Shown piece after piece: positions 1 to 62,263 of a stretch of DNA of 62,263 nt. Below the pieces are notes generated by a model, which was not told the DNA's origin, did no database searches, and saw only the letters and a program-made list of their open reading frames with translations. The stretch is from a virus. Location: positions 1-62,263 of the IMG/VR virus record IMGVR_UViG_3300008120_000038, one strand, 5' to 3'. The translations under genes and the position numbers were made by a program. Each line of letters begins with the position of its first letter. Position 1 is the first letter of the stretch.

Positions 1-1128
1 AGCCTCTGCTTCAGCCTCTAATCTTTCAGCCTCTGCTTTAGCCTCTGCCTCTGCCTTGGCTTCTGCTTCGGCTTGTGCTTGTGCTGCTGCTTCTTCTGCA
101 GCAATTCTATCTGCTTCAGCCTTTTGTGCTTCCGCTTCTGCTTGTGCTGCAGCCTGTTCTGCTGCTATACGATCTGCTTCAGCCTTAGCCGCTGCAGCCT
201 CTGCTGCAATTCTTGCTTGCTCTGCTGCTACCCTTGCTTGTTCTGCAGCATATGCTTGTTCTGCAGCAATTCTGGCTGCTTCTGCAGCCTCTGCTGCCTG
301 TCTAGCAATCTCTGCTAATCTTGCCTCTTCAGCGATTCGTGCTCTCTCTGCTTCTTCTGCAGCAAGAGTTTCTACTACTAAAGTTTGTGCTGCTGTTACA
401 TTTGTGTTCATTGAAGATACCGCATTTGTTACTGCAATTATTGCTGAGTTTAATTCATCTTGAGCATCTTCTAAATTTTCTTCTGCTTCAATAAGATCTT
501 CTTCTGCTGTCTCAAGATCTGATTCTAAAATATCTAGTGTGGCTTGTGCAACCTGAAGGTTTGTTTGTGCTGTATTAAGAGCCTGAATTTGTTGTGGTGT
601 TGCTGTAGATGTTGAAAACTCAGAACCAGGTATAACTGCCCATCCCAGATTATCAGTATATCTAAGAAGGCTTACCCCTGCTCCACCACCATTTTCATAA
701 AACCAAAAATCTAAAGTCTTAGAAACTCCAGCAACGGTCTGCACATCAGCGGTAGAACCTCCCCCACCTTTATCAAACCAGTCATTAATAACTAGTTCTC
801 CATCAAGATATAGTCTAGTACCATCATCTGCTGATGCTGTGATGTACTGTGTTCCAGTATACTGAGGTGTCCACAGACCTTGCCATCTTACTTGAAAATC
901 TTCTGTAACAGTTGTTTGTGTGGTAGTTGTGCTTGTAGCAGAAACATTATCAATTGCAAAATAATCATAGTCTGTTGGAACTGTAATTGTTGATATGGTT
1001 TTTCCTGCAGGGGCTGTAAATGTTTCTGTATGTACATAGTTTGTATATTCTGAACTAACATTGTGTTGAAGTTGATAAGTTTCTGTAGTTCCATCACTAT
1101 ATGTTATTAAACCAGTAGTTGAAAGTAA
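1..1128 (-). CDS. PA14-domain / Ala-Glu coiled-coil adhesin, 3' part after a frame break (runs off left edge)
   Basis: This minus-strand frame is open from 1128 to the window edge, but it has no ATG, GTG or TTG before the recognisable domain, so it cannot start on its own. It encodes the end of a jelly-roll-like domain (YFAIDNVS), then the C-terminal part of a PA14 carbohydrate-binding domain (RWQGLWTPQYTG, SADDGTRLYLDGELVI), then about 45 residues of acidic coiled coil, then at least 140 residues of Ala/Glu-rich repeat (AAEQARIAAE type) that continue beyond position 1. PA14 domains bind glycans in adhesins and glycosidases. The N-terminal half of the same PA14 domain lies in the 1097-1969 frame, so the two are one gene split by a one-base frame change (+1 or -2) between 1097 and 1128. 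It is either a real disruption, a sequencing or assembly indel, or less likely recoding. The 3' end is not in the window. Confidence 0.7.
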
Positions 1129-1969
1129 TTAAAGTCTGTGCTGTTGGTGTATATAAACTTAAAGATGGGTCTTGTCCAGGGCCAGGGAATCCAATTGATC
1201 CAATATACACTCCATTTCTATTTGTAGTAGAAACTGGTATACCATTTACTGTAATTCCAATATTTGTATTTAACTGATTTCCAGCAAATGTTTCTGTTGT
1301 GGTTGTGGTAATAGTTGGACCATTTACTGTTGGACCACTACTATTCCATTGCTCGTTAATTCCATTTGTATCTGTTCCAGTGTAAACCAAGTTACCACCT
1401 TGTGCAGGAGATGCATTAGTGCCTGGGTTATGATAGACAGTCATTGTTAATCCAGGGCTAGTGTTTGCATTTACTACTGCAGTAGCAGAGTCTACTAAAC
1501 TTATATTTGTTCCAACTACTGCTGTTTGTGAGTCCACTGCAATCTGAGCAATTTCAACATTTTCTTCAGCCTCAGCAACTAAAACGGTAGCGGAATCAAC
1601 TTGAGCCACAGCCACAGTAGCACTATCTACTACTATTTGAGCCTGTACTATAGAGGTCTGAGCCTGTGTGATAGTGGCTGTAATGGTCTCTGTAGGGCCT
1701 GTAATGGCTGTTGCTTGGGTTTGTATGACTGCCGTTGCAGTTTCAGCCTGATTTATAGCAGTCTGGGCTGCATCAATAGTGGCTGTTGCACTTTCAATTG
1801 TTACTGTAGAACCAGCACTGATCACTACTGTAGATGTGTCTGAGTTAGATACCTGTACTGTTAACTCATCAGCATGAGCAATTTCCGCAGAACTAAAAAT
1901 TAGCCAAATACCCACTAAAAATGCCACCAACCCACTTTTTAGTAGGAGATTTTTGATAGGAGGCCACAT
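1097..1969 (-). CDS. Exported PA14-type adhesin, N-terminal part (frame-broken)
   Basis: The 290-residue product begins with a Sec signal peptide: charged start, hydrophobic stretch LVAFLVGIWLIF and likely cleavage after AHA near residue 33. About 130 residues of Ala/Thr/Val/Gln-rich helical sequence follow, then the first strands of a PA14 domain (LTMTVYHNPG, NEQWNSSGP), then a Thr-rich linker into an apparently inserted beta domain. The frame ends at TAG (1097-1099) in the middle of that domain, and the adjacent frame continues it without a start codon. The mature protein should be secreted or on the cell surface, which is unusual for a tail protein. It has its own extended -10 promoter 24 nt upstream, just after the terminator of the preceding gene, so it is an independent transcription unit. 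The purine-rich leader has only a weak ribosome-binding site. Confidence 0.75.
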   Translation of the reverse strand: MWPPIKNLLLKSGLVAFLVGIWLIFSSAEIAHADELTVQVSNSDTSTVVISAGSTVTIESATATIDAAQTAINQAETATAVIQTQATAITGPTETITATITQAQTSIVQAQIVVDSATVAVAQVDSATVLVAEAEENVEIAQIAVDSQTAVVGTNISLVDSATAVVNANTSPGLTMTVYHNPGTNASPAQGGNLVYTGTDTNGINEQWNSSGPTVNGPTITTTTTETFAGNQLNTNIGITVNGIPVSTTNRNGVYIGSIGFPGPGQDPSLSLYTPTAQTLITFNYWFNNI

Positions 1970-1992
1970 CCTTTTCTATGTATAATAGTCTT

Positions 1993-2001
1993 ATTATATC
2001 A
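1993..2001 (-). promoter_or_regulatory. Extended -10 promoter (TGATATAAT)
   Basis: The minus strand reads TGATATAAT here. It is downstream of the 2013-2042 terminator and about 24 nt before the start at 1969. No -35 at normal spacing is visible. It belongs to the TGNTATAAT family seen across the window. Confidence 0.7.
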
Positions 2002-2012
2002 TTTTGTTGCAA

Positions 2013-2042
2013 TAAAAAAGAGGGTTAGCGCTTGGCTAACCC
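2013..2042 (-). terminator. Rho-independent terminator after the Ig-like protein gene
   Basis: GGGTTAGC and GCTAACCC form an 8-bp stem (2035-2042 with 2022-2029) with a 5-nt loop, followed on the minus strand by TCTTTTTT. It starts 16 nt after the stop codon at 2059. Confidence 0.9.
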
Positions 2043-2058
2043 CCTAATTTATAAAGTT

Positions 2059-3756
2059 TTACTTCTTTAGAAGTGCAACCTTAGACTTTGGATTCTTCTT
2101 ATTCCACTTAGTTGCAAGAGCATTATACTGCTTTACAAAAGCAGCACGATCAGCAATTGCCTTAGCATCTGCTGCTGCCTTGTCAGCCTTAAGTGTTGTA
2201 ACTTCTGCCTTAAGGCTATCAAAGATTCCCTGCATTGCTGTAATCTGTGCAACTAGTGCTGCAAGAGTAGCATTTGTGCTAGAAGAAGAATTTGATACCT
2301 TTGCTGTTGCAGATACTGCTACCTGTCCAGCCAAAGGAAGTGAAGTTCCACCAGTTGCTGAGATTGTTACAGTGTTTTCTGTCAATGGCATAAATACCTT
2401 GTATGACTTAACTGTATCTGTATCAGTTGTAACTGATGTTGCTGTAAGAACATCTGAACCTGAACCAAATGCGTAGGTTGAAGTAATTCCACCTGTAGCA
2501 AATAGAGCAGAATGTGTCTTTCCAGATACTGGAAGACCTGCAGCATCAAGAACTGTTACCTTGATTGTTGCTGCTTCTCCTGGCAAATATGTGTCCTTGT
2601 CAAAAGCCAACTTAACAGTTGCTGCTGCTGACTCTACACGAATAGAAACTGGAGCGGATGAAATTGTTCCAGACTTAACTGTAATTGCTACTCCACCAGC
2701 CTTAACACCAGTAATAGTAAATACTGCCTCACCATTAACAATTGTTGCTGCTGTACCTGAATCAGATACTGTTGCAACATTGCTTGAGAAAGCATTAAGT
2801 GTTCCTGCTCCTACTGTTACACCAGAAGCATCCTTTGCAACTGCCTTAATTGTAGTTGTGTTTGCACCAACTGCAATAACAGACTTAACTGGAGTTGCTT
2901 CAATTGTAGCAATATCTCCATAGAATGTTACCTTCTCTGTTGCAAGAACTGTTCCTGTAAGGGTTGTAATTGTAATTGTTCCAACTCCTGCTGTACCGTC
3001 AGCAAATACACCAATGTAATTTCCTGAAGGGATAACAACTGAACGACCAAGAAGTGACATTGTTGTAGCATTTGTGCCATAACCAATTGCTCCTGATCCA
3101 GTTACTGTGGCAAGAAGCGACTCTGAAGTTGCTCTGCCTGCTGCATTCTTTTGTGCAACAACAATAACTGCTGCTGCATCTGTTGCTGCAACCTTTGGTG
3201 CAAACACTGAATCATCTGATGTAGCAGTAATTACTTCTCCTCTATTAAGAATTGAAGTTGTTGTTGATGCTGAAGGAACTGTGTCTCCTGCACCAACTGT
3301 TACTGTCCAAGATACTGAAGGACCATTAGATGGACGTGTTGTAAGAATTGTTGCAACATAAGTACCAGCAACTGTTGGGGCAGCCAAAGTAACTGTAAAC
3401 TTTGCTGTTACATATCCTGCTGTATTAACTGTTGAGTTAACATTTGCAGTCAAACTATCTCCTGCAATTGCTACAGTTGCTGTATTTGTTTCAAGCAATG
3501 TAAGTGTTGCAGACTTATTAGCCGTTGATGGCTGTGAGAACATTGCAGAAAGGACTGTTGCTGTATCTGCTGATGTTTCTGAAATATATGACAATGAAAC
3601 TACTGCTGTTGCAGTTTCACCTACGATAATTGAGTCTGTAGCAGAGTCAATTGTCAAGGTTGGTGCAATTACAGCAGCACTTGTCGGAAGTGCTGACATA
3701 ACGCCAAAGGACATTGCTGCAGCGAGTCCTAGGGCAATTTTCTTAAATGAATTCAT
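2059..3756 (-). CDS. Exported Ig-like repeat (S-layer-like) surface protein
   Basis: The 565-residue product has a clear Sec signal peptide (IALGLAAAMSFGVMSALP, cleavage near residue 28). Several beta-sandwich, bacterial Ig-like segments follow that are very rich in Ala/Thr/Val (ATVTGSGAIGYG, AVAKDASGVTVGAGT, IKVTVLDAAGLPVSGK). After a Ser-rich linker comes a C-terminal coiled coil of about 55 residues and a basic tail (YNALATKWNKKNPKSK). This architecture resembles secreted S-layer-type proteins of actinobacteria more than virion proteins. It sits between terminase and a second exported protein, has a good ribosome-binding site (AAGGAG) and ends in a strong terminator. Possible roles are cell-surface display during infection, superinfection exclusion, or a virion protein acquired from a host; the sequence does not decide among these. 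Confidence 0.8.
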   Translation of the reverse strand: MNSFKKIALGLAAAMSFGVMSALPTSAAVIAPTLTIDSATDSIIVGETATAVVSLSYISETSADTATVLSAMFSQPSTANKSATLTLLETNTATVAIAGDSLTANVNSTVNTAGYVTAKFTVTLAAPTVAGTYVATILTTRPSNGPSVSWTVTVGAGDTVPSASTTTSILNRGEVITATSDDSVFAPKVAATDAAAVIVVAQKNAAGRATSESLLATVTGSGAIGYGTNATTMSLLGRSVVIPSGNYIGVFADGTAGVGTITITTLTGTVLATEKVTFYGDIATIEATPVKSVIAVGANTTTIKAVAKDASGVTVGAGTLNAFSSNVATVSDSGTAATIVNGEAVFTITGVKAGGVAITVKSGTISSAPVSIRVESAAATVKLAFDKDTYLPGEAATIKVTVLDAAGLPVSGKTHSALFATGGITSTYAFGSGSDVLTATSVTTDTDTVKSYKVFMPLTENTVTISATGGTSLPLAGQVAVSATAKVSNSSSSTNATLAALVAQITAMQGIFDSLKAEVTTLKADKAAADAKAIADRAAFVKQYNALATKWNKKNPKSKVALLKK

Positions 3757-3774
3757 TTTTCTCCTTGTTAGTTT

Positions 3775-5553
3775 TTATAATAAATTGAAATTACCAAGAT
3801 AGTCCCGAATTTCTTCAGGCATTTTCTTGTTATCCAATTCTACCATACGTTGCTCATGCTCCGCAAGTCTTTGAGCAGATCTAGACCAAGTATGAACATC
3901 AATCTCTATATTAGTATTCTTTGGGGTATGAGATAAAGCCCCAAATACTGCGCCTGTAACGGCATCTGATAAGTCTTTAGATTTTTTACGTGGGTGATCT
4001 ACTTTCTTATCGTTAATAATTTTAAGTTCAGACATTTCATCAAGCAATAATGGAATATGTGGCATAGCGACACGCTCTTCATATATCATCATTGCAAGAT
4101 CTTCATAGTGTTTTTTGCCAACAGAAACAGTATCAGTTCTTATTCCTACCGCCTGCAGTTCTTGTTGAATGTCAAATGATTGCCAACGGTCAAACGTAAC
4201 CATTCCAAGATTAAATCCTTGTCTACGAAGGTTTTGAATCCATTGCTTGACATCCGAAAGATTTACTGGACCTTCAACCTTTGGCTCCCACCAAACCACA
4301 GCATCAACGATAATTATTGGAGCAACCTGTTCATAATCTTTTACAACTTGAAGATTTACCCACTTGTCAACATGTGCAATTGCTACTGCACACTTATCGT
4401 GTTTTTGTGCAAGGTCAGCATGTACATAATAAATTTTATCTGGGTCTGGCACAAAAGACTCATCAAATCTTTTATTGCTATCAATTGGATTTCTAAGTGT
4501 CATACATTTTTCAAGTTTATCTTTTTGTTTAAAGAATGCATCAGAAGCAAATGTTGGCACACAAGCAAAACGCTGCATGGCATCTCCCATGTCTGTAAAA
4601 AATGCAAGTTTAAAGTCATCAATCTTACGGGTTGGGTTTACTACCCAAGTTGGCCTTTTTAATGCAAAAACTCCTGGATATTTATAGGCAATGATTTGAT
4701 CTTCGTCCCAGCCAATGTCTAAGTAATTGCCTTCAAGTTCATCTGGAAAATCTGGGTTCATAATAAAACGATGAGTTTTTGTAATTGTTTCTTTTTCCAT
4801 TATTGAATCTTCATATTTTTGTGAAATAAAGTCACCTGGAAAACGAGGAAATGAAAGCAATGCTACCTTGCCAAGATCAGGAAAACGAGAGTCTACCGAA
4901 GCACGGAAGGCTTTATATATGTTATCTGCAGTCTTTCCTTGATCATTTCCAGTTCCTACCTCAGTTGCAAAACCAGAAATTTCATCAAGAACTGCAAGAA
5001 TCAAGTTCAAACCTTCGTGTGATTCTCTTTCTGAGTGACCAGAATAAACTGTTATGGCTTTGTCAAACTCAATAGATTCTGCCTTAGCATTATACTTTCC
5101 TGCAAACCATTCAGACTTTTCAATCTTAGTCTTAAACCCTTTAAAGAAAACGTTCTTGGCTTGTTGAGCGTTAATAGCAACGTTAATAATATCAATGGCA
5201 TCTCCAGCAGGCTTACCAAAATATCTAGCAGGGTCTTTTAAGCATAACAATTTGTAGACTATGTATGCACATGCCACAGTAGATGTAAAGTCTTTTCCAG
5301 ATCCCTTGCCGAGTTGAAGAATAACTTCATTCTTTGTATACTTTTTGTAGTAACGATGGCCTTCTTCTGCCCCCAAAATATCTACAAGATCTTCTTCTCT
5401 ATAAATTTGACTCATTGCTTCAACAATGTCATATTGAACATCGGATAGTGGTGGTTGATTTAAATATGCTTCACCTTCAACAAATGTCTTTGCATCTACA
5501 GGCATTTCTTCAAAGTTATTATTTTTAAGTGCCTCAAAAAAATCATTGAACAT
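3775..5553 (-). CDS. terL: Terminase large subunit (packaging ATPase/nuclease)
   Basis: This is the DNA-packaging motor of about 592 residues. A P-loop GKGSGKD near residues 83-88 and a Walker B LILAVLDE near 184-191 mark the ATPase. The C-terminal RNase-H-like nuclease shows its acidic positions in VHADLAQKHDK, MVTFDRW and SKDLSDAV. The start chosen is ATG at 5553, 11 nt inside the end of the small-subunit gene. A TTG three codons upstream (5562) is the alternative and leaves the same protein otherwise. Translational coupling to the small subunit is likely. There is no terminator between it and the following exported protein gene, only a 19-nt gap, so it may be co-transcribed with that gene. 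Confidence 0.95.
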   Translation of the reverse strand: MFNDFFEALKNNNFEEMPVDAKTFVEGEAYLNQPPLSDVQYDIVEAMSQIYREEDLVDILGAEEGHRYYKKYTKNEVILQLGKGSGKDFTSTVACAYIVYKLLCLKDPARYFGKPAGDAIDIINVAINAQQAKNVFFKGFKTKIEKSEWFAGKYNAKAESIEFDKAITVYSGHSERESHEGLNLILAVLDEISGFATEVGTGNDQGKTADNIYKAFRASVDSRFPDLGKVALLSFPRFPGDFISQKYEDSIMEKETITKTHRFIMNPDFPDELEGNYLDIGWDEDQIIAYKYPGVFALKRPTWVVNPTRKIDDFKLAFFTDMGDAMQRFACVPTFASDAFFKQKDKLEKCMTLRNPIDSNKRFDESFVPDPDKIYYVHADLAQKHDKCAVAIAHVDKWVNLQVVKDYEQVAPIIIVDAVVWWEPKVEGPVNLSDVKQWIQNLRRQGFNLGMVTFDRWQSFDIQQELQAVGIRTDTVSVGKKHYEDLAMMIYEERVAMPHIPLLLDEMSELKIINDKKVDHPRKKSKDLSDAVTGAVFGALSHTPKNTNIEIDVHTWSRSAQRLAEHEQRMVELDNKKMPEEIRDYLGNFNLL

Positions 5554-6079
5554 TGTGGACAATTGTAATCACTTCTCCATCTTTTGCAACAGACGAAAGC
5601 CTGTGCATAATTAAGTCACGAATTTCTGGATGTTCTGAAGCAATATCCCTAAGAATTGCCACTAAGGTTTCTTGACGTTTTTCAATCTCAACCATCTCTT
5701 CTGCAAGTTCTTTATTCTCAAGAAGGCCTGCTTTTTGAAGCATATCAATTCTTGCTTTTTCAATGTCAACAACAAGTTTAATTGCTTGAGTCTTTGCGCT
5801 AAGATTATTTGTCATTGATGCTTCATCAATAACCTCATATGATTTTGTGATTAATTTTCCATAGTGTGCGTCCATTGCTGCTAGTGCTTCTTTTGCACGA
5901 GCACGAATAGCATCATTGGCAGATGCCATAACTTTCCACTCATTGATAAGTTCAACAACACGAGTTCTTGGAATAGTTAATTCTTTAGAAATTTTAGTTG
6001 GGTCTGAACCTTTGAGGTACTCTGCAACGACTTGATTTACCTGATCAAGATGTTTAACTAAATCTTCTTCAGTTGACAA
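5543..6079 (-). CDS. terS: Terminase small subunit (putative)
   Basis: This 178-residue protein sits immediately before and overlaps the large terminase gene. Its N-terminal third has a helix-turn-helix (DPTKISKELTIPRTRVVEL), as expected for recognising the packaging site, followed by long amphipathic helices typical of the oligomerising core. The start is TTG at 6079, supported by AGAGGG at good spacing, and it overlaps the end of the upstream gene. Identification rests on position, size and HTH rather than a strongly conserved motif. Confidence 0.8.
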   Translation of the reverse strand: MSTEEDLVKHLDQVNQVVAEYLKGSDPTKISKELTIPRTRVVELINEWKVMASANDAIRARAKEALAAMDAHYGKLITKSYEVIDEASMTNNLSAKTQAIKLVVDIEKARIDMLQKAGLLENKELAEEMVEIEKRQETLVAILRDIASEHPEIRDLIMHRLSSVAKDGEVITIVHNVQ

Positions 6080-6314
6080 TGTATTTTCCCTCTAGTCTAT
6101 TGATTTCATCTTTAATATAAAAAATTGCCTTCTCTAAATCTTGAATAGTTTTTTCCTCATCTTTAAGTCCCGCTCTCCAAAGATACTTAAATGCATTTCC
6201 AATATTAAAATTTCTATGGCGAGTAATCTGAATACACTCAACTCCAGAAGGATCTGTTGTATAGTGAAGTGGATGGTTAACTTGGTCAACCGTAATGTTT
6301 AATCCTTTACTCAT
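6069..6314 (-). CDS. DUF3310-family phage protein
   Basis: The 81-residue product carries the DUF3310 signature: VNHPLHYT near the start, VECIQITRH, then GNAFKYLWRAGLKD and KAIFYIKDEI. The family is common in phages, often near nucleotide metabolism or packaging genes, and its function is not firmly established. ATG at 6314 is chosen because it overlaps the stop of the upstream membrane-protein gene (ATGAGTAA). Longer in-frame starts to 6335 would overlap that gene further and look less likely. Confidence 0.8.
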   Translation of the reverse strand: MSKGLNITVDQVNHPLHYTTDPSGVECIQITRHRNFNIGNAFKYLWRAGLKDEEKTIQDLEKAIFYIKDEINRLEGKYIVN

Positions 6315-6432
6315 CTTCATCATTCTCCCAATCAAAAGCCTCTGGTAAACCTCTTAATGCTGTAAGTACATAAGTTATACCAACGGCACCTGCAACGCCT
6401 AAACCAATTAAAACTTTTTGTGCTTTATTCAT
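6307..6432 (-). CDS. 41-residue single-pass membrane protein
   Basis: This small gene begins MNKAQKVLIGLGVAGAVGIT, where residues 6-26 form one hydrophobic segment, and ends in a strongly acidic tail (FDWENDEDE). It is tightly packed: its start overlaps the stop of the upstream HTH gene by ATGA, and its own stop overlaps the next ATG. The overlaps on both sides support it as real. Function is unknown. A holin-like role cannot be excluded, but position in the packaging/regulatory cluster does not argue for it. Confidence 0.7.
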   Translation of the reverse strand: MNKAQKVLIGLGVAGAVGITYVLTALRGLPEAFDWENDEDE

Positions 6433-6584
6433 CGTCGTGACTTCCTTAATCCAAATTTAGCAAGATAAACATAAATTGTTTCTACACTTGCTCCACACTC
6501 AGAAGCAATTTCTTGAGGTGTTTTCTTATCAAGAACAAACCTTTTCTTGAGCCAAACCTCATTTGTATAAAGTTTATTTGACAT
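6429..6584 (-). CDS. 51-residue helix-turn-helix protein
   Basis: The product is basic and ends KFGLRKSRR. Its middle (TPQEIASECGASVETIYVYL) is a clear helix-turn-helix of the homeodomain-like or resolvase-tail kind. Its ATG overlaps the previous stop by one base (TAATG) and its stop overlaps the next start. It may be a small DNA-binding regulator, or may help recognise DNA for the adjacent terminase. The function is inferred only from the fold. Confidence 0.75.
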   Translation of the reverse strand: MSNKLYTNEVWLKKRFVLDKKTPQEIASECGASVETIYVYLAKFGLRKSRR

Positions 6585-6820
6585 TATATTACCAACTTCC
6601 ATTGCATGACCGTAGGACCTTGGTCAATCATCTCAAACATTCGTTCTCTAAAGTCTTGCTCCATGTAATGATACATTTCAGGGTTAACCTCTTTAAGTTT
6701 ATCTGTTATAGAGTATATCATTTCTCCAGTATTTTTGTCAATCCCGCTGACTTCTACTGCCCCTTGCAAAATCAAGTGCTCAAGCATAACTTCTGACTTC
6801 AAATTAAAAGAATGACTCAC
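6584..6820 (-). CDS. Small conserved-looking phage protein, function unknown
   Basis: The 78-residue product, with LEHLILQGAVEVSGIDKNTG and IYSITDKLKEVNPE, resembles a small soluble protein often seen next to terminase genes in tailed phages. I know no function for it. It overlaps its neighbours by 4 and 1 bases, so it belongs to the same polycistronic unit. Confidence 0.75.
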   Translation of the reverse strand: MSHSFNLKSEVMLEHLILQGAVEVSGIDKNTGEMIYSITDKLKEVNPEMYHYMEQDFRERMFEMIDQGPTVMQWKLVI

Positions 6821-7398
6821 GATATAGCCTTATCCCAGTTGCTAATTGCCCAATGACCAATACCGCAGGCATCTGCAACGTCATTATCTGTAATAGTTTT
6901 ATCATATATAGTATTTATAAACTTAACAGTTCTTTCTTTTCGCAAATTTCTTTCATACGATTTATACCAAGAAACAGATTTTCCAGGATGTTGTGCACGA
7001 ATATAAAGTTGTTCATCTTTAGAAATTTTCTTATTTCCAATATAGTTTTGCCAAGTAATAGGAGAAACCTTTCCAACTGTGTCTATTCCAGCAAGACCAG
7101 CAGCGCCAAGTAATGCGCCCTGAACTAAAGCAAGATCAGCAGCAGTCTTAGGGCTGTTCATAAACACCGTATGCTCAATTACAATAGCATCAATCATGTT
7201 AAATTGATCAAACAAACCTTTAGTTTTCTTACAAGCATCTATTACTTTTTGATAAATATCATTTCCCTGAAAATTAATTTTTCCAACAGTGCCAAGATTT
7301 TTAAAAGAATAAAAGGCAAAAGCAAGGCTATTTGTGCTTGCATCAATTGCACAAATATTGTTTGGTTGCACTGAGCCACCCCACTTAGTCTTGTTCAT
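6817..7398 (-). CDS. RuvC-like Holliday junction resolvase
   Basis: The 193-residue protein has the RNase-H-like RuvC layout. A first acidic strand ICAIDASTNS has Asp19, AIVIEHTVF has Glu75, and the C-terminal TDNDVADACGIGHWA carries the last acidic pair (Asp173 and Asp176). A central helix AADLALVQGALLGAA is typical of the family. It would cut branched recombination intermediates before packaging. It lies in the recombination cluster, overlapping the zinc-finger gene upstream by 14 bases. Confidence 0.85.
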   Translation of the reverse strand: MNKTKWGGSVQPNNICAIDASTNSLAFAFYSFKNLGTVGKINFQGNDIYQKVIDACKKTKGLFDQFNMIDAIVIEHTVFMNSPKTAADLALVQGALLGAAGLAGIDTVGKVSPITWQNYIGNKKISKDEQLYIRAQHPGKSVSWYKSYERNLRKERTVKFINTIYDKTITDNDVADACGIGHWAISNWDKAIS

Positions 7399-7675
7399 AG
7401 TCTATAAACCCCTTTAACTCTTTTAACATTTTATCTACTGCTTTTTTACTTACATTGCAATTTGAACAAAATCCAGAATCGTTATAGATTGATAGGTCAA
7501 CTCCACAACCACCTAAACATTTTCTAACTTTACCTATTCTTTTTTGTCTACGAGTTATTTGATAACGCTCTGCAATTTTTTCTTTTGTAGCCTCATCTCT
7601 GCAACTTTCGCTGCAATAAATTTGATAAGATACTTTTGGTGTAAAATTATTATCACACCGACTACAAAGTTTCAC
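7385..7675 (-). CDS. Double zinc-ribbon protein
   Basis: The 96-residue product has two cysteine clusters. The N-terminal CSRCDNNFTP...YCSESC resembles a treble-clef or HNH-associated zinc ribbon. The second, CLGGCGVDL...FCSNC, is a separate zinc-binding site. A basic linker (ITRRQKRIGKVRK) lies between them. Likely a nucleic-acid-binding accessory protein. It overlaps the Cas4-like nuclease gene upstream and the RuvC-like gene downstream. Confidence 0.75.
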   Translation of the reverse strand: MKLCSRCDNNFTPKVSYQIYCSESCRDEATKEKIAERYQITRRQKRIGKVRKCLGGCGVDLSIYNDSGFCSNCNVSKKAVDKMLKELKGFIDYEQD

Positions 7676-8495
7676 TCAATTCCTCCAGAGAAGCAATCTT
7701 AATACTTCCATCTCCAGCATCAGCACATGCTGCTTTTACTGGACATGTTTTACAGATCTTAGAGTTTCCACGATAATTTTTTGTTGGTATTGTTTGATCT
7801 ACCCAAGCCTTACGAACTTCACGCATCCAATTAAATGCATAATCAATCCATTGACGATAACCATCATTAACCTCTACTGGGATAATTAGTAAATCGTGAT
7901 TATTTTTATTTTCATATATAAGTGCACCCTTTTGCTTTCCCAAAATTTTCATGTAAATAAGCAATTGAATTAGGTGTGCACCCTTTGGCTTGTTTGTTTT
8001 CTTTCTATACTCAAAGGCTTCACTCATCATTGTTTTAATTTCGCCAACAATTTCTTCGCCTTCCCAATTAAGCATTACGTCTCCATAACCAAAAATTGGT
8101 GGATCATTAGCAATAACCTTAAACTCTGTTGTTTTTTCTCCCTTATCATTTATATAAGGAACAGCAATTCCAGAATCTAACATTGCGCTTTGTATTCTAT
8201 CGTGACTCATTGTTCCAGAACTCATATTGGCAACACCGTATGAATCTGTGTAGTCATCAAATATATTTCCATTAAATGCTAAATACCAATACCGTGGACA
8301 TTGACCATGCTGGTAAGCAATTGTAGATGGAGCAAATGTTTTCTTTACCGTCATCTTTGGACCACGATTAACCGTGTACCCAGACTTAATTTTTTCAACC
8401 ATATCTTCTGCATTAAATATAATATTTTGCTTAGTCATGGCATTTTTCTTTTCTGACTCTTTTAACATAACCTGCTGTAGTAAACTTTTTGTCAT
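7662..8495 (-). CDS. Cas4/RecB-like PD-(D/E)XK exonuclease with predicted Fe-S cluster
   Basis: In this 277-residue protein the nuclease core shows GYGDV (Asp139), GEIK (Glu152, Lys154) and a Gln in HLIQLLIYM (Gln177), the PD-(D/E)XK order. One cysteine near the N-terminus (QCPRYW, Cys66) and three near the C-terminus (CKTCPVKAAC, Cys248/251/257) match the 4Fe-4S arrangement of Cas4 and AddB. Phage members serve as recombination or DNA-end-processing exonucleases. It has its own extended -10 promoter and a GGGA ribosome-binding site. No cas1/cas2 or array is near, so it is not a CRISPR gene. Confidence 0.88.
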   Translation of the reverse strand: MTKSLLQQVMLKESEKKNAMTKQNIIFNAEDMVEKIKSGYTVNRGPKMTVKKTFAPSTIAYQHGQCPRYWYLAFNGNIFDDYTDSYGVANMSSGTMSHDRIQSAMLDSGIAVPYINDKGEKTTEFKVIANDPPIFGYGDVMLNWEGEEIVGEIKTMMSEAFEYRKKTNKPKGAHLIQLLIYMKILGKQKGALIYENKNNHDLLIIPVEVNDGYRQWIDYAFNWMREVRKAWVDQTIPTKNYRGNSKICKTCPVKAACADAGDGSIKIASLEELSETL

Positions 8496-8517
8496 TTTTA
8501 TTCCCTTTGTTTATATA

Positions 8518-8526
8518 AGTATAGCA
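8518..8526 (-). promoter_or_regulatory. Extended -10 promoter (TGCTATACT)
   Basis: The minus strand reads TGCTATACT, about 22 nt before the exonuclease start at 8495, between two genes of the recombination operon. It is one of few such promoters in the replication region. Confidence 0.6.
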
Positions 8527-8528
8527 GG

Positions 8529-8846
8529 TTAGCGCATTATATACTTGAGTGCTGATACCAAGTTATTTATAGATTCCGCTGCTGTGTAGTAAATATTTTT
8601 CTTTGCACGATCATTCTTGTCTACATTGGCCATCCAAGTAGCCTTAAAAGCCATTTTTGCTGCAATAGCCTGTAGCCTTACTATTTCAATACTGGCAACT
8701 TGAGTAGGAATATCAGGTTTAATAATTACCTTTGCAATAAAAGTCAGTGCGGTAGTAAGTTCTTCATCTTGCATGTAATCTGCAATTTCTGTTAAGCCAT
8801 TTACCATCTCCAATGTTGTTTTTGCTGGTTCTATTTGTTCAGACAT
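8529..8846 (-). CDS. All-helical protein of unknown function
   Basis: The 105-residue product is predicted to be entirely helical (LEMVNGLTEIADYMQDEELT, AAESINNLVSALKYIMR). No motif is recognised. It overlaps the epimerase gene by 8 bases (ATGTCTGA), so it is translated from the same message. Confidence 0.7.
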   Translation of the reverse strand: MSEQIEPAKTTLEMVNGLTEIADYMQDEELTTALTFIAKVIIKPDIPTQVASIEIVRLQAIAAKMAFKATWMANVDKNDRAKKNIYYTAAESINNLVSALKYIMR

Positions 8847-9738
8847 TTTGTTCCCCTAACCATTTTTCTATATTTATTGTAGCACTCCAACCAAGAATTT
8901 TTTTTGCTTTTTCGGTGTTTGCTAATGTTTCACGCATCTCCCCAGTTCTTTGTGGCACATTTACAAATGGATGATTATACATTTTAGCAATTTCATTTAC
9001 AGAGTAACTAACTCCAGAACCTATATTAAAAACTGTTCCCATGTATTCTTTGTCTATGTTTGCAGTTGATGCCAATATATTAGCATTAACTATATCTAAC
9101 ACATTGACAAAATCCCTACGCTGTTCACCATCCCCAACAATTGTTAGTAAGTCTCCTTCAGATTTTTGCCTTCCAAAAATTCCCATAACTGGAGCATATT
9201 GACCACGCACTGGTTGATTATTTCCATAAACATTAAAATATCTAAAAATAATAGTTTGTAATCCAAAAAGGTCTGTATACATTTTACAAAGTTTTTCTCC
9301 ATTAACCTTTGATACAGAGTATGGATTTAAACAGTCGTCATTTTGTGACTCTATGTTTGGAATATTATTTCTGCCGTAGGCTGCGGATGTTGAAGAATAC
9401 ATAACTCTTTTTACTCCTGCCTCACGAGAACATTGAAGTACAACATTTGTTCCAAGTGTATTAGTCATTGTCGCTTTTACTGGATTGTTTATTGTTGGTT
9501 GTATTCTTGCTTCTGCTGCCAAATGAAACACATAATCAACACCATCGTATAGTTCTCTTGTGCTTAAATAATCACAAATATCTTTTTTATAATTTTTTGC
9601 TTTTATGTTCCAGTAGGGTCTTTCATGTGCATCTGATGATTCATTATCAATCACGACAACATCATGACCAAGTTCAATTAATTTGTTTACAATGTTTGAT
9701 CCAATAAAACCTGCACCACCAGTTACTAATGATTTCAT
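8839..9738 (-). CDS. NAD-dependent sugar-nucleotide epimerase/dehydratase (extended SDR)
   Basis: This 299-residue protein has the dinucleotide-binding TGGAGFIGSN at residues 6-15, the YSSTSAAYG strand, and the catalytic Tyr140-x3-Lys144 in NPYSVSK. Overall it resembles UDP-glucose 4-epimerase family members that act on nucleotide sugars. As a phage-encoded metabolic gene it could modify host surface glycans, virion glycosylation or nucleotide-sugar pools; the substrate cannot be read from sequence. It is embedded in the replication operon between an Hjc-like nuclease gene and an unknown helical protein, with short overlaps on both sides. Confidence 0.88.
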   Translation of the reverse strand: MKSLVTGGAGFIGSNIVNKLIELGHDVVVIDNESSDAHERPYWNIKAKNYKKDICDYLSTRELYDGVDYVFHLAAEARIQPTINNPVKATMTNTLGTNVVLQCSREAGVKRVMYSSTSAAYGRNNIPNIESQNDDCLNPYSVSKVNGEKLCKMYTDLFGLQTIIFRYFNVYGNNQPVRGQYAPVMGIFGRQKSEGDLLTIVGDGEQRRDFVNVLDIVNANILASTANIDKEYMGTVFNIGSGVSYSVNEIAKMYNHPFVNVPQRTGEMRETLANTEKAKKILGWSATINIEKWLGEQNV

Positions 9739-10019
9739 TTTTCCTCCAACAACTGTTCTAATATTTCTAACTCTATTACAGCAAGACGAACCTTTGAGTC
9801 TGCCTCACCTAGCACAATAAAAATTGCTGGATCGTTATGATTTTTTATTGCATCTGTTACAGCCTTTGCCCAAATGTCTTTGTTTATAGTTATACCTTTT
9901 GGATATTCTTTAAAATCAACAGTAAAATTTTTCCAAGTAGCATCACCCTTTTTCATATTACGTCCAGAATTTTTATGCTGTTTGGCATTAATTCTTTTTG
10001 ACTCTGATCTCTCACTCAC
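9735..10019 (-). CDS. Small Hjc-like PD-(D/E)XK junction resolvase (divergent, putative)
   Basis: The 94-residue protein looks like a compact Holliday-junction-cleaving nuclease. A basic N-terminus (KQHKNSGRNMKKGDA) contains the usual Gly-Asp. FTVDFKEYPKG gives a D-x-K in place of the usual E-x-K, and the C-terminal strand is AIFIVLGEADSKVRLAVI. The GTG start overlaps the upstream stop (GTGAGTGA). The substitution at the E-x-K site makes activity uncertain. A second resolvase of the RuvC type lies 2.3 kb downstream. Confidence 0.5.
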   Translation of the reverse strand: MSERSESKRINAKQHKNSGRNMKKGDATWKNFTVDFKEYPKGITINKDIWAKAVTDAIKNHNDPAIFIVLGEADSKVRLAVIELEILEQLLEEK

Positions 10020-10194
10020 TTTTAAAGTCTTTCTTTTTCTTTTTTGTAGGTATTAAATTTACTTTAGATAAGTGTTTTTTAGAACACATCCAAGTAGCGT
10101 CTCCAGACTCAGGCCATAGCCTTAAGGTTAGTACAACCTCAGAGCAGGTTTTGCAAGGCCATTTGCCTGAATAAACAGAAAAATCTTTAGACAT
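10012..10194 (-). CDS. Small zinc-binding protein
   Basis: The 60-residue product has CKTCSEVV and a later MCSKKH, a likely four-ligand zinc site, and a Lys-rich tail (TKKKKKDF). It overlaps the recA-like stop by 8 bases. Such tiny zinc proteins are common in phage replication operons. No specific function is known. Confidence 0.65.
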   Translation of the reverse strand: MSKDFSVYSGKWPCKTCSEVVLTLRLWPESGDATWMCSKKHLSKVNLIPTKKKKKDFKSE

Positions 10195-11200
10195 TAATCA
10201 ACTTACTTCTAAGAGATTCTTGCAAATCAAGGTCTTCCTTGACACGATTAATGAAGCCTTCTCTTCCTTGTACCTTTGTGCCATCTTCAAGTTTATACCA
10301 AGCGCCTGTGCGTTCTACGATTCCAGCAAGTTCAGCAGTATCAACAAGATCACCAATACCATCAATACCAATGTTGTCACCCCTGAAATAAAAATCGTAT
10401 TCACCGCTTTGGAAACCAGCAGATGTTTTAGAAAATTGTAGTTCCCATTTAATTTTGCGACCAATTTTCTCTTCAATTAGTTTATCTCCTACCTGAATCT
10501 TTCCTTTAATTGCTTGATTGTCTGACTCTGAAGAAAATAGTTTAATAACTGTAGAGGAATAAAACTTAGTAGCCTGACCACCAGAAGGCTGCTGGCTAGT
10601 ATACATAGCACTAATGTTATTGCGAGACTGAGAAATAAGAACAAGCAAAGTAGGCTTGACTTTATTGTTAGCGTAATTAAGCATTTTCCAAGCATTACTA
10701 AAGTCTCTTGATTCCGCACCAATTTGTTTTGTGTTTTCAAGTTGCTTGAGTTCATCTGTATCCTTCTCAAAATAAATAGCAGGTAGCAGGGATGTAATGC
10801 TGTCTACTACAATTATATCAACTCCAGCATTCATAAGGCTTGTACCTACATCCACCATTTCATTAATAGTTCTTGCTTGTGAATAAATAAGTTTTGTTGA
10901 ATCTACTCCAAGTTTTTCAGCCCATTCTGAATCATATGACATTTCTGCATCAATCCATGCACAAATCTTTCCTTCTTTTTGTGCTTCACCAATCATTTGA
11001 AGACACAAAGAGGACTTGGCTGATGATTTTGAACCCCAAATAAGTACTTGACGACCATATGGAAGTCCACCCTTTAATGCCCTATTAAGACCAAAACTAG
11101 GCGTTGATGCACATTCAACCTTTTGATTTGTTGCATCACCAAGACGTTTACGAATTCTTGGATCTAACTGTGCTAATACCTCTTCCATTGTTACTGACAT
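10187..11200 (-). CDS. recA: RecA-like recombinase
   Basis: The 337-residue protein has the RecA ATPase order: substrate loop LKGGLPYGRQVLIWG, P-loop GSKSSAKSS at 56-64, a catalytic acidic strand (CAWIDAEMSY), Walker B VDIIVVDSI, then LVLISQSRNNI. It should coat ssDNA and drive strand exchange in phage recombination-dependent replication. The P-loop departs from the usual GPESSGKT: the Gly before the Lys is Ala, though Lys and Ser remain. It overlaps MazG upstream by one base. The C-terminal regulatory domain of cellular RecA is short or absent. Confidence 0.9.
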   Translation of the reverse strand: MSVTMEEVLAQLDPRIRKRLGDATNQKVECASTPSFGLNRALKGGLPYGRQVLIWGSKSSAKSSLCLQMIGEAQKEGKICAWIDAEMSYDSEWAEKLGVDSTKLIYSQARTINEMVDVGTSLMNAGVDIIVVDSITSLLPAIYFEKDTDELKQLENTKQIGAESRDFSNAWKMLNYANNKVKPTLLVLISQSRNNISAMYTSQQPSGGQATKFYSSTVIKLFSSESDNQAIKGKIQVGDKLIEEKIGRKIKWELQFSKTSAGFQSGEYDFYFRGDNIGIDGIGDLVDTAELAGIVERTGAWYKLEDGTKVQGREGFINRVKEDLDLQESLRSKLINV

Positions 11201-11532
11201 TAAAATCGTACCCCATGTTTCTCTGGTCTAGTCTTATTAAATTCTGTTTTTTGTTTTAGAATATAATCAAGTGATTCTCTAGTATACCCTGCCTCAACCA
11301 TTCCTGCATAAAGGTCTAGTGTGCGAATAATAATATCTGCAAACTCTTTAGCAATCTCTTCTCCACCTTTATCTTTACGAACAGCCTCCATAACCTCAGT
11401 TACTTCTGAGACAATCATCATGCACTGCTTTGCAATAAAGATATCATTAACTGCATCATTATCTTCTGGGCTTCCCCAAAATCCTTTTTCTACTGCAATC
11501 TTGTGCAGGTCAATTGCTAACTGATCAAACAT
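11200..11532 (-). CDS. mazG: MazG-like nucleotide pyrophosphohydrolase
   Basis: The 110-residue all-helical protein carries the MazG metal-binding pattern: SEVTEVMEA (Glu43, Glu46) and KEFADIIIRTLD (Glu63, Asp66). Such enzymes hydrolyse NTPs or dNTPs to monophosphates. In phages they are thought to adjust nucleotide pools or alarmone levels. It overlaps the polymerase stop by 8 bases, and the recA start by 1. Confidence 0.85.
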   Translation of the reverse strand: MFDQLAIDLHKIAVEKGFWGSPEDNDAVNDIFIAKQCMMIVSEVTEVMEAVRKDKGGEEIAKEFADIIIRTLDLYAGMVEAGYTRESLDYILKQKTEFNKTRPEKHGVRF

Positions 11533-14500
11533 TTACTACATCCTCCAATATAACTGTTCCGTCTTTAGTTTTACCTAAAGAAACTTTATAAACATTTCCT
11601 TCTTCAATTGTCATGTATGCTTTAGAAAATGCTGTAGGAAACACAAGAACTGAATGAAGTTCTCTTCCAGCATCTGCTACTACAAGGTTTGCCATTTTCT
11701 TTCCAGCCTTGGTAACTCTAGGCTTAAAAGACACCACAAACTGCTCTTCACCTTTGTATGGCAATTGTTTGTAATTTAAAAATTTAACCAAAGGATCTTT
11801 AGATTCTTTAATCTGATCTGCTGGAACTGAGTTAACAATTCTGTTATCACTAACAAGAATTAAATAAGTTTTACCAGTTTCAATGGTTGTATTTTCATCA
11901 TCAAATATTCCAACACTACCAGTTTTGTCAAGAAATTCAACTCTTGACCAACCCTTACCACGTTTAATTGATTTAATCATTCCAAGCATAACAAATGATC
12001 CAGTTTCTTCATAATCTTCTGCTTCTTGGATATAAGCATAATAGTGCTGAGGTACTGGCATATTAAACTCAGGAAGATTTAAATACTCGTATAGATTTTC
12101 TTTAATCTCTTGATCATTACGTGGGCTGTCTTCAAATGTTGCTGCACCAATAATTCGTAATGCTTGAAGAGCACGGCTGTTAACTCCGTTTCCTTTAGTA
12201 AAAGTAAACTCCTCAAGTTGAGCGTATGACTTAAAAGGTCTAGCATCAATGTATCTTTGAGCAATTTTATCGGAAATAAACTTAATACTTGACAAACCAA
12301 AGCGTATACCTTTACCTTCAATCTTAAAGTCAATATCTGACTCGTTAATGTGAGGTAACTTAATGCTGATTCCCATTCTTTTTGCTTCAATAAGGTACTC
12401 AGTACGTGCATCTTTATCCTTTTCATTCTTTAATAGTGAATACATAAACTCTAATGGATAATGGTATTTTAACCATGCTGTCCAGTATGACAGTGTTGAA
12501 TATGCTACTGCGTGAGACTTGTTAAATGAGTACCCTGCGTGAGCCTCAAAGTCATGCCATAAATCTAGGGCTTGGTTTGGCGAAACATATTGCGAAGCAC
12601 CTTTAATAAATTGATCTTTGAAAACATCAAATTCCTTAGCATCTTTTTTCTTTCCAATGATCTTTCTAACTTTATCTGCTTCCGACATGGACATACCGCC
12701 AAGGTGTACGCATGCTTGCATAACTTGTTCCTGGTAAAGAATACAACCATAAGTTTCCTCCGTAAATGTTTTAAGAATCTGATGCTTATAATCTGGATTT
12801 TGACGACCATGCTTAATTGCAATATAATCTTTTCCAATTGTATTCATAGCACCAGGACGAACAAGAGCATTAGATGCAGCAAGTTCTTCAAGATTTTTTA
12901 CACGCATCTTAACAAGAAGATTTGTGTATGGTGCTGCTTCACATTGAAACACACCCTTTGTATAGCCATCTGAAAGCATATTATATACATTGGCATCATC
13001 CATGTTTATCTTTAATAGGTCAATCTTTGTTCCTTCACGCTCTTTAATGATATCAATGCAGTCCTTAAGTACCGTTAAAGTTTTAAGGCCCAAAGCATCA
13101 ATCTTGATAAGTCCAATATTTTCTGCTTCTCCCATATCAACGGCAACAACAGGAATGCGATCATCTTGTCCAGCAACAGAACGTGTTTCCATTGGTGCGT
13201 ATCTAAAAATTGGATCTTTAGACGTTACAACTCCTGCAGCATGAATTCCTGTTCCCTTGATGCGACCACGAAGTTGTTCTCCGTATATTTCTACTTCTGG
13301 ATATTTTTCACGAAACCACTGTGCGCTTTTTGACGTGCAGTATTCATCCCAAGTATCAATTTGCTTATTAACCTTGTTTGCATCTGCAAGAGGAATATTT
13401 AATACACGAGAAACATCCTTTACAATATTTTTATCTTTAAACTGCATAAATGTTGCAATTGAAGCAACATGGCGATACTGTCTAACTAAATAATCTTTTA
13501 CTTCGTCACGACGGTTATCTTGGATATCGGAGTCAATATCTGGAAAGTCATTTCTTTCTGGATTAATAAATCGGAAGAACAAAAGCCCATGCTTAATGGG
13601 ATCAATGTCTGTAATGCCAAGAGCATAACAAAGTAGTGAACCTGCTGCAGACCCACGACCAGGCCCTACCATAATTCCTTCCTTCTTTGCCCAGTTAAGC
13701 ATGTTACGAACAACAAGGAAGTAAGGTCCAAAATTCTTTTCACCAATAATGGTTAGTTCTTCTTCAAGACGGTCAAGATATTCTTGGTTATTTTCTAGTC
13801 CACGCTCAGTTAAACCTTCAATCGCAAGGTTTTTTAACTCTTCCATTGGCTTCTTGTATTGAACTGGAAGTAGGTCAAGCCCAGACTTAATGTCATAGTC
13901 TTCAACTTTGTCTGCAATTTCAATAGAACTGATAAACATTTCTTCATCTGTATGACCCTGTTCTGCCATTGCAGACTTCATTTCTTCATATGAAAGAAGG
14001 TGAATGTCAAAAGTACGGAAAGACATTTGGCGATCTGCACCATAAAGATAATCTAATCTTTCCATCATGTTATCAACCTTTTTTGATTTTTCAAAGGTTG
14101 AATCTTTTAATACTTTACCGTGTGTATTTAATAGGAGCATCATCTCCTGAATTTCTTTTTGACTTGTATCAGAATGGTGACAGTCTGGCGTTACGACTAC
14201 CTTTACATTAAATGCTTTTGCTAATGCCACAAGTTCATCATTAATGTTTTTTGGATTGTGTGGCATTAACTCAATATAAAAATCATCTTTAAAACGATTC
14301 TTAAACCATTGAACTTTTTCTTTTGCAAAAGCATATTCTTCATTCTCAATAGCCTTTGCAATTAATCCACCTTGACAAGCAGATAAAACAATTAATCCAT
14401 CGCCATACTTATCAAGCACTTCAAAATCAATACGTGGTTTACGATAAAAACCATCTGTCCATGAAATTTCATTTAACTTATTAAGGTTTTCTAAACCTTG

Positions 14501-14800
14501 TTGGTTCTTGGCAAGAAGAACTATATGGAAGTAGTTAACATCAAGTGGACCTACCCTTTCGGACTTATCCCTTTTATCATGTCTATCTAGTGCCAAATAG
14601 CCTTCTATGCCAAGAATAGGTTTGATTCCATTTGCTTTTGCAATACGGTGCAGTTCCCTATGCCCAGATAAAGTACCGTGGTCAGTAATGGCAATTGCTG
14701 TCATTCCTAACTCAACTGCACGGTTCACGTATTCTTCTGGAGTAGCAACACCATCCATCAAGGAGTAGTGTGTATGGACATGCAAACCTACGTAATTCAC
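11525..14800 (-). CDS. dnaE: DNA polymerase III alpha subunit (DnaE type)
   Basis: This 1091-residue replicative polymerase has an N-terminal PHP domain (LHVHTHYSLMDG, AITDHGTLSG, TPDCHHSD) with the metal-binding His and Asp residues apparently intact. The polymerase core contains GPGRGSAAGSL and the catalytic FPDIDSD near residues 416-422. HHH and OB-like segments follow (SFVMLGMIKSIKRGKGW). It is slightly shorter than cellular DnaE. No separate clamp, clamp loader or epsilon proofreader is seen, so it probably uses host accessory proteins. The start is GTG at 14800, 8 nt after the ssDNA-binding gene. Confidence 0.95.
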   Translation of the reverse strand: MNYVGLHVHTHYSLMDGVATPEEYVNRAVELGMTAIAITDHGTLSGHRELHRIAKANGIKPILGIEGYLALDRHDKRDKSERVGPLDVNYFHIVLLAKNQQGLENLNKLNEISWTDGFYRKPRIDFEVLDKYGDGLIVLSACQGGLIAKAIENEEYAFAKEKVQWFKNRFKDDFYIELMPHNPKNINDELVALAKAFNVKVVVTPDCHHSDTSQKEIQEMMLLLNTHGKVLKDSTFEKSKKVDNMMERLDYLYGADRQMSFRTFDIHLLSYEEMKSAMAEQGHTDEEMFISSIEIADKVEDYDIKSGLDLLPVQYKKPMEELKNLAIEGLTERGLENNQEYLDRLEEELTIIGEKNFGPYFLVVRNMLNWAKKEGIMVGPGRGSAAGSLLCYALGITDIDPIKHGLLFFRFINPERNDFPDIDSDIQDNRRDEVKDYLVRQYRHVASIATFMQFKDKNIVKDVSRVLNIPLADANKVNKQIDTWDEYCTSKSAQWFREKYPEVEIYGEQLRGRIKGTGIHAAGVVTSKDPIFRYAPMETRSVAGQDDRIPVVAVDMGEAENIGLIKIDALGLKTLTVLKDCIDIIKEREGTKIDLLKINMDDANVYNMLSDGYTKGVFQCEAAPYTNLLVKMRVKNLEELAASNALVRPGAMNTIGKDYIAIKHGRQNPDYKHQILKTFTEETYGCILYQEQVMQACVHLGGMSMSEADKVRKIIGKKKDAKEFDVFKDQFIKGASQYVSPNQALDLWHDFEAHAGYSFNKSHAVAYSTLSYWTAWLKYHYPLEFMYSLLKNEKDKDARTEYLIEAKRMGISIKLPHINESDIDFKIEGKGIRFGLSSIKFISDKIAQRYIDARPFKSYAQLEEFTFTKGNGVNSRALQALRIIGAATFEDSPRNDQEIKENLYEYLNLPEFNMPVPQHYYAYIQEAEDYEETGSFVMLGMIKSIKRGKGWSRVEFLDKTGSVGIFDDENTTIETGKTYLILVSDNRIVNSVPADQIKESKDPLVKFLNYKQLPYKGEEQFVVSFKPRVTKAGKKMANLVVADAGRELHSVLVFPTAFSKAYMTIEEGNVYKVSLGKTKDGTVILEDVVNV

Positions 14801-14807
14801 CTACTAA

Positions 14808-15461
14808 TTACCAATCAATGCTTGCTGAATTGGCATTAGGTGTATCAAAGCCTAGATAAAATGCCTCTTGCTCAGCATAAGGAATTTTATTTAGTGCTCT
14901 TTCCAAAGGAAACGGTTCAACTGTGCTCCAGTCAAATGGTTCCTTATCTGGCGTACCTGGAATAAGTGTGTACGATGTTTCAGTTCCCTGACCATTACGC
15001 TTTACCTTCCAAGTAAGATTTGAAATACTGCCTGTCTCAAGTGCGTATTCACGAATAGTATTAAATGCAGACTGCTTGCTAACACCCATTGACCAAATAG
15101 CAACATATGGTGCTTCAATGCCATCATCTACAAGTACATTGCAATAGAAACGAAGACGTGCTCTCCAGCCAGCCTTTGGATCCTTGCGGTGCATTTCTTC
15201 TGCCCAGTCACGACCTTCTGTGTCCATTGTGTCTACAGCCTTACGCTTATAGTCCTTTGGATTTGTGTGTTCTGAAACAACAAGTGCGAGACCACGGGTC
15301 TCATTATAATTTGCTGAGTCTTCGTCAAGTTCTTCAATAAAACGAATCTTGACTGATTGTCCATCTGCTAACTTTAGCCAACGAACCTTTGTTCCATTAC
15401 TTTCGTACTTGGGCTTATCTACCAATGCATTGATATTTTTTAGTCCCTTTACAATAGCCAT
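14808..15461 (-). CDS. Phage ssDNA-binding protein (T4 gp32-like, putative)
   Basis: The 217-residue protein has a central OB-fold-like block (WRARLRFYCNVLVDDG, VAIWSMGVSKQSAF, LTWKVKRNGQGTETSYTLIP) and an acidic-aromatic C-terminus. It stands directly before the polymerase, where phages commonly encode their single-strand-binding protein. The family assignment is from pattern and context. A good AGGAG lies upstream, with a weak extended -10 overlapping the end of the primase gene. Confidence 0.7.
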   Translation of the reverse strand: MAIVKGLKNINALVDKPKYESNGTKVRWLKLADGQSVKIRFIEELDEDSANYNETRGLALVVSEHTNPKDYKRKAVDTMDTEGRDWAEEMHRKDPKAGWRARLRFYCNVLVDDGIEAPYVAIWSMGVSKQSAFNTIREYALETGSISNLTWKVKRNGQGTETSYTLIPGTPDKEPFDWSTVEPFPLERALNKIPYAEQEAFYLGFDTPNANSASIDW

Positions 15462-15492
15462 TATATTTTCTCCTATATGTTTTGTTTATGTT

Positions 15493-16419
15493 TTATTTTA
15501 GCATAGCAATGATTGAATTGTCAAATTGAAACTCCAACTTTTTAATTTCTTCATTACTCATATCGCCTATATCTTTATATTTTTTATCTAGTTGTATTAC
15601 TGTGACAAGGCTTCCTAGTTTTTCAACTAGTTTATCTTTCATTATAGATCCAGCCTCATCGTTGTCCGCAACAAGCACAACATTATTGAAGTACTTTTCT
15701 AACAGTTTGATCTGTGAAACAGATACGTTAGCACCCAGTGTTGCAACTGCTGGGAAACCTACTTGATCAAGTCTAATAGCATCAAATGAAGATTCAACCA
15801 CATAGACTGTTGTTGATGTTTTAACTTTGTGCAAGTTAAACAAAATCTTGCTTTTAGGTAATCCTGGAGTATTCTTAAAGTCTTTTCCTTCAATTGTTCT
15901 AGCAACAAAACCTATGCACATTCCATCTGGAGTAGCAACTGGTATTGTCACAGAGTCTTGTTTTTCTGAATACCCAAGATTAAATTTTACCACAGAATCT
16001 TTTGTTATGCTGCGACCCTCAAAATACCTCATTGCCCTTGGTGATTCTAATGCTTGATTATTTAATCTTTTTATAAGTAATTCATCATACTGAACAAAAT
16101 CTGCTGGAGTATAAAGAGTTTTATTTATAACTGATGTTATGTCAGACTCTTGTTCTTTACTTTTAATGTAACGAACTGCCTCAAAATATGTTCTATTAGA
16201 AGTAAACATTATTAACTCAGTTAAATTTTTTGTAGTTTGACAGCCAAAACAAAAGAACAATCCGTGGTCTTTAGAAACTTCTCCAGCAGGTGTTCTATTG
16301 TTATTGTGGTATGGGCAAAAAATAATAAAATCAGATCCAAACTCTGCTTCAATATCAATACCAGCACCGTTAAGTACACGACGAATTTGTTCTTCTGTAT
16401 AAAGTTCTTTATTTGCCAT
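15493..16419 (-). CDS. dnaG: DnaG-type DNA primase
   Basis: In the 308-residue protein an N-terminal CHC2 zinc finger (FCPYHNNNRTP, then FFCFGC: Cys35, His38, Cys57, Cys60) precedes a TOPRIM catalytic domain with VYVVESSFDA and VVLVADNDEAG. It lays RNA primers for the phage replisome. It lacks the C-terminal helicase-binding domain of cellular DnaG. ATG at 16419 is chosen because it overlaps the helicase stop by 11 bases; an upstream in-frame start at 16461 would overlap by over 50. It works with the helicase encoded immediately upstream. Confidence 0.92.
   Translation of the reverse strand: MANKELYTEEQIRRVLNGAGIDIEAEFGSDFIIFCPYHNNNRTPAGEVSKDHGLFFCFGCQTTKNLTELIMFTSNRTYFEAVRYIKSKEQESDITSVINKTLYTPADFVQYDELLIKRLNNQALESPRAMRYFEGRSITKDSVVKFNLGYSEKQDSVTIPVATPDGMCIGFVARTIEGKDFKNTPGLPKSKILFNLHKVKTSTTVYVVESSFDAIRLDQVGFPAVATLGANVSVSQIKLLEKYFNNVVLVADNDEAGSIMKDKLVEKLGSLVTVIQLDKKYKDIGDMSNEEIKKLEFQFDNSIIAMLK
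15495..15503 (-). promoter_or_regulatory. Candidate extended -10 promoter (TGCTAAAAT)
   Basis: TGCTAAAAT lies on the minus strand, overlapping the last codons of the primase gene and 33 nt before the ssDNA-binding protein start. It is weaker than the other members of the family (TAAAAT). Confidence 0.4.
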
Positions 16420-17632
16420 CTTCAAAATCCTTATATCGGTAATATCCTTTATCAAAATCACACTGCACTAAAAAATCTCCCATAAAACCATTACGATTTT
16501 TTCTAAATGCACATTCAATAATGTCGCTATTGGTTGCACGACCCAATGCTAAAACCCAATCAGCATCATAAGCAATTTGTCTTGACCATGCTGTTTGTGC
16601 AAGTGTTGGAACTGTAGATAAATCTTTTACATCGTCTGGTGTAGCAGATGAGATAGCAATAATAGGAACTTCTTCACTAATAGCCATTAGTTTAAGTTCA
16701 CGAGAAAGATTCTTCATCTTTACCGTTTCATTATCAGCCTTTTGGTTTGGACTCATCAATTGCAAATAATCAACTACAACAAAGTCTGGCTTATACTGAT
16801 CAATCTTTCCACGAATAACTGATGGATTTACTTCACCGCCAGAATCATTAGAAATAATATGAAACTGTGGACGACCATCAATTCTATCGGTATGCCACTT
16901 CTTCATCATATCAAGTTCAACTTCACCATTTGATAGTTTACGGTGTGACCAAAGACCTTCACCCATAATTGTAAATACACGATTACGAACTTCTGTCTCA
17001 CTCATCTCAAGAGAAATAATTAGAGGTGTCTTACCTTGTTTCCAAGCCTGTACAGCAAAGTATAAAGCCATCCATGACTTTCCAATACCTGGATATGCAA
17101 GGAAGACTCCAAGTTGTCCTGGCATAATTCCAGAAGGAAGATAATTGTCAAAACCTGGCAAGCCTGTTTTAATTCCTCTATTGCCTAATGCTTGCTGCTC
17201 TTTTACTTGCTCAAAGTATGCAATAGCAGAATCAATATCTGTTGCATCAATATCACGAATTGCAGAAGTATTCTTTTTTAGTTGTGATGTTTTTGTAATT
17301 AGTTCTTCTAGTGCTGTTGTACCTTGACCATTTTGAACTTCACCTGCTGCTGATCTAAGTATATCTTTTAGGCTGTCATTAAGATACTCTGTCTGTAGTT
17401 CTTCAAGATGATGCTTTGTTGCACCAATTCCTTGTACTGGCTGAAAGTCTCTAAACTTTTCTACAACCAATGATGTTGGAGGAACTGTCCCATTGTTTTC
17501 TGCATAAAGTCTAATAAAATTCCACACATCATTATGTGTACGAAGTAATGTTTCTACATTTGCCTGAAGCAAAACATGAAGTTGTTTGTCTGCTAGGACT
17601 GCGGAGATTACTTTTGCTTCTGTATTATTCAC
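16409..17632 (-). CDS. dnaB: DnaB-type replicative helicase
   Basis: The 407-residue protein has a RecA-like helicase core: Walker A AYPGIGKSW near 180-187, LIISLEMSETEVRNR, and Walker B FVVVDYLQLMSP with Asp288. The N-terminal domain (MNNTEAKVISAVLAD) is typical of DnaB. The start is GTG at 17632, overlapping the upstream stop (GTGAATAA). Together with the primase, ssDNA-binding protein and DnaE it makes a nearly complete phage replisome. Confidence 0.93.
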   Translation of the reverse strand: MNNTEAKVISAVLADKQLHVLLQANVETLLRTHNDVWNFIRLYAENNGTVPPTSLVVEKFRDFQPVQGIGATKHHLEELQTEYLNDSLKDILRSAAGEVQNGQGTTALEELITKTSQLKKNTSAIRDIDATDIDSAIAYFEQVKEQQALGNRGIKTGLPGFDNYLPSGIMPGQLGVFLAYPGIGKSWMALYFAVQAWKQGKTPLIISLEMSETEVRNRVFTIMGEGLWSHRKLSNGEVELDMMKKWHTDRIDGRPQFHIISNDSGGEVNPSVIRGKIDQYKPDFVVVDYLQLMSPNQKADNETVKMKNLSRELKLMAISEEVPIIAISSATPDDVKDLSTVPTLAQTAWSRQIAYDADWVLALGRATNSDIIECAFRKNRNGFMGDFLVQCDFDKGYYRYKDFEDGK

Positions 17633-17933
17633 TCAGCCACTCCTTTGCTTTCCTTCTTAGTTCTGCTCTTTGTTTAATATCTTCTTCTACTTCTAGTTTA
17701 CCATTAAGAATTTTTTCTGCATTGTAAGCAAAATAATTCCACGAAGGTTCTTGGGCAATAGAAAAATAATATTCTAAAAGATCATAGCATTGAGAAATTC
17801 CATAAGACTCAACCAATGCATCTGCAGCCCATTGTTCAACGTTTAGGTTAATGTTAGACTTACGCTCATACCGTTGCGTATAAAACTTATTGTAGCGACT
17901 GAGCAAAGCCATTCTGTCTTTGCGCTCAGCCAT
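17625..17933 (-). CDS. Small protein upstream of helicase, possible helicase loader
   Basis: The 102-residue helical product (SQCYDLLEYYFSIAQ, WNYFAYNAEKIL) has a basic first helix and a C-terminal Glu/Lys/Arg-rich helix. It resembles the small domains that precede or load DnaB in other phages. It overlaps the helicase gene by 8 bases, which supports a linked job. The loader role is an inference from position. Confidence 0.6.
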   Translation of the reverse strand: MAERKDRMALLSRYNKFYTQRYERKSNINLNVEQWAADALVESYGISQCYDLLEYYFSIAQEPSWNYFAYNAEKILNGKLEVEEDIKQRAELRRKAKEWLSE

Positions 17934-18139
17934 TACTCTTCTAGTTCTACCTTAGCCTCATTAATTTTTTCGGTTAGTTTATCTTCAACAAACTTGTAGA
18001 CTCTTTCAAAAGCCTCATTTGTTGTTTCACCATCACGCTTACTATCAACTACGCCAAGATCAAGTCTAAGCGATTGAAAGTTACCTAGATTAAGTGTATA
18101 GCCTAGTGTTACGTTTACTTTTGTTGAATCGTTTTCCAT
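17933..18139 (-). CDS. Small protein of unknown function
   Basis: The 68-residue product has an N-terminal beta hairpin (VNVTLGYTLNLG) and a C-terminal acidic helix (VEDKLTEKINEAKVELEE). It overlaps the next gene by one base and follows the HTH gene after 19 nt. No family is recognised. Confidence 0.65.
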   Translation of the reverse strand: MENDSTKVNVTLGYTLNLGNFQSLRLDLGVVDSKRDGETTNEAFERVYKFVEDKLTEKINEAKVELEE

Positions 18140-18158
18140 TACCCACCTATTTTCATTG

Positions 18159-18701
18159 TTAAATACTTTCCGACCATACTGGAATAAATCTGCCGTCTTC
18201 TGTCTTTGTATATGTAAGTATACCGTCTCCCATGCGTCTTGTCAACTCTTGTGTTGTAGGAGTCATATTATTTGTTATCAATCCATCTTTTCTTGGTTGT
18301 CCAATATGTATACTTGCAAGTATAGCACGGATCTCTTTTACTTGAGATTCAGAGTAATATGCTCTTACTTGCCAACCAGTTTTACCGCCAACTCTTGATC
18401 CAGTTGGAGGAGGTATTGTTCCTGATTTAATTAATCTTGGTAAATATTTTCTATGCCTATTGACAAGAATAGCAGTTTCTGATATAGTATACGCTCTTTC
18501 TCTATTTCTTCTAAAGTCAGTACGCAAACAAGTTTCAATTCTATCTTTTGTAATATTGTAAAAAGAAACCATTCCAGTTGATCTAGAACTATGATGAATT
18601 CTAACTAAGTCATTATTCAAAAACCAAATTTTTTGGTTTCCCTTGATTACAGTGGACTTATTGTACTCTTCGCTCTGTATTTTTCGTTTAGCAGTAGCCA
18701 T
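18159..18701 (-). CDS. MerR-like helix-turn-helix DNA-binding protein
   Basis: The 180-residue product has a basic N-terminus, and a central winged-helix segment (AYTISETAILVNRHRKYL followed by LIKSGTIPPPTG and GWQVRAYYSESQVKEI) that reads like a MerR/excisionase-type HTH. It is at the head of the replication operon, so it may regulate early genes or act at the origin. It has a near-perfect AAGGAGG site lying inside the end of the preceding zinc-protein gene; the two genes overlap by 55 bases in different frames. Confidence 0.75.
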   Translation of the reverse strand: MATAKRKIQSEEYNKSTVIKGNQKIWFLNNDLVRIHHSSRSTGMVSFYNITKDRIETCLRTDFRRNRERAYTISETAILVNRHRKYLPRLIKSGTIPPPTGSRVGGKTGWQVRAYYSESQVKEIRAILASIHIGQPRKDGLITNNMTPTTQELTRRMGDGILTYTKTEDGRFIPVWSESI

Positions 18702-18838
18702 CTGCCCTCCTTGCTGTCCTGTGGGGGATGATAAAACTTTCTTTCACCACAGCGAACACAATAAGTTTCAACATGCATTTGAGAAGTATACTGTCTATCA
18801 ATAAAAGTTCTTCCATTGCATTTTTTGCAAAAAATCAT
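18647..18838 (-). CDS. Small zinc-ribbon protein
   Basis: The 63-residue product starts MIFCKKCNGRTF and later has YCVRCGERKFYHP, giving a four-cysteine zinc ribbon. It is first in the replication module and overlaps the HTH gene. Likely a small nucleic-acid or protein-binding factor; nothing more specific can be said. Confidence 0.7.
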   Translation of the reverse strand: MIFCKKCNGRTFIDRQYTSQMHVETYCVRCGERKFYHPPQDSKEGRWLLLNEKYRAKSTISPL

Positions 18839-18856
18839 CTCTACCCTTTGTTTTTC

Positions 18857-19297
18857 TTAGTTTGGTATACCAATAATAATTAGGTGAACTGCCAAAGATA
18901 AATCTCCAGAAGCACCAAATCTAACAACACCCTCAACCTTGCTTGTTGTAATTGTTTTTAAAATTACGGAAACATTTTGACCAGCAGGTGTATTTCCAAT
19001 GTTGTATGGTGTTGCTGACACAATTGGAGAATATTTAAAATCATCAAAAGTATAAGAAAAAGAAACTTCAGATGCCGCTGTTACTGTAGCATTATTTGCA
19101 ACCTGAACATATCCACCAATCATTTTTGTTTCTGAAGTTTTAATGCTTTGTGCTCCAGAAACTCCATTGTTTATTGTTGTATAGTTATAGGTTGCTGAAG
19201 AAACTTGCGTTGCAAGTTCATTTACTGTTTCAGCAAGTTGATAGATGTATGTTACATCTAGTGGTTGCCCTCTTTCGGGTAGCGGTACTTTAGCCAT
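18857..19297 (-). CDS. Minor tail / fibre-type protein
   Basis: The 146-residue protein begins with a short helix-forming region (TYIYQLAETVNELATQV) and continues as a beta-rich jelly-roll-like C-terminal domain (EVSFSYTFDDFKYSPIVSAT, AVHLIIIGIPN). It is the last gene of the tail module, where distal fibres commonly lie. It has its own extended -10 and a GGAGAG ribosome-binding site. Confidence 0.65.
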   Translation of the reverse strand: MAKVPLPERGQPLDVTYIYQLAETVNELATQVSSATYNYTTINNGVSGAQSIKTSETKMIGGYVQVANNATVTAASEVSFSYTFDDFKYSPIVSATPYNIGNTPAGQNVSVILKTITTSKVEGVVRFGASGDLSLAVHLIIIGIPN

Positions 19298-19306
19298 TAT
19301 CTCTCC

Positions 19307-19315
19307 ATTATATCA
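19307..19315 (-). promoter_or_regulatory. Extended -10 promoter (TGATATAAT)
   Basis: Minus-strand TGATATAAT lies 10 nt before the start at 19297, just past the previous stop. If the RNA starts 6-7 nt downstream, the leader would be only a few bases, although GGAGAG is present in between. Confidence 0.6.
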
Positions 19316-19816
19316 CTAAATCGTGTGTGGTCCATCTTCATAAACCAGCAATGTATCAAAATCTCTTGTTATTTTATTTCCTTTTAAGTATACTTCTAGT
19401 GACACCTTATTAGGTTGGCTTGGTTGTTCAATTCCGTTAATTGAATAGGTTGATGGAATTGGAAAAGATATGCCTGTTCCATCTATTCTTTGCTTATATA
19501 TCCAGTCCCCTCCATCACCTCTGTCCCATTTTACCCAAACATCATATTCATGGGCTTGTCTTATATATTTAGAATTTTTATTAATTGTCACAACGTCCCA
19601 TGAAAATACTGCAATTGATCCATTCTTATTAAAACTAATTAACCCTGGCTCATAAGTAAACCCAGAATCTACAACGAAAGATGGTGACCAATGAGATGCT
19701 CTGTTTTTATCTTCAGAAACAACCCTATATCTTACCTCATATCCATTAGTTTCTGGATTAATTGCTGGCAATTCATTGTTTAAAATAATTGCTTTTTTAA
19801 TACCAGAGTCTGCCAT
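19316..19816 (-). CDS. Tail protein with fibronectin-III-like fold
   Basis: The 166-residue product is beta-rich with FN3-like features: YEVRYRVVSEDKNRASHWSP, SIAVFSWDV and YDVWVKWDRGDGG. Such domains sit on tail surfaces and often bind weakly to cell glycans. It overlaps the previous gene by one base. Confidence 0.65.
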   Translation of the reverse strand: MADSGIKKAIILNNELPAINPETNGYEVRYRVVSEDKNRASHWSPSFVVDSGFTYEPGLISFNKNGSIAVFSWDVVTINKNSKYIRQAHEYDVWVKWDRGDGGDWIYKQRIDGTGISFPIPSTYSINGIEQPSQPNKVSLEVYLKGNKITRDFDTLLVYEDGPHTI

Positions 19817-21156
19817 TATGAAACACCTATTGAAAATCTAAACTCAACAAAACTTGTTGTGTTTGGTGACTTTATAATGGTTGTTGAGTCTGTATTTTTT
19901 ATCACTGAATACCCTGTTAGTCCATATAAAGGATTAGTTGTAGCAACATTTTCTAATCTCATGGCATCAAGTGCAATATAAAAATCATCTGAAATAGTAT
20001 TGCTAACAAAAGTAGAAGCATAAACCTTAATTACAGAAACAGAGTTCCAAGTAAAGTTGGGGCTTGTGTATAATTCTTGTAATTGTTTTGTAACTAAACA
20101 ATAACGATTATTATTTAAGTCATACTGCCCTTCTCCAGTTCCCTTTACTATGTCTGCTTCAAACCTAGCATACTCACCATCTACCTGGTCTGAAGATGCA
20201 AACTCAACAAGAACTCTTGCATTATCTGGAGATGCACTAGAAGTACCATCTTTATTGATAATAGAAAATACTAACTTTAATTCATCAATTGGAGAGTTTT
20301 TATCAAAATCAAGTAATGTGCCAGCGAGGTGAATATGGTTTGATCCATTTTCAATATAAAAATGTTTAACTGTGGTTGATCCACCAGAAACATAACTTCC
20401 TATTTGGTCGCTTAAAAGAGTAAAAGTTGTTGGTGACGGAACAGTTGAAACAGAACCAGATATATTATAGTTTACTGGATTTACTCCAGTTACTGTTACA
20501 GTATCCCCAACTGAAAGATTGTGATCTTTTGATGTTGTATAAGTAATTAATGTTCCATTGCCAGAAACATTTGTTAGTGAAACGCTTTTTGTTAGGTTTG
20601 CATCTGAGCCATTAATGAGAATAATATTATTTAAAAATCTACATCTTTCATATCTTTCAGCACGAGTGGTTTTATAAAAAATACTATTGTCTGCATTGGT
20701 TTGAAAAACAATATTTTCTGTTGCAATAATGTTGTCATCATTTGGTGAGTCTAATGCTTCAGTTATCGTATCTATAGCGGTTGTTGCTAAATTTGTATGA
20801 TGTTGCCAATTCTCTGTCTGTGTAAAGGCAAGGACTGTCTTGCTATCATATGCGCCTGCTGCCGAATTTGATCCCGCAGAAAAAATACCAATCTCCGAAA
20901 TCTCATATCTTTCTTCGCTTGGAAGTTCTGCTGTTAAAACTAACTTTGAAACCCCATCCTCATTAACAAACCCTCTAGAAGAAATTGGCACTCTTAACAT
21001 CTCAAAATCCAGGCTTGTTTTGTTTGAGTAGTCTCCATATGGGTTACCAGTTAAAAGTGGCTTAGAACCGCATCCAAGGGCTATATAGGACGCAAAAGCG
21101 GGTGCCTGTCCAAGCAAATATTTTCCTATAATATTTTTACCAGTATTAGTTATCAT
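19816..21156 (-). CDS. Tail/baseplate-type structural protein
   Basis: The 446-residue protein starts ITNTGKNIIGKYLLGQAP and ASYIALGCGSKPL, an opening common in siphovirus minor tail proteins. A long beta-rich middle (TLITYTTSKDHNLSVGDTV) and a jelly-roll-like C-terminal part follow. A GGAGAT site precedes the ATG. It lies in the distal-tail block with the giant tail-tip protein. Confidence 0.7.
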   Translation of the reverse strand: MITNTGKNIIGKYLLGQAPAFASYIALGCGSKPLLTGNPYGDYSNKTSLDFEMLRVPISSRGFVNEDGVSKLVLTAELPSEERYEISEIGIFSAGSNSAAGAYDSKTVLAFTQTENWQHHTNLATTAIDTITEALDSPNDDNIIATENIVFQTNADNSIFYKTTRAERYERCRFLNNIILINGSDANLTKSVSLTNVSGNGTLITYTTSKDHNLSVGDTVTVTGVNPVNYNISGSVSTVPSPTTFTLLSDQIGSYVSGGSTTVKHFYIENGSNHIHLAGTLLDFDKNSPIDELKLVFSIINKDGTSSASPDNARVLVEFASSDQVDGEYARFEADIVKGTGEGQYDLNNNRYCLVTKQLQELYTSPNFTWNSVSVIKVYASTFVSNTISDDFYIALDAMRLENVATTNPLYGLTGYSVIKNTDSTTIIKSPNTTSFVEFRFSIGVS

Positions 21157-21926
21157 TATATCTCCGTCTCATATATTGTACCACTTAACGCTATTTCAAT
21201 TTCAATTTGTTCATCACTGTTTAAATTAACACTTTCAATGACTAAATTTCCTTCAGGGCTAATATACACGGGATTGTTGTCGGAAGAAGTGCTTTCTGTT
21301 GGAGTTCTATTTTCAAGTTTAATTGCAAAGCCAGAAAAAAATTTATCGGATGTCTTTTGTAGCCCAACAATGTTATTTGGGTTATATTCTTGATTAATTG
21401 ACACCAAGTTTTTAATTGGCTGGTATGATATTTTTTGTCCATTAATTGTATCTGTTCTTGCAATGCTAATTAATTCTTGTCCGCCAATATTTTCAAATAT
21501 TAAATCTGCCATAATTTCTATTGGTATTGAGGAATCATCAAATAAAACAATATCTGGAGTTGCAGTTTTTATTGGGTTTGTTATTGTTTTTATAACAGAA
21601 GATGTAGCAGTTATCGTTGGGGTTGGAGGAGTTGCAGCAACTGGAGCAGGTGCTGGTTGATTTTGTGGAACAATATTTTGCACTGGTGCAGGAGACTCAT
21701 AATAAGTGGGAGACTCAGAATAACTTTGTGGAATAACGGCTGAACTTGATCCCTGTGCTTGTTTAATTATTTCTAGTGCTTGCTCTACCCCAGTATCTGC
21801 TTGAACTGCAGCAAGAGCATTTCTAACATCTTGTTCTTCTTTAGATATTAAACCAGCCCTTCTAAGCATTCTTGTATCAGATTCATCATATCCCCCGCCA
21901 TCATGCATGGGTCCATAATATCTCAC
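21156..21926 (-). CDS. Tail-module protein with Pro-rich linker
   Basis: The product is about 256 residues. The N-terminal 60 residues are helical (DTRMLRRAGLISKEEQDVR, VEQALEIIKQAQ), then there is a Pro/Ala/Gln-rich linker (PAPAPVAATPPTPT), then a compact beta domain. GTG at 21926 is preferred because it follows the upstream TAA (21928-21930) closely and has GAGGTG in front. An in-frame GTG at 21938 is the alternative. Probably an adaptor in the tail tip. No family is recognised. Confidence 0.6.
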   Translation of the reverse strand: MRYYGPMHDGGGYDESDTRMLRRAGLISKEEQDVRNALAAVQADTGVEQALEIIKQAQGSSSAVIPQSYSESPTYYESPAPVQNIVPQNQPAPAPVAATPPTPTITATSSVIKTITNPIKTATPDIVLFDDSSIPIEIMADLIFENIGGQELISIARTDTINGQKISYQPIKNLVSINQEYNPNNIVGLQKTSDKFFSGFAIKLENRTPTESTSSDNNPVYISPEGNLVIESVNLNSDEQIEIEIALSGTIYETEI

Positions 21927-21927
21927 A

Positions 21928-24900
21928 TTACACCTCACTCAAATACAAAGCCATAGAAGGACCTTCTGAACTTCTTGAATACTCAATATTATATATTATA
22001 AACCTTGAAGATGTTGAAGAAATCATATTTACATTATTATTATCTTTATAATCAACTGTAACAATATCTCCAAGTTGTAAAGTTGGATTTGCAAAAACAT
22101 TTAATCCAATATTTTTTTTAGGAGTCATCAATTTTTCAGTGATCCAACCCATTAATGCGTTAGCATCATCTTCTGTTTGTATATACGGGGTATCAATGCT
22201 AAAATCATTTTTACCATAAGTAAGCCTGCTCAACTTAATATTGTCATATTTTTGTTGCTCAATTAATGGAGAATATACAACTGATGTTCCTTTTAGTTCT
22301 GGATCAGACAAGTTACTTCGTTTACTATAATATTCGTCAACGCTTAATGTATGTGTAGTATCTTGAGTAAATGTAATGCCTTGAATTCTTAAATAGTTTC
22401 CACTTGTTTCATCAAGAACAAGTGATTTATCAGTTGAATTAAATATTAAAAATTCTGCCCCATATGAATCTGCGTAAAAACCAGAAACAACGTAGCCCTT
22501 AATTCTGTTAAAAGTTGGAGAAAGTTTTGCATAAAGTGCTGGATATGCACGATCATATTTAATATTAAAGTATGAACACTCTCTCATGATTGATCCAAAT
22601 TCTTCAAAGTACATATTATACTTTGGAGGTTGTTGGGCACTTATGCCAGATAAATAAGTGGATTGAACAACTCCACTCATTGCATATTTCCTAAATGACT
22701 CATTAAGGTTTATTTCGTTATCGCCAAATAATCCAGTTTCTTTAACGTATGCAGAAGAATTTTCTGTTTGACCAAAAACTCTTTGTATTGCTGGAGATAT
22801 GGTTGATATTGTATTTTGAGAATAATTTTTTGATATCGCATAAATATTTTCAAACATACATCTTGATGAACCACGAACAAATAAAGCCATGTTGTTGTAT
22901 ACTGGAAGTGGATCATTATCATCAACTACCTTAATTAGTTTATTGTTAACATATAAATAAAATCTTCTTTTAGTTCCGATATTTTCATATTCTATTGATA
23001 GGTCATAAACTGTTGGATTCTCTTCGCCAGTCATTCTATACTGTCCAGTGAAGTTTCCATCATCTACTAAAATACTTGATAGGCCACCCCAAAGTTTAAC
23101 TGGTATTGCCTTAGAACTTCCAGACTCTTTCTTAATCTTATAGAATATAATATTATGAATTTGTATTTCACTTTGTCCCTGAGAATTAATATTTAAATAA
23201 GATTCAACGTTATTTTCAGTTAATGCAACTATTTCAAAATAATACCCGTTGTTTGTTTCTGGATTAATCATTACTGCTAATCCACCAGATCCGCCTCCAA
23301 TTGTTACGCTTTGGCTTGGATTTGATCCATTAACTTGATAGTATGAGGTTGAACCAAAAGGAGTTTGAAAACGTTGTAAATTATTTTCAACTTTTCCAAC
23401 AATACGCATTCTTGTTCCAAAATGTCTATAGGCATTATCAAGATTTTTGTAAACATAAGAAACATAATTTAATGGAACCTCTGTAGTTTTAAAAGAAGGG
23501 CCATTCATTACTAAAGCAGAAGACTGTATTGTTCCAGACTGAGTTGACTGAAAGGAGTTAACGGTTGTTTCTGTTTTATTAGAAACTGCCATAAAATTTT
23601 TAATAACACCATTTCTGGTTGTTTGTTTTGATATAGTGTTATTTACTCCAGCAGATCCTACTTCTGTTGATGGTAAGGTTGGATCAATCTCTGTTGTAAA
23701 TAAATAATTTGAACTCATTTCGCATGCTCTTACATAGTCATTATTTGACCAGTACGACGGTAATCCAGATGAATGATTACTTATTGTTGTTCCAAACTGT
23801 GCTCTTCCGTGGGATTCAACTTCACCATTTTTTAATCTTGTTGTCCCGTTTGCTGTTTCATAATAAGGCTTTGAATAAATTCTAACAAGTCCCGTAGGGT
23901 AGATCTTTCCATTAAATGCAAGTGAAGAAAAATATTTTTGATACTCTTGATTACTAGAGATCCAAACATTTCCTATACCAGTAATATTAAATTCTGCTGC
24001 ATCATATTTAATTATTTCTCCGTTAGAATAAAAATATCCTTGATATCTTGTAAGCCAATAAACGTTTTCTCCAAGATCTATAACGTTATTAGTTAAAATA
24101 TTATTTACAACTGTTGGCGCTACATTTGGTATATCTGAATTAATTGGCATTGCGCCTAATACATAGTTACCCTGTCTAGACGCTAACTCATTAATAGTTT
24201 TAGTGTTTTCTGTTCCTGCAACTTCCCACAAAAGAACTGGCTTATATATCCATGTTTTTTCTTTATCAATTAAACTAGATTGTCTTACTGAACCATATGA
24301 TCTTTGAATATATCTTGTAGTATAGTTAATTTTTCCATCATTATAGATTTTTTTATCCTTAGAAGAAATCTGTAAAATGTTTGGTAAATTTCCAGAGGAT
24401 TGATTCTCAATGACTCCTTCATCAGACTGATTATTATTACCAATTAAAACAAAGTCAGTACTTCTGTCTGTTTCTGAAGGCATTATATAATTTTTACTCA
24501 TAACTATAAAATTATTATATTCGTCAAAAAACATTGCGCTTTGTGTTGATATTGCAAGTTGATTAAGAACTTCAGCAACATTTTGGTCTGGTGCTATAAA
24601 AAAATATGGAATTATTGGGTCATTATCTGACTCTGTTCTTTTAAAAGAATAGTTAGTGAATCCAATAGAATCAAGCAAAACGCTTACTGCATAACTTAAA
24701 GATACATTGGTTAAAAGAATTCTTGGCGCTGTCATTGATTCAAAGTAAAAATAAAAATCACGTAAACTAAGATTTAAAGTTGATGCAGTTACATCTGCCT
24801 GTGGCATTCCATCAGAATACAAAGTCTTAATTGGAACATAATAGTTAAAACCTTCAACATTTAGAATATTTTCATAAAAGTTAAACTTAATATTTTTTCT

Positions 24901-26280
24901 TATGTACTTATTGATAATGCTTGAAGTGTTTTCATAATTAAAGGATTGGTCTTCGTCAAAAATATTAACTTCGCCAGTTGATGCCAAAAGTTGTCCAACT
25001 GGTAAAGATGTATTTCCTATGTCAGATAAAACTTTTGTAATTCTATAGTCAATTACTTTATTTGATATATTTGCCACAAGTCTTGGGGACATCTCAATAA
25101 GATCAAAGGTGCAGTCAAACTTGTTCATTGTTTCAGCAACAATTCTTAATCCTTTTATATATATAAATTCTCTATAAAGGGTTGAATTATTTTCATAATC
25201 AACATAAGTTGATGGAGAAGTAAAGTCTGTTACAAAATCTGTATTATTGTTTATTGCTTCAGATCCAAGTTTCCATCCGTATACTACTGGAAAATTTTTA
25301 TACTCAGAGCCGTTCCATATATAAAATGTTCCAGCATCTCCTTCATTTTCAATAACATGATAAGTATAGCCAATAATAGACTCTGATGGCAAAAGTGTAA
25401 CACTTGAAATAGTTTGTGCATGAAAAAATATACCTTGGTATTCTTCTGGAATAATTGCGCCAAACTCTAATTCAATATATCCATCTGATTTAATTGCAGG
25501 TGTTCCATCATCTCTTAATGTATTTTGATCAAAAGAATAAGCATCAACCCAGTTGTTGTTTTTTAAATATTGTATTTTCCATTTTACTGGTACTGTTTTG
25601 TTTTGATCTCCATACAGAGGATCATCAATGCTTTCGGTTGATGTTTGAAATGGACCTAAATCAATATCACCAACATTTGTTTGCATTTTTACAACAATTC
25701 GGTTGGTTGGAACCTCTTCCTTATAAACAACAAATGGTACAGCATCAGAAATATAATATTCGTCTTCTACTCTAGTATTTGATATTCCATATTCTTTATT
25801 TGATTCTGTTCTGTAAGAAGTCCAATACTTAAACTGATCATATCTAGACGGCATGTAGTATCTTGGTCTTTCTGCCATATTTGCTCCAGAGTTTGCCAAA
25901 TACCTTCCAGAAAAATAAAGTGGTTTGTTAATTCCAGATCGTGGTCTAAATGGAGCCAGACAATCCTGTAACGAGTAAAAAAGTTTTTCTTTTTCTTTTA
26001 CTGATAAAAACATTTGAGGAATATCTTCATCTGTATATCCATTTTCAACTATAATGTTAGACTCAGTTGCTCCAGTATAATAGTTTCCAGAATCAGTTGC
26101 ATCAAAACTTTGAATTAATGTAAAATATTCGCTACCTAATTCTTGTGGGCGATACCTATAATTACCAACCTTAAATATGTTATCTGGCATATTCATGTTC
26201 CACTCTACAAGAACAAGAGAGTTTAAACTTATTGTTGAAGAAGTTTCAAAATGATTTTTTAATGTTTCATCAACAAACAT
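21928..26280 (-). CDS. Large tail-tip protein
   Basis: The 1450-residue protein follows the distal tail gene, the position of tail-associated lysins and central tip proteins in siphoviruses. It is beta-rich throughout with many Asn/Tyr-rich segments. Its first third has phage-tail hub-like parts (VLLDSIGFTNYSFK, FFIAPDQNVAEVLNQLAIST). A jelly-roll segment near the middle resembles a LamG-type sandwich, and the end (PTLQLGDIVTVDYKD, RFIIYNIEYSRSSEGP) looks like the tail-tip C-terminus of other actinophages. No enzyme motif was seen. It likely forms the tip and contacts receptors. Confidence 0.75.
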   Translation of the reverse strand: MFVDETLKNHFETSSTISLNSLVLVEWNMNMPDNIFKVGNYRYRPQELGSEYFTLIQSFDATDSGNYYTGATESNIIVENGYTDEDIPQMFLSVKEKEKLFYSLQDCLAPFRPRSGINKPLYFSGRYLANSGANMAERPRYYMPSRYDQFKYWTSYRTESNKEYGISNTRVEDEYYISDAVPFVVYKEEVPTNRIVVKMQTNVGDIDLGPFQTSTESIDDPLYGDQNKTVPVKWKIQYLKNNNWVDAYSFDQNTLRDDGTPAIKSDGYIELEFGAIIPEEYQGIFFHAQTISSVTLLPSESIIGYTYHVIENEGDAGTFYIWNGSEYKNFPVVYGWKLGSEAINNNTDFVTDFTSPSTYVDYENNSTLYREFIYIKGLRIVAETMNKFDCTFDLIEMSPRLVANISNKVIDYRITKVLSDIGNTSLPVGQLLASTGEVNIFDEDQSFNYENTSSIINKYIRKNIKFNFYENILNVEGFNYYVPIKTLYSDGMPQADVTASTLNLSLRDFYFYFESMTAPRILLTNVSLSYAVSVLLDSIGFTNYSFKRTESDNDPIIPYFFIAPDQNVAEVLNQLAISTQSAMFFDEYNNFIVMSKNYIMPSETDRSTDFVLIGNNNQSDEGVIENQSSGNLPNILQISSKDKKIYNDGKINYTTRYIQRSYGSVRQSSLIDKEKTWIYKPVLLWEVAGTENTKTINELASRQGNYVLGAMPINSDIPNVAPTVVNNILTNNVIDLGENVYWLTRYQGYFYSNGEIIKYDAAEFNITGIGNVWISSNQEYQKYFSSLAFNGKIYPTGLVRIYSKPYYETANGTTRLKNGEVESHGRAQFGTTISNHSSGLPSYWSNNDYVRACEMSSNYLFTTEIDPTLPSTEVGSAGVNNTISKQTTRNGVIKNFMAVSNKTETTVNSFQSTQSGTIQSSALVMNGPSFKTTEVPLNYVSYVYKNLDNAYRHFGTRMRIVGKVENNLQRFQTPFGSTSYYQVNGSNPSQSVTIGGGSGGLAVMINPETNNGYYFEIVALTENNVESYLNINSQGQSEIQIHNIIFYKIKKESGSSKAIPVKLWGGLSSILVDDGNFTGQYRMTGEENPTVYDLSIEYENIGTKRRFYLYVNNKLIKVVDDNDPLPVYNNMALFVRGSSRCMFENIYAISKNYSQNTISTISPAIQRVFGQTENSSAYVKETGLFGDNEINLNESFRKYAMSGVVQSTYLSGISAQQPPKYNMYFEEFGSIMRECSYFNIKYDRAYPALYAKLSPTFNRIKGYVVSGFYADSYGAEFLIFNSTDKSLVLDETSGNYLRIQGITFTQDTTHTLSVDEYYSKRSNLSDPELKGTSVVYSPLIEQQKYDNIKLSRLTYGKNDFSIDTPYIQTEDDANALMGWITEKLMTPKKNIGLNVFANPTLQLGDIVTVDYKDNNNVNMISSTSSRFIIYNIEYSRSSEGPSMALYLSEV

Positions 26281-26281
26281 T

Positions 26282-26908
26282 TTATGCCTCTTCTAAACTA
26301 AGTGTTACATTCCAAAGATCATGATTGCTTCCACCTCGGCGAACAACAGAGTAATTAAAACTTGAAAAATAAACTTCAATAACCTGGTTATATTGATTTA
26401 AATGTAAATATGGGTTATCAGTGTTTTCAAAATTTTTATATTTGTCATATGCTAAAAACATCCAAAATGATCCTTTGTGGTTTTCATACCAATCAAGAAG
26501 TTCTGATCCGCCTGCTCCTCCGTCAGCGGTATACGGGGCTGCATCAGTTATTGAATTTTGAAAAGAAAAATTAGGGTCAGAGTCATGTGATCTTGATGGC
26601 AAGTTAGTCCATGAAACAGACATTTGTAGTTTATCTGCAATGTGATATGATCTCATTCTTCCATTAATTGTTCTTTGACGTTGTTCAATTCTTTGTGAAG
26701 TAAAATCCATTTCATTACGATTATGGTCAGATAAAACTAAGAACTGATCAATTAGATTTGGGTTAGCATCTTCTGGGTAGTTTCCACCAACCTCATACCC
26801 AGTTGGAACATACAAACCGTCAACCAGTGTTCCAGGATTCTCAGACCACAAAATACCTTGAGGTCTTTGATATTTCCTTCTTTGAGTCATGTATGCTACT
26901 GTTGCCAT
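26282..26908 (-). CDS. Distal tail protein (putative)
   Basis: The 208-residue product lies directly after the tape measure and before the large tip protein, the canonical place of the Dit-like ring. Beta-rich segments such as LQMSVSWTNLPSRS and VYFSSFNYSVVRRGG with a C-terminal NVTLSLEEA fit this. Assignment is mainly positional. It overlaps the tape measure stop by one base. Confidence 0.65.
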   Translation of the reverse strand: MATVAYMTQRRKYQRPQGILWSENPGTLVDGLYVPTGYEVGGNYPEDANPNLIDQFLVLSDHNRNEMDFTSQRIEQRQRTINGRMRSYHIADKLQMSVSWTNLPSRSHDSDPNFSFQNSITDAAPYTADGGAGGSELLDWYENHKGSFWMFLAYDKYKNFENTDNPYLHLNQYNQVIEVYFSSFNYSVVRRGGSNHDLWNVTLSLEEA

Positions 26909-29900
26909 TACCTTTGTCCTCTAATTCTTTGGTTATCAATGTTTCTAATCTGAGTAATAACTGCCCTTGCAATATCATCTGTACTTGCATTAGTATTAGA
27001 AACGTTAACGTTTATACCATAATTATACACTGAGTTGGAGTTGTTATTTACTGATGCCACTGTTGACTTTCCAGACTGATAGGTTCCATCATTAATTGCC
27101 CTGAGATTATCAACACCAAACTTCTTTACGGCAAAGCGCTTGACAACAAATTCTCCTGGGGTAAGCATAGATGGCACTGTGTCAGTTCCACGAGAATATC
27201 CTCCGTTAGCAAAATACTTAGGTACCATTCCTCCAGATGCCAGGAATGCCATGCTGCTACTTCCGCCAGTTCTTCTATTATAATATGACTCAGTATTTGC
27301 TGCTTTTGCATATGCTGCTGCTCTTTCTGCTGCTGCTTTTTCTGCTGCAAATGCTATTGCCTGTCCAGTATATCGTGCAGATGATAAAACTCCTGCTGCT
27401 CCACCAAGGGCTTCTTTTGCTTCTGCATTATTCAATAGTGCTTCTGCCATTTTATTTGCAATAACTCCAGCAGTAAGAATGCCAGGATCTGCTCCTGTTT
27501 TTATTGAATTTATTAATTTATCAGTATCTTCTGTTACAGTTTTACGTACATCGTCAATGTTTCCTGGATTTCCTCCAGTACTTTGATTTGAAGCATTATT
27601 AGTCGCCGTACCTTTATCAGATGTTTTGGATTTTCCAGTTGCTGCACTTGCTGCTGCTGCAACTTTGACCCATGCTGCTTCAATTCCACCTACAGCAGAA
27701 ATTATTTCATTAATGTCTAAAACTTGTTGGTCAAGTGCATTATTAACAGTATCAACAGCAGTTTTAATTGCTTCATATTCTGCCTGAGTATATCCATTAA
27801 TCTCAAGCAATGCTTGTGCTTTTGCAATTTGTTGATCATGCGCTTCAACAATTTTATTTCTTGCATTAATTTCATCAGTCAATGCTTTTATTTGATTTTC
27901 TTCAATTGATGCAATTTTGTCAACTAGTTGCTGCCTTGTATATGTAATGCCGTTAATTGTAGTTGTAAGTGCTGCAATATCTTTAAGTTTTTGTTTTTCA
28001 AGAATATCTTTTCTTGTATTTAAAGCATCAATAGCCGATGATTCAGATGCTCTTGCTCTGTTTGAACGATACTGTTGTGCTGCCTGGGCTGCTGCTGCAA
28101 TGTCTCCAGAGGTAATTGCTCCTGCCAAATCAAGTTGATCTCTTTGCTGATTTGCAATTTCTTCATTGATTTGAGAAACCTTTTGTAATGCAGATATTTG
28201 CTCATCAATAAGAGTATTCTTTTGTGTATAAGAATCATTGATTGAACTTTCAAGTTTGTCCAACACAGTAAATCCATTATTTAATACGTCAACCTGTTCT
28301 TGCAATGCCTGCTTTGCATTTTCTCTTTCTTGAGTAATAACTTGATATTGCTCAACCGACATTCCATTTGCTTTTCTAAAACTAGCCATTCCCTTAGCAA
28401 TAATTTTTGCATTTTCAGCAGCAAACTTTTGTCCCATTTTATCTGATTCAGATTCTTGCAACTGCTGTAATTCAAATAGTAAGTCCTTATATTCTTTTGC
28501 AGACTTAATCATATTAGGGAATTCATCTTGTATCTTTCCAGTTGCGTCTAGTACATTTGCTGCCCAGTCTGACTTTCCAATAATCTGCAAAATTGTTTCA
28601 AATTCAATTCCAGAATCTTTTAACTTTTTAAATGCATCTATTTGCATTTTAATTTGAGAGTTTTCTTGGAATTGTTTTGCGGTAGTTTCTCTATTTAGTA
28701 AATCTCTTCTTTCTTTATTTATTGAAACAAGAGATTCAAGTTCTTCTTTTGAATAAATAACTCCATTAGCAATATCTCCTACTAAAGATTGATTCTTTAA
28801 TAAATCAAGTGTTTCTGCTGCAGTAAACTTATACTGCTTAGCAACATCAGTTAATCTCCAATATGCATTAACACGATCTCTGATTTCATCATTTGATTTC
28901 TTTTCATCTTCAATATATTGTCCAATAGTATTAGTTTTAAATGCACTATTGATATCAATAAAGTCTTGCTTTAGTCCAGTTATTCTTCCTTCTTTGCCAA
29001 CCTTAAATAATGTTTTTGCCCAAATATTAAATTGTTCTGGGTCCATGTTCATCAAAATTTCACGGAAGTCATCAGATAAGCCACCAACATTGCCAGCAAG
29101 AGCAAGTTGATCAATTTGCTTAATTGCACCTAGTTGTTTGTCAAGAGACTTATTGCTTTTTACGCTTCCCCCGCCTTGTCCAGAAATATCTCCGCTAAGG
29201 AATTTTTGGATTGACTTTAATGGATTTAAAGCATCTATTGATGAATCTTTTACAAGTTTAAGTTTTTGTGCAAGGTCAACTAGCCAGGAGTTATCTTTCT
29301 TGGTTCCTTCACCACCTGCTGCTCCCCCACCTGACTTAGATGTGCTTGGTATAGAGGTTCCAAATATTTCAATCATTGCAATTTCTTCTGCTTTTGTTCT
29401 TATCTGTGGATTATTTTTTGCAAAAGAGTCAAGTGCAGACTTAGTAATTTTTCTTGCTTTTGGATTTGCTTTTCTATATGCAGCAAGAACTTCTCTATTT
29501 ACGACAGTATCAAAAGAGTCTGACTTATTCAATGCTCCTAAAGTTATCATTGCTTGGAATTGTAACTCTTTAGGAAGTTTAGAAAGAGTTGTCCAACTTT
29601 CAATTGCTTTATCAAGAGTTAGATTATTTCCTGGTCCACCAGACTTTTGTTGTAAATCTACTAAAGCCTTAAGGTCAATTTTTCCATTAGGAAAAGCCTT
29701 CTTTAAAGAACCAACTTCTTTTCCAAGTCTCTTTAATGTAGGAATATCATCTTTCTGTGTTTCAAGATCTATTTCAATTCCTATGTAATCTGGAATCTTT
29801 ATAAGTTCTTCAAGTCCAGAATATATATCGTTGGCAGATGCTTCATCTAAATTCTTAATTGCAAAAAGAATATTTTTTTGATTATTTACATTTGGAATAA

Positions 29901-32900
29901 ATTCCAAAATAGTTGCAAGTCTTCCTAAGCCTTCTGTTCCTTGAACATTTAGTATTGTATTAATTGTTCTATCAATATTCTTTTCGCCTGTAGCAAGAAG
30001 TGTTGTTGTTAATGCTTTTGCCTGAGTCACTGTCATTTGATCAGAATTAACTAAAGTCATTATTTCAATTTGTGCTTTTGCAGTTGTTCCTTCTAGTTGT
30101 TTTGTGAGTGATTCTGCTTGAGCCTTTTGGTATGGATCATCCTTAAACTTATTCAATAGTTGCTGCTTAAATGCTCCAGCATATTTATTTTTGCCTTCTT
30201 GTGTTCCTATTTGGTCAATATAGTCTGCAGCAGTTTTTGCTTGTGCTGCTTGGCTTGCTCTTAGTGTTGCAAGCGCTGAAGCCTTTTTGCCTTCAATTCT
30301 TGTAATTTCTACTTCAACTGCTGCTCTTTCTGCTTCTGTTTTTGCAAGTTTTTTCTTTACTTCAAGATTTGCAAGGGCAACATCATATTCTTTTGTTACT
30401 GCATCAATTCCTTGCTGTCCAGCCAATATATTTTGGGTTACTATTCCAGCAAGAGTTCCTGCATTCTTTGCAATAAACTTCTTTTCTTCTCCCTGTTGCC
30501 ACTTTCTTAATAGCCACTCTGCTGTGCTTGTTATGGCAAGTGATCCTGCTGCTGCGATCAGTGCAGGTGATGCTGCTCCTGCTGTTCCTGCGGTTGCTGC
30601 TGCTGTTCCAGCAGTTGCTGCAGCAGTTGCTGCTCTTGCAGTTCTAACTGTATTTAAAATCTTTATAAAACTTGCACTTCCAACAGTTGCTGCCAAACCT
30701 TGCATTTGTGCAGTTTCGCTCCAGTTTATTGGATTACCAAGTATTGCACCGCCTGGTTGTTCATTAGCACGATTTCCTCCAACACCCTTTAACGGATTCA
30801 GTTTAATGTCTGGGCCAATTCCCTTATTTACATCTGTAATTGCTTTTTGATAATTTAAGAATATTGCTTCTTGTAAAGTTTTTCCTTCTGAAATAAGTTT
30901 TACCTGAACAGACAATGGATCTGTTACTAGGTTTTCTCCATTAGGTCCTAGAATTTCTGTTAATTTGCCACGCACATTCATCTCTAGTCTTGCATCTTTT
31001 AGATCTCTTGTTAGTTTAATTGCAATTGATTGAGCCTGTTCTGGGGTTATTACACCCTGTTGTACTGCCGTTGCTAATTGTGAGGCTACTATGCTTGCTG
31101 CTTGAGCAGTTCCAGATTCTCCAAGAGTTTTTATTGTGCTATCAAAATTTGCCTTAAATTGTTTTCCTGCTTCAGAGTTTAAGAAATTAGTTCCATAGTC
31201 CATTGAGACTGGGGTAATTTCCTTTGTTCTTCCTTCTCTTTGTGCTGCTGCTACTTGTCCCACAGAAACCTTTTGAGTATATCGTCCTAAAGCCTCAAGA
31301 TTTTCTGTAGTCATTACCATTGCTTTTGCTTGTTTTTCACCATCAACTAACGACTGTTTAATTTGACTTGATTGCATTTTAAATACTGCTGAAAGACCAA
31401 TCAACGATGTTGCTAAAATTTTAATAGGGCTATTAATTAATGGAAGAAGCATAGGAAGCATAGAAAGCATCATTATCTTATCCATGTTTTGTGCAACACC
31501 ACTATCTGGATTCTTTGCTGCATATGCTCCTGCTACCATAGGAACCATCATGGCTGCCATACCGACACCCATCATTCTTTGACTTCGCTCCATACGCATT
31601 GCCTGTCTTGCATTTGTTCTTTGTGCTGCAGTTAATCTGGCTCCAGTTTCATCTACTTGAGGTACCCTGGAATACCCAGTCATAAATCCTCTAAAACCTC
31701 TTGTCTTGTCAGTTCCAAAATCTTTTGTTGTTTGTGTTGCTGTTTGTCCAAGTTGAGCAACTTTTGGTGTTGTTTTGTTTAACTGTGAAGCAAATCTATC
31801 AATTCTATCCCCAAGTTTTTTAACTCTTGGTTTATCAAAGAATTTGTCAATTGCTCTTCCAACTCTATCATTTGAAGAAGATGTTGGGCTTATTGGGTCT
31901 CCCCAATCGTCAGTATATTTACCGCCTGGCCTTAATGATGCTGGAACACCAAACCCAGGACCATTTTCAAAACCAGGTATTTGGTTTGACATAATTCCAG
32001 ATATAAGACCGCTATATTTTTTACTTTGCTTTGCAGGAATTACCGCTTCACCAGGAGCAAGCATTGCAGGCTGAATGTCTCCCGCTCCCTTTGGACCAGG
32101 AACTGACAAAATTCCATTAGAAAGCATAAGCAATTCATCTTGCCTTGTCTTATACTTTTCATAAAAACCATCTCTAATTCTTTTTTCTAAAGCAAGCATT
32201 CCATACTTATCAAAAGAATTTGGATTCTTTTTTGATCTTAATTCTTGAAGAAATGACTCTGCTTCTCTTCTAGTAGAGATGTGTGTTCTATTTCCATTAT
32301 AAAGATACACAAGATTCATTTGGTTTGTATCTTCAAAAAGATTAGATGCTACATCTTGATCTGCACTTCTTTTATTAGTTTTTGCTGCTTCTCCATGGCT
32401 TAGTGCTGGAGAAAGTCTAAACATTCCTCTATCTTGTTTTTCTGCAAGAATATCTTTAAGTCTTCTTCCTTCAATTTTTGCAGCAGGAGCAGTAAGTTTA
32501 ACTAAATCATCCATAGTCATTGATGGATTATTTCTAATATACTCTTCTTCTTCCTTAAAGTATTTCTGTAATGCTAAGAATTCTTTCTTTTGAATATATC
32601 GTGTTCTGCGTGATTTTGCTGCTGAAGAAACAGCACTAGTTCTTTTTCCACCAAGAGTTGAACTAAAAATTTTACTTGCTGTTAGATCTTGTGCATTTTT
32701 TCTTGAAAGTAAGTCTGTTACATTTCTTAGCAAAATTTCATCACTATTATTTGTGTTCTTTGCTTTGAACTTACCATAGTTTTCATTATATTTTGCTTGG
32801 TCTTTTACAGAATTAAACTTTCTGGTAAACAACAAATCTCCATTAAAGAAAACATCAGTTAACTTTGGATCTTTTGCATTTGGTCTAAAGAAAAACGGTG

Positions 32901-35253
32901 TCATTGACGAAACATTTGATCTTGGCATAACCTGTGCAATATCTCCACCAGGAAGAGGTTTAAACCTAGTAACTCCTAATGCCCTAACAGAACCTGGAGA
33001 AGTTAAATCTATTTTTGGTTCAAAAACTTTTGCTGCAGGACCAAATATTGCAGAACCAGTTACCTTTGGTGGTGTCCAGAATCCTGGTCCACTTGCAAAT
33101 CCTGGAACATTATCACTAATAATTTGAGAAATAAAACCACCATACTTAGCGGTTTGTTTTGCTGGAATGACTGATTCTCCAGGTGACAACATCGCTGGAA
33201 CAATATCTCCTGCTCCTCTTGGTCCTGGAACACTTTCTGTTCCTTTTGCAAATCGTTTTGGAGCAATTCCTCTTGGAACAAATAGCCCACTGTTGTTTGC
33301 TGCAAATGAACTCATTGATGTATTTGCTTGACGATATACTGACATCAATGCACCAAGTGACTGTGCCTCTAATCTATATGCTGCAGATAGTGCTTCATGC
33401 TTTGTATAAAGTGCATTGGTTATAGATGCATTTTCTAGTTCTTCTTGTGATAAGTATTGTGTTTTTAGTGCAACATCCTGTGATCCATATGCAAGTTGCT
33501 GATAACCCTTACGCATTAAGTTAAACAGTTTTAGCATATTTGCAATACCGTTGGCAACAAGACCTACGGTCATCAAGAGAACTGGGCCAATGCCACCTAT
33601 TGCAGTGATCATTAGCCCTGCAAACTTTTTAACACCTTCTGGCAAAGTAGAAAATCTATCAAGAATTTTTTGGAAAAACTCTGCAATAGGAATTACCATT
33701 TTTGCAAACATTTCTCCTATTGGAGCCATGGCAACCTTAAGTCTTTCAGCAGCCTGTGCAAGTTTATTCATTGCAGAATCTGCTTGGGTTTTCTTTTCAC
33801 GTTCTGTAAGTATTGCAAGTTCTTCTGCGCTGGCTGTTGTTAGTTGCAAAACTCTGGCTGCCTGAGATCCTTCTTTTGTAAGGTTATTAAGAAGTGTACT
33901 CATTCTTGCAAATTGATACTTACCAAAAACCTTTTCAACTACTTGCGCTCTCTGCAAGTCTGTCAGTGGCTTTAATGCATTTGCAAAACCAACTACAGTA
34001 TTTCTTAAGTTACCTTGATTTGCTTCAACTATACCCTTAATACTTATTCCATATTGTCCTGCTGCTTTAGTCGCTGCTTTTGTTGGGTTAATTAAAGATG
34101 CAAGACCTGACTTAAGTGCGTTAGCACCTTGTTCTGCAGAAATTCCACCTTCTTTCATTGCAGTCATAAAATATGTTAAGTCTTTAACATCTCCACCAAG
34201 TGCTTTTACGATTGGAGCAACTCTTGGGATTGCCTCTGAAACATCTTCCAAACTTAATACAGTTTGGTTTTCTGTAGCATTCAAGAAGTCAATTGTTTTT
34301 TTAAGTTCTGACCCTCTAATATCAAAAGCATTTTGCAAAGATATTGTTGTATTAAGTGCTTGCTCTTGTGTAATACCACCAAGAACTGCTAGGTCTGTAG
34401 TCTGCCTTACAATGTTTTTAAGATTTTCTCCAGTGTTACCCATTGCTGCTGCATCAGCAGCCATTTTAATTGTATCTGAAACTTTAACTCCATAAGCAGT
34501 ATATTCATTTGCAAGTGCACGAATGTCTTTTAGTGCTTTTGCAGACTCACCACTTTCTGTGTATATATCTCCATATACCTTTTTAAATCTAATAACCTGT
34601 GTTTCAAGTTCTTTAAATGTTTTTATTGCTGATCCAGCAAACATGGCTAATGGTATTGTAAAACCAACCATCAACTGACGACCAGCCCACTGGGTATTCT
34701 TACCAAAGTTTAATAGTTTTGTTGAACCATCATCAATAAGTTTATTTAGTACTTGGTGACGTTGAGTAGCCAACATTAAACTAGTAGTTAAATCATTATA
34801 ATTTAATGTTTTTGGCCTAAACCTCATTGAGTTCATTGCGCCCTGAGCGTCACGACCCAACTGAACATATTGCTGCTGAAGTGTTTTTACACGATTATCT
34901 ATTAACTTACTTACAGTGCTAAATTCGCTACCAAAAAACTTACCGAAAGTTTTTGTAGAAGCCATTCCATATCTGTAATATTCTTTAAGAGATAACTTTC
35001 CCTTATCAAGACTATTAGCAAACTGTTCTGTAGCACTGCTCATCTTCATTGTTGATGCAGTCCAGAGTCCAGTTGCATTAACGTTGTGCATTAATGACTG
35101 GGCATATCTGCCTTGCTCACGAGCAGCAGTTGAGGTGCCAGTAATCATGGCACGGTTAAGGGCAGTTAACTCTTTTTCTAAGGCACGAAGTTGTGCCATG
35201 GCTTGAGTTGTATCAATACCTATAAAAATATTGGTATTAGTATCTCCTGCCAT
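26908..35253 (-). CDS. Tape measure protein
   Basis: The 2781-residue protein sets tail length and is probably ejected during infection. Residues about 200-420 match the conserved tape-measure core (ETQVIRFKKVYGD, DLAVLGGITQEQALN, AMKEGGISAEQGANALKSGL). Hydrophobic segments occur near 540-575 (MITAIGGIGPVLLMTVGLV), 1227-1291 and an Ala-rich stretch near 1535-1575. Three copies of the motif 'VPGP-GAGD-PAML-PGE-VI' occur near 672-731, 1051-1110 and 2686-2730 (last as GTDTVPSMLTPGEFVV). The roughly 320 residues between the first two copies look like an inserted, charged, globular domain. Long coiled coils fill the C-terminal third. Start at 35253 is supported by AGGAGG. Confidence 0.95.
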   Translation of the reverse strand: MAGDTNTNIFIGIDTTQAMAQLRALEKELTALNRAMITGTSTAAREQGRYAQSLMHNVNATGLWTASTMKMSSATEQFANSLDKGKLSLKEYYRYGMASTKTFGKFFGSEFSTVSKLIDNRVKTLQQQYVQLGRDAQGAMNSMRFRPKTLNYNDLTTSLMLATQRHQVLNKLIDDGSTKLLNFGKNTQWAGRQLMVGFTIPLAMFAGSAIKTFKELETQVIRFKKVYGDIYTESGESAKALKDIRALANEYTAYGVKVSDTIKMAADAAAMGNTGENLKNIVRQTTDLAVLGGITQEQALNTTISLQNAFDIRGSELKKTIDFLNATENQTVLSLEDVSEAIPRVAPIVKALGGDVKDLTYFMTAMKEGGISAEQGANALKSGLASLINPTKAATKAAGQYGISIKGIVEANQGNLRNTVVGFANALKPLTDLQRAQVVEKVFGKYQFARMSTLLNNLTKEGSQAARVLQLTTASAEELAILTEREKKTQADSAMNKLAQAAERLKVAMAPIGEMFAKMVIPIAEFFQKILDRFSTLPEGVKKFAGLMITAIGGIGPVLLMTVGLVANGIANMLKLFNLMRKGYQQLAYGSQDVALKTQYLSQEELENASITNALYTKHEALSAAYRLEAQSLGALMSVYRQANTSMSSFAANNSGLFVPRGIAPKRFAKGTESVPGPRGAGDIVPAMLSPGESVIPAKQTAKYGGFISQIISDNVPGFASGPGFWTPPKVTGSAIFGPAAKVFEPKIDLTSPGSVRALGVTRFKPLPGGDIAQVMPRSNVSSMTPFFFRPNAKDPKLTDVFFNGDLLFTRKFNSVKDQAKYNENYGKFKAKNTNNSDEILLRNVTDLLSRKNAQDLTASKIFSSTLGGKRTSAVSSAAKSRRTRYIQKKEFLALQKYFKEEEEYIRNNPSMTMDDLVKLTAPAAKIEGRRLKDILAEKQDRGMFRLSPALSHGEAAKTNKRSADQDVASNLFEDTNQMNLVYLYNGNRTHISTRREAESFLQELRSKKNPNSFDKYGMLALEKRIRDGFYEKYKTRQDELLMLSNGILSVPGPKGAGDIQPAMLAPGEAVIPAKQSKKYSGLISGIMSNQIPGFENGPGFGVPASLRPGGKYTDDWGDPISPTSSSNDRVGRAIDKFFDKPRVKKLGDRIDRFASQLNKTTPKVAQLGQTATQTTKDFGTDKTRGFRGFMTGYSRVPQVDETGARLTAAQRTNARQAMRMERSQRMMGVGMAAMMVPMVAGAYAAKNPDSGVAQNMDKIMMLSMLPMLLPLINSPIKILATSLIGLSAVFKMQSSQIKQSLVDGEKQAKAMVMTTENLEALGRYTQKVSVGQVAAAQREGRTKEITPVSMDYGTNFLNSEAGKQFKANFDSTIKTLGESGTAQAASIVASQLATAVQQGVITPEQAQSIAIKLTRDLKDARLEMNVRGKLTEILGPNGENLVTDPLSVQVKLISEGKTLQEAIFLNYQKAITDVNKGIGPDIKLNPLKGVGGNRANEQPGGAILGNPINWSETAQMQGLAATVGSASFIKILNTVRTARAATAAATAGTAAATAGTAGAASPALIAAAGSLAITSTAEWLLRKWQQGEEKKFIAKNAGTLAGIVTQNILAGQQGIDAVTKEYDVALANLEVKKKLAKTEAERAAVEVEITRIEGKKASALATLRASQAAQAKTAADYIDQIGTQEGKNKYAGAFKQQLLNKFKDDPYQKAQAESLTKQLEGTTAKAQIEIMTLVNSDQMTVTQAKALTTTLLATGEKNIDRTINTILNVQGTEGLGRLATILEFIPNVNNQKNILFAIKNLDEASANDIYSGLEELIKIPDYIGIEIDLETQKDDIPTLKRLGKEVGSLKKAFPNGKIDLKALVDLQQKSGGPGNNLTLDKAIESWTTLSKLPKELQFQAMITLGALNKSDSFDTVVNREVLAAYRKANPKARKITKSALDSFAKNNPQIRTKAEEIAMIEIFGTSIPSTSKSGGGAAGGEGTKKDNSWLVDLAQKLKLVKDSSIDALNPLKSIQKFLSGDISGQGGGSVKSNKSLDKQLGAIKQIDQLALAGNVGGLSDDFREILMNMDPEQFNIWAKTLFKVGKEGRITGLKQDFIDINSAFKTNTIGQYIEDEKKSNDEIRDRVNAYWRLTDVAKQYKFTAAETLDLLKNQSLVGDIANGVIYSKEELESLVSINKERRDLLNRETTAKQFQENSQIKMQIDAFKKLKDSGIEFETILQIIGKSDWAANVLDATGKIQDEFPNMIKSAKEYKDLLFELQQLQESESDKMGQKFAAENAKIIAKGMASFRKANGMSVEQYQVITQERENAKQALQEQVDVLNNGFTVLDKLESSINDSYTQKNTLIDEQISALQKVSQINEEIANQQRDQLDLAGAITSGDIAAAAQAAQQYRSNRARASESSAIDALNTRKDILEKQKLKDIAALTTTINGITYTRQQLVDKIASIEENQIKALTDEINARNKIVEAHDQQIAKAQALLEINGYTQAEYEAIKTAVDTVNNALDQQVLDINEIISAVGGIEAAWVKVAAAASAATGKSKTSDKGTATNNASNQSTGGNPGNIDDVRKTVTEDTDKLINSIKTGADPGILTAGVIANKMAEALLNNAEAKEALGGAAGVLSSARYTGQAIAFAAEKAAAERAAAYAKAANTESYYNRRTGGSSSMAFLASGGMVPKYFANGGYSRGTDTVPSMLTPGEFVVKRFAVKKFGVDNLRAINDGTYQSGKSTVASVNNNSNSVYNYGINVNVSNTNASTDDIARAVITQIRNIDNQRIRGQR

Positions 35254-35275
35254 TAACCGTAAGCCTCCTATTTAA

Positions 35276-35608
35276 TTATTCGTTTTGCGCTGATGAAAGT
35301 GCAATTAGTGCAGACTCAGTTAGATTAATTCCTGATGCTGCTTCAATGATTTGATATACGGTTGGAAGATCAATAATGTCCTCAAGTTTTGCAATGTCCC
35401 CCGCCACCTCTGGTGCATACTGCTTCATAGCAATTTGTACACACTCAATAAGAAGTGTCATTGACTTATCATTGTTATCTTGTACCTTTGCCAGACCTTC
35501 AAACTTCTTCATAAATTCACGAAGAAGAGAAATTTTTAGTGGTCTGATATTAACCTTAGTACCGTCAATCAAAACGATTGTTTTTTCTTCATTTACGGTA
35601 GTGCTCAT
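35276..35608 (-). CDS. Tail assembly chaperone, short form (G-like)
   Basis: The 110-residue product is paralogous to the first ~100 residues of the gene upstream. Shared blocks are PLKI, LR-FM, ECV-IAM-QY-PE, DLPTVY and A-GI. The usual phage solution makes long and short forms from one locus by frameshifting. Here the reading frame ends 22 nt before the tape measure gene, leaving no room for a frameshifted extension, so this gene makes only the short form. It has its own extended -10 promoter and a strong AGGAGGGG site, consistent with higher expression than the long form. Confidence 0.85.
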   Translation of the reverse strand: MSTTVNEEKTIVLIDGTKVNIRPLKISLLREFMKKFEGLAKVQDNNDKSMTLLIECVQIAMKQYAPEVAGDIAKLEDIIDLPTVYQIIEAASGINLTESALIALSSAQNE

Positions 35609-35638
35609 CTATTTTACCCCTCCTATAAGGTTAAGTTA

Positions 35639-35647
35639 ATTATAGCA
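35639..35647 (-). promoter_or_regulatory. Extended -10 promoter (TGCTATAAT)
   Basis: The motif lies over the last codons of the long chaperone gene (GTT ATG CTA TAA). It would give a leader of about 25 nt containing AGGAGGGG for the short chaperone at 35608. Confidence 0.65.
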
Positions 35648-36356
35648 TAACAGAAGGGTCTTTTAGGTCTTCATAATCTAAGCCTAAGCCAATACCAAAT
35701 CCAGCCTTTTGTGCATTAACTCCCTGCAGTGCCAAAACATCATTGGAATCATCTGTAGCACCTTTAGAAAATACTCTTGCTTTTAGGTCATCCCATTCTT
35801 TTTGTCCCTTTGTTTCTCCAGCCTGGGAATCAATATCTACTCCTTGAATTGCTGCCATAAACTTTTTTTCTTGATAACTTAATTCTCTAATTGCAGACAT
35901 TGTTGCTACTAGTTCAGGCATTGATAAATTTCTTTCTAATTGGTCATAATCTTTCCAAATTCCCAACGTAAAAATTTCAGACTCAAGTTTAGCAAGATCT
36001 AGGTCTTTCCATGATGTTTTTTCATCTGACTTTATTGCCTGATCTTTTACATTTTCTTCTGAATTACTACTTACTTCTATTCCACCAGCAATATCTAAAA
36101 CTTTATATACAGTTGGAAGGTCCATGTTGTCTTCAATAAGTTCTGTTGATGTTGATATTTCTGGGCAATACTGCTCCATTGCTATTCTTACGCATTCAAC
36201 CAAAATAGATATGGCTTCATCTTCTGTACTTGACTCATTAACTTTATGGAAACAATCCATAAAATCTCTTAGGTATTTTATTTTTAATGGACCAAGTTCA
36301 AGTTCTCTGCCATTAATTAACTTTATTTTTTGTACATTATATATTCTAGTAGCCAT
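35640..36356 (-). CDS. Tail assembly chaperone, long form (GT-like, unframeshifted)
   Basis: The product is about 238 residues. Residues 1-100 are the G-like domain shared with the following gene. A charged linker leads to a T-like domain with FTLGIWKDYDQLERNLSMPE and LVATMSAIRELSYQEKKFM, the typical C-terminal part of actinophage chaperones normally reached by frameshifting. Here both parts are in one uninterrupted frame. The start is set at ATG 36356 (MATRIYN), not the in-frame start at 36386, because the extended -10 (36363-36371) lies between them and puts this ATG exactly 6 nt after the -10, predicting a leaderless message. Confidence 0.85.
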   Translation of the reverse strand: MATRIYNVQKIKLINGRELELGPLKIKYLRDFMDCFHKVNESSTEDEAISILVECVRIAMEQYCPEISTSTELIEDNMDLPTVYKVLDIAGGIEVSSNSEENVKDQAIKSDEKTSWKDLDLAKLESEIFTLGIWKDYDQLERNLSMPELVATMSAIRELSYQEKKFMAAIQGVDIDSQAGETKGQKEWDDLKARVFSKGATDDSNDVLALQGVNAQKAGFGIGLGLDYEDLKDPSVML

Positions 36357-36362
36357 TATTTC

Positions 36363-36371
36363 ATTATACCA
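36363..36371 (-). promoter_or_regulatory. Extended -10 promoter (TGGTATAAT), predicted leaderless start
   Basis: TGGTATAAT on the minus strand is followed by exactly 6 nt and the ATG at 36356. Transcription at the usual 6-7 nt distance would begin at or next to the A of the start codon. It follows immediately after a terminator. Confidence 0.75.
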
Positions 36372-36402
36372 AACAACAAAGCCCACCTCCGAAGAGATGG
36401 GC
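36371..36402 (-). terminator. Rho-independent terminator with UUCG loop after tail tube gene
   Basis: GCCCATCTC and GAGGTGGGC pair over 9 bp (one G-U) around a TTCG tetraloop (36390-36393), followed on the minus strand by TTTGTTGTTT. It ends the highly expressed tail tube message 20 nt after its stop. Confidence 0.88.
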
Positions 36403-36422
36403 CTGTCGTATAATCTATTAAA

Positions 36423-37061
36423 TTATGAAGCAGGTGTCCAGGTACGATCTACGATCTTACCATATGAACCTGATGTGTCTTCTGGAAGAAGACGGAATGA
36501 AACCTCAAACATAGATGCTTCGTCACGCTTTGCTGATACTGTAACATTTTCAATAGAAAGTGCACGGTATGCTGTGTAAACACGCTCTACGTAAGAAGAA
36601 TCTACGCAGTCTCCTGTTCCTGGGCCTACTGCAACGATAGCACGTTCAACTGGACATTCGCCGATATCTCCTGCGGAAAGATTCAATGCTCTTCCGTTTG
36701 AAGTTGACTTTGTTCCTGAAAGTTCGTCATCGTTATAAGCCAAAGAAAGAAGAAGGTTTTCTAGTGTTGCTTCAGCAAAAGCAGTAGCAAGGTTTACCTG
36801 CATACCCTGCTTGTAAAGTTTAGCAACGTCAAGAATCTGGTCAACTCTAACTTCACCGAAGTCAGGTTGGAACTGCAGTTCAAGACCATTCATTGTGTAA
36901 CCAACATTGGTGTAATCAGCATCATTTGTAAGTGTATCTCTGTAAGTCTTTGAAGACTCAAAAGCAGTTACGTCTGCTGGTGTTAGTGTTGTGTCAGCAA
37001 TAAATACTGCTGCTGCACCAACGATAATGTTAGTTGATGTACCACGACTATAGTTAGCCAT
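36423..37061 (-). CDS. Major tail tube protein
   Basis: The 212-residue product has the size and position of the tube protein: after the tail terminator and before the chaperones and tape measure. Beta-rich segments (ADYTNVGYTMNGLELQFQ, MFEVSFRLLPED) and a helix with LYKQGMQVNLATAFAEATLE fit the tube fold. It is a single transcription unit with a promoter upstream and a strong terminator downstream, as expected for an abundant protein. Confidence 0.85.
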   Translation of the reverse strand: MANYSRGTSTNIIVGAAAVFIADTTLTPADVTAFESSKTYRDTLTNDADYTNVGYTMNGLELQFQPDFGEVRVDQILDVAKLYKQGMQVNLATAFAEATLENLLLSLAYNDDELSGTKSTSNGRALNLSAGDIGECPVERAIVAVGPGTGDCVDSSYVERVYTAYRALSIENVTVSAKRDEASMFEVSFRLLPEDTSGSYGKIVDRTWTPAS

Positions 37062-37123
37062 ATTTTCACCTCTTTTTCCTAAATAGGGTTATTAAGTTGT
37101 TTGGCGCTGTTTCCTCAAGTTTA

Positions 37124-37132
37124 ATTATAACA
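37124..37132 (-). promoter_or_regulatory. Extended -10 promoter (TGTTATAAT)
   Basis: The motif precedes the tail tube gene by 62 nt, giving a leader of roughly 55 nt with a GAGGTG ribosome-binding site before ATG 37061. The 37062-37137 gap holds nothing else recognised. Confidence 0.65.
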
Positions 37133-37137
37133 GCCTT

Positions 37138-37746
37138 TTAAATTGTTATTTTTTGTGCTGGTGGAGTTTCTGGCTTCCAGCCAGGGTTAGAAATATCACC
37201 TATGCTATGGTAGTCAAATTCAATAATAATTTTATTTCCGCCATAAGTACGAGCAGTTCCAAAATCAATAATATCCCTTACTTCTTCAAGTTGGTATACC
37301 TTAAAATTATGGAAGTAGAACTGGCAGTCTATAAGATCCTCCACAGTGGCTGTACCAAGGTTTACCTGGCGATTAGAGCACCAATCATTGACCTCCTGTG
37401 CTGATTCATCCATTCTGTCTAAAAGTCGTAAAACGGCTTCCTGTACCTGCACCATTTTTTCGGTTACTCCATCTGTTGTTCCATAAAAATAATACATTAA
37501 TTGCTCACACTTAATATGGGGAAAACCTTTTTTATTCATTCTAAATAATCTATCCCAGGTTGCCATAACCCCAGAGTATCCATATCTTTGGTCATCAACA
37601 ACAATCCACTGCTCTGTAAGATCATCAATTGTACTTGGAGTTGTAGGGAAAAATGGTACGCCAATGCCTATTAAATTAGTTAATTTAGATTGAAGATATT
37701 TATTTACCCATAGTGTTGGTGTATTTAATAAAGAGTTATTAGCCAT
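37138..37746 (-). CDS. Tail terminator-like protein (putative)
   Basis: The 202-residue product stands just before the tail tube gene, where the tail terminator or completion protein is normally encoded. It has a mixed alpha/beta pattern (KMVQVQEAVLRLLDRMDE, IIIEFDYHSIGDI). The call is positional. It overlaps the previous gene by 8 bases. Confidence 0.6.
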   Translation of the reverse strand: MANNSLLNTPTLWVNKYLQSKLTNLIGIGVPFFPTTPSTIDDLTEQWIVVDDQRYGYSGVMATWDRLFRMNKKGFPHIKCEQLMYYFYGTTDGVTEKMVQVQEAVLRLLDRMDESAQEVNDWCSNRQVNLGTATVEDLIDCQFYFHNFKVYQLEEVRDIIDFGTARTYGGNKIIIEFDYHSIGDISNPGWKPETPPAQKITI

Positions 37747-38419
37747 TTAGTGTTCCCGCATTTCCTATCCAACTATATCCAACCTGTAATCCAAGTTGTC
37801 TTCCACGATTTTTTCCTTTTGAAAAATTTGTTTTGTACAAAACTGGATTTTCTAAATAATCAATTATACCGCTTGTCTTTAAAAATGCTTGGCTAAAATA
37901 TTTTGTAAAAAATTCAGAATATACTTTTTCAAATGATCCTTTAACTAAATCTCCTCCAGGATTATTAACTGTAACTTCATTTCTAGTAAATACTTCTTCT
38001 CCGTTATAATCAAACGCAAGAACGTCTGATCTTATGGGAGCAATAGTAACTGGGATTCCTTGTTCCATAATTCTTGCCTTGTCATAGAATGGTTGGTTTG
38101 ATCCATCCTTAATTGTTGATGATTGAGAGAATGTATAATTAAAAGATAGTCCATAGTCATTAACAAAATAATTAAGATTAAATAATCTTGCATTTGGGCT
38201 TCCAGTTTGCTGCCACTCATAAACATGGTGAAGCATTGAAGGGTTAAGTCTTGCGCTAGAATCAACAAATTGTTTTGCTGACTCTACAAGCATTTTTCCA
38301 AGATTTCCAAAAAATCTTTTTTTACCCTTTTGCACACCTTCTAAAAAACCTTCTGAATAATCAATAATATTTTTAATATCTTTAGTTAATTGTTTAGTGT
38401 TTATTATTAGTTTTGTCAT
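37739..38419 (-). CDS. HK97 gp10-like head-tail connector/tail completion protein (putative)
   Basis: The 226-residue product has an N-terminal basic helix (EGFLEGVQKGKKRFFGNLGK) and a later segment (FSQAFLKTSGIIDYLENP) reminiscent of gp10-type proteins. Its order between the head-closure-like and tail-terminator-like genes agrees. It overlaps the upstream gene by ATGA. Confidence 0.55.
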   Translation of the reverse strand: MTKLIINTKQLTKDIKNIIDYSEGFLEGVQKGKKRFFGNLGKMLVESAKQFVDSSARLNPSMLHHVYEWQQTGSPNARLFNLNYFVNDYGLSFNYTFSQSSTIKDGSNQPFYDKARIMEQGIPVTIAPIRSDVLAFDYNGEEVFTRNEVTVNNPGGDLVKGSFEKVYSEFFTKYFSQAFLKTSGIIDYLENPVLYKTNFSKGKNRGRQLGLQVGYSWIGNAGTLNG

Positions 38420-38871
38420 ATATCTGTTGCCTGATTTTCGGAACGTCTTAAAATTACCTTGTAGTATTCTATTTTATTTAAAAATCCTATAATTGGCTCT
38501 ATGGATGCTATTTCATATATTGTTGAATGTCCTGATCTTGGTCCTGAAGTTTCTAAATATATAGTAGGCTCATCATGTGTCTTAATGTTTGTTACAACTA
38601 TATTAGTTAATGAGTTCATTTGTTTTTGACTAGAAACTCTAATGTCCGTTTTTGATCTTCCTATTAGAATACTTTCTTTTGTTATATTTACATTTGGCTT
38701 AACTTCTTCATCAGAAGATGCGGTTCCTTTTATAACAAAATTACATGCAAATTGTCTATCAAGAATCCATTGCTTTTTTACATTTCCATATGCGCCTTGG
38801 TCAACTATTGGGTAATAAACATCCGCAAGCATGGGAAACATGAAGTCGGTATTTTCACATACCTTACTCAT
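38416..38871 (-). CDS. Head closure/connector protein (putative)
   Basis: The 151-residue product is beta-rich with a C-terminal strand pattern (STIYEIASIEPIIGFLNKI, YYKVILRRSE) like stopper proteins that follow the adaptor in siphovirus head-tail modules. The call relies on order and size. It overlaps the adaptor gene by one base. Confidence 0.55.
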   Translation of the reverse strand: MSKVCENTDFMFPMLADVYYPIVDQGAYGNVKKQWILDRQFACNFVIKGTASSDEEVKPNVNITKESILIGRSKTDIRVSSQKQMNSLTNIVVTNIKTHDEPTIYLETSGPRSGHSTIYEIASIEPIIGFLNKIEYYKVILRRSENQATDI

Positions 38872-39851
38872 TACAATATCCCTGGCGTACGAAGATCTGT
38901 TATATATTTATCTAAAATGGTGTCAACTAAAATATTTCCAGTACCTGAAAACTTTGAAGAATTATATTTTAAACTAAACTGATCTGTTTTATAGTCTGAA
39001 ACGTAAGCCTTATAGTGATCCATTTTGCCACAAGCAATATCATCAATTAACATTAATGTTGCTTCACGTATATCATTAGGAATTACTTTATACCCTGCCT
39101 CATATACAAAAATATAATCATATCCTTCTGGAAAACTTACTGAAGGATTTTTTGTGTTCGTCCATAGATTGTCAAAATTTTCATATGGAGCATATGCATA
39201 AAATGAGTCTGAGCCTGCATCTCTATATTTTAATGGTTTTCTTTCTGCACGATTAAAAGAGTCTGACGATGAAGAGTCTGTAGCAACTTTTACTATTGCT
39301 GTGGTATCTTTTGTTATTAAATAATTATAGCCATCAAGTGCTGGAATATTTTCAGATATATCAAAAACTAATTTTCCATTTTCATATACTTGATTAATTT
39401 TATATGCAGAGTTCCATAGTGGCATGTAGTCTGTTCCTTGTCCTACAGTTTCAAGTATTTTTTTCTCAAATGTAAATCTAGTTCCAACCACAGAGTCAAT
39501 AATTGCTCTGGCAATTCTTTCATTATATGAAGCATTTGCAATTTCTGTAGCAGTTGTGCCTAGTGTATTAGGATTGACATATGGCCTAACTACAGTTAAT
39601 ATGTCTTCAACTACAAGATTTCCTGGCTCTTCATCAACTGACTCATATATTGTTACATTGTAATCGTTGTCATATTTTACAAAATCTCCAGTTAAAGTAT
39701 AAGTAATTTGAGAGTTTGAATTTGATGTTAGCGTGTTTGATCCAGACACTGTTTCATCATCGTTTTCAATATATAAAAAATATTCTGTATTTGCCTCTGG
39801 CACATCATACTTTACTTCTAGTGGAAATGGTGGGAGTCTTAGAACTATCAT
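38871..39851 (-). CDS. Head-tail adaptor protein with N-terminal beta domain (putative)
   Basis: The 326-residue product has two parts. Residues 1-100 form an Ig-like beta domain (VKYDNDYNVTIYESVDEEPG). The rest is helical/beta with IREATLMLIDDIACGKMDHY near the C-terminus, a typical adaptor (gp6/gp15-like) helix. The N-terminal Ig-like extension is longer than the usual adaptor of 100-200 residues. Confidence 0.6.
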   Translation of the reverse strand: MIVLRLPPFPLEVKYDVPEANTEYFLYIENDDETVSGSNTLTSNSNSQITYTLTGDFVKYDNDYNVTIYESVDEEPGNLVVEDILTVVRPYVNPNTLGTTATEIANASYNERIARAIIDSVVGTRFTFEKKILETVGQGTDYMPLWNSAYKINQVYENGKLVFDISENIPALDGYNYLITKDTTAIVKVATDSSSSDSFNRAERKPLKYRDAGSDSFYAYAPYENFDNLWTNTKNPSVSFPEGYDYIFVYEAGYKVIPNDIREATLMLIDDIACGKMDHYKAYVSDYKTDQFSLKYNSSKFSGTGNILVDTILDKYITDLRTPGIL

Positions 39852-39853
39852 TA

Positions 39854-40195
39854 TTATTTACCGTAGTGTTTTGCTACTTCTTGTGGGGTCGCAATGCGAA
39901 CCGACTTATGAGTTAGCCACTTTTCGGAAACCTCCTTGCTTACAATATTATAGCCTTTTACGACTTCTCCAACACCATTCCAGAATACGTTTCTTTCTGA
40001 AAATATTGCTACCTTCTCTGGTGCTGTTTCTTTTATTTTTGTTAGTTTTTCTGTTTCTTCTTTTGGTGTCCAACTAGCAATAACTTCAAGCATGTGAGCC
40101 TTTGTGCTTACCCCGAATAGGTCAATATTGTTCTTCTTTGCATAAGACTTTATTTCCATAACAGTCTTTTTAGACAAATCTTCAATAATAGACAT
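39854..40195 (-). CDS. Small head protein with HeH/Rho-N-like N-terminus
   Basis: In this 113-residue product residues 1-45 (SKKTVMEIKSYAKKNNIDLF, STKAHMLEVIASW) have the two-helix pattern of Rho-N/SAP-type domains found in phage head genes. The C-terminal half is a compact beta domain (ERNVFWNGVGEVVKGYNIVS). Such genes usually lie between capsid and adaptor. It has its own extended -10 promoter and an AGGAGG site. Confidence 0.65.
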   Translation of the reverse strand: MSIIEDLSKKTVMEIKSYAKKNNIDLFGVSTKAHMLEVIASWTPKEETEKLTKIKETAPEKVAIFSERNVFWNGVGEVVKGYNIVSKEVSEKWLTHKSVRIATPQEVAKHYGK

Positions 40196-40211
40196 TAGTT
40201 CCTCCTATGTC

Positions 40212-40220
40212 ATTATACCA
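40212..40220 (-). promoter_or_regulatory. Extended -10 promoter (TGGTATAAT)
   Basis: TGGTATAAT on the minus strand lies between the small arginine-tailed gene and the Rho-N-like gene at 40195. The leader would contain AGGAGG. Confidence 0.7.
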
Positions 40221-40223
40221 GAA

Positions 40224-40463
40224 TTAGCGCCGTCTTCTTCCTTTACCAAAATTATTTTGTAGTGGTAAACGAATTCCATTTGGTGTTCCAGATGGATTTA
40301 CAGCATTTGGTCCAGATGTATCTCCAAGCGTTGCCCCAGATGTTCCCAAAGTATTAACTTGCAAACCGCTTGGACCCATAATAATAACACCAGGGGTTCC
40401 TAAAGATTGAATAACTCCTTCAGCAACGTGTGTGTGATTCTGTGGTGTTCCTGGATATGACAT
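40224..40463 (-). CDS. Capsid N-terminal-arm paralog (79 residues)
   Basis: This small Gly/Pro/Thr-rich protein matches the first ~70 residues of the major capsid protein encoded just upstream: YPGT near the start, H-x-H then EG, and NPSGTPNGIRLPLQ against NPVGTPGGILLPEQ. It then ends in a basic tail (GKGRRRR) instead of the capsid fold. It has its own ribosome-binding site (AGGAG) and follows a hairpin after the capsid gene. It may be a capsid-binding decoration or assembly factor that uses the same contact as the capsid arm. The function is inferred from the paralogy only. Confidence 0.75.
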   Translation of the reverse strand: MSYPGTPQNHTHVAEGVIQSLGTPGVIIMGPSGLQVNTLGTSGATLGDTSGPNAVNPSGTPNGIRLPLQNNFGKGRRRR

Positions 40464-40484
40464 ATTGCTCCTAAAATTGAATAA

Positions 40485-40510
40485 GGAGGGTAGTTTTTAC
40501 GCTACCCTCC
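40485..40510 (-). terminator. Strong hairpin after capsid gene (weak terminator or attenuator)
   Basis: GGAGGGTAG and CTACCCTCC make a perfect 9-bp stem with an 8-nt A-rich loop, 20 nt after the capsid stop. The following minus-strand sequence (TTATTCAATTTT) is U-rich but interrupted, so read-through or mRNA-end stabilisation is likely. Confidence 0.7.
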
Positions 40511-40529
40511 CTATAAATTGTTTCAGCGA

Positions 40530-41642
40530 TTATGAGTTTGCTGCTGCTGTTGCGAATGCAACTGCATCAAGTTCTTCCCACTGAATACCAAAGCGGACGA
40601 ATACTGTGTACTCAATTGTGTCCTTCTTTGGTTGGTAGAAACGGTTTACAGTGATATCACGTTGGAATCCCCATACACGGTTCTGAGGGAATGTAAGATC
40701 TACATAACCTGCAGGGTAGTAAGGAACTTCCTGAACTTCAACACCGAGAACACGAGTTGTACGTGCTCCACCAAATGTCTGAGCATTGCCGTCATAGTAT
40801 GACTGACGCATTGCTTCTGTTCCACCAAGACGTGGTGTAAATGCTTCTGCAATTGCATCAGCAAGTGTACCGTTGTTCTTGACGATTCCCTGGAATGCAT
40901 CTGTACCAGCATAGAACTTAAGATTGTTCTTGATTGCACGATACTTACGTGGCATTGCAAGGATGATATCCTGAAGTACTGGTGTTGTCCAGTTATTATC
41001 AGTAACTGTTACGATAGACTCGTGTGAGTCTCCATCCTGTACCTTTGAAACAAAACCTTCCATAATGTTAAGGAAAGCGTCTCCGCCTGCTCCAGTACCA
41101 TTAATTGCAAGATCTTCAATGTCGTTTGCAAAAGCGTTAGTCATCAAACGAACAAGATGGTCTTCAAGAGCGCCACCTTCTACGTTATCTTCTAGTGCTT
41201 CTGTTGATACTTCCCAGTCAAGACGAATCTTCTTAGTAGTCAATTCAACCTTTGAGAAAGTTGCGCCTGCATTTGTGAATGTAGGGTCTGCTTGTGCTGC
41301 TGCACGAATTACACGCTCACCAACGTTAACTTTTTCAAGTTCCATTGTGTTGGCTCTCATAGTAACTCTACGTCCATCCTTAGCGAGAACTGTAGCATCC
41401 CACACATAATCAATGAAGCGACGTGCTTGTTCAGGCAATAGGATACCACCTGGTGTTCCAACTGGGTTTACACCAAGTTGAGCATCACCGTAGTTTGCAC
41501 CAGCAATGTTACCCATAACGCCGACACGACCATTAACAATGGCTGCTGCGTCTGCGGTAGAACCAGATGCTACTGCGCCTTCACCTGTGTGGCCATGGCC
41601 TTCAGTTGTACCTGGATAGTTTTTTACGATATCTTCTGACAT
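40530..41642 (-). CDS. Major capsid protein (HK97 fold)
   Basis: The 370-residue protein has an N-terminal flexible Gly/Ala-rich arm of about 75 residues, then a capsid core with FIDYVWDATVLAKDGRRV, RLDWEVSTEALEDN, DIEDLAINGTG and a C-terminal VWGFQRDITVNRFY...YTVFVRFGIQWEE, typical of actinophage capsids. ATG at 41642 is chosen because AGGAGG lies 8 nt upstream; the GTG three codons earlier overlaps the ribosome-binding site. It follows the protease/scaffold gene. Confidence 0.92.
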   Translation of the reverse strand: MSEDIVKNYPGTTEGHGHTGEGAVASGSTADAAAIVNGRVGVMGNIAGANYGDAQLGVNPVGTPGGILLPEQARRFIDYVWDATVLAKDGRRVTMRANTMELEKVNVGERVIRAAAQADPTFTNAGATFSKVELTTKKIRLDWEVSTEALEDNVEGGALEDHLVRLMTNAFANDIEDLAINGTGAGGDAFLNIMEGFVSKVQDGDSHESIVTVTDNNWTTPVLQDIILAMPRKYRAIKNNLKFYAGTDAFQGIVKNNGTLADAIAEAFTPRLGGTEAMRQSYYDGNAQTFGGARTTRVLGVEVQEVPYYPAGYVDLTFPQNRVWGFQRDITVNRFYQPKKDTIEYTVFVRFGIQWEELDAVAFATAAANS

Positions 41643-41669
41643 ATTGTTCACCTCCTAGTGATTTTTATG

Positions 41670-42224
41670 TTAGTTATATAGGTCGGAGAATTTGAGGAAA
41701 CGTCCGCCCCATAGGGATTTTTGAACTGGAGTTGAGTCCAGTTCCTGCACGATCTCGCCTAGATCGCCAGACTTGCGGAAAGCGGTGTCCTTTTCTACGG
41801 AATCAACTCTCTTTCCAATTTCATTAAAAGTACCCTTGATCTGATTTACATCAGTTGTTGTGGCATCAAGAGACTTCTTCATATTAGCAACTTCATCACC
41901 AAGTGACTTAATTGTTGCTGCTAGATCGCCAAAGGCATTAGTAACAGATTCCTTGATTTCTGCAATTGCATTTGCAATTACTTCATCAGCCTTTGCAGCA
42001 TCTTCTGCTGCTGGTGCTTCAGGAGTCTGAATTGCATCTTCTACTGAAGATGTAGCACTATCTTCTACAACAGAATCAGACTTTTCTGCTTCAGCAACTG
42101 GTGCTTCTGCTTCTACGACTGCTTCTGGTGCTTCTGTTGGTTGTGCCTCTGGAGTGACCTCTGCGGATACTGCTTCTGCTTCTGCAACTGGTGCATCAAC
42201 TACTGCTGTTGTATCTTCTGACAT
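41670..42224 (-). CDS. Scaffold protein from internal in-frame start (nested)
   Basis: Inside the protease gene, ATG at 42224 (Met254, MSEDTTAVVDA) is preceded by a perfect AAGGAGGT at 7 nt spacing, better than the site of the full-length gene. It would give a 184-residue acidic coiled-coil protein identical to the C-terminus of the fusion, exactly the part expected to act as scaffold. The arrangement equals the known lambda C/Nu3 nesting. That it is used here is an inference from the ribosome-binding site. Confidence 0.75.
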   Translation of the reverse strand: MSEDTTAVVDAPVAEAEAVSAEVTPEAQPTEAPEAVVEAEAPVAEAEKSDSVVEDSATSSVEDAIQTPEAPAAEDAAKADEVIANAIAEIKESVTNAFGDLAATIKSLGDEVANMKKSLDATTTDVNQIKGTFNEIGKRVDSVEKDTAFRKSGDLGEIVQELDSTPVQKSLWGGRFLKFSDLYN

Positions 42225-42983
42225 AGGGTTTACCTCCTTGTTAATCTTAGAAGTATTAATGCCTTTAGCACTATCAACTAAGAACTTTATCATGTTTGCT
42301 TTTTCTGAGTCATTTTTTTCTACAAAACCAATGTTTTTCATTTCGTTTCCACTTACTGGGCTAACGTATGTTTCTTCATCAGATGTTAGAACAATTCCTG
42401 TTTCTTCATCGTAGAAAACATTTTCTACAACTACATCTGCTAGGTCACCCTTAATAACATCTACACCGTCAACTTTTTCAACAGACATAATGCTTGCAAA
42501 CTGATTTGCTGGTGAGTCTACAAGACTTAACTCTACAAGATCGTAGTCTTTAATAATTCTAATTGATTTTTCTAATTCTTCATTATATGCATCGTCCCAC
42601 TTATTCATTCTTCCCCCGATTGAAAAACCAGTATAGGTTCCATCAAGAACCTTTTCCCATGCATCTGCTGCACCCTTTGAAATATAAGTTGATACATAAA
42701 CACCTTTATAAAACTTTTTTGTTTCTGGATCAAAATACTTTTCTTCTTTAAAAGAAATCATTTTTCCTACGGCTGATGGCTGATGCATTTCACGAATATT
42801 TCCACGGAATTTTGCAAATGCCTTCATTGAAGCCTCTGTTGTTACAATATCATATTGCTTGTCAAGATTATCAAGAGAAGCAAATCCAGAGACTATACGC
42901 TTTTCTACGTCTACTTTTCCAAAGGGCATTGATAGACGAACATTGTCGCCATCAGTGGTCCAAAAAGCCTTATTTATGTTCAT
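41670..42983 (-). CDS. Capsid maturation protease fused to scaffold
   Basis: In this product of about 437 residues, residues 1-170 are an HK97-type (S78) prohead protease. His67 lies in NIREMHQPS, Ser121 in TGFSIGGRM, and the following strand YDLVELSLVDSPAN is diagnostic. From about residue 250 the protein becomes acidic and Ala/Glu-rich and then coiled-coil (EIKESVTNAFGDLAATIKSL, NMKKSLDATTTDV), the scaffold. ATG 42983 is preferred: the in-frame ATG four codons earlier (42995) overlaps the -10 itself and so could not be in the transcript. Confidence 0.9.
   Translation of the reverse strand: MNINKAFWTTDGDNVRLSMPFGKVDVEKRIVSGFASLDNLDKQYDIVTTEASMKAFAKFRGNIREMHQPSAVGKMISFKEEKYFDPETKKFYKGVYVSTYISKGAADAWEKVLDGTYTGFSIGGRMNKWDDAYNEELEKSIRIIKDYDLVELSLVDSPANQFASIMSVEKVDGVDVIKGDLADVVVENVFYDEETGIVLTSDEETYVSPVSGNEMKNIGFVEKNDSEKANMIKFLVDSAKGINTSKINKEVNPMSEDTTAVVDAPVAEAEAVSAEVTPEAQPTEAPEAVVEAEAPVAEAEKSDSVVEDSATSSVEDAIQTPEAPAAEDAAKADEVIANAIAEIKESVTNAFGDLAATIKSLGDEVANMKKSLDATTTDVNQIKGTFNEIGKRVDSVEKDTAFRKSGDLGEIVQELDSTPVQKSLWGGRFLKFSDLYN
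42232..42239 (-). promoter_or_regulatory. Internal ribosome-binding site for scaffold
   Basis: Minus-strand AAGGAGGT in the middle of the protease-scaffold frame (codons AAG GAG GTA), 7 nt before an in-frame ATG at 42224. Confidence 0.75.
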
Positions 42984-42993
42984 ATCGTATTCC

Positions 42994-43002
42994 ATTATAC
43001 CA
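42994..43002 (-). promoter_or_regulatory. Extended -10 promoter (TGGTATAAT)
   Basis: TGGTATAAT is 10 nt before ATG 42983, so the leader would be about 3-4 nt and without a ribosome-binding site. It lies in the short gap after the portal gene. Confidence 0.7.
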
Positions 43003-43024
43003 AATGTTTATGCAGATTTCTCAA

Positions 43025-44656
43025 CTATTGAGACGCTCTGCCTTCACCCTTCGGATTACGTCCAGACACTGTTGCTGGTCCATCTGACTGGCTATTTGTT
43101 CTTTCTGCATCTCTAGAACGATTTCCATTTGCTCTTGAGTCTGCTGCCTGTCTTGGAGTTAACTGTAGAGGAATGTCTCCATGCTCAGCCTGTGGTAAAT
43201 CTAAAATCTCACGTGCCTCATTAGGAAGCATAATCTGATTCTTAACATATCGCTCAAGAATTTGAGACTGTGCGATCTCATCTGTAAGAGTAAGTTCGTT
43301 AAATTTAAACTGAAGAATATCCGTTCTTTCTTTAATTATTTTTCCAATAATTTTTTCAAGATGCTGTTGTTCTGGGCGAGACACTTGCTCTTTAAAGGTT
43401 CTATCTTGTGAGAGTGCTGCTGCAAGTCCTGATTCTGATCCACCAAGTTTAGAGATAGGTACCTGATGTGCAATTAAAATATCATCACGATTTTGCTTGC
43501 GATATTCTTTAAATGAACCGTCTTGAATACCATTTTCAATAGGATCCATTTTAAACTCAACCTTTGACTGATCATTATCTCCAGGAAGTGGTATGTACAA
43601 AGTTCTATGTGATTGTGACTTTAATCCTGTCTGCAAGAATCTAAACATTTTATCTTCAGCATCAGCAGACAACTTAGCGCCTTTAAGAGTAATTACATAT
43701 CTTGGTACCGCTTTATTTTCAAAATAATCAATATTATATTGTGAAGCAAGTTGGTCACCAATAAGTGAAGGAAGCGCTGCAACAATATCTGGAACTCCAT
43801 AGTATGTGTTTAATGGAGAATAATCTTTAAAGTGAATAATTTCATTTGGACGATTATCTGCTGTTAATGGGTTTCTGTTTGTAGCACCAAAGTTTCGGAA
43901 ATAAACAACCTTTGGTCCAATGATTTGAACATATCCATCACGGATACGACGAACACGCATTGTAGTTGATGGAATATGACCTAAGTATCCAATTTCCCCA
44001 CTTACCGTTCTTCCAATTTCCATATATCCGTTTCCAGTTGCCTGAAGATCTGTATAGATTTTTTCCATTGTACGTGTAAAACTATCATCATCGTTTAAAG
44101 ACTCAAGCCAATCACGAAGTTCTAACTTTGCTCGTTCAATACGATTACGAGCACGACTGGTTGCTGCTTGATCTGAATTATTTTCAAGACTCATCATTGT
44201 GCGATCTGTTACATCAAATCGGTAACCAAGACCAACAACATTTTCTACCTTTGCGTCAATCGCAGCATGATTAGCAAAAGAAGTATCATAAAAGTTAGCA
44301 AGTTCGTACATATTGTACGGTGGTGTAATTACATCAAATAGTCCGTAACCATTTCGGTACACTAAGCCAGGGTTTATTGCCTTTGATCCAGAATCTTTAA
44401 GTCCTTTAGGATCAGCATTTGCTGAATCAAGATAAGGGGTACTAAGAAGATCAATGTTTCCATTTGTAGCAAGATAACCTTCTTGCGTCATTGCCTTGTT
44501 TACTTGTCTGGTTATACGACGTTTAAAGTTATCTTCAAGTCCCCCAAGATTTTTTAATTCGTCCCAAGACTTATTAAAAGGATCACTATTCTTAAACTGG
44601 CTCTCTTGTTTTTCGTTTGTTCCAAGCCTTGCTTCAATATAATCGCTATTACTCAT
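43025..44656 (-). CDS. Portal protein
   Basis: This product of about 543 residues is the dodecameric head vertex through which DNA passes. The family is recognised from DLQATGNGYMEIGRTVSGEI, IIHFKDYSPLNTYYGVPDIV and the following QYNIDYFENKAVPRYVITLK, plus AHQVPISKLGGSESGLAAAL near residue 410. ATG 44656 is chosen because it overlaps the upstream stop (ATGAGTAA); longer in-frame starts would overlap the upstream gene by up to 70 bases. The C-terminal 60 residues are Arg/Ser/Asn-rich and unstructured. Confidence 0.93.
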   Translation of the reverse strand: MSNSDYIEARLGTNEKQESQFKNSDPFNKSWDELKNLGGLEDNFKRRITRQVNKAMTQEGYLATNGNIDLLSTPYLDSANADPKGLKDSGSKAINPGLVYRNGYGLFDVITPPYNMYELANFYDTSFANHAAIDAKVENVVGLGYRFDVTDRTMMSLENNSDQAATSRARNRIERAKLELRDWLESLNDDDSFTRTMEKIYTDLQATGNGYMEIGRTVSGEIGYLGHIPSTTMRVRRIRDGYVQIIGPKVVYFRNFGATNRNPLTADNRPNEIIHFKDYSPLNTYYGVPDIVAALPSLIGDQLASQYNIDYFENKAVPRYVITLKGAKLSADAEDKMFRFLQTGLKSQSHRTLYIPLPGDNDQSKVEFKMDPIENGIQDGSFKEYRKQNRDDILIAHQVPISKLGGSESGLAAALSQDRTFKEQVSRPEQQHLEKIIGKIIKERTDILQFKFNELTLTDEIAQSQILERYVKNQIMLPNEAREILDLPQAEHGDIPLQLTPRQAADSRANGNRSRDAERTNSQSDGPATVSGRNPKGEGRASQ

Positions 44657-45044
44657 CAAACTGATCCTTGCCTGCCTTGTTAAGAGTTTGTTGTGCTGCA
44701 TGCCAAGCACCAAGATCATTCATTGATGGAATTAATCCAGACTTCATTCTGTCCATTTGCTCTGAATATTCTTCGTCTGTAATTCTTGTAAGACCAGGTA
44801 CAAATACGGCTTCACCGTCTCCCTCATCCCCATAGTGCTTTGCTGCTGCCTTTAATTCTGCAATTTTTGTAAGGTCGTTACGCATAGATTCAATATTAAG
44901 TACGTTTCCGCTACCATCAGTAAACCACTTACCATTTGATTTCTTATATACGTATAGACCCCAGTTATACTTCTTTTCAATTACTTGTCTGCGAACATTT
45001 TTTACTAGTGGTTCGCCAGTTTCAGGGTTAATTAATGAATCCAT
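44649..45044 (-). CDS. Pre-portal protein of unknown function
   Basis: The 131-residue product begins MDSLINPETGEPLVKNVRR. It is predicted alpha/beta with a Lys-rich middle and an acidic C-terminus. ATG 45044 is chosen over the in-frame ATG at 45050: the extended -10 ends 1 nt before 45050 but exactly 7 nt before 45044, so the message is probably leaderless. Its position before portal suggests a head or packaging-linked protein. No family is recognised. Confidence 0.7.
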   Translation of the reverse strand: MDSLINPETGEPLVKNVRRQVIEKKYNWGLYVYKKSNGKWFTDGSGNVLNIESMRNDLTKIAELKAAAKHYGDEGDGEAVFVPGLTRITDEEYSEQMDRMKSGLIPSMNDLGAWHAAQQTLNKAGKDQFDE

Positions 45045-45051
45045 AACCATC

Positions 45052-45060
45052 AGTATACCA
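45052..45060 (-). promoter_or_regulatory. Extended -10 promoter (TGGTATACT), predicted leaderless start
   Basis: Minus-strand TGGTATACT, then 7 nt, then ATG 45044. It overlaps the gap after the LamG-like gene and would drive the pre-portal/portal unit. Confidence 0.75.
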
Positions 45061-45062
45061 CA

Positions 45063-48000
45063 TTACACTGGGGTTTTGACTATGGACTGCCAGTTTTTCT
45101 CGGTATATATCTTTAATTTGTCATCATCAAACAAAATTCCCTCTTGATCATCAACAATAATCTTATTGGTTCCTACATAAGATTTATAAATATCGTCTGG
45201 ATTTGTTGAATATAGATTTGAGGAAGAAATAACAAGAACCTCTTGCCATACATAGTCGTTGACCCAGTACTGCCAGTCTAGATCAATGATTCCATCATTT
45301 TTAACGCTAATCCACGGTCTTGATATATACCTTTGAAGTTGCTGAAGGCTGTTTGCCTGATAGTATGAAATATTGTTAAAAAGCATGGGGCCACTAAGAC
45401 TAATTGCTCCAGTATAGGAGTCAAAATTTAAAGAATTTGAAAAAGAAATACCAAGGGATAGCCACTCTCCAATACCAATTTTTGGCTCTCTAACTAAAAC
45501 ACCATTTACATAATATGCAATTCCACTAACATCTTCTCCAGTTAGTAAACTTTTTGCATATATTGTTGCCCGATTTTTTTTATTGGTGTCTGCAACAAAA
45601 TAAAACTTAATTGTATCGTTTTTATGTCTTATGTCAAATAACTCTAACGAGTTATCGTCAAATGATACTCCGTCATACCTCATCCAAAGTTGAGCAGCAT
45701 TAATCTGATAAGAAGAAGACTTTGAATCATTTATTGATATTGCAACTCCACGACTTACATCAGCATCAAAAGTTCCACGAATTTTTATTCCTGAATCTTT
45801 TGTTAAATAAAGGTACGGACTGCTTCCTTTATAAATACTAAATGGGTTTTTTGTTTTATAGTCATAATACAATCCAGTTTTTTTATAAGGAAACATTTTA
45901 ACACCAAACTTTGTGCCAATTTCATTAAATGAGTTATCGTTTAAAGACTGAGAAGCAATTTCTAGTTTTTTAATTTGCAAAGATTTCTTAATAGTTCCAC
46001 GGACAAAAAATTCAATATGATAAACAATTGCAAGTTCGTTAAAATCAATAGTTTTACTTGGATACAAAAGTGTTCCATTGATAACTTCAAACTTAGTTCT
46101 TAGCCAATTTGGATATAGGTCAATGTCAATAACTCCATCAATATTTGGCTTTTCTTCATAAATAAAATAGTCCTGTTGTTCGTTTGCCCCATTTTCTATG
46201 TATTGAAAAGTTATATATGTTTTTACAAAAGCGTTTTCTGTATCATAAAACTGATACGGCTCTACAAGTTGTTCTCCAATTATTGATGTTGATGGATAGT
46301 CAATGTTAAACTGTAAAAAATCTAAATCATAATATTCTGTACCATTTTTATTTTTAATATTTTTTCCAAAATATGATAATGGTTGATAGTCTTCCCAATA
46401 CCCGTATGAAGAAATATCAAAATAAAAAGAACCATACTCTTCAATTGGAACAAGGGTATAACTTGCTGTATGATCAAGTAAATCCTGAGAAGAAGATAGC
46501 AAAGCAATTCCATTATCATCAAAATGATCTTTAATTATTCTTGAGTTAAACTTTGTAGAAAAACCAAAAGAATACATTTTTCCAGTAAAAGAATACTGTG
46601 GATTATCTTCTCCTGCGACATAAAGTTTTAAACCATTTCTATTTCCAAAAAATGTTGAAACATTTCCACCAAAAACATTAACCAAATCTTCTATGATAAA
46701 ACCAACTGAAAATTTTTCATCCGAAATGATTTCATCTGATGTATATATTTCTTCTTCAATTCCATTATATACAAGATAATAATATATCTGGTCATTATTT
46801 TTTCTTACACCAAAAAAGTTTCCAGTTACAGAATTATAAATCTTAAACAGTGTTTCTTCTGAAGATAAACTATCAGAACTAAATATTCCAAAAACAGCAT
46901 GGACCTCATCATTTAAAACATTAAAAGAATTAAAATTAATATATGAGTGATTATTGTCCCATTCAGAGTTTGGATGAAAAGTTGTAAACTTATAATCTTC
47001 AGATTGTATGTCTTGATTATCTAGATAAAAATCATTTAGTGACTTTGTTCCAGTAACTATTTCAGGCAAACTATAATTTGGAAGAGTCAAGTATGATGAC
47101 GTTGTTGCAATATTGTCAAAGTTTCCTTGTGACCATTGTGCAAAATTAGGATAAGAGTAATTTGCTGTGTAACCAGCAAATGGGTAATCAATAAAAACTG
47201 ATGTTCCATTATAAGAAGAGTTAATTGCTTGTGTTGGCAAAACTGCTTGACCATATACCAGTCTACGCTTTGCAACATTGATTGGCACCTGATAAGGGTA
47301 TATGGCTACACAGTCAATTTCAAACGGATCAACATCATTATACGCATAAAACCCTAACCAGTCTTGATTTTTATTTTGACTATCAAGTTCGTTTGGCAAA
47401 GAAAGATTGTCTGTGTCTATAATAAAAGAAATAACTTGTTCTCCATTAATTAATACTGATGCTGAGTCACGAATTAATCTAATCTGAATAAGCATTGGCC
47501 TAAACCATTCTCCAACAAAATGAGAACCAAAAACGTTTCCAATTGCAAAAGTAAGAAAACCATTATTTACATACAAACCATCTGATGAGCCTATTGGACC
47601 AAAAATTCTTTTATCCGTAGTTGCACTTGAATTTATTCTTGCCCAAAATTCAACTGTATAGTCAAGGTATTGACCTTTTTTATTTAAAAATCCTTTGCCA
47701 GGCACAATTATAGAAGCGTTATCTGATGGTAAAACCTTTGTTACATTTGTTGAACCATAAACCATTGGAATACTTGTATTTCTTGCAAGCAAGCCATTAG
47801 AATTTATGTAATATCCATTTTCATCAGAGATTCCATATGGTTCCACTACTATTCCTTGTTGTCCACCATATATAGCAATTTCTGACGGAATGCTTGTTGA
47901 GTGTACACCTAAAGATGTTACATTAAACTCTTCTGACCACTGACCAGCAGTTATTCCATTTACATAAAACCTATATGCTTCTGTTGTTACCGCACCAGAG

Positions 48001-48515
48001 TTTGTTGTTATTTTTAAAACAACTCTAAACTCAGCATCAATATCTGGCGTTTCAAATGTTTCAGAAACAAAAAGCCAAGCCTGTGTTGAATTTGTTTCAA
48101 AAGTTTTCATATTAGAAATATTTGCTAATGTATCTGGGTCTGTATATTCATATCCAATAGAAATTGATTGCATGTATGCACTATCCGAAAATACATAAGA
48201 TCCAACACAAAAACTTCCAAAATCTTGATTTAGTGAATTAAAATTAACTAGGTTTGGACTAACAACAATAATATCGTTTGTGTCTCCAGACGGGACATCA
48301 CCCTCAAGAACTGTTGTTGGGCTATCTATAAAAGGTTCACCAGTTATTGCTGTTCCTGAGTACGATATGCCACCAGAAATATCCCATTCTACATCAATCT
48401 CTCTTTGTGACTCATTAATTAAACTTAAGTAGTCTAACTTATCATCTAATGACCAAAGACCTATGGGGTGTTCCGCAAATACTTTTTCTGCATATAAATT
48501 TGATGGAATAGACAT
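45063..48515 (-). CDS. Large virion protein with LamG/concanavalin-like domain
   Basis: The 1150-residue protein is almost entirely beta-rich with many Asn/Tyr/Ile. Near residues 285-330 a LamG-type sandwich is visible (YLDYTVEFWARINSSATTDK then GLYVNNGFLTFAIGN), and similar strand patterns recur later (AQLWMRYDGVSFDDN, YYVNGVLVREPKIGIGEW). It has no signal peptide. It lies between ribonucleotide reductase and the portal module, with its own promoter and an AGGAG site. Probably a large head- or tail-attached glycan-binding fibre; the attachment site is unknown. Confidence 0.7.
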   Translation of the reverse strand: MSIPSNLYAEKVFAEHPIGLWSLDDKLDYLSLINESQREIDVEWDISGGISYSGTAITGEPFIDSPTTVLEGDVPSGDTNDIIVVSPNLVNFNSLNQDFGSFCVGSYVFSDSAYMQSISIGYEYTDPDTLANISNMKTFETNSTQAWLFVSETFETPDIDAEFRVVLKITTNSGAVTTEAYRFYVNGITAGQWSEEFNVTSLGVHSTSIPSEIAIYGGQQGIVVEPYGISDENGYYINSNGLLARNTSIPMVYGSTNVTKVLPSDNASIIVPGKGFLNKKGQYLDYTVEFWARINSSATTDKRIFGPIGSSDGLYVNNGFLTFAIGNVFGSHFVGEWFRPMLIQIRLIRDSASVLINGEQVISFIIDTDNLSLPNELDSQNKNQDWLGFYAYNDVDPFEIDCVAIYPYQVPINVAKRRLVYGQAVLPTQAINSSYNGTSVFIDYPFAGYTANYSYPNFAQWSQGNFDNIATTSSYLTLPNYSLPEIVTGTKSLNDFYLDNQDIQSEDYKFTTFHPNSEWDNNHSYINFNSFNVLNDEVHAVFGIFSSDSLSSEETLFKIYNSVTGNFFGVRKNNDQIYYYLVYNGIEEEIYTSDEIISDEKFSVGFIIEDLVNVFGGNVSTFFGNRNGLKLYVAGEDNPQYSFTGKMYSFGFSTKFNSRIIKDHFDDNGIALLSSSQDLLDHTASYTLVPIEEYGSFYFDISSYGYWEDYQPLSYFGKNIKNKNGTEYYDLDFLQFNIDYPSTSIIGEQLVEPYQFYDTENAFVKTYITFQYIENGANEQQDYFIYEEKPNIDGVIDIDLYPNWLRTKFEVINGTLLYPSKTIDFNELAIVYHIEFFVRGTIKKSLQIKKLEIASQSLNDNSFNEIGTKFGVKMFPYKKTGLYYDYKTKNPFSIYKGSSPYLYLTKDSGIKIRGTFDADVSRGVAISINDSKSSSYQINAAQLWMRYDGVSFDDNSLELFDIRHKNDTIKFYFVADTNKKNRATIYAKSLLTGEDVSGIAYYVNGVLVREPKIGIGEWLSLGISFSNSLNFDSYTGAISLSGPMLFNNISYYQANSLQQLQRYISRPWISVKNDGIIDLDWQYWVNDYVWQEVLVISSSNLYSTNPDDIYKSYVGTNKIIVDDQEGILFDDDKLKIYTEKNWQSIVKTPV

Positions 48516-48532
48516 TGTTCTCCTATCCTCTT

Positions 48533-48541
48533 ATTATAGCA
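48533..48541 (-). promoter_or_regulatory. Extended -10 promoter (TGCTATAAT)
   Basis: TGCTATAAT lies 17 nt before the start at 48515. The short leader carries ATAGGAGAA as a ribosome-binding site. Confidence 0.7.
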
Positions 48542-48550
48542 GGCTAAAGA

Positions 48551-50584
48551 CTAGTAAAACTTAATCTCACATGCATCAGTTGAGCAATATGCTTCTCCTG
48601 CTGCCTCAAGATTTTCAATACCATCATAAATAGCAGACCAGTCAATCTTTCCAATCTTACCTACGTATGCATTGTATTCTTCTCTTGTAATTTCTGTATA
48701 AGGTTGCTGTGGATAAGTCTTGTTGCCCATTGGAAGGAATGATACTGCCTTGAGTTGTCCCTCGTACATATTGAGTGCTGGAGCAACAAACTTCTTCTCT
48801 TCTTCCTTATCAAATGATAGAGTTACAGAAACACCATTATCAGACCAGTACTTCTGAGCAGTTGCTGCCAAACCAATTTTTTCAAATAGGCTAACTTGTT
48901 TTTCAGAACGCTTGTGTCCTGATGCAACTGGGAAATATACTACTGAAGTATTTGCTGATACTAAATCGTCTTCAATTTTATACCCCGCTGCTTTGAATAA
49001 ATGAAGCATTGGATCTTGATTACCAAAACGAATAGCACGAAGATAGAATTCTCCTCCAGGTCCCCAGTGAACTCCAGGGGTAGCACCAGAAAGAAGTGAT
49101 ACAGATCCTGATGGCTTAACTGTTGTTACACGAACTGATTCACGAACACAAAGCCACTCTGAATATGAATGATCATATTTACGAATTGTATTATATCCTT
49201 CGTCCATCCACTCACGAATAACTGGAAGTCCGTGCTCATCAGCAAAGGCAGCAATACCTGTAAGAGATGTACCAATACGACGATTACGCTGCATAATACC
49301 GTTTGTCTGTTGCCAGTGTGTTGGCATAAGAGTTACAGTCTTGCCGTAGAGGTATGCAAACTTCAATGTCTTGAGGAAGTCTTCCTTAGATTCATGACGA
49401 TTTAGGTGCACTTCTACAAGTGTGCAAAGTTCGTATGATTCCAATGGCTGCTCCGCACACGGATTAAATCCCATAATGCGAGTGTCCTTGTAGTCAGGAG
49501 CATCTGCAAGACGGCCATAATTACGAGCAACATCAAGCCAGATAAAACCTGGCTCTCCATTGTCTGCAATTAAATCTACATAATCTTCATACTTAGTTCC
49601 AACTTCAGCAGCGATTGAATTATTACTCATCCATGCCCAACCTGGCTTTTCTGGATCATATGAATTTCTTTCTGGAAATACTTCTGGATTCTTAAGATTA
49701 ATAAAACCTTCATCTTCTGGTACACCAAGTGCAAGAGTTGCAGAACGACGAACATTTCCAGAAACAACACAGGTACCAATAAGGTTTACAATATCTACAA
49801 TAGCACGACTGTCTAGGGCTTCTCCTGCTCTAGAACCTATTACATTACGAATACGTGTATGGAGATCAATAAGTGGTTGTGGACCGCTTGCAACGCCTCC
49901 AAAGCCCTTAATAGGGGCTCCTAGAGGACGGATAAGGTCATAGTTGAATTCCTGAATTGGCTGATTCTGGCGTAAAAATGAGTTGATTAAAAGACGAACT
50001 GATTCTACCCATCCTTCACGAGTATCTGGGATTTCATAGATTGATGCTGGCTCTGTAGGAGCATAAATAGACATTTGCTTGTCTTGTCCAAGGGTATCAA
50101 ATCCTACACCAATACCCAACATTAATGCATCCATTACCCAAGCAAATAATGCACCAGGATCATTACGATCAATGTCACGAGTAGAAACCATAGCACAGTT
50201 TTGCAGGGAAGCAGAGTTACGCTTCTCCATAGTCATAGGTGTACCAAATGCCCAAAGACCACGACCTGGTGGTGTCCACTTCAATTCAAACATTCTTTGA
50301 AATGCTTCTTGGGCAGACTTCTGAGCCTTATTATCGTTCCATGGAAGACGGTTATCCTTAGCATGGTTCTTCTGTACTGAGTACATACCCTCAATTACAC
50401 GACGGCAAACTTCATGCCAGCGTTCTTTAGTTCCATCTTCCTTAACACGAGAATATGTACGAATAAATGTAATCTCTCCTAACGAGTTGGACCCTGCATC
50501 TGAGAATCCAAATGGTGCTGGAGTGTTATTATATTTATTTACAAATTCATCTGAAAGACGAAAAGAGAATACGGTTTCTGACAT
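48551..50584 (-). CDS. Class II (adenosylcobalamin-dependent) ribonucleoside-triphosphate reductase
   Basis: This 677-residue monomeric-type enzyme makes dNTPs for phage replication using coenzyme B12. Key sites are visible: Cys130 in LQNCAMVST and Cys386 in ELCTLVEV (the reducible pair), the thiyl-radical Cys375 and Glu377 in FNPCAEQP, GNVRRSATLALG, PSGSVSLLSG, and the C-terminal swinging pair Cys667/Cys672 in YCSTDACEIKFY. These correspond in order to the Lactobacillus RTPR. It is a single-gene transcription unit with a 55-60 nt leader, lying between structural genes. It needs B12 from the host. Confidence 0.95.
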   Translation of the reverse strand: MSETVFSFRLSDEFVNKYNNTPAPFGFSDAGSNSLGEITFIRTYSRVKEDGTKERWHEVCRRVIEGMYSVQKNHAKDNRLPWNDNKAQKSAQEAFQRMFELKWTPPGRGLWAFGTPMTMEKRNSASLQNCAMVSTRDIDRNDPGALFAWVMDALMLGIGVGFDTLGQDKQMSIYAPTEPASIYEIPDTREGWVESVRLLINSFLRQNQPIQEFNYDLIRPLGAPIKGFGGVASGPQPLIDLHTRIRNVIGSRAGEALDSRAIVDIVNLIGTCVVSGNVRRSATLALGVPEDEGFINLKNPEVFPERNSYDPEKPGWAWMSNNSIAAEVGTKYEDYVDLIADNGEPGFIWLDVARNYGRLADAPDYKDTRIMGFNPCAEQPLESYELCTLVEVHLNRHESKEDFLKTLKFAYLYGKTVTLMPTHWQQTNGIMQRNRRIGTSLTGIAAFADEHGLPVIREWMDEGYNTIRKYDHSYSEWLCVRESVRVTTVKPSGSVSLLSGATPGVHWGPGGEFYLRAIRFGNQDPMLHLFKAAGYKIEDDLVSANTSVVYFPVASGHKRSEKQVSLFEKIGLAATAQKYWSDNGVSVTLSFDKEEEKKFVAPALNMYEGQLKAVSFLPMGNKTYPQQPYTEITREEYNAYVGKIGKIDWSAIYDGIENLEAAGEAYCSTDACEIKFY

Positions 50585-50643
50585 TTATTTACCTTTCATA
50601 GCAAAAATAAGTTGAGTACTTTGTAAATTCCAAAGTAGTGTTA

Positions 50644-50652
50644 AGTATATCA
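50644..50652 (-). promoter_or_regulatory. Extended -10 promoter (TGATATACT)
   Basis: It is placed right after the terminator of the upstream fibre gene and about 60 nt before the reductase start. No riboswitch structure was recognised in the leader. Confidence 0.65.
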
Positions 50653-50658
50653 TACAAT

Positions 50659-50690
50659 TAAAAAGAAAAACACGCTCAATAAGAGCGTGT
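50659..50690 (-). terminator. Rho-independent terminator after fibre gene
   Basis: ACACGCTC and GAGCGTGT form a perfect 8-bp stem with a 5-nt loop, followed on the minus strand by TTTTCTTTTT. It ends the 50733-52238 gene, 43 nt after the stop. Confidence 0.93.
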
Positions 50691-50732
50691 AAATCTTTAG
50701 TTTAGAGTTAGTGCTTTACTTTTTTAAAGGTA

Positions 50733-52238
50733 CTATGCACCAATCAACATTAATTCGCTAAATGCTGCACCTGCTGCTGCTGTTCTCCACTCTGGAGCAG
50801 TTCCTGCATCATTCATGTACATTACCTGATTTGCAGAACCCTTTGGAAGTTTAGCAAGAGTATCTGTTGCTGAAGCATAAATCATATCTCCTGCAGTAAA
50901 CCCTGTTAGGCCAGTACCACCAAGTGTTGTTGCTACTGTATCAAGGTCAAACTGACTTGTTCCAACATTCCATGAAATTCCAACGCCAGCAAGAGTAGAC
51001 TGGTCAACCTCTGCGTTGCTAACTGCACTATCTACATATGATTCTGTAGCAACATCAAGACCACCTAATGTGATTGATGAGGCTGCAAGACCTGCTACTG
51101 CAAGATCATCAAGAGATCCTTGGGTAAAGTCAACTGTTGTTGCTGGTTCTGTAGTTACACCCTTAAATAGTTTCCATGTGCTTGCAGATGTGTCTTTTAC
51201 AAGACCAGCATGTTTTGCAGTACCGTCATTATATCCAACAACAAGACCTAGGTCAACTGTATTTGCTGGATTATTGTGTGCAATCTGAACAAGGTTATCT
51301 TCAATTGTAATAGATGTTGCGCTTGCTGCAAAGTTAGTACCATTTACAGTAAAGTCACCATCTACAATAAGATCATCAGTTGTTACTGTACCAGTAAATG
51401 TTGGTGAGGCAAGTGGTGCATATGTTGATGATGCTGTTGCTGAAGCCAACTTGTCATCTAACTGAGACTGAATTCCTGATGTAACACCATTAAGATATCC
51501 AATTTCAGTGTCTGAAACGTCTGCTACACGAGCCTGAATTGTTGTTGTATCAACATCAAACTGAGAAGTTGCAACGTTCCATGAAATTCCTGATCCAGCA
51601 AGAGTAGACTGATCTACTTCTGCGTTTGAAACTGCACCATCTACGTATTCTTGTGTTGCAATTGTAACTATATCTACAGAAATTGCTCCAGTTGCATCAT
51701 CATATGATAGACCAGTTCCTACAGCATTTCCTACAGCATCTTGTGCTCTTTCATCTGTAAAATACTTATTAGAAGTTCCTTCTGTAAGAGCATCTGTTGT
51801 AGAATCCGCAACTCCATTTTCTGCAGTAATAGTAAGACCATTCTTATCACCTGTAATAGTGATGTTAGACTTTGATGCACCAGTTAGGAGTGATGCTGCA
51901 AAAGCCTTTGTTGCTAGTTCTGCTGTGTCTGCAATACCGTGAACATTTGTGGTATCGTTTTGATGGTTTGTTAGATTTGTAGCAACTGTTGTGAAGAATG
52001 ATGGGTCATCTCCAATGGCTGCTGCTAGTTCATTTAATGTGTCTAGTAGACCTGGAGCACCGTCAATAAGGGTGTCTGCGTCTACGAAGTAGTTAAGGTC
52101 AGCCCAGTGATTAGTACCATCACCAATTTTAAATTTATTATTATCTGATTCCCAACCAATTTCACCTGGATTAAGGATTGGGTTTGCAGTTGTCCACTGC
52201 TGTGCAGTTCCTCTGCGCTGTTGCATTCTTATTGCCAT
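50733..52238 (-). CDS. Repeat-built tail fibre with Mtd-like N-terminus
   Basis: The 501-residue protein opens with MQQRRGTAQQWTTANPILNP...GEIGWESDNNKFKIGDGTNHW, the head-binding domain shared by many phage fibres and the major tropism determinant family. The shaft has two near-identical units (VDQSTLAGSGISWNV and VDQSTLAGVGISWNV) and one TEGTSNKYFTDERAQDA repeat as in the neighbouring fibre. The C-terminal part is short (FSELMLIGA). No reverse transcriptase or variable-region pair is nearby, so no tropism switching is implied. It has a promoter upstream and a terminator downstream. Confidence 0.8.
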   Translation of the reverse strand: MAIRMQQRRGTAQQWTTANPILNPGEIGWESDNNKFKIGDGTNHWADLNYFVDADTLIDGAPGLLDTLNELAAAIGDDPSFFTTVATNLTNHQNDTTNVHGIADTAELATKAFAASLLTGASKSNITITGDKNGLTITAENGVADSTTDALTEGTSNKYFTDERAQDAVGNAVGTGLSYDDATGAISVDIVTIATQEYVDGAVSNAEVDQSTLAGSGISWNVATSQFDVDTTTIQARVADVSDTEIGYLNGVTSGIQSQLDDKLASATASSTYAPLASPTFTGTVTTDDLIVDGDFTVNGTNFAASATSITIEDNLVQIAHNNPANTVDLGLVVGYNDGTAKHAGLVKDTSASTWKLFKGVTTEPATTVDFTQGSLDDLAVAGLAASSITLGGLDVATESYVDSAVSNAEVDQSTLAGVGISWNVGTSQFDLDTVATTLGGTGLTGFTAGDMIYASATDTLAKLPKGSANQVMYMNDAGTAPEWRTAAAGAAFSELMLIGA

Positions 52239-52267
52239 TTTATATACTCCTAACGTATATTATTGTT

Positions 52268-52276
52268 ATTATACCA
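52268..52276 (-). promoter_or_regulatory. Extended -10 promoter (TGGTATAAT)
   Basis: TGGTATAAT lies 30 nt before the start at 52238, with a TTAGGAG ribosome-binding site in the leader. Confidence 0.75.
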
Positions 52277-52281
52277 GATAA

Positions 52282-52740
52282 TTAATTAAAATTATCAACT
52301 GCAATTCCACCATCCCAGGTTGACTCAAAAGCATTTTGATTATAGTAGCCAGCATCTACATAATCACCTGGTTCATTGTAATACCCAGCATCTTTAAAAA
52401 TACTTACAACAAGACCAGTTCCGTCAATTGCAGTATCGTGAATATGCTGTGGTAGATCTAATGTATCATCAAGTAATGCCAATGAGTTCCATGCAGAATT
52501 AATGTATAGATATAAATGCTCACTTATCTCATCAAAAAATAACTGACCTTCTTCTGCTGGGGATGGAAAAGAACTTCCTGCAGGAACTCTAAAGTCAGCA
52601 ATTGCATCATCTACATATTGTTTAGTTGCTGCATGATTATTAAGGGTAGGAGTGGCAACAGTGACTGTTCCTCCGAATGTACCGCCGTTTGCAACGACAA
52701 GTCCATTCTTTACTTTAAAGTCTTTGTCTACTGTTGCCAT
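52282..52740 (-). CDS. Short tail-fibre-like protein
   Basis: The 152-residue product starts MATVDKDFKVKNGLVVANGG, nearly the same as the next fibre upstream (MATVNKDFKIKNGLVVEG), which points to a shared attachment tag. It then carries one TLNNHAATKQYVDDAI repeat, a FPSPAEEGQLFFDE adaptor and a short acidic Tyr-rich end with a repeated DAGYYN. Probably another fibre anchored to the same site. Confidence 0.75.
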   Translation of the reverse strand: MATVDKDFKVKNGLVVANGGTFGGTVTVATPTLNNHAATKQYVDDAIADFRVPAGSSFPSPAEEGQLFFDEISEHLYLYINSAWNSLALLDDTLDLPQHIHDTAIDGTGLVVSIFKDAGYYNEPGDYVDAGYYNQNAFESTWDGGIAVDNFN

Positions 52741-52757
52741 CTCTTACTCCTCGTTAA

Positions 52758-54884
52758 TTATGCTAGTAGTGTACCAACAACAGTTACTGTTGAAGTATTG
52801 TTAGTTGGTGTTACACGAAGTCTTACATTTGAGCCATCAACATCTGCAGTTACAGACATTGATGAACCATTTGTTCCAACAGTTGCGTATTCTACAATTG
52901 CAACGTTGTCAGATGAGTCAAGTGTAATAAGAACTTCTGTAAGTTCTGTGTGTGAGCCGTATGCGGTCTTAACAAGGAACTTTGCTGAACGATAATCTGC
53001 CTTAGCAAATGAGTAAGCAGTAACTGCTGAACCACCTGTTGGGGCAGAAACTGTTGCTGCAATCTGCTTAGCAACTGAGTTAACCTCAACTGCTGTGAAG
53101 TTTGGAACAACTGCTTCAAGCGCATCTACTGCACGAGTATTTGTGAAGTAAAGATTTGTTGTACCTTCTACAAGATCATCAGTATCAGAATCTGCTACGC
53201 CATTTTCTGCTGTGATGGTAAGATTGTTGCTTCCATCTGCAGTAATCTGAATGTTTGTCTTTGTAGCATTTGTTAGAAGTGCTGCAGCCTCTGCCTTTGC
53301 ACGAGCATCAGTGTAGTAAAGGTTTGTTGCACCTTCTGATACATCGTCTGTATCAACAGATGCATTGATATAACTATCAACTCTTGCATCTGTGTAGTAA
53401 AGGTTTGTTCCTTCAGCAATATCTGATGTTGTAAGGTTATCAACTGTTGTGCTTAGTGATGAGATTTCTCCATCAACATATGCCTTGGTTGCTGCATCCT
53501 GATTGTTTGTTGGCTCTTCAAGATTGATGATTGTGTATGTATTTGCAGCATCAATGCTTGCGCTAAGAACTGTTCCAGAACCAAGAGTCTTATTTGTAAG
53601 AGTCTGTGAGTCAGATGTTCCAACAACATCACCAGTAACGCCGTGAACACCGTCTGTTAGATCAATGTGTGCATCTAGTTCTGTATCAACATAAGATCTT
53701 GTTGCTGTGATTGTTTCATCAATTGAGAACTCTGTACCATCAAGTGTAAGTCCGTTACCAGCAGTAAATGTGCCTGCACCAGAGAACTGAGTAAATGATA
53801 GTGCATCTGTACCAATTGTTGCTGGCTTAAGGGTCTGTACCCAACCTGTGTTTGCGTATGTACCAGAAGTTACGAAGATAAAGTCTCCGCTGTCTACTTC
53901 TGTTGCTGTATCAAAGTCTGTTGCACGAAGTGCTTGACCTGAAGCCTGAACTACGTAAATACCGTTTTCTGCAGCATTTGTCTGATCCTTTACAAGAACA
54001 CGGTCTCCAGTAGCAAGTGTTACGCCACCAGCAGTGTCTCCATTTTCAAGACCATTTGCAATTGAGATGTTTCCCTGTATTGCAACTCTTGCTGATGCGT
54101 GAATATGAAGTCCTTCAGAAACTGCATCAACATATGCCTTAGTTGCAGCATCTGTGCTATTTTCTGGAGCACCAAGATTTGTAATCTTAAATCCACCTGC
54201 AGCAAGTTCTGAACCAAGTGTCTTGTTAGAAAGTGTTTGTGTATCTGTTGTTCCTACAACATTGCCTGTAACTCCGTGAACTCCAGAAGTAACGTCGTGT
54301 GCATTTAGTGCACTTGTTAGGTCTGACTCTGTTACAACAATTGAATCATCAATTCTAATTGCTCCACCAGAAATTTCAAGACCATTTCCTAGGTGTGCTG
54401 TGAATTCACCAGTATTAACATCGTAATTTAATCCATCTCCAGCAGATACTGCACCACGAGCACGAGAATCTAAGTAGTACTGATTTGTAGCACCTTCTTC
54501 AATATCGTCTGTGTCAAGTGCATCTACAATACCCTGTGCTGTGCCAGTTGTATCATATGCTGATGCTGTTGCATCAAGTGCACGTTGGTTTGTAAAGTAC
54601 TGGTTTGTTCCTTCTTCAATATCTGAAGTTGTAAGAGCATTAATTGCTGATGTAATGTCACCATCTCTTGCAATATCTGAACCTGCTGCAATTGTAAGTT
54701 CTCCACCAGTTACTGTAAAGTCATCGGCATCAACAGATGTGATAAGTGTTTCTCCACCAATGAGGTCAAGTATGTAAGCATCACCATCTACTTCTGTAAG
54801 AATGGTGTTGCCATTAATTGTACCTGAATTGCCTTCAACGACAAGTCCGTTTTTGATTTTAAAGTCTTTGTTGACTGTTGCCAT
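52758..54884 (-). CDS. Long repeat-built tail fibre
   Basis: The 708-residue protein has an N-terminal tag MATVNKDFKIKNGLVVEG. Five copies of a 'D-I-EGTN-YYT-RA' unit follow (SDIEEGTNQYFTNQRA, DDIEEGATNQYYLDSRA and later three more), and two longer units contain VHGVTG-VVGT-QTL-NKTLGS and DAATKAYVD. One block (AENGIYVV, TGWVQTL, LSFTQFSGAGTFTAGNGLTL) is common to marine phage fibres. The C-terminal ~105 residues form a jelly-roll-like domain that is also present in the next gene upstream (54901-55347). It is likely a trimeric receptor-binding fibre. Confidence 0.82.
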   Translation of the reverse strand: MATVNKDFKIKNGLVVEGNSGTINGNTILTEVDGDAYILDLIGGETLITSVDADDFTVTGGELTIAAGSDIARDGDITSAINALTTSDIEEGTNQYFTNQRALDATASAYDTTGTAQGIVDALDTDDIEEGATNQYYLDSRARGAVSAGDGLNYDVNTGEFTAHLGNGLEISGGAIRIDDSIVVTESDLTSALNAHDVTSGVHGVTGNVVGTTDTQTLSNKTLGSELAAGGFKITNLGAPENSTDAATKAYVDAVSEGLHIHASARVAIQGNISIANGLENGDTAGGVTLATGDRVLVKDQTNAAENGIYVVQASGQALRATDFDTATEVDSGDFIFVTSGTYANTGWVQTLKPATIGTDALSFTQFSGAGTFTAGNGLTLDGTEFSIDETITATRSYVDTELDAHIDLTDGVHGVTGDVVGTSDSQTLTNKTLGSGTVLSASIDAANTYTIINLEEPTNNQDAATKAYVDGEISSLSTTVDNLTTSDIAEGTNLYYTDARVDSYINASVDTDDVSEGATNLYYTDARAKAEAAALLTNATKTNIQITADGSNNLTITAENGVADSDTDDLVEGTTNLYFTNTRAVDALEAVVPNFTAVEVNSVAKQIAATVSAPTGGSAVTAYSFAKADYRSAKFLVKTAYGSHTELTEVLITLDSSDNVAIVEYATVGTNGSSMSVTADVDGSNVRLRVTPTNNTSTVTVVGTLLA

Positions 54885-54900
54885 TTTTTATCTCCTTAAG

Positions 54901-55347
54901 TTAAGCCTTCAACCCAATACGTGCATAACGTAGGGTGATAGGGGTTATTCCTGGGGTTGGTGTAACAGTGAGGGCAACCGTGTTACTAACCCTGGAGACG
55001 CTAATGGTGCCAATATTCCCATCATTGTCTATCGTTCCATATTCGCTGACAGAAACATCTTCTCCATCAACTAGAATGGTCATCTCTGTGGCATAAAACT
55101 TGTTATCGCCAGCAGAAGTCTTTGCTATGGAGACAATGTACTTTACCATTCTCCATACCGTTGCATCAAAATTATCAAAAACAGTCACATTAGTAATATC
55201 ACTAATGGTGTTTTCATTGTTACCAAAAGAACCAAGATTGGTTGCTTGTCCCGCAGTTGTGTCAATTAAATCTACATAGTCTTGCTGGGAGGGACGATCA
55301 CCAGTCTCAAACTTGGTCTTTACGTTTGCAATTGATACTTGGGCCAT
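54901..55347 (-). CDS. Short receptor-binding-type protein sharing the fibre C-terminal domain
   Basis: The 148-residue product has a short N-terminal helix region (FETGDRPSQQDYVDLIDTTA) and then a jelly-roll-like domain. The latter aligns with the end of the 708-residue fibre: VKYIVSIAKTSAGDNKFYAT versus AKFLVKTAYGSHTELTE, and SRVSNTVALTVTPTPGITPI versus ADVDGSNVRLRVTPTNNTST. It has an extended -10 ending exactly 6 nt before the ATG, so the message should be leaderless. Confidence 0.75.
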   Translation of the reverse strand: MAQVSIANVKTKFETGDRPSQQDYVDLIDTTAGQATNLGSFGNNENTISDITNVTVFDNFDATVWRMVKYIVSIAKTSAGDNKFYATEMTILVDGEDVSVSEYGTIDNDGNIGTISVSRVSNTVALTVTPTPGITPITLRYARIGLKA

Positions 55348-55353
55348 GTATGT

Positions 55354-55362
55354 ATTATAACA
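55354..55362 (-). promoter_or_regulatory. Extended -10 promoter (TGTTATAAT), predicted leaderless start
   Basis: TGTTATAAT, then six bases (ACATAC), then ATG 55347 on the minus strand. Confidence 0.78.
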
Positions 55363-55379
55363 TAATTAATTATAGATTT

Positions 55380-55604
55380 TTAAATAATCCAGTTACTGAA
55401 GCCAATAACCTGAATTCCAATTCCTGGGGGATTTGAAGAAGAGTAACCCTCAATACCAATAGTTGTAAATCTTACCCTAAAAGGAAGAACTGACTCAATC
55501 TGAGTCAATGGAGCAGAATACTTTATTCTTGTTATTGGATAATTTACAGGTTCTGGAATTGCTACTCTTTTTCTGTAATCATCAATAATTACAGCAGTAG
55601 CCAT
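55380..55604 (-). CDS. Small protein following adaptor paralog
   Basis: The 74-residue product is beta-rich (PLTQIESVLPFRVRFTTIGI, GIQVIGFSNWII) with no recognised family. Its stop is 18 nt upstream of the leaderless promoter of the next gene, and its start overlaps the adaptor stop by one base. Likely a virion component of the same cassette. Confidence 0.65.
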   Translation of the reverse strand: MATAVIIDDYRKRVAIPEPVNYPITRIKYSAPLTQIESVLPFRVRFTTIGIEGYSSSNPPGIGIQVIGFSNWII

Positions 55605-56008
55605 TAGTCAGTTACATCCTCAATGATTATCATCTTACCCTGGCAAACTGTCCAGACTCTATCTGCATCGCTTAACTCAACATCAAATACATCTCCAGTT
55701 TGAAGTTGAATTGTTTGTGCAGCAGTAAGAGAAACTGTAAACTCTCCTACTCCATCTAGTGGAGATGGTGCTGGAATAATTGTAAAAATTGTACCCGCTG
55801 AATCTTGAGAAATATCTCCTGCCACGTCTGGTCTTCTAAATTCACAAAGAATATTCCAATCTTCAATTGTTAATGGATCTTGGTTATCATCTGTTGTGTA
55901 AACTCTAAATGCAGCAGTATCGCCTCTAACAACAGTCCAATTAACAATTGGTGGTCTTAAACCAACGTCGTAAGAATTTTTTATTTCTTGCCCTCTATAA
56001 GTAGCCAT
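55604..56008 (-). CDS. Ig-like 'RGDT' fibre adaptor, copy 1
   Basis: In this 134-residue beta-sandwich protein, NWTVVRGDTAAFRVYT opens the domain; the same motif occurs in 60385-60744 and 61575-61970. The pattern resembles the N-terminal domain of baseplate upper proteins (BppU type), which anchors fibres. The C-terminus (VWTVCQGKMIIIEDV) is the last strand. It begins a cassette of adaptor, small protein and fibre. The -10 lies only 9 nt before the ATG. Confidence 0.75.
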   Translation of the reverse strand: MATYRGQEIKNSYDVGLRPPIVNWTVVRGDTAAFRVYTTDDNQDPLTIEDWNILCEFRRPDVAGDISQDSAGTIFTIIPAPSPLDGVGEFTVSLTAAQTIQLQTGDVFDVELSDADRVWTVCQGKMIIIEDVTD

Positions 56009-56017
56009 AGTTCTTTT

Positions 56018-56026
56018 ATTATATCA
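56018..56026 (-). promoter_or_regulatory. Extended -10 promoter (TGATATAAT)
   Basis: The motif is 9 nt from ATG 56008, leaving a leader of 2-3 nt at most. It forms a divergent pair with the plus-strand endolysin promoter. Confidence 0.72.
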
Positions 56027-56046
56027 TATATAACTAATAATATATT

Positions 56047-56087
56047 TTGTTATCAAATTGTTATAATCATATGGGACAAAACGGACA
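56047..56087. promoter_or_regulatory. Candidate operator block shared with right-end intergenic region
   Basis: It contains a 21-nt block at 56047-56067 (TTGTTATCAAATTGTTATAAT, given as 20 plus final T) built on TGTTA repeats spaced 11 nt. A 14-nt block GGACAAAACGGACA at 56074-56087 is a direct repeat of GGACA. Close copies of both occur at 62125-62145 and, inverted, at 62161-62174. It lies between two divergent promoters, so it could bind a regulator of both. Confidence 0.55.
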
Positions 56088-56093
56088 TTGATG

Positions 56094-56122
56094 TTGTACT
56101 TGTCAGTAGATTGTGTTATACT
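56094..56122 (+). promoter_or_regulatory. Sigma-70-like promoter for endolysin
   Basis: TTGTAC (56094-56099), 17-nt spacer, TATACT (56117-56122) with TGT in front making an extended -10. It is the only clear plus-strand promoter inside the window and lies 50 nt upstream of the endolysin start. Confidence 0.78.
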
Positions 56123-56127
56123 AGATT

Positions 56128-56148
56128 ATGAGACCAAAAAGGTCTCAT
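56128..56148 (+). promoter_or_regulatory. Leader hairpin in endolysin mRNA
   Basis: ATGAGACC and GGTCTCAT form a perfect 8-bp stem around an AAAAA loop, just after the predicted transcription start and 10 nt before the AGGAGGT ribosome-binding site. There is no following U-tract, so it is not a terminator. A 5'-end stabilising stem or a protein-binding site is likely. Confidence 0.65.
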
Positions 56149-56171
56149 TCGTTTCTTAGGAGGTAAAAACT

Positions 56172-56711
56172 ATGAAAGAAACAAAAGTGTGGTTGGGGAT
56201 TATGATTTTGGTGGTTTCATCTGCTATTTTTGCAAATAATGCAAATGCTACCTCTAAAAATAATTTACTAACTAAGCCCGTTGAAGTTACTGCTGCCGCC
56301 CAAAAAGCGGCATTAGTTGTTTCTAAGGCCAAAAAACTAGAAAGTTATGAAAACATGACACATCTAACAGATGTTCAGTTAAAAGAACTTTTGTCGCTTG
56401 TAGGCTTTAAGGGAAGAGACTTGGTTGTGGCTTGGGCTATAGCCAAGAAAGAGTCTAATGGTCGTCCTTTAGCATTTAATGGAAACCATAAGACTGGTGA
56501 TTCATCCTATGGGATGTTTCAGATAAATATGATTGATGGTCTTGGCCCAGATAGAAGAGAAAAATTTGATTTGGACCATAACGCTGACCTATTCAATCCA
56601 GTCAAGAATGCAGAGATTGCATACTATATGTCCAGAGGTGGAGACGACTGGTCTTCTTGGAAGGGTATAACCCCAAAGACCAGAATGTGGATGGAAAAGT
56701 TTCCTAGTTAA
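56172..56711 (+). CDS. Exported lysozyme/transglycosylase-like endolysin
   Basis: The 179-residue protein begins with a Sec signal sequence (KVWLGIMILVVSSAIFANN, probable cleavage after ANA near residue 26). After a linker comes a lysozyme/SLT-like domain: AWAIAKKESNGRPLAFN with catalytic Glu94, SSYGMFQIN, NAEIAYYMSRGG and DWSSWKGI. It would cleave peptidoglycan after export, so it may not need a classical holin for access. It is the only plus-strand gene, with its own promoter, leader hairpin, perfect AGGAGGT and terminator, suggesting separately timed lysis control. Confidence 0.88.
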   Translation: MKETKVWLGIMILVVSSAIFANNANATSKNNLLTKPVEVTAAAQKAALVVSKAKKLESYENMTHLTDVQLKELLSLVGFKGRDLVVAWAIAKKESNGRPLAFNGNHKTGDSSYGMFQINMIDGLGPDRREKFDLDHNADLFNPVKNAEIAYYMSRGGDDWSSWKGITPKTRMWMEKFPS

Positions 56712-56731
56712 AATTTAATGGGAATAAAAAA

Positions 56732-56769
56732 ATCCCCCTAGGCTTTTGTGCTTAGGGGGTATTTTTTTT
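56732..56769. terminator. Bidirectional terminator
   Basis: CCCCCTAGGC pairs with GCTTAGGGGG over 10 bp (one G-U) around a 6-nt loop. It is flanked by A7 on the left and T8 on the right, so it can end the endolysin message and also the converging minus-strand message whose stop is at 56779. Confidence 0.92.
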
Positions 56770-56778
56770 ATTAATTTA

Positions 56779-57090
56779 TTAGTTTAGTGGCAAAGAAACT
56801 ACATTGTCTTCTGAATCTCTTCCAATAAATGAGTTTGTATCAGAATCATATCCCCAACCTGTTGCTGGATGTAGCAATGGATCAGACATTAGGCTTGTAA
56901 TCTCAACTATTGTAGGATCGCTTAAAAACACTGCAGCCAGTCTATCATCGGTAAAAATGATCTCTGCAATTTCATCATCAACAACAAAGGCAATTGCTCT
57001 TGCTTGTTCATGAATAGGGGCTGTATTAACTTCTGTTGGAGGGTTTATGTCTCCTACTACACCCTCTTTTGGTCCAGTATCTTCTGTCAT
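56779..57090 (-). CDS. Small acidic phage protein
   Basis: The 103-residue product has a Pro-rich N-terminus, then AIAFVVDDEIAEIIFTDDRL and SDPTIVEI, and ends with ATGWGYDSDTNSFI. Proteins with this pattern are found among virion genes of cyanophages and related phages. The function is unknown. It is the last gene before the bidirectional terminator. Confidence 0.7.
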   Translation of the reverse strand: MTEDTGPKEGVVGDINPPTEVNTAPIHEQARAIAFVVDDEIAEIIFTDDRLAAVFLSDPTIVEITSLMSDPLLHPATGWGYDSDTNSFIGRDSEDNVVSLPLN

Positions 57091-57091
57091 A

Positions 57092-57325
57092 TTATTTCAC
57101 TTCCTCTGTTTCTATGGCTTCCCATTTTCCTATCGGACAAAATGCTGATGCTAGTTTTGTCTTAAGGACCATTATACACCCACATTCTTTGCATTGCTTT
57201 GTTGCTTGAATAAGTCTTGGACAACCCTTACAGATTTCCATTCTTTCTTCCGCAATCTCTTTACTTACTTTCTTTTTTGTTGGATCAAGAAGATCCCACG
57301 GCTTTACTGCCCGTCTCTCTGTCAT
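57092..57325 (-). CDS. DUF6171-like zinc-ribbon protein
   Basis: The 77-residue product contains MEICKGCPRLIQATKQCKEC followed by GCIMV and AFCPIGKWE, a conserved cysteine pattern of small phage and bacterial proteins annotated DUF6171. It probably binds zinc and the role is unknown. The ATG follows GAGGGG. Confidence 0.75.
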   Translation of the reverse strand: MTERRAVKPWDLLDPTKKKVSKEIAEERMEICKGCPRLIQATKQCKECGCIMVLKTKLASAFCPIGKWEAIETEEVK

Positions 57326-57340
57326 TTATACCCCTCTACT

Positions 57341-58861
57341 TTAGAAACCTGTTGTTTCAAAATCATCAACTGTATTGCCCTGATTTAGCGCTCCAGAAGA
57401 AGTTTTAATTATACCAAACTTATTTGATTTTGTATTAAAGGTTGGAGTAAGGTTTCTAGTTGTGTATGCTGTACCAGTATAGTTATCATTTGGATAACCG
57501 ACAATCTGTACAGAACCATTAGATGCGGTAGCAACGGTCATTGATGATAGTTTTGGCGCATTGTTTGATGCGTCTGACTGAGCAATTTGAGTTCCAGATC
57601 CTATGCTGAAGTCTTCAATTGTGCTTGCTGAACCACCCTCAACCTTAATTGTTCTCATGTAGTTTGTAACAGTTGAAACTGTTGCATTTGTTCCACATGA
57701 ACCGTTATAGTATTGAGTAAATCCTCCGATACTGCAGCAGAATGACCATCTTGAAATCTCTTCATTTTGGCAGTTAGCGCATCCACAACCAACGTTTCTT
57801 GGTGCAGATCCACCAGTTGGTGAATACTGTACATAAGTTGCTGAACAACTATAACTTACGCCAGTACAGCAACCACCTGGGTTACATCCGTTTCCAGAGC
57901 AACCTCTTGATGAATATCCTCCGCAGTTCACTGATGTTCCAACAGTTCCAAAACTATATGTTGCCATATAATTATTTGCATCTGTTGCCCAGTATACAAG
58001 TCCTGTTCCTGGTGTTAATGATCCAGCCTTTGTTGTTCCCCAGTTGCTGTTCATTGTGATTACTGCAACTGCAGTTGAAGAAACTGTCTCTGCTCTAGAT
58101 CCATTAGCATACCAAGTACCTGTAAGTGCTTGCCATTCTGAATCAGCAGTTGTTGTATTTCCTAGTGAAATTGTTGTTGTTCTGTTAAATGTATCTCCAT
58201 CTGCAAGTGGAACTGTATTTGGTGTAAGAGCACTTGATGTTCCTCCAGTAGAGTTTCCGTTTGCGTTAACTGCTAAAACGCTAAATGTGTAAGATACGTT
58301 TTGAGCAAAATTACCAGTAACTGTTAGAGGGCTTGAACTTCCTGAAACTGTTAATGGAATTGATGGATTACTTTGAACTAAATAACTAGTAACGGTTTCT
58401 CCACCACCATCTGCTGGTGTAAATGGAACAACTACTGTTGTTTTATTTGTTCTTGTAGGTGTGCCAGTAGTAGGTTGTGCAGCAACAGAAGTTGCAGTAA
58501 CTGAAGAAGATGCAGCGGTATTTGCTGTTTGGGTTGAACCGCTTCCTCCAACTGCTTTTACAACGAATGTGTAAGATGTTCCTGACTGAAGTCCTGTTAC
58601 TGTTATAGGGCTTGATGCTCCTGTTGCTGTAAATCCTCCTGGAACAGATGTAACCACGTATGATGCTGGTATTCCACCTTTTGAATTTCTTGCAAAACTG
58701 ACTTGTGCTGCTGCATTGTTATAGCCACGTCCTGATCCAACATTTGATACAGCAGTAATAGATGGAATTTCTGGAACGTCTGCAATTTTTGCTGAGCCAG
58801 CAGAACCATCATTATACTTTTTACCTGTTAGGTTAGAATCACTTGCTTTTCTTACTGCCAT
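57341..58861 (-). CDS. Two-FN3 virion protein with cysteine-rich insertion
   Basis: In this 506-residue protein, an N-terminal tag (RKASDSNLTGKKYNDGS) leads to two fibronectin-III domains: residues about 35-125 with LQSGTSYTFVVKAVGGSG, and 130-220 with FAQNVSYTFSVLAVNANG. A concanavalin-like beta domain follows from about 225. Residues about 311-388 interrupt it with 12 cysteines in Gly-rich sequence (NCGGYSSRGCSGNGCNPGGC and onward to YYNGSCG), before the beta domain resumes (NYMRTIKVEGG). FN3 domains on virions usually bind cell-surface carbohydrates. The cysteine block could be disulfide-bonded outside the cell or bind metal. Confidence 0.78.
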   Translation of the reverse strand: MAVRKASDSNLTGKKYNDGSAGSAKIADVPEIPSITAVSNVGSGRGYNNAAAQVSFARNSKGGIPASYVVTSVPGGFTATGASSPITVTGLQSGTSYTFVVKAVGGSGSTQTANTAASSSVTATSVAAQPTTGTPTRTNKTTVVVPFTPADGGGETVTSYLVQSNPSIPLTVSGSSSPLTVTGNFAQNVSYTFSVLAVNANGNSTGGTSSALTPNTVPLADGDTFNRTTTISLGNTTTADSEWQALTGTWYANGSRAETVSSTAVAVITMNSNWGTTKAGSLTPGTGLVYWATDANNYMATYSFGTVGTSVNCGGYSSRGCSGNGCNPGGCCTGVSYSCSATYVQYSPTGGSAPRNVGCGCANCQNEEISRWSFCCSIGGFTQYYNGSCGTNATVSTVTNYMRTIKVEGGSASTIEDFSIGSGTQIAQSDASNNAPKLSSMTVATASNGSVQIVGYPNDNYTGTAYTTRNLTPTFNTKSNKFGIIKTSSGALNQGNTVDDFETTGF

Positions 58862-58883
58862 AATAGATTACCTCAATCTTTAA

Positions 58884-59210
58884 TTAGGAAATTTCTGAAC
58901 CAAATGCTGCAAATGACATGTCTCCTGAAGAAGCATAGACACGAATTAAATCTGAAGCAGCAAGGGTTATTCCAACTGTAAGCATGATTGAATCATTTGC
59001 TGGAACTGTTGCTCCGTAAACAATCCAGTGCTTCTGAGTAGTTGAGGCATCTGCTGCTGGACGAACTGCAATACGATAAGTACCTGCTGTTCCAGCCTGA
59101 TTACATATTGAAATTGTAGAAACCACTGCTGCTGCACCTGCTGTGTAGAGAGTTGTTTCTGTTGTTGCGCTAGGTGCTGCCTGCGCTAGAACTTTATAAG
59201 TTGTTGCCAT
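58884..59210 (-). CDS. Small beta-rich virion protein
   Basis: The 108-residue product (TTLYTAGAAAVVSTISICNQ, GTYRIAVRPA, IMLTVGITLAASDLIRVYAS) matches a compact beta-sandwich widely found among tail/virion proteins of aquatic phages. It has its own extended -10 and a GGAAGGAT site. Confidence 0.7.
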   Translation of the reverse strand: MATTYKVLAQAAPSATTETTLYTAGAAAVVSTISICNQAGTAGTYRIAVRPAADASTTQKHWIVYGATVPANDSIMLTVGITLAASDLIRVYASSGDMSFAAFGSEIS

Positions 59211-59234
59211 GGTGGATCCTTCCGTTATTTACAT

Positions 59235-59243
59235 ATTGTATCA
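59235..59243 (-). promoter_or_regulatory. Extended -10 promoter (TGATACAAT)
   Basis: The minus-strand motif lies 25 nt before the start at 59210, in the gap between two fibre genes. One base departs from TATAAT. Confidence 0.6.
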
Positions 59244-59251
59244 TAGATTTT

Positions 59252-59782
59252 TTAACATCCCATTAGCATAATTACGTTTGGAAGCAAATCTATGTTTTCT
59301 CCAAGTGCAACCTCAAACCCATCAACTGTAATAGATGAGTTTACTAATGAACTATTGCCAATATTTGTTATTGTATTATTTAGTCCACTTATTGTTTTAT
59401 TGGAGAAAGTTATTGAGTTACTTAGTGTTACCTCTGGTGCTGCCCATTCAAGCCCACTAGCGGTTCCAGAGTTAGCAGTTAAAACTTTTCCATTAGTTCC
59501 AACTGACAAAATTGATACAGTCCCAGGACTAGATGCGCTTATTAAAGCGCCCTTTGAGGTTAAGGCAGCAGTGCCAATTGTATCTATATTATTTATTTGA
59601 GTTTGCAAGTCGTTAATTGTGTATGCCATAGAAGGGCTTACTAAATTTGATGCATTTGTTTCATTAACATCATAGTCATATGACCCATAATGATATGCTC
59701 TTAATGCTGCCTGAATGTCAGCAGAATCAGCATACCCTGGTATTTTTGTGGGGATTAACTCGCCAATTGTTTCAACTGCCAT
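59252..59782 (-). CDS. Short tail-fibre protein
   Basis: The 176-residue product begins ETIGELIPTKIPGYADSADI and AALRAYHYGS, a head-binding segment I associate with phage fibres. A helical coiled region (INDLQTQINNIDTIG) and a beta-helix-like end (FSNKTISGLNNTITNIGN, SLVNSSITVDGFEVALG) follow. A promoter and GAGGTG precede it. Confidence 0.72.
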   Translation of the reverse strand: MAVETIGELIPTKIPGYADSADIQAALRAYHYGSYDYDVNETNASNLVSPSMAYTINDLQTQINNIDTIGTAALTSKGALISASSPGTVSILSVGTNGKVLTANSGTASGLEWAAPEVTLSNSITFSNKTISGLNNTITNIGNSSLVNSSITVDGFEVALGENIDLLPNVIMLMGC

Positions 59783-59799
59783 ATTTTCACCTCATAGAG

Positions 59800-59808
59800 A
59801 TTATACCA
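59800..59808 (-). promoter_or_regulatory. Extended -10 promoter (TGGTATAAT)
   Basis: TGGTATAAT lies 17 nt before the start at 59782. The leader has GAGGTG. Confidence 0.72.
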
Positions 59809-60385
59809 CAGTTGTGTTTACTGAAATAAACAGATAAACAGAAACATCTGTAGCAGTCAGTGTTTGCCAAGAACCGCTATACTCCATTGCCTTTATAGTT
59901 ATTTGAAGATTTGAGCCAGAAACCTGGACATTTGATATAGAAGATGAAACTACGTTTGAATGCTTTATATTGTGCTGAATATTAAAACTTGAGGCAGTAA
60001 ACGGAGATCCGCTAACTGTTGCTATTGAAGATATTGGAACTGTAATAGTTGCAGTACCAGAAGAAAAATCAACTGTTGTATCAAGTCTTGAATGCAGTGC
60101 TGGATTAACCCTTAGTATTTCTTCCCATTGATTTGATCCTGGCACTGATACATACTGATACATATAAGAATAATTTGTACCTGGAGAAACATTTATGTAC
60201 AAATCATTTAGTAAAATATCTTGTCCAAATATAGTTCCGTTTACAGTAATTCCGTTTGGTTCTCCAGAGCCAACAAACACTTTGCTTCCTCTTTGTCCAG
60301 TTGGTCCTATATCAACTGCAACCTCAATTATATCTGGTGGAGCAATTATTGCAAGATCATCAGTATTTACGGGAATGGAAAGCAT
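59801..60385 (-). CDS. Fibre protein paired with adaptor copy 2
   Basis: In this 194-residue product a short N-terminal region contains a single GPTGQRG collagen-like hinge, then a connector (ITVNGTIFGQDILLNDLYIN), then a C-terminal jelly-roll-like domain (SFNIQHNIKHSNVVSSSISN, VSVYLFISVNTTVV). It overlaps the adaptor stop by one base (TAATG), so the two are translationally coupled. Confidence 0.7.
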   Translation of the reverse strand: MLSIPVNTDDLAIIAPPDIIEVAVDIGPTGQRGSKVFVGSGEPNGITVNGTIFGQDILLNDLYINVSPGTNYSYMYQYVSVPGSNQWEEILRVNPALHSRLDTTVDFSSGTATITVPISSIATVSGSPFTASSFNIQHNIKHSNVVSSSISNVQVSGSNLQITIKAMEYSGSWQTLTATDVSVYLFISVNTTVV

Positions 60386-60744
60386 TAAACTGCTCCAGAG
60401 ATATCGTCTGTTACTGTTATTGTTCCAGTAACAAGTGTATGAATGGTACCAGTGGTACTAACTATTTCAACGTCATAAACATATGAACCAGCAGTTAAGG
60501 ATCTTCCAACTGTTGGAGTTATAGTGCAAGTTACTGTATCCAAAACATCATCAACAACTGCTTGAGCAATTGTTTGATCTCCCGCAGAACCTCGTACATC
60601 CGATATGACAAAGTTTGCTTCAGCACCTGAACCAGTAAAAGAGTCCAAAGAAAATGTAGTGCCGTTTGCTGATTTTGGACTAATCACAAACTCAAATGTG
60701 TCACCACGATAATAACTAAAATTATATGTACCTGGAAATGCCAT
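60385..60744 (-). CDS. Ig-like 'RGDT' fibre adaptor, copy 2
   Basis: This 119-residue beta-sandwich begins FSYYRGDTFEFVISPK and ends TIHTLVTGTITVTDDI, the same layout as the other two adaptors. It is close to the BppU N-terminal type common in siphovirus baseplates. It is preceded by a promoter and AGGAGG. Confidence 0.75.
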   Translation of the reverse strand: MAFPGTYNFSYYRGDTFEFVISPKSANGTTFSLDSFTGSGAEANFVISDVRGSAGDQTIAQAVVDDVLDTVTCTITPTVGRSLTAGSYVYDVEIVSTTGTIHTLVTGTITVTDDISGAV

Positions 60745-60759
60745 TATTCCTCCTGCTTC

Positions 60760-60768
60760 ATTATATCA
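60760..60768 (-). promoter_or_regulatory. Extended -10 promoter (TGATATAAT)
   Basis: The motif is 15 nt before the start at 60744, with AGGAGG between, and overlaps the stop codon of the collagen-like gene. Confidence 0.72.
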
Positions 60769-61485
60769 TGAAACCGATATGTATACAGAGCCAAGGATTA
60801 CTTCGCAAGGATTATCAGTTCTTATTTGGGGTATACCACCAAAATTTTGAACCTTTTGATCATGTATAAATATATTTTGGTCAACAGAGAACTCATAGTC
60901 ATACTGATACTTTAGGTTTCCAACATAAGAAATTGGGGAGTTATAGTCTTCTGCTAAAAGTGTTTTTAGCCATACCTCTGTATTGTTTGAATATGTCGTT
61001 AATATAAGATTATAACGAATTGTTATAATTGATCCAATATTTAAAGTTTTAAAGTTAAACTTTCTTGTGGTTGAATTCCATAGGGAAACATTGCCCTTTG
61101 GCAAAAATTTTTCGTTGGTATTTCCTCCAACATTATTTATATAAAGTGTAACCCAACCATCTTGACCTTGATCTATACCTGTTCTTTTTTGAATTGGTGA
61201 TATATTTTCATAATATCCCCATCCTATTTGTTGTTCCGATGGCGACAGAACACTTTTTCCATCAATTCCATTTTTTCCATCTTTACCTGGTTTTCCTTGT
61301 TCTCCCTTTTCACCACGTTCACCTTGTATTCCTTGTGGACCCTGATCACCTTTTGGTCCAACTGGTCCTTGGGGTCCAGGAACTGGTAAAAAAGATAATG
61401 TATTTTCTGAATACTGAGAATCTTCTACCTTTGAAGCATAGGTAGATTTTTTAATTGGAGAATCCATGCTTTTAGAAATTGCCAT
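60766..61485 (-). CDS. Collagen-like fibre protein
   Basis: The 239-residue product has 14 consecutive Gly-X-Y triplets at residues 37-78 (GPQGPVGPKGDQGPQGIQ onward), which should form a trimeric triple helix. A globular beta-rich C-terminal domain of about 160 residues (GQDGWVTLYINNVGGNT, CEVILGSVYISVS) probably binds the receptor. ATAGGAG precedes the ATG. It follows the first-transcribed adaptor (copy 3) and a 27-residue gene. Confidence 0.82.
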   Translation of the reverse strand: MAISKSMDSPIKKSTYASKVEDSQYSENTLSFLPVPGPQGPVGPKGDQGPQGIQGERGEKGEQGKPGKDGKNGIDGKSVLSPSEQQIGWGYYENISPIQKRTGIDQGQDGWVTLYINNVGGNTNEKFLPKGNVSLWNSTTRKFNFKTLNIGSIITIRYNLILTTYSNNTEVWLKTLLAEDYNSPISYVGNLKYQYDYEFSVDQNIFIHDQKVQNFGGIPQIRTDNPCEVILGSVYISVS

Positions 61486-61494
61486 GCTGATCTC

Positions 61495-61578
61495 CTATTT
61501 TTTTGTTTTAAAGATTGTTCCATTAATTTTTATAACTGGAGGAATTTTATTATTTTTATCATTTATTTTAATTATCAT
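61495..61578 (-). CDS. 27-residue basic peptide (putative gene)
   Basis: The frame MIIKINDKNNKIPPVIKING followed by TIFKTKK starts with ATG overlapping the adaptor stop (ATGA) and ends 9 nt before the collagen-like gene start. It fills a gap that would otherwise be empty, and the overlap is typical here. The length is too short for certainty. Confidence 0.45.
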   Translation of the reverse strand: MIIKINDKNNKIPPVIKINGTIFKTKK

Positions 61579-61970
61579 AAACTACCTACAGGGGTAACAT
61601 CTCCAAGAACACAAATGGTTCCTATCACTGGGGTCCATGTAATGGTTAAATTTCCATCTGGAACCTTGGCTTGTAAATCAAAAGATAATTCTGACACAAC
61701 AGTTTTATACTGAGTACCCCAGTTTGCCGTTGTTTCTGCTGGTGCTGTTACGGTAATAACGCTTCCATCTACTGTTACTGGAAGATCGTCTAAAACATCT
61801 GATGTTGGGTCATAGGCAGTTGCAGAATATGTCCAACCTTCTGTATCAAACTCTGTTACTTCATCATTTTCAAGAAGCGAAACGGTAAAAGAAGAAGAGT
61901 CACCACGAACAACTGTCCACTGTATATTTGCTGGGGTTGCCCCAAATTTTTCTATTGTTGGTGAGCACAT
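61575..61970 (-). CDS. Ig-like 'RGDS' fibre adaptor, copy 3
   Basis: The 131-residue product contains IQWTVVRGDSSSFTVSLLEN, closest to copy 1 (NWTVVRGDTAAFRV), and finishes with strands NLTITWTPVIGTICVLGDV. It likely forms the base for the collagen-like fibre two genes downstream. The extended -10 lies exactly 7 nt before ATG 61970, predicting a leaderless message. Confidence 0.75.
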   Translation of the reverse strand: MCSPTIEKFGATPANIQWTVVRGDSSSFTVSLLENDEVTEFDTEGWTYSATAYDPTSDVLDDLPVTVDGSVITVTAPAETTANWGTQYKTVVSELSFDLQAKVPDGNLTITWTPVIGTICVLGDVTPVGSL

Positions 61971-61977
61971 ATCATTG

Positions 61978-61986
61978 ATTATACCA
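61978..61986 (-). promoter_or_regulatory. Extended -10 promoter (TGGTATAAT), predicted leaderless start
   Basis: TGGTATAAT, then 7 nt, then ATG 61970. A large inverted repeat begins 11 nt upstream of it, over the place a -35 would occupy. Confidence 0.75.
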
Positions 61987-61996
61987 TAATAAATAG

Positions 61997-62049
61997 GATT
62001 AACCCCTAGGGGCAGTGGGGGTGGGTAGAGAGCAACCTAGGGGTCAATC
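61997..62049. repeat. GC-rich inverted repeat with G-run loop
   Basis: Arms 61997-62010 (GATTAACCCCTAGG) and 62036-62049 (CCTAGGGGTCAATC) pair at 13 of 14 positions. The 25-nt loop holds GGGGG and GGG runs. It stands out in an AT-rich noncoding region and contains the 10-bp palindrome CCCCTAGGGG (62003-62012). Confidence 0.8.
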
Positions 62050-62124
62050 AGTATGATTATAACATTATATTATCAAAAATAGCCAGAGAATGTTAAAGTT
62101 TATAAAGTTTTGTTATATATTAAA

Positions 62125-62205
62125 TTGTTATCAAACTGTTACAATTACAATATTCCTAATTGTCCGTTTTATCCTAATAGGCCAGGGTATTGATGGTGTA
62201 TACTT
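62125..62205. promoter_or_regulatory. Second copy of the candidate operator block
   Basis: 62125-62145 matches 56047-56067 at 19 of 21 bases, 62161-62174 is the inverted copy of the GGACA-repeat block (13 of 14), and 62189-62200 (ATTGATGGTGTA) matches 56087-56098 at 11 of 12. It probably regulates the divergent genes on each side. Confidence 0.55.
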
Positions 62206-62217
62206 AAAATATATAAA
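62190..62217 (+). promoter_or_regulatory. Candidate rightward promoter near window edge
   Basis: TTGATG (62190-62195), 16-nt gap, TATAAA (62212-62217) on the plus strand. By analogy with the 56-kb region it could drive a plus-strand gene beyond the right edge. No coding start is seen before 62263. Confidence 0.35.
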
Positions 62218-62263
62218 GAAAAGAAATAACTAACTAGTAGGATATATTATATATATTATATAT

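Follow-up and report, generated by a model that had tools for sequence, protein, structure and literature searches.

A tail assembly chaperone pair of aquatic phages that appears to be encoded by two paralogous genes in place of a frameshift

Tail assembly chaperones of the lambda type (gpG/gpGT, as well as 17.5/17.5* of SPP1 and the pair of TP901-1) are encoded in front of the tape measure gene and occur as a short and a long form with a common N-terminal domain, the long form carrying an additional C-terminal T domain. In lambda and SPP1, both forms are made from one gene by low-level −1 frameshifting. For lambda, PMC5009743 gives a ratio of ~30:1 set via the frameshift and states that G coats the tape measure protein and that the major tail protein is recruited by a few GT molecules via T. 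A TP901-1 mutant with only a permanent GT fusion forms particles that look normal and are non-infectious (PMC4493119), and therefore a separate G should be required in phages whose GT is fused. In PMC10885494, the authors of PRFect point to 342 SEA-PHAGES genomes in which two chaperone genes are present without an annotated frameshift; they suggest incomplete annotation for many of these. The open-licence literature, as far as its texts were accessible, was found to contain no description of a full-length GT gene accompanied by a paralogous G gene, subscription papers being outside the scope of the search. The accessible portions of PMC5679792, PMC10885494, PMC5009743, PMC6316719, PMC4493119, PMC11749239, PMC7975873 and PMC8026635 contain no such pair, and those of the host-side papers PMC10202952 and PMC6802176 name none.

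The DNA analysed here is a virus record of 62,263 bases, further referred to as the window. Among the matches listed, its capsid protein is nearest to those of Streptomyces phages (43–44% over 79% of the query), and so is its terminase (53% over 100%). All six Streptomyces phage records examined belong to Stanwilliamsviridae by their taxonomy lines. In this family (Coruscant, Jay2Jay, Moab, Yaboi, BillNye, Wakanda) the chaperone locus has the same gene order as in the window, and its G and T are homologous to the pair studied here at ~34–40% identity. However, they are encoded in one locus, where T occupies the −1 frame, unlike the two genes of the window. A joined tail assembly chaperone is annotated in Yaboi (joined CDS) and in Rhodococcus phage Francesca. 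No second G was detected in Streptomyces phages by tblastn at the E threshold of 0.01 (132 and 127 records), each record having one matching place.

The order on the minus strand of the window is major tail protein, hairpin, 238-aa ORF, 110-aa ORF and tape measure protein. The major tail (tube) protein gene (36423..37061, minus strand) matches phrog_2175 (E=2e-34), and in Streptomyces phages Coruscant, Jay2Jay, Moab, Wakanda and BillNye the genes at this position are annotated as "major tail protein" or "protein with Ig domain". The 238-aa ORF (35640..36356, minus strand) is an uninterrupted gene for a GT-type tail assembly chaperone; its length is counted from a conserved ATG, and a second in-frame start, GTG, lies 10 codons upstream. 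The 110-aa ORF (35276..35608, minus strand) encodes a G-only paralog. The tape measure protein gene (26908..35253, minus strand, 2781 aa) stands in the same gene order as in annotated relatives, and 22 nt separate the G stop from its start at 35253. A preliminary description of this locus had interpreted the two ORFs as paralogous genes replacing a frameshift, the short one ending just before the tape measure gene; the coordinates and frames that it gave for both ORFs, as well as this placement, proved to be correct. Both genes sit between the major tail protein and tape measure genes, as G/GT-type chaperones do.

The long and the short protein have 40 identities over 102 aa (39%, E=7e-25 in a single BLASTP comparison). 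The N-termini of both match the PHROG profile phrog_10504 (3.8e-21 and 2.4e-20), and the C-terminus of the long protein matches a separate family, phrog_10474 (9e-14); such a match to two families is expected for a G+T fusion. The phrog_10504 match covers residues 1–101 of the long protein, whose G domain was placed at approximately residues 1–98 (36063..36356, minus strand). The T domain occupies approximately residues 113–238 (35643..36020, minus strand; phrog_10474 match at 133–226) and can be aligned to the T that Streptomyces and Rhodococcus phages encode in the −1 frame. Hence the two forms share the N-terminal G domain, and the longer one adds a T domain that has homologues in known G/T loci. 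With Pfam, both proteins yield only matches under the curated cut-offs. The blocks PLKI, ECVxIAMxQYxPE and DLPTVY, previously named as common to both proteins, are indeed present in each. The similarity of the domains is clear from the pairwise comparison, and a lack of it, which would have refuted the preliminary description, is not observed.

The AlphaFold2 models of these proteins have pLDDT of 70 for the short G and 71 for GT, reaching ~85 for residues 11–90 of the latter; in the GT model the G domain is composed of two strands followed by helices. The top VIA row for the G model is the HK97 tail assembly chaperone 2ob9_B (Z 5.0, rmsd 4.9, 85 aligned residues). This comparison covered 298 Foldseek candidates (PDB chains), and Z under 8 can reflect a common arrangement according to the tool; the likeness of the predicted G structure to 2ob9_B is thus suggestive only. 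For the GT model, the first two matches in a viral library are unnamed (E 1.1e-13 and 1.7e-7), and the third (E 5.5e-4) carries the name of a tail assembly chaperone. A Foldseek search of the same model against PDB gave no match at E<=1e-3.

Three of the scans that collected relatives from IMG/VR used proteins of this phage, or an alignment headed by these, as queries; the other two used a mixed T alignment and the G of a Streptomyces phage. Three of these scans, and one of those with the G of sister phages (see below), contributed their best 80 loci each, and loci overlap between scans. In total, 309 sequences were profile-scanned: 300 IMG/VR loci, some of them on the same contig, eight named phage regions and the window. 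Among the matches listed, an arrangement with GT in one frame and a separate G, further called split, is present in 255 of the 309 sequences, and one G/T locus in 46, all 46 of which have T in −1. The remaining eight are accounted for by contig ends (five), frame breaks (two, L046 and L204) and a weak hit (one). Only GT was found in L003, L044, L045, L047 and L260, all of which end within ~31 nt of the end of the available sequence; in L137 the G match fell below the cut-off of the profile scan. Since the relatives were retrieved with this phage's proteins, the G of a Streptomyces phage, mixed alignments and the G of sister phages, the proportions of split and one-locus arrangements are not population frequencies. 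The split set consists of metagenome contigs, and no cultured split-type phage was identified. A search for relatives in bacterial genomes produced 55 pattern matches, none of which was confirmed, and therefore bacterial genomes provide no host link. That the GT and G gene pair holds across a clade is confirmed by this survey.

After removal of identical nucleotide sequences, 181 split and 40 one-locus sequences remained among the matches listed; at 90% identity they are represented by 114 and 32 loci, respectively, and one split representative has too little sequence upstream of GT (n=113 for that region). These numbers make it scarcely credible that the pair is a plain gene duplication or an assembly artefact without biological meaning. 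Tandem duplicates do exist in phage genomes, and a few loci have frame breaks (L046, L204, L371), but an explanation of this kind has to accommodate 181 unique sequences and 114 representatives, conserved expression signals (see below) and low dN/dS for both genes, although only one pair, the window and L005, was compared: 0.075/0.936 for GT and 0.045/0.382 for G, a sign of purifying selection. The three loci with frame breaks were also considered individually. L046 was rejected as an intermediate with a frameshifted GT: what breaks its GT is a near-exact repeat of ~32 nt (6360–6430) within the T domain rather than a slippery site. This repeat may be a real feature or an assembly artefact. The break in L371, also considered as an intermediate, is within the G domain and was read as an indel, and L204, with a broken G, is one of 80 loci.

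Slippery sites in split genes were sought in 52 representatives as in-frame XXXYYYZ heptamers, with 100 synonymous shuffles as the control. In the GT linker they occur in 12/52 representatives (shuffle mean 8.1, range 2–14), and in the last 25 codons of G in 1/52 (mean 1.9, range 0–6); that is, neither the linker nor the G tail of these 52 representatives has the conserved slippery site that would have contradicted the two-gene interpretation. Past the G stop, the −1 and +1 frames close after a median of 6 and 3.5 codons, respectively, and the −1 frame stays open for at least 40 codons in 1/52. The split pair thereby differs from the lambda-type frameshift module, which requires a slippery site and a single locus that encodes G and T in different frames: here GT is one frame. 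It remains formally conceivable that frameshifting persists at a non-canonical site in the GT linker, yielding an extra G-like product, with the short gene as an accessory. The 12 linkers with some heptamer could be cited for this explanation, as could the nine of 32 one-locus representatives that have no canonical heptamer. However, 12 is within the shuffle range, the positions and letters of the sites differ, the window is not among the 12, and the linker varies in both length and sequence, so that we regard this explanation as very unlikely.

An in-frame XXXYYYZ lies within the overlap in 23/32 one-locus representatives; it is missing from nine, namely L130 (Coruscant), L131 (Jay2Jay), L133 (Yaboi) and six IMG/VR loci. 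In L130, L131, L133, L219, L221 and L227, CCCGGAA replaces the CCCAAAT of others, with T in −1; this reading covers six of the nine. Scans with the G of sister phages gave 100 loci (among the matches listed), comprising 67 one-locus, 30 split, two G-only (contig ends) and one with a frame break. From the one-locus loci of these scans with a located start, again among the matches listed, 37 unique sequences were obtained (28 at 90% identity), and 37/37 have an in-frame canonical heptamer with T in −1: GGGAAAC in 28, CCCAAAC in four, CCCAAAT in four and GGGAAAT in one. That these sites really shift is inferred from their form. The sister phages are aquatic as well (L273, L290, L255 and L312 are examples): their G has ~63% mean identity to the short G, their T domain is close to that of GT, and a Shine-Dalgarno sequence precedes G. 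The split pair differs from them in lacking the GGGAAAC, GGGAAAT or CCCAAAY heptamer and the overlapping T frame, and, unlike the window, the sisters have no separate GT gene at the locus. A one-locus G in L285 (3250–3510) has ~30 residues fewer than the otherwise near-identical L283.

The two genes of the split pair are preceded by different expression signals. A hairpin resembling an intrinsic terminator (AGGCCCATCTC-TTCG-GAGGTGGGCTT, then TGTTGTTT; 36379..36404, minus strand) occupies the intergenic region between the major tail protein gene and GT, and a 51-nt stretch there folds at −23.9 kcal/mol (z −5.5). A perfect stem of at least 8 with a T tail occurs upstream of GT in 109/113 split representatives vs 2.3% in shuffles. 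By the same criterion it occurs before the split G in 3/114 and before the one-locus G in 15/32 (shuffles 1.2–2.5%). The GT gene has a promoter-like element of the extended −10 type, TGGTATAAT (36363..36371, minus strand), at a distance of 6 nt from its ATG, a leaderless-type arrangement. A second such element, TGCTATAAT (35639..35647, minus strand), overlaps the GT stop 30 nt before the ATG of G and is followed by the Shine-Dalgarno sequence AGGAGGGG (35617..35624, minus strand). A two-hexamer sigma-70 promoter scan did not rise above shuffles (37 vs 36.3), and the analysis of extended −10 elements was used instead, with the strict rule of TGN plus at least five of six letters of TATAAT and a looser rule of four of six. 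The strict element is found upstream of GT in 103/113 representatives (shuffle mean 2.7, maximum 8) at a median of 7 nt from the ATG, and the looser one in 110/113 (shuffle mean 9.3); upstream of the split G the strict element is found in 114/114 (mean 3.6, maximum 7) at a median of 26 nt. For the one-locus G the corresponding numbers are 21/32 (strict) and 31/32 (looser).

Duplex energies to the anti-Shine-Dalgarno sequence average −3.1 kcal/mol for GT, where 3/113 reach −6, and −10.6 kcal/mol for the split G, GT being the weaker in 113/113; the mean for the one-locus G is −9.6 kcal/mol. The leaderless picture thus does not hold for every GT: the strict −10 element is missing from 10/113 and the looser one from 3/113, and in L046 GGGGAG precedes the GT ATG. 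Codon adaptation, with pooled major tail protein genes as the reference, equals 0.692 for the major tail protein, 0.616 for G and 0.482 for GT. It is higher in G than in GT in 114/114 representatives, and than in the G part of GT in 112/114. Hence the leaderless-type start of the long gene, and the promoter-like element and strong Shine-Dalgarno sequence of the short one, which had been noticed in the single sequence, are conserved in relatives far beyond shuffles. The −10 element is very close to the GT ATG, and therefore transcripts would begin at or next to the AUG; a leaderless GT transcript is an inference without start-site data. Similarly, GT being the scarce form is inferred without protein data, and so is, without transcript or protein data, the ratio of G to GT. 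Leaderless mRNAs can be well translated in Actinobacteria, and therefore GT is not necessarily low for want of a Shine-Dalgarno sequence. Its lower codon adaptation could result from weaker selection rather than tuning.

Leaderless-type starts are not special to GT, since several other window genes have them. The extended −10 motif TGNTATAAT precedes many genes on the minus strand, several at leaderless-type spacing (minus-strand examples are at 61986, 56026, 55362, 48541, 45060, 43002, 40220, 36371, 35647 and 2001). Extended −10 matches with at least five of six letters were called intergenic in 19/37 cases on the minus strand and 4/17 on the plus strand. Such a distribution suggests one putative promoter per gene or small gene group in the window. 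The same structural region contains a second short and long pair with shared sequence. A 79-aa ORF (40224–40463, minus strand) just downstream of the major capsid protein gene (40530–41651, minus strand) matches the N-terminus of the capsid protein (29/70 identical, E 3e-9, single comparison), and a terminator-like hairpin (40481–40514) lies between the two.

Phylogenetic trees were built for the G domain (71 rows, 97 columns) and the T domain (51 rows, 120 columns) with 20–30 representatives per class; with 97–120 columns many forks stay open, and the bootstrap of the G-domain tree is not fully settled. The short G forms one clade (100/100) nested in the clade of frameshifting aquatic G (99/96). 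The G domain of GT also forms one clade (99/96), located outside the clade of short and frameshifting G; an earlier tree with fewer frameshift rows had the same grouping. In the T tree, the T domains of GT are placed among the aquatic frameshift T domains, with one exception: the T of the frameshift locus L251, which has a long branch, groups within those of GT. A single recent tandem duplication yielding both copies is not directly recovered, since the G domain of GT is outside the clade of short and frameshifting G. A tree constrained to group this domain with the short G is not rejected by the AU test (p 0.187, constrained tree lower by 8.8 log units; with fewer frameshift rows, p 0.61, constrained tree higher by 4.7). 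Mean identity is 0.50 within the G domains of GT, 0.72 within the short G and 0.43 between them. These data fit a single change from a frameshift to two genes followed by fast change of the G domain of GT. It is not excluded that the duplication is older and GT was lost in the frameshift lines, or that GT was acquired from another phage, and the exact order of duplication events can only be inferred.

The same divergence bears on whether the two proteins act together. The short paralog might be a specialized second chaperone rather than a dose-setting G, with GT doing another job, no mixed complex and little importance of the ratio; for example, GT could start tail-tube polymerization and the short protein coat the tape measure. 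The far larger divergence of the G domain of GT (0.50 vs 0.72) and its separate tree position speak for such a division of labour. However, neither 39-row alignment (GT or G) shows variation at P23, L24, K25, F36, C55/56, P65/66 and Y84/85, and a dosage-free role does not require the strong and consistent asymmetry of expression signals; we consider this division of labour unlikely.

The interpretation of the locus as two paralogous genes in place of a frameshift is supported, and a large aquatic phage group appears to make the long and short chaperone forms from two genes with strongly differing expression signals, where its nearest relatives make them from one. The part of the argument that rests on sequences comprises the paralogy, the gene order, the absence of a conserved slippery site, the asymmetric signals, the frameshift sites of sister loci and the nested position of the short G. 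The explanation that we find quite probable is that a duplicated frameshift locus was converted into a fixed GT and a T-less G, with the ratio no longer depending on the frameshift but on promoter, initiation mode and codon use. The phage would be a tailed, distant relative of Stanwilliamsviridae, and the pair would encode the chaperones GT (long, G+T) and G (short). An ancestral single locus with programmed −1 frameshifting, as in the sisters and Stanwilliamsviridae, would have been duplicated. The upstream copy may then have turned into a GT gene that is always in frame, without leader or Shine-Dalgarno sequence, so that the GT promoter would be directly at the ATG, behind the terminator. 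The downstream copy would have lost T and the slippery site and kept the promoter, the leader, the strong Shine-Dalgarno sequence and well-adapted codons. Promoter, initiation mode and codon use would then give the G:GT ratio, with GT scarce; G would coat the tape measure, and a few GT molecules would recruit the major tail protein through T, as in lambda. By analogy with lambda (PMC5009743), G is inferred to bind the tape measure and T the tail tube, both being absent from the virion. The pair is homologous to G/GT and is inferred to work like it, but fails the frameshift feature of the module; that it functionally replaces gpG/gpGT is inferred and has not been shown.

A further-reaching proposal is that the aquatic clade has fully abandoned chaperone frameshifting and hard-wired the ratio by giving each gene its own promoter and its own mode of initiation (leaderless for GT, Shine-Dalgarno-dependent for G), the G domain of GT having become a distinct, specialized module because it was freed from sharing one coding sequence. 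We advance it only tentatively, as plausible but just short of what we would favor. If true, the clade would be a natural experiment on the purpose of recoding. It suggests an evolutionary route to dispensing with the frameshift, in which a separate G is kept, and a comparison of sister phages with and without the frameshift asks whether the ratio alone matters or the single shared coding sequence does too. For annotators, it means that a frameshift should not be forced on every pair of tail chaperone genes.
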